From the NCBI GenBank assembly GCA_001797815.1, contig MGQK01000052.1:306-8668 (forward strand): a stretch of 8,363 nt of DNA, given 5' to 3'. Every line of letters begins with the position of its first letter. The first letter of the stretch is position 1. This DNA comes from Deltaproteobacteria bacterium RBG_13_61_14. GTDB taxonomy: Bacteria > RBG-13-61-14. Under the pieces are notes generated by a model. The model was not told where the DNA came from, did not search any database, and was given only the letters and a program-made list of their open reading frames with translations. Positions 1-8,363 of the stretch are shown here, piece by piece. A program made the translations under genes and the position numbers.

Positions 1-2
1 TC

Positions 3-506
3 TGGATCGGCAATAACCCCGCCGCCACCGGCAATATTTTTACCTCCGACCATCAGGGCATGAGCGCCAAGCTCAGCGAGGAAATGCGGGCCAGGCTTCG
101 CTCCGCCTCCGACGTGGAGAAAGAACGGATATTCCGGGAGGCAGCCTGGGCTTTCATCCGGCAACATCCGGCCCGGTTTGTGGCCCTGGTCCCGGCCAAG
201 CTCCGGGCGCTCTGGTGGTTTGATCCGGACATGCCCAGCGATTTCCCAGTGGTGCGGGAAGTGGTCTATGTCCTGCTTTTAATCCCGGCGCTCCTCGGCA
301 TGATCGCCTCCCGCAAACAATGGCGCGAGCTTTCGATCTTTTACCTCATCTACCTCACCCTGAGCGCGGCCTACTCGGTCTATTACGGCGGCGCCCGCTT
401 CCGCTACGTGATCGAATTCACCCTCATCCTCTTCGCGGCGTCCTTCCTGGTATCAATGGCTCGACATTTGGGCAGTGGGTTGGTGAGGGCTGGGGTCAGA
501 CCTTGA
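3..506 (+). CDS. C-terminal part of a GT39/PMT/ArnT-type membrane glycosyltransferase (5' truncated by window edge)
   Basis: The frame is open from base 3 to a TGA at 504-506, giving 167 residues that begin WIGNNPAATG. That GNNP-type segment followed by a charged stretch, then a hydrophobic tail ending near GGARFRYVIE (visible residues 129-138), is typical of the C-terminal part of GT39 enzymes (protein O-mannosyltransferase, ArnT and related polyprenyl-phosphate-sugar transferases). Three membrane segments are visible at about residues 86-102, 110-127 and 135-153. The RFRYVIE motif matches the family's conserved R(F/Y)R.PIEP block before the last helix. Such enzymes transfer a sugar from a lipid carrier on the outer face of the cytoplasmic membrane; the acceptor cannot be told. 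An internal ATG at 60 is not a credible start, because homology continues upstream of it. The last residues, GVRP, and the stop codon are encoded by a dispersed repeat (492-507), so the native C-terminus may have been altered. Confidence 0.8.
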   Translation, partial: WIGNNPAATGNIFTSDHQGMSAKLSEEMRARLRSASDVEKERIFREAAWAFIRQHPARFVALVPAKLRALWWFDPDMPSDFPVVREVVYVLLLIPALLGMIASRKQWRELSIFYLIYLTLSAAYSVYYGGARFRYVIEFTLILFAASFLVSMARHLGSGLVRAGVRP

Positions 507-704
507 CCATTTTCACAATTTCCGCCATCCCGCTCAGACGGGGGACAGCTTGCCCTCCCTCAGTTTTTGGCCGCACCGCATATTTTCGGCCTACGTAGGG
601 GCGCAATTGATTGCGCCCACCTCCCGGCAAGGGCGCGATAAATCGCGCCCCTACCCCCGGTTGACGAAAAAATGAGGGTGGGCAAGCGGGGGACAGGCCT
701 TGAC
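492..704. repeat. Composite intergenic repeat: direct repeats flanking a large inverted repeat and two palindromes
   Basis: Two direct copies, GGGGTCAGACCTTGAC (492-507) and GGGGACAGGCCTTGAC (689-704), match at 14 of 16 bases. A second exact direct pair, CGGGGGACAG, lies at 539-548 and 687-696. Between them an imperfect inverted repeat pairs 548-568 with 667-687 (19 of 21 positions), enclosing the palindromes listed separately at 595-654. GGGG(T/A)CAG-type motifs in this arrangement resemble the dispersed REP-like or RAYT-associated repeats of many GC-rich environmental genomes; this comparison is from memory and not searched. No transposase is encoded here, so if mobile it would be moved in trans. 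Confidence 0.6.
595..654. repeat. Pair of 20-bp palindromes nested within GTAGGGGCGC/GCGCCCCTAC arms
   Basis: GGGCGCAATTGATTGCGCCC (599-618) and GGGCGCGATAAATCGCGCCC (631-650) each form a 9-bp stem with a 2-base centre. Their outer ends, GTAGGGGCGC (595-604) and GCGCCCCTAC (645-654), are exact reverse complements, so the whole block can also fold as one hairpin. The same arm sequence (GTA-GGGC...GCCCCTAC) bounds the palindrome at 3804-3831, which marks them as members of one dispersed family. There is no T-tract, so it is not a canonical intrinsic terminator, although the hairpin could still stop or protect the upstream glycosyltransferase transcript. Confidence 0.7.
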
Positions 705-718
705 ACCCTTCTTTGGAT

Positions 719-747
719 TTGACAATCCCCCCTTTTTTCATTAACCT
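719..747 (+). promoter_or_regulatory. Candidate sigma70-type promoter for ileS
   Basis: A perfect -35 hexamer TTGACA (719-724) is followed after 17 bases by TAACCT (742-747), which keeps the first, second and last positions of TATAAT. Transcription would start near 754 and give a leader of about 175 bases. A second TTGACA at 700-705, partly contributed by the direct repeat at 689-704, has no good -10 at the right distance. The weak -10 keeps this tentative. Confidence 0.35.
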
Positions 748-753
748 AAAGCC

Positions 754-930
754 ATTCTTTCCAGGATGAAGATGGTCCCCTGCGGAGGCGATAACGCGGG
801 CAGCAATCACTGCCCGCGGCTGATTCGCGCGGCCCGGATAGTCTAGGCCGAGGCCGCCGCACGTCTCCTCTGCCCTGCCTCTGGCAACGCGGCGCGGAAC
901 CTGACCCGACACACAATTGGAGCGTAACCC
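754..930 (+). promoter_or_regulatory. Structured 5' leader of ileS (possible cis-regulatory RNA, class not established)
   Basis: The region is GC-rich, carries no convincing reading frame and has strong folding potential. CGCGGGCAG (795-803) pairs perfectly with 810-818 around the loop CAATCA. GCGGCC (829-834) pairs with GGCCGC (852-857). A competing stem pairs CGCCGC (855-860) with GCGGCG (889-894), sharing bases 855-857, so the two are mutually exclusive. TGGCAACGCGG at 883-893 resembles the core of the T-box motif that reads uncharged tRNA ahead of many synthetase genes, including ileS. However, the preceding GGG and the complementary 3' arm expected of a T-box antiterminator are missing, and no Stem I with an isoleucine specifier could be assigned. 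The Shine-Dalgarno GGAG (919-922) lies 8 bases before the ileS ATG. A degraded remnant of other sequence is equally possible. Confidence 0.3.
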
Positions 931-3738
931 ATGGACTATAAAAAGACCCTCAATCTGCCCAAGACCGCTTTTGACATGAAGGCCAATTTGGCCCGGCGCG
1001 AGCCGGAGCTGGTCCGGCGCTGGGACCAGGACCGGGTGTATGCCAAGATGCTGGCCGCCCACCAGAACCAGCCCAAGTTCGTGCTCCACGACGGCCCGCC
1101 CTATGCCAACGGCTCGATCCACCTGGGCACGGCCATGAACAAGGTGCTCAAGGACTTTATCGTCAAGTCCCGCGCCATGTCCGGCCGCTTCACGCCCTAC
1201 CTCCCCGGCTGGGACTGCCACGGGCTGCCGATCGAGCACCAGGTGGACAAGGAGCTGGGCGAGAAGAAAGGCGCGATCAGCGTGATCGAAAAGCGCCGGC
1301 GCTGCCGGGAATACGCGGGCAAGTTCGTGGACGTCCAGCGCGGCGAGTTCAAGCGCCTGCTGGTGCTGGGCGAGTGGGAGCACCCTTACCTGACCATGAA
1401 CTATCGCTACGAGGCCCAGATCGCCCGGGAGTTCGCCAAGTTCGTCAAGGCCGGCTCGATCTACCGGGGGCTGAAGCCGGTGCACTGGTGCCCTACATGC
1501 AAAACTGCATTAGCCGAGGCCGAGGTCGAATACGCGGACCACCCATCGCCCTCGATCTATGTCCGCTTTCCCTGGCAGAGCGGCAAGGGGCCGGAGAGTC
1601 CCGCGAAGAAGACGCTGCTCGACCTCCAGAAAGAGCACGGCCCGGTCTTCGTGATGATCTGGACCACCACGCCCTGGACCATCCCGGCCAACCTGGCGGT
1701 GGCGCTGCATCCCGAGTTCAGCTACGTGGCGCTCAAGGCCGGCGGAGCGGTTTATCTCTTGGCCGAGGGCCTGGTCAACGTGGTGGCCGAGCTGCTCGGC
1801 TGGAAAGACCGGCAGGTGCTTAAAAAGTTCCAGGGCCGCGAGCTGGAAGGCCTGGTCTTCCGGCACCCGCTCTACGACCGCGACTCGGTCATCATCCTGG
1901 CCGATTATGTCACCCTCGACACCGGCACCGGCTGCGTGCACACCGCGCCCGGCCACGGCCAGGAAGACTACGAGAGCGGCCAGCAATACCGCCTCCCGAT
2001 CTATTCACCAGTGGATGACCACGGCCGCTTCACCGGCGAGGTGGAGTTTTTTGCCGGGGAGTTCGTGTTCGACGCCAACGCCCACGTGAACCAGAAGCTC
2101 AAAGAGGCGGGCAACCTGCTCCACGCGGAGGAGTTCACCCACAGCTATCCCCATTGCTGGCGCTCGAAGGACCCGGTGATATTCCGGAGCACGCCGCAGT
2201 GGTTTGTCTCCATGGATAAAACCCGCCTGCGGGGAAAGGCGCTGGAGCAGATCAAGAAGACCACCTGGGACCCGGCCTGGGGCGAGGAGCGGATCAGCAG
2301 CATGATCGCCGAGCGCTCGGACTGGTGTCTGTCCCGGCAGCGGGCCTGGGGCGTGCCCATTGTGGCGTTCCATTGCCAAAACTGCGGGGAGGTCTTGCTG
2401 GACGGAGAGCTGGTGGACCGGGTGGCCGACCTCTTTGCAGAGCACGGCTGCGACGTGTGGTTCGCGCGCGAGGCCAAGGACCTGCTCCCGACCGGGACCA
2501 GGTGCCGAAAGTGCGGCGGCTCCGCGTTCGACAAGGACTCGAACATCCTGGACGTGTGGTTCGATTCGGGGGTGAGCTTTGCCTGCGTCTTGGAGGAGCG
2601 GGAAGACCTGGGCCTGCCCTGCGACCTGTATATCGAGGGCACGGACCAGCACCGGGGATGGTTCCACTCGTCCCTGCTCTGCGCGGTCGGCACCCGCGGC
2701 TTTGCGCCCTATCGCACCGTGCTCACCCATGGCTTCACCGTGGACGAGGACGGGAAGAAGTATTCCAAGTCCTCGGGCAACTACGTGCCCCTGGAAAAAC
2801 TGCTGCAAGACTACGGCGCCGAGCTCTTGCGGATGTGGGCGGCCTCGGAGAACTTCCGCAACGACATCCGCTTCTCCCGGACCATCCTCGACGGCATCGC
2901 CACCACCTACCGCAAGGTGCGCAACACCCTGCGCTACATGCTTGGGAACCTCTTTGACTTCGACCCCGGGCGGGACGCGCTGCCCGTCTCCGAGCTTTTT
3001 GCCCTCGACCGCTGGATGCTGCACCGGGTGGAGAAGTTCAAGCGCCGGGCGCTCGCCGCCTACGACCGCTACGAGTTCCACCTGATCTACCACGGCCTGA
3101 ACACGCTCTGCGCGGTGGACCTCTCGGCCTTGTATTTCGACATTGTGCGCGATCGGCTCTATTGCGAAAAGGCGGACGGCAAGGCCCGGCGCTCGGCCCA
3201 GACCGCGATCTGGACCGCGCTCGACGCCCTGGTCCGGCTGATGGCGCCGATCCTGTCCTTCACCGCCGAGGAAGTCTACGCCCAGATGCCGGTCCAGGGC
3301 GGGCGCCGGGACACCGTGTTCGAGCTGAGCTATGCGCCGGCCGATGATGCACTTTTGAATGAGGAGCTGGGCGAGCGCTTGGCGCGCTTGTTCTTGATCC
3401 GGGAAGAGGTGAACAAGGCCCTGGACCAGGCGCAGAAGGAAAAATTGATCGGCCACCCCAACGACGCCCAGGTGGTAATCGCGGCCGGCCGGGACGAGAT
3501 GGAGTTTCTCCGCTCCTTCCGCGCCGATCCGGAAGGCGCTGAAGACCTGCGCAAACTGCTCCTGGTCTCCGCGGTGGAGCTTAAGGAAAAGACCGGCGGC
3601 GACCTGGAGGTCAAGCTCAGCAAAGCCCCGGGCCGGAAGTGCGAGCGCTGCTGGACCTACGCGACCGAGGTGGGCAGCTTATCCAAACATCCTACCTTGT
3701 GCCCAAGATGCTATAATGTCCTGGAAGCTGTTTCATAA
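931..3738 (+). CDS. ileS: Isoleucyl-tRNA synthetase
   Basis: This class Ia synthetase activates isoleucine and charges tRNA-Ile in the cytoplasm, and it hydrolyses mischarged valine. The 935-residue length matches the bacterial enzyme. The HIGH-type motif sits in NGSIHLGTAMNK (H64-T67) and WDCHGLPIE follows at about 94-102. The CP1 editing domain shows WTTTPWTIPAN (244-254) and GTGCVHTAPGHGQED (332-346), whose Asp346 matches the editing aspartate. DVWFDSG lies at 541-547, and the KMSKS loop is present as KYSKS (610-614). The C-terminal zinc finger has Cys904, Cys907, Cys924 and Cys927. The ATG at 931 is supported by GGAG at 919-922 and by the usual N-terminus of the family (DYKKTLNLPKT). The last roughly 60 bases are more AT-rich than the rest, and the stop codon lies in one arm of a 17-bp inverted repeat. 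The gene stands apart from its neighbours, with gaps of 424 and 171 bases. Confidence 0.97.
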   Translation: MDYKKTLNLPKTAFDMKANLARREPELVRRWDQDRVYAKMLAAHQNQPKFVLHDGPPYANGSIHLGTAMNKVLKDFIVKSRAMSGRFTPYLPGWDCHGLPIEHQVDKELGEKKGAISVIEKRRRCREYAGKFVDVQRGEFKRLLVLGEWEHPYLTMNYRYEAQIAREFAKFVKAGSIYRGLKPVHWCPTCKTALAEAEVEYADHPSPSIYVRFPWQSGKGPESPAKKTLLDLQKEHGPVFVMIWTTTPWTIPANLAVALHPEFSYVALKAGGAVYLLAEGLVNVVAELLGWKDRQVLKKFQGRELEGLVFRHPLYDRDSVIILADYVTLDTGTGCVHTAPGHGQEDYESGQQYRLPIYSPVDDHGRFTGEVEFFAGEFVFDANAHVNQKLKEAGNLLHAEEFTHSYPHCWRSKDPVIFRSTPQWFVSMDKTRLRGKALEQIKKTTWDPAWGEERISSMIAERSDWCLSRQRAWGVPIVAFHCQNCGEVLLDGELVDRVADLFAEHGCDVWFAREAKDLLPTGTRCRKCGGSAFDKDSNILDVWFDSGVSFACVLEEREDLGLPCDLYIEGTDQHRGWFHSSLLCAVGTRGFAPYRTVLTHGFTVDEDGKKYSKSSGNYVPLEKLLQDYGAELLRMWAASENFRNDIRFSRTILDGIATTYRKVRNTLRYMLGNLFDFDPGRDALPVSELFALDRWMLHRVEKFKRRALAAYDRYEFHLIYHGLNTLCAVDLSALYFDIVRDRLYCEKADGKARRSAQTAIWTALDALVRLMAPILSFTAEEVYAQMPVQGGRRDTVFELSYAPADDALLNEELGERLARLFLIREEVNKALDQAQKEKLIGHPNDAQVVIAAGRDEMEFLRSFRADPEGAEDLRKLLLVSAVELKEKTGGDLEVKLSKAPGRKCERCWTYATEVGSLSKHPTLCPRCYNVLEAVS
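3709..3717 (+). promoter_or_regulatory. Candidate extended -10 promoter inside the ileS 3' end, for the phd-leuD-leuB unit
   Basis: TGCTATAAT is a consensus extended -10 (TGn plus TATAAT at 3712-3717), the only perfect TATAAT noticed in this GC-rich window. No recognisable -35 precedes it at 16-18 bases, which extended -10 promoters can tolerate. The predicted start, near 3724, coincides with the first base of the 17-bp inverted repeat, so the RNA would begin with a long stem. A further -10-like TATGAT lies at 3761-3766 without a -35. Confidence 0.35.
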
Positions 3739-3853
3739 CCCGTTTTGATGAACCGAACCCTATGATTGCATACAAGAACACGGCGAAAAATCGGCTGCCG
3801 AACGTAAGGGCACGGCATGCCGTGCCCCTACTCGGGGGGTTATGAAACAGCTT
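3725..3853. repeat. 129-bp element with perfect 17-bp terminal inverted repeats (MITE-like or leader hairpin)
   Basis: AAGCTGTTTCATAACCC (3725-3741) and its exact reverse complement (3837-3853) bracket 95 bases that contain the palindrome at 3804-3831. The left arm includes the last codons and the TAA of ileS. No protein is encoded inside, and no clean target-site duplication borders it; TGG occurs at 3722-3724 and at 3855-3857, one base off symmetry. The arrangement could be a small non-autonomous insertion, an inverted duplication of the ileS end made during such an insertion, or a folded leader of the downstream transcript. There is no T-tract for a classical terminator. Confidence 0.6.
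3804..3831. repeat. 28-bp palindrome of the GTAGGGGC...GCCCCTAC family
   Basis: GGGCACGGCATGCCGTGCCC (3808-3827) is a perfect palindrome. It extends outwards by GTA/TAC with one mismatched pair (3807/3828), giving 3804-3831. It shares its arms with the palindromes before ileS (595-654), although the central sequence differs. Palindromes of this kind are common between genes in many environmental genomes, and their function is unknown. An ATG at 3817-3819 inside it opens a longer frame into the antitoxin gene, but that start is not credible. Confidence 0.75.
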
Positions 3854-3882
3854 GTGGAAAGTTGACCGAAACCAGGATGGCG

Positions 3883-3902
3883 CTTCTTCGCCTCGGAGGA
3901 AG
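3883..3902 (+). promoter_or_regulatory. Small hairpin overlapping the Shine-Dalgarno site of the antitoxin gene
   Basis: CTTCTTC (3883-3889) can pair with GGAGGAAG (3896-3902 used, one G-U pair) across a 6-base loop. The paired 3' arm is most of the strong Shine-Dalgarno sequence GGAGGA (3895-3900), which lies 9 bases before the ATG at 3910. In RNA this could partly hide the ribosome site. The stem is short and could be chance; the Shine-Dalgarno itself is the reason for choosing 3910 as the start. Confidence 0.35.
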
Positions 3903-3909
3903 TTTGAAA

Positions 3910-4200
3910 ATGAAGTTCGTTACCTCCAGAGAATTTATCTCTCAGCCGTTGCGAATTCTCAAATTGGCTGAGAAGGAGAACGTAGTTGCCGTTTCCGCTC
4001 GCGGTCAAACCCACTATCTGATAACAAGGCTGGAAAAGGATGATCTGGAAGACTTGATTCTTGCCGACCACCTTGAGATTGAGAAGGACTGGAGGCGTTC
4101 AGAGCGAGAATTTCGTCAAGGCAAAACCATCCCGCTAAGCAGTATCAAAATTCCTATCAAGCGCCGCGATAAAAAAGAGAAATCACGGAGGAAGCGATGA
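3910..4200 (+). CDS. Phd/YefM-like antitoxin-type DNA-binding protein, no toxin partner
   Basis: The 96-residue product opens with MKFVTSREFISQPLRILKLA, followed by EKENVVAVSARGQTHYLIT. This is the pattern of Phd/YefM (prevent-host-death) antitoxins, which use the N-terminal fold to bind their own operator and a flexible C-terminal part to neutralise a toxin. The segment EREFRQGKTIPLSSIK (about residues 70-85) resembles the toxin-binding tail, and a very basic end ([13 protein letters not shown]) follows. The start at 3910 has GGAGGA 9 bases upstream; in-frame ATGs at 3817 and 3877 add residues foreign to the family. No toxin gene is adjacent: ileS lies upstream, and leuD begins on the ATGA overlap 4197-4200. 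Codon use is clearly more AT-rich than in its neighbours, which suggests acquisition. It may be an orphan antitoxin, or a regulator of the leu genes it precedes; the second idea is inference. Confidence 0.7.
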   Translation: MKFVTSREFISQPLRILKLAEKENVVAVSARGQTHYLITRLEKDDLEDLILADHLEIEKDWRRSEREFRQGKTIPLSSIKIPIKRRDKKEKSRRKR

Positions 4201-4697
4201 CTTTGAAAGGCCATGCCTGGAAATTCGGGGCGGATGTGGACACCGACGCCATCATCGCCGCGCGTTACCTTTCGGCCACTGATCCGGAGGAACTGGCCGG
4301 CCACGTCATGGAGGGCCTGATGCCGGATTTTCCGAACCGGGTGAAGCCGGGCGACATGGTGGTGGCGGGCAAGAACTTCGGCTGCGGCAGTAGCCGCGAG
4401 CACGCCCCGCTCGCGCTCAAGGCGGCGGGGGTCGCGTGCGTGATCGCCAGGAGCTTTGCCCGCATTTTTTACCGCAACGCCTTCAACCTGGGACTGCCGC
4501 TCTTGGAGAGCGCGGAGGCGGCGGACGGCATCGCGGCCGGCGACGAGCTCTTGGTGGACTTGGCCGCGGGCACGATCAAGAACCTGAGCCAGGGCACGGA
4601 ATTTCAGGCGCGGCCGATCCCGCCGTTCATGCAGGAGCTTCTGGCCGAGGGCGGCCTGATGCAGCACGTGATCAAGAAGATCCGGGCGGGAGGGTGA
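4197..4697 (+). CDS. leuD: 3-isopropylmalate dehydratase small subunit (archaeal-type short LeuD)
   Basis: With the large subunit LeuC this protein isomerises 2-isopropylmalate to 3-isopropylmalate in leucine synthesis. The 166 residues form the swivelling aconitase domain: [13 protein letters not shown] (13-25), the signature [14 protein letters not shown] (58-71), and [14 protein letters not shown] (88-101). The short length and the YL-x-x-TDP loop place it in the LeuD/HacB group first described in archaea, where the loop after YL influences whether isopropylmalate or homoaconitate-type substrates are used. Here the loop reads YLSA (24-27), which does not settle the choice; the leuB neighbour favours leucine synthesis. 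Its ATG overlaps the stop of the antitoxin gene (ATGA), and GGAGGA at 4187-4192 is only 4 bases away, suggesting coupled translation. No leuC is present in the window. Confidence 0.9.
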
Positions 4698-4703
4698 GTG
4701 AAG

Positions 4704-5768
4704 ATGGCGAAGACGCACCGCATCGCCGTGATCCCGGGCGATGGCACCGGCCCGGAAGTCGTGGCCGAAGGGGTGAAGGTGCTCACGGCCGCGGCCGACC
4801 GGTTCAGGATCCAGTTCGAGTTCCAGACTTACGACTTGGGCGGCGAGCGGTATCTGCGGACCGGCGAGGTGTTGCCGGAGGGGGTGCTGGCCGAGCTCAA
4901 GAGGATGGACGCGATTTACCTGGGCGCGATCGGGCATCCCCAGGTCAAGCCCGGGGTCCTCGAGCAGGGCTTGCTGCTCAAGCTCCGCTTCGAGCTGGAC
5001 CAATACATCAACCTGCGGCCGGTGAAGCTCTACCCGGGGGTGAAGACGCCGCTCCGGGACAAGGGGCCTTCGGACATTGACCTGGTGGTGGTGCGGGAGA
5101 ACACCGAGGGGCTGTATGCCGGGACCGGCGGGTTCCTGCGCAAGGGCACGCCCCAGGAGGTGGCGATCCAGACCTCGGTCAACACCCGCCGGGGGGTGGA
5201 GCGCTGCATCCGCTTCGCTTTTGAGTATTGTAAGAAGCGCAACAAAAAGAAAAAGCTCACCCTCTGCGGCAAGACCAACGTGCTCACCTTTGCCTTTGAC
5301 CTGTGGGAGCGGACCTTTCACGAGGTGGCCGAGGAGTACCCGGAGATCCGGACCGATTACGCGCACGTGGACGCGCTCTGCATGTGGCTGATTAAGAACC
5401 CGGAGTGGTTCGACGTGGTGGTGACCGACAACATGTTCGGCGACATCATCACCGACCTGGGCGCGGTGATCCAGGGCGGGATGGGCATCGCCGCCGGGGG
5501 CAACTTGAACCCGGAGGGGGTGAGCATGTTCGAGCCGATCGGGGGCAGCGCGCCCAAATATACCGGCCAGGGCGTGATCAACCCGCTGGCGGCGATCGCG
5601 GCCGGGCAGATGCTGCTCGCCCACCTGGGCCATGCCGCCGCCGCCGCGGCGGTGGAACAGGCGGTGGTCAAGACCATTCAGAATGACCTGAAGGACCTGG
5701 CCGCCGGCAAAATGGGCCTTTCCACCAGCCAGGTCGGAGATCGCGTCGCGGGTTACGTCTCGGGCTAA
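4704..5768 (+). CDS. leuB: 3-isopropylmalate dehydrogenase (isocitrate/isopropylmalate dehydrogenase family)
   Basis: This enzyme should oxidise and decarboxylate 3-isopropylmalate to 2-oxoisocaproate. The 354 residues start with MAKTHRIAVIPGDGTGPEV. Substrate-binding arginines appear at R95 (LRFEL), R105 (NLRP) and R131 (RENTEG, 131-136). The catalytic set is Y138, K190 (CGKTNVL) and Asp at 223 (VDALCMW), 247 and 251 (NMFGDIITDLGA). The nucleotide loop reads GGSAPKYTG with K285-Y286, where classic NAD-dependent LeuB has Asp-Ile. RENTEG is also typical of isocitrate and tartrate dehydrogenases, so LeuB function rests largely on adjacency to leuD. ATG 4704 is preferred because GGAGGG (4689-4694) is 9 bases away; a GTG at 4698 would add two residues but lies too close. 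leuD ends 6 bases upstream. A GCC-rich run encodes six alanines (311-316). Confidence 0.88.
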   Translation: MAKTHRIAVIPGDGTGPEVVAEGVKVLTAAADRFRIQFEFQTYDLGGERYLRTGEVLPEGVLAELKRMDAIYLGAIGHPQVKPGVLEQGLLLKLRFELDQYINLRPVKLYPGVKTPLRDKGPSDIDLVVVRENTEGLYAGTGGFLRKGTPQEVAIQTSVNTRRGVERCIRFAFEYCKKRNKKKKLTLCGKTNVLTFAFDLWERTFHEVAEEYPEIRTDYAHVDALCMWLIKNPEWFDVVVTDNMFGDIITDLGAVIQGGMGIAAGGNLNPEGVSMFEPIGGSAPKYTGQGVINPLAAIAAGQMLLAHLGHAAAAAAVEQAVVKTIQNDLKDLAAGKMGLSTSQVGDRVAGYVSG

Positions 5769-5786
5769 TCAGCCGGGAACCCAAGC

Positions 5787-8321
5787 GTGGTGAAACGACC
5801 GTTCATCGTCCTTTCCGCTCTCTTCCTGCTGGCGCCGGCGGTCCTCTTCCCGCTCTGGCGCTTTGCGCTCAAGCCCCGTCCCCAATATCTAAGTCTGCAT
5901 ACCATCCCCTTTGACCCCATCCATGACCTCGGGAGCACGGCCGGCCGGCCCATCTTCTGGCTCGACGGCCAGGACTGGCAGTTCCAGCGCGAAGGCGACC
6001 GCATCTGGCAAGAGGGCATGACCGTGCCCGCCTGCTGGAACCTGATCCGCGGCCTGGAGGACTGGGACGGGGTGGCCCGCTACCAGAAGAGCTTCCGCCT
6101 GCCCGAGGGCTTCCGGCCCGCCCAGGTCCGGCTCCATTTCCGGGGCGTGCTCTACCGCGCCGAGGTCTTCCTTAACGGCCAGCGCCTGGGCAGCCACGAG
6201 GGCGGCTACACACCTTTTTCTTTTGACGTCACCTCCGCCCTGCAGCGGGAAGGCGAAAACCTGCTGGAGGTGGTGGTGGACAACCGCCTGAGCATGAAGA
6301 CCTTGCCCGGCCGGATCAAAGGCTGGCGCCATGCGGGCGGGATCTACCGGGAGGTTTACCTGGAGGGGATGCCGGAGGTATCCATCCAGGATCTTTTCCT
6401 GCAAGCGGAGCCGGAGAGAGGGAAGGGCAAAGTCCGCGGCCAGGTGAGCCTGGCCAACTTCAGGTCAGAACCGGTCGAGACTTCGTTGACCCTGGAGCTC
6501 TCCACCGCGAAAGGGAAGCTTATCACCCGGACCGAGGCGCCGGTCGTTCTGAGGCCGGGCACGAAGGAGCAGGTTCAGGTCTTGTCCCTGGAAGACCTGA
6601 AGATCAAGCCCTGGTCGCCGGACCATCCAGTGCTGTATCGCGCTCGCTTTCTCCTGGGCGAAGGCGGGGACGAGCAGGCGGTGGTCTTCGGCTTTAAGCG
6701 GCTTCAGGCGCAAGGCCGCGAGCTGATGCTGAATGGTGAGCCGTTCAAGGTCCGGGGCGTGAGCCGGCATGAGGACGTTCCGCGGACGTTCCGCACCCAG
6801 ACGCTTGCCGGCCTGGAGCAGGACCTCCGGATGATCAAGGCGCTGGGGGCCAACGCCATCCGGCTGGGTCATTATCCGAACCATCCGGCCATGCTCGACC
6901 TGTGCGACCGCTACGGGCTGCTGGTGTGGGAAGAGTCGCCTACCTGGGGCGACCGGTCGCCCGACTACGGCGACCCCGAAGTGGTGGCCCTGGGCGTCCG
7001 GCAGGTGCAGGAAATGGTGGGGCGCGACCGCAACCATGTCTCCATCGGGTTCTGGGGCGTGGCCAACGAAATCCCCACCGACCGGCCGAGCGGGGCCGAG
7101 TTTGTGCGGGCCGGCGTGGAGGCCGGCCGGAAGCTCGCGCCGGGGATGCTTTTTACCGCGGCCTCTTTCACGGGTGTGCGCGACCGGAGCATCGGTTATC
7201 TCGACCTGGCGGCCTTTAACACTTACCAGGGCTGGTATTATGGCTTTCCCCGGGATTTCCAGCCCGATTTCGAGCAGCTAAAAACCGCCTTTCCGGGCAA
7301 GCCGATCCTGATTTCCGAGTACGGGGCCGGAGCCCAGATCGGCTGGCACGGCGCTTACGGCGACCTCTACACCGAGGAGAACCAGGCCCGGACTTTGGAG
7401 AAGCGGTTCCGGCTGATCGAGGACGACCCGGAGTGCGCCGGCGGCTTCATCTGGCTGTTCGCCGATTTCGCCGACGAGATGCGCCTGCTCAATCCCCGGC
7501 CCTATTTCAACCAGAAGGGGCTGGTGGACTACGAGCGCCAGGAGAAGCTGGCTTATTCAGTAGTGAAAGAGTTGTTTCACTCCCCCGCTCGGGAGGTCCG
7601 GGTGCCGGGCCAAAGCCGGATCCTGCCCCGGGTGGTGGCGGCCGGGCTGGCCGCGCTCACCCTGGTCATGCTCTTGGGCTCCCTGGCCAGCCGCATCCCC
7701 CGGAGCTGGCGGATCCTGTTTCCGGAAAGCCCCAATTACCGGAAGCTGGTCCGGCGCGCCTTCTGGATGTCGGCCACCGCCGGCCTTTACCTCTTCCTGG
7801 TCTCCCGCATCGGGTTGCTCTCCCAGCCGCTGGCGTTGCCCGGGCCGGACCTGACCACGCTCCGCATCCTTCATGCAATCCTGAATTCCTCGCTCACCCC
7901 CGCCTTCGCCTTTTACGGCTGCCTCTGGCTCTGGCTCCTCTTCAGCCTGCTCGCGGACCGGCTCGGCCGGGTCCTCGGCGCCCGGCCCCAGCGGAGCGCG
8001 CTCGAGATCACCCTGGGCGTGGGCGATCCCCTGGCCTGGATCCTGCCTTACTCGCTGGTGCTCCTGGCGCCGGCCCTCTTCCCGGCCGCGAGCGGACTCG
8101 GCCTTTTCCTGGTTACCGGCACCTGGCGCGGCACTTTCAGCACCATCCCTTCCCTGGCCCTGGCCGTCGCTTTTTCGCTGGCGCTGGTGGTGCTCACGCT
8201 CAAAGCGGCGCTGGTTTTCCGCGCCGGTTTTCGGATCGGCTTTATACGAAGCTGCATCCTGATCCTGCTCTGCCAGGTGATCCATGCGGCCGCGGTTCTG
8301 GGGATTTTCTTTCTGATCTAA
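5787..8321 (+). CDS. Membrane-anchored glycoside hydrolase family 2 protein with polytopic C-terminal domain
   Basis: The 844-residue product begins with a signal-anchor helix (about 6-26, no lipobox Cys). A GH2 sugar-binding domain follows (about 55-205, with AEVFLNGQRLGSHEGGYTPF from residue 125), then an Ig-like domain (to about 310) and a TIM barrel (about 311-595). The acid/base is Glu428 in GFWGVANE and the nucleophile Glu511 in ILISEYGAG, so the hydrolase is predicted active and retaining. Asn575 and Lys577 (FNQKGL) match the N-x-K motif linked to uronic-acid recognition in beta-glucuronidases, though related motifs occur in other GH2 enzymes. Residues beyond 612 form about six membrane helices (616-635, 659-679, 703-724, 750-776, 788-811, 822-844) of unrecognised family. 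The catalytic part would be held outside the cytoplasm. Start is GTG 5787 or 5790, with only a weak Shine-Dalgarno; no ATG precedes the GH2 core. It lies 18 bases after leuB and may be co-transcribed. Confidence 0.88.
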   Translation: MVKRPFIVLSALFLLAPAVLFPLWRFALKPRPQYLSLHTIPFDPIHDLGSTAGRPIFWLDGQDWQFQREGDRIWQEGMTVPACWNLIRGLEDWDGVARYQKSFRLPEGFRPAQVRLHFRGVLYRAEVFLNGQRLGSHEGGYTPFSFDVTSALQREGENLLEVVVDNRLSMKTLPGRIKGWRHAGGIYREVYLEGMPEVSIQDLFLQAEPERGKGKVRGQVSLANFRSEPVETSLTLELSTAKGKLITRTEAPVVLRPGTKEQVQVLSLEDLKIKPWSPDHPVLYRARFLLGEGGDEQAVVFGFKRLQAQGRELMLNGEPFKVRGVSRHEDVPRTFRTQTLAGLEQDLRMIKALGANAIRLGHYPNHPAMLDLCDRYGLLVWEESPTWGDRSPDYGDPEVVALGVRQVQEMVGRDRNHVSIGFWGVANEIPTDRPSGAEFVRAGVEAGRKLAPGMLFTAASFTGVRDRSIGYLDLAAFNTYQGWYYGFPRDFQPDFEQLKTAFPGKPILISEYGAGAQIGWHGAYGDLYTEENQARTLEKRFRLIEDDPECAGGFIWLFADFADEMRLLNPRPYFNQKGLVDYERQEKLAYSVVKELFHSPAREVRVPGQSRILPRVVAAGLAALTLVMLLGSLASRIPRSWRILFPESPNYRKLVRRAFWMSATAGLYLFLVSRIGLLSQPLALPGPDLTTLRILHAILNSSLTPAFAFYGCLWLWLLFSLLADRLGRVLGARPQRSALEITLGVGDPLAWILPYSLVLLAPALFPAASGLGLFLVTGTWRGTFSTIPSLALAVAFSLALVVLTLKAALVFRAGFRIGFIRSCILILLCQVIHAAAVLGIFFLI

Positions 8322-8363
8322 CTTGAGGGATCGAGAGTAGCCGTTGCGTCAAACGCCGGCGTC

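Follow-up and report, generated by a model that had tools for sequence, protein, structure and literature searches.

The GH2 enzymes that have been characterised are regarded as soluble or secreted proteins; the 8,363-nucleotide stretch of DNA analysed here (the window) encodes a GH2 protein with predicted membrane helices on both sides of its catalytic module. The locus raises the question of whether such a protein is a single genuine gene product, what it would cleave and what its membrane part does. The frame opens with a GTG codon followed directly by a second GTG at 5790, and GGGAA lies ~8 bases 5′ of the start; no RNA elements were found in the window. The coordinates, residue numbers and helix count given in the first-pass annotation agreed with the frame, Pfam, hydropathy and AlphaFold2 (Table 1).

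Table 1. Features of the GH2 gene and of its upstream neighbour, with positions counted from the first base of the window.
Feature	Position	Strand	Evidence
3-Isopropylmalate dehydrogenase (leuB), upstream neighbour	4698..5768	+	NCBIfam PRK03437, 553.9 bits, cut-off 393
Whole gene, membrane-embedded GH2 protein, 844 aa	5787..8321	+	One open frame
N-terminal transmembrane helix, residues 3-25; uncleaved signal anchor or signal peptide	5793..5861	+	Hydropathy 2.35; AlphaFold2 helix 3-25; conserved in L044 and L045
GH2 sugar-binding domain, residues 91-193	6057..6365	+	Pfam Glyco_hydro_2_N PF02837, 2.3e-15
GH2 Ig-like domain, residues 198-304	6378..6698	+	Pfam Glyco_hydro_2 PF00703, 2e-10
GH2 TIM barrel, residues 310-597	6714..7577	+	Pfam Glyco_hydro_2_C PF02836, 3.7e-38; Foldseek best 6ncw, E 5e-45
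R359 (putatively assisting the nucleophile) and H362, active site	6861..6872	+	Invariant in three proteins; roles assigned by position after PMC12243196
NE motif, N427-E428 (acid/base)	7065..7070	+	In VANEIP; conserved in three proteins
Y480 to Y484, loop 6 tyrosines	7224..7238	+	Invariant in three proteins
E511, catalytic nucleophile	7317..7319	+	In ISEYGA; conserved in three proteins
W556, loop 8 tryptophan	7452..7454	+	Invariant in three proteins, also against soluble GH2s
R566 and NxK motif N575-Q-K577, beta-hexuronidase carboxylate-binding signature	7482..7517	+	Invariant in three proteins
Six-helix C-terminal membrane domain, without Pfam or PDB match	7620..8315	+	Hydropathy, AlphaFold2

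The same full-length architecture recurs in two other genomes (G001/L044 and G002/L045), as proteins of 873 aa each that are 41% identical from end to end, so that each of the three genomes examined of the window's phylum carries one such gene and the whole architecture is kept across two families of that phylum. The three GH2 domains stand in canonical order, all above the Pfam cut-off, and AlphaFold2, run on a 23-sequence alignment, modelled this part mostly at pLDDT >90. Both glutamates reported in the first-pass annotation, E428 and E511, are indeed intact, and the catalytic and beta-hexuronidase marker residues are all conserved in the three proteins despite their 41% identity.

The active site of GH2 hexuronidases comprises a nucleophile Glu, a strand 2 Arg, an NE motif, a His, a loop 6 Tyr and a loop 8 Trp, and uronic-acid specificity in GH2 is associated with an NxK motif and an upstream Arg; the combination of Arg, Tyr and NxK is reported to be hexuronidase-specific and absent from GH2_7, GH2_9 and GH2_12 (PMC12243196). 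The NxK motif, the loop 8 upstream Arg and the loop 6 Tyr of group I beta-hexuronidases are all present in the window protein, where N575-Q-K577 aligns with NNK of 6ncw and NRK of 6d8k. The closest solved chain by both sequence and fold is the GH2 beta-galacturonidase of Eisenbergiella tayi (6ncw/6ncx; ~30% identity), after which the Foldseek list consists almost entirely of beta-glucuronidases. This enzyme and the soluble GH2 beta-glucuronidases have domain order, catalytic residues and NxK motif in common with the window protein, whereas they are soluble, measure ~570 aa and lack both the N-terminal anchor and the membrane domain. Judged by the residues of its active site, the window protein probably acts on a terminal beta-linked uronic acid, glucuronide and galacturonide both being possible, under an NxK rule that derives from soluble relatives with ~30% identity to the window protein. 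The protein might instead be a membrane-bound GH2 exoglycosidase of other specificity, a beta-galactosidase or similar, with the NxK positions kept by descent. Annotation of GH2 by homology is frequently wrong and specificity has re-emerged repeatedly within the family (PMC12243196), and the best NCBIfam match, BetGlucuronLacZ4, scores 224.6 bits, far below its cut-off of 950; however, the hexuronidase-specific residue combination and the hexuronidase identity of the nearest structures make a different specificity unlikely.

Beyond the barrel, hydropathy and AlphaFold2 concur on six C-terminal helices at residues 612-633, 651-679, 704-729, 753-777, 787-813 and 819-843, in keeping with the earlier suggestion that the segment after residue 612 is a polytopic membrane protein; the positions derive from hydropathy and from a model whose pLDDT in this region is ~40-79 (50-65 over most of it). 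Modelled alone, the domain reached pLDDT 53, a low confidence explained by the existence of three sequences only. Aligned across the three proteins it shows 54 invariant columns, and invariant polar and proline residues (GDPL, QPL) occur among the six conserved helices. The positive-inside count places 15 of the 17 loop Lys/Arg residues of the domain in three inner loops and 2 in outer loops, and the N-terminus before the first helix is short and positively charged; by the positive-inside rule, this distribution suggests that the GH2 module faces the outer side of the cytoplasmic membrane. In the low-confidence model, the first C-terminal helix is followed by five helices with positive loops inside; Yip1 domains have five helices and a cytoplasmic N-terminus.

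We prefer, at a probability of roughly 0.55, to read the window protein as an exo-beta-hexuronidase that is embedded in the membrane and faces outward. The enzyme would be permanently embedded in the cytoplasmic membrane by the N-terminal helix and the six C-terminal helices, these seven keeping the GH2 module on the outer (periplasmic) side; there, E511 as nucleophile and E428 as acid/base would cleave a terminal beta-linked uronic acid whose carboxylate would be held by N575/K577, R566 and Tyr480/484. The N-terminal helix may alternatively be a signal peptide that is cleaved off. The substrate may be a glycan close to the membrane, either an oligosaccharide on its way into the periplasm or a glycan that is being assembled or turned over. 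The six helices would then act not as a transporter but most likely as a platform, either to position the enzyme or to bind a partner or a lipid-linked substrate, since relatives without catalysis still keep a membrane domain.

These relatives come from a whole-protein search of 60 varied genomes, which returned additional GH2-like proteins carrying a single helix at the N-terminus and about six at the C-terminus. The family to which they belong, here called the sister family, takes in L137, L139, L142, L143, L145, L148 and L191-L222. Its members match the same Pfam GH2 domains as the window protein, more weakly, and a profile of their C-terminal domain gave 13 matches in 290 genomes. The profile also placed the family in 35 of the 40 genomes of one phylum, one copy each and including 22 of 23 near-complete ones, and in five of six genomes of another. 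None of 45 distinct sister loci keeps both catalytic glutamates; the acid/base Glu is present in 19 of them, and no clear alignment shows Glu at the nucleophile position, the divergent L139 being ambiguous. At 33 of the 45 loci, drawn from several phyla, the next gene is smc, recognised by its start MYLSKLEIxGFKSFA and often lying within 5-60 bases (L137, L139, L142, L143, L145, L148, L191, L193-L196, L198, L199, L201-L217 and L220-L222); the smc-adjacent inactive proteins measure ~815-930 aa. The sister family is thus like the window protein in its N-terminal helix, GH2-like module and six C-terminal helices, but differs from it in the lost catalytic glutamates, the smc neighbourhood and a recognisable Yip1-like domain. 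In the window's phylum smc is not beside the GH2 gene, the two lying on separate contigs in G000, G001 and G002, and no GH2-membrane gene was found just upstream of smc in G000 or G001. The rBAT and 4F2hc heavy chains carry a glycosidase-like ectodomain on a membrane anchor, are catalytically dead and assist a membrane partner; they offer an analogy for the inactive sister family, with a GH13 fold, one helix and a eukaryotic distribution, and we claim no homology. Literature searches in an open library turned up nothing on a pairing of GH2 with membrane domains or with smc.

Because the sister gene is kept in single copy although catalysis has been lost, the architecture appears to have a role independent of catalysis. 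The window protein could likewise serve as a glycan-binding receptor, or assist membrane partners as a scaffold or chaperone, its intact active site being used for binding and not for cleavage; such a role would fit a sister family of the same layout in which every member examined lacks one or both catalytic glutamates and which is nevertheless maintained phylum-wide. Conservation of every catalytic and substrate residue in three proteins over 41% identity tells against it, and the retention of both glutamates in 3/3 window-type proteins as opposed to 0/45 sister loci points to selection for activity, which makes a purely binding protein rather improbable and leaves the exo-beta-hexuronidase as the better account.

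The origin of the membrane domain was approached by profile comparison. The Pfam search of the window's C-terminal domain matched no family, and Foldseek comparison of that domain alone with solved folds gave a best E of 0.85, the model being too poor for the purpose; the opinion that this is no usual GH2 accessory domain thus stands. The sister C-terminal domain, by comparison, is related to Yip1 (PF04893) in profile-profile alignment (p = 9e-9; reversed controls 0.24-0.3), with sub-threshold Pfam Yip1 matches in 5 of 13 sister domains, and corresponds to the five helices of Yip1 after one extra helix, as a remote relative. The window's own domain appears to share helix count and topology with the sister domain, but its match to Yip1 is not significant (p = 0.38, like the reversed controls, from three sequences with little power), and direct membership in Yip1 is unsupported. 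The Yip1-like character proposed in the first-pass annotation is in this way supported indirectly, through the relationship of the sister domain to Yip1, and not by the window domain itself. Fusion of a Yip1 protein to a glycosidase has, to our knowledge, not been described. Compared with each other, the window and sister domains gave a weak collinear match (p = 0.047; reversed controls 0.18-0.22). As a separate observation, the sister domain of L137 (L137:8148-8933) is weakly similar to DUF4271 (E 0.005), which hints at kinship between DUF4271 and Yip1.

The six conserved helices with their invariant GDPL and QPL residues would also suit a transporter or channel whose substrate the GH2 part processes or gates. 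No transporter family was matched in Pfam or among PDB folds, the fold search having used the low-confidence model, and the sister domain is related to Yip1, which is not known as a transporter; we consider this very unlikely, and the transporter-like or signalling module initially envisaged found no evidence in its favour.

In a tree of 44 GH2 modules, the three window-type proteins are monophyletic (100/100) and branch together with the inactive membrane family (96/92), and forcing them into the nearest soluble clade was rejected (AU p = 0.018). A common ancestry of the window-type and inactive membrane GH2 modules, apart from soluble GH2s, is supported, not proven, by this result, since long branches and compositional bias remain and the longest-branched members were left out. 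The simplest history would be one fusion event, with catalysis kept in the window's phylum and lost elsewhere; two independent GH2-membrane fusions would also be compatible with the data. An HMM of the window-type C-terminal domain, searched in 386 and 289 genomes, matched only the three proteins of the window's phylum, bar one weak match in G156 (65 residues, E 8e-5, in an 84-aa frame) that was taken as chance, and a genome-contig scan with the window protein as single query gave no match. On sequence evidence, the window-type proteins would be the one branch found with an intact active site in a widespread and so far undescribed membrane GH2 family. Assembly or sequencing error joining two genes, which has nothing in its favour beyond the unusual architecture, is rejected as practically negligible, because the same fusion with a conserved junction in L044 and L045, and numerous distant genomes that share the layout, show the fusion to be neither chance nor a sequencing join, and the continuous 844-codon frame first described is confirmed. 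Both observations that the first-pass annotation named as counting against it turned out the other way: membrane helices are predicted after residue 612, and homologues have the fusion.

Among the GH2 structures and families searched, the architecture has no precedent, while the catalyst belongs to a known family. A survey of GH2 subfamilies removed proteins with transmembrane domains from its secretion analysis (PMC12243196), so that a GH2-membrane architecture is easily missed. The window protein is a case of a glycosidase built into a polytopic membrane protein, and window-type proteins and their inactive relatives provide a natural comparison of a membrane GH2 scaffold with and without catalysis. 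The inactive branch, phylum-wide in single copy beside smc, is the most surprising by-product and constitutes a gene-neighbourhood lead. In a speculative and distinctly doubtful extension, the window protein would be an active survivor of an ancient membrane GH2 family that turned into a single-copy, smc-linked pseudoenzyme in several phyla, a family that might link envelope glycan sensing or processing with chromosome segregation or cell growth.

Other combinations of GH2 and membrane helices were also encountered. The PADLOC profile CARF_Beta-galactosidase_LolE_TM (PDLC01990) matches window positions 6084-7292, within the GH2 region, at 2e-20 and stands for a known arrangement in which a GH2 part is joined to membrane helices, as in the window protein. 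The profile spans 1791 positions and, by its name, includes CARF and LolE parts, and it has no match beyond the GH2 region of the window; a defence-system reading was rejected, as the GH2 part alone matches. An archaeal GH2 protein of 772 aa (L048:1530-3845) has a signal-like helix, three hydrophobic helices after the barrel and the catalytic glutamates, and is apparently a separate, smaller membrane GH2 version.

The gene neighbourhood in the window differs from that in the other two genomes of its phylum. In the window, leuB ends 18 bases before the GH2 gene, and is absent beside the orthologue in L044 and L045, where a CCA-adding-enzyme-like gene, recognised by eye, lies downstream; leuB is probably functionally unrelated. 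No polysaccharide or glycan-synthesis gene cluster was seen around the GH2 gene in the window, L044 or L045. With its neighbours differing, the gene travels alone, and hence no operon names the substrate. A leuD-leuB tandem (window 4197-5768) stands just before the GH2 gene, and read-through transcription is possible. Further upstream, a small frame (window 3817-4200) without Pfam match has a core, from MKFVTSREF, that by eye resembles an antitoxin of the prevent-host-death type. Just downstream of the window, on the opposite strand, L150:2880-8447 encodes a large protein in a frame of ~1855 aa that includes a masked stretch and carries two EF-hand repeats (LDADGN..., LDGNGI...), dockerin-like as judged by eye.
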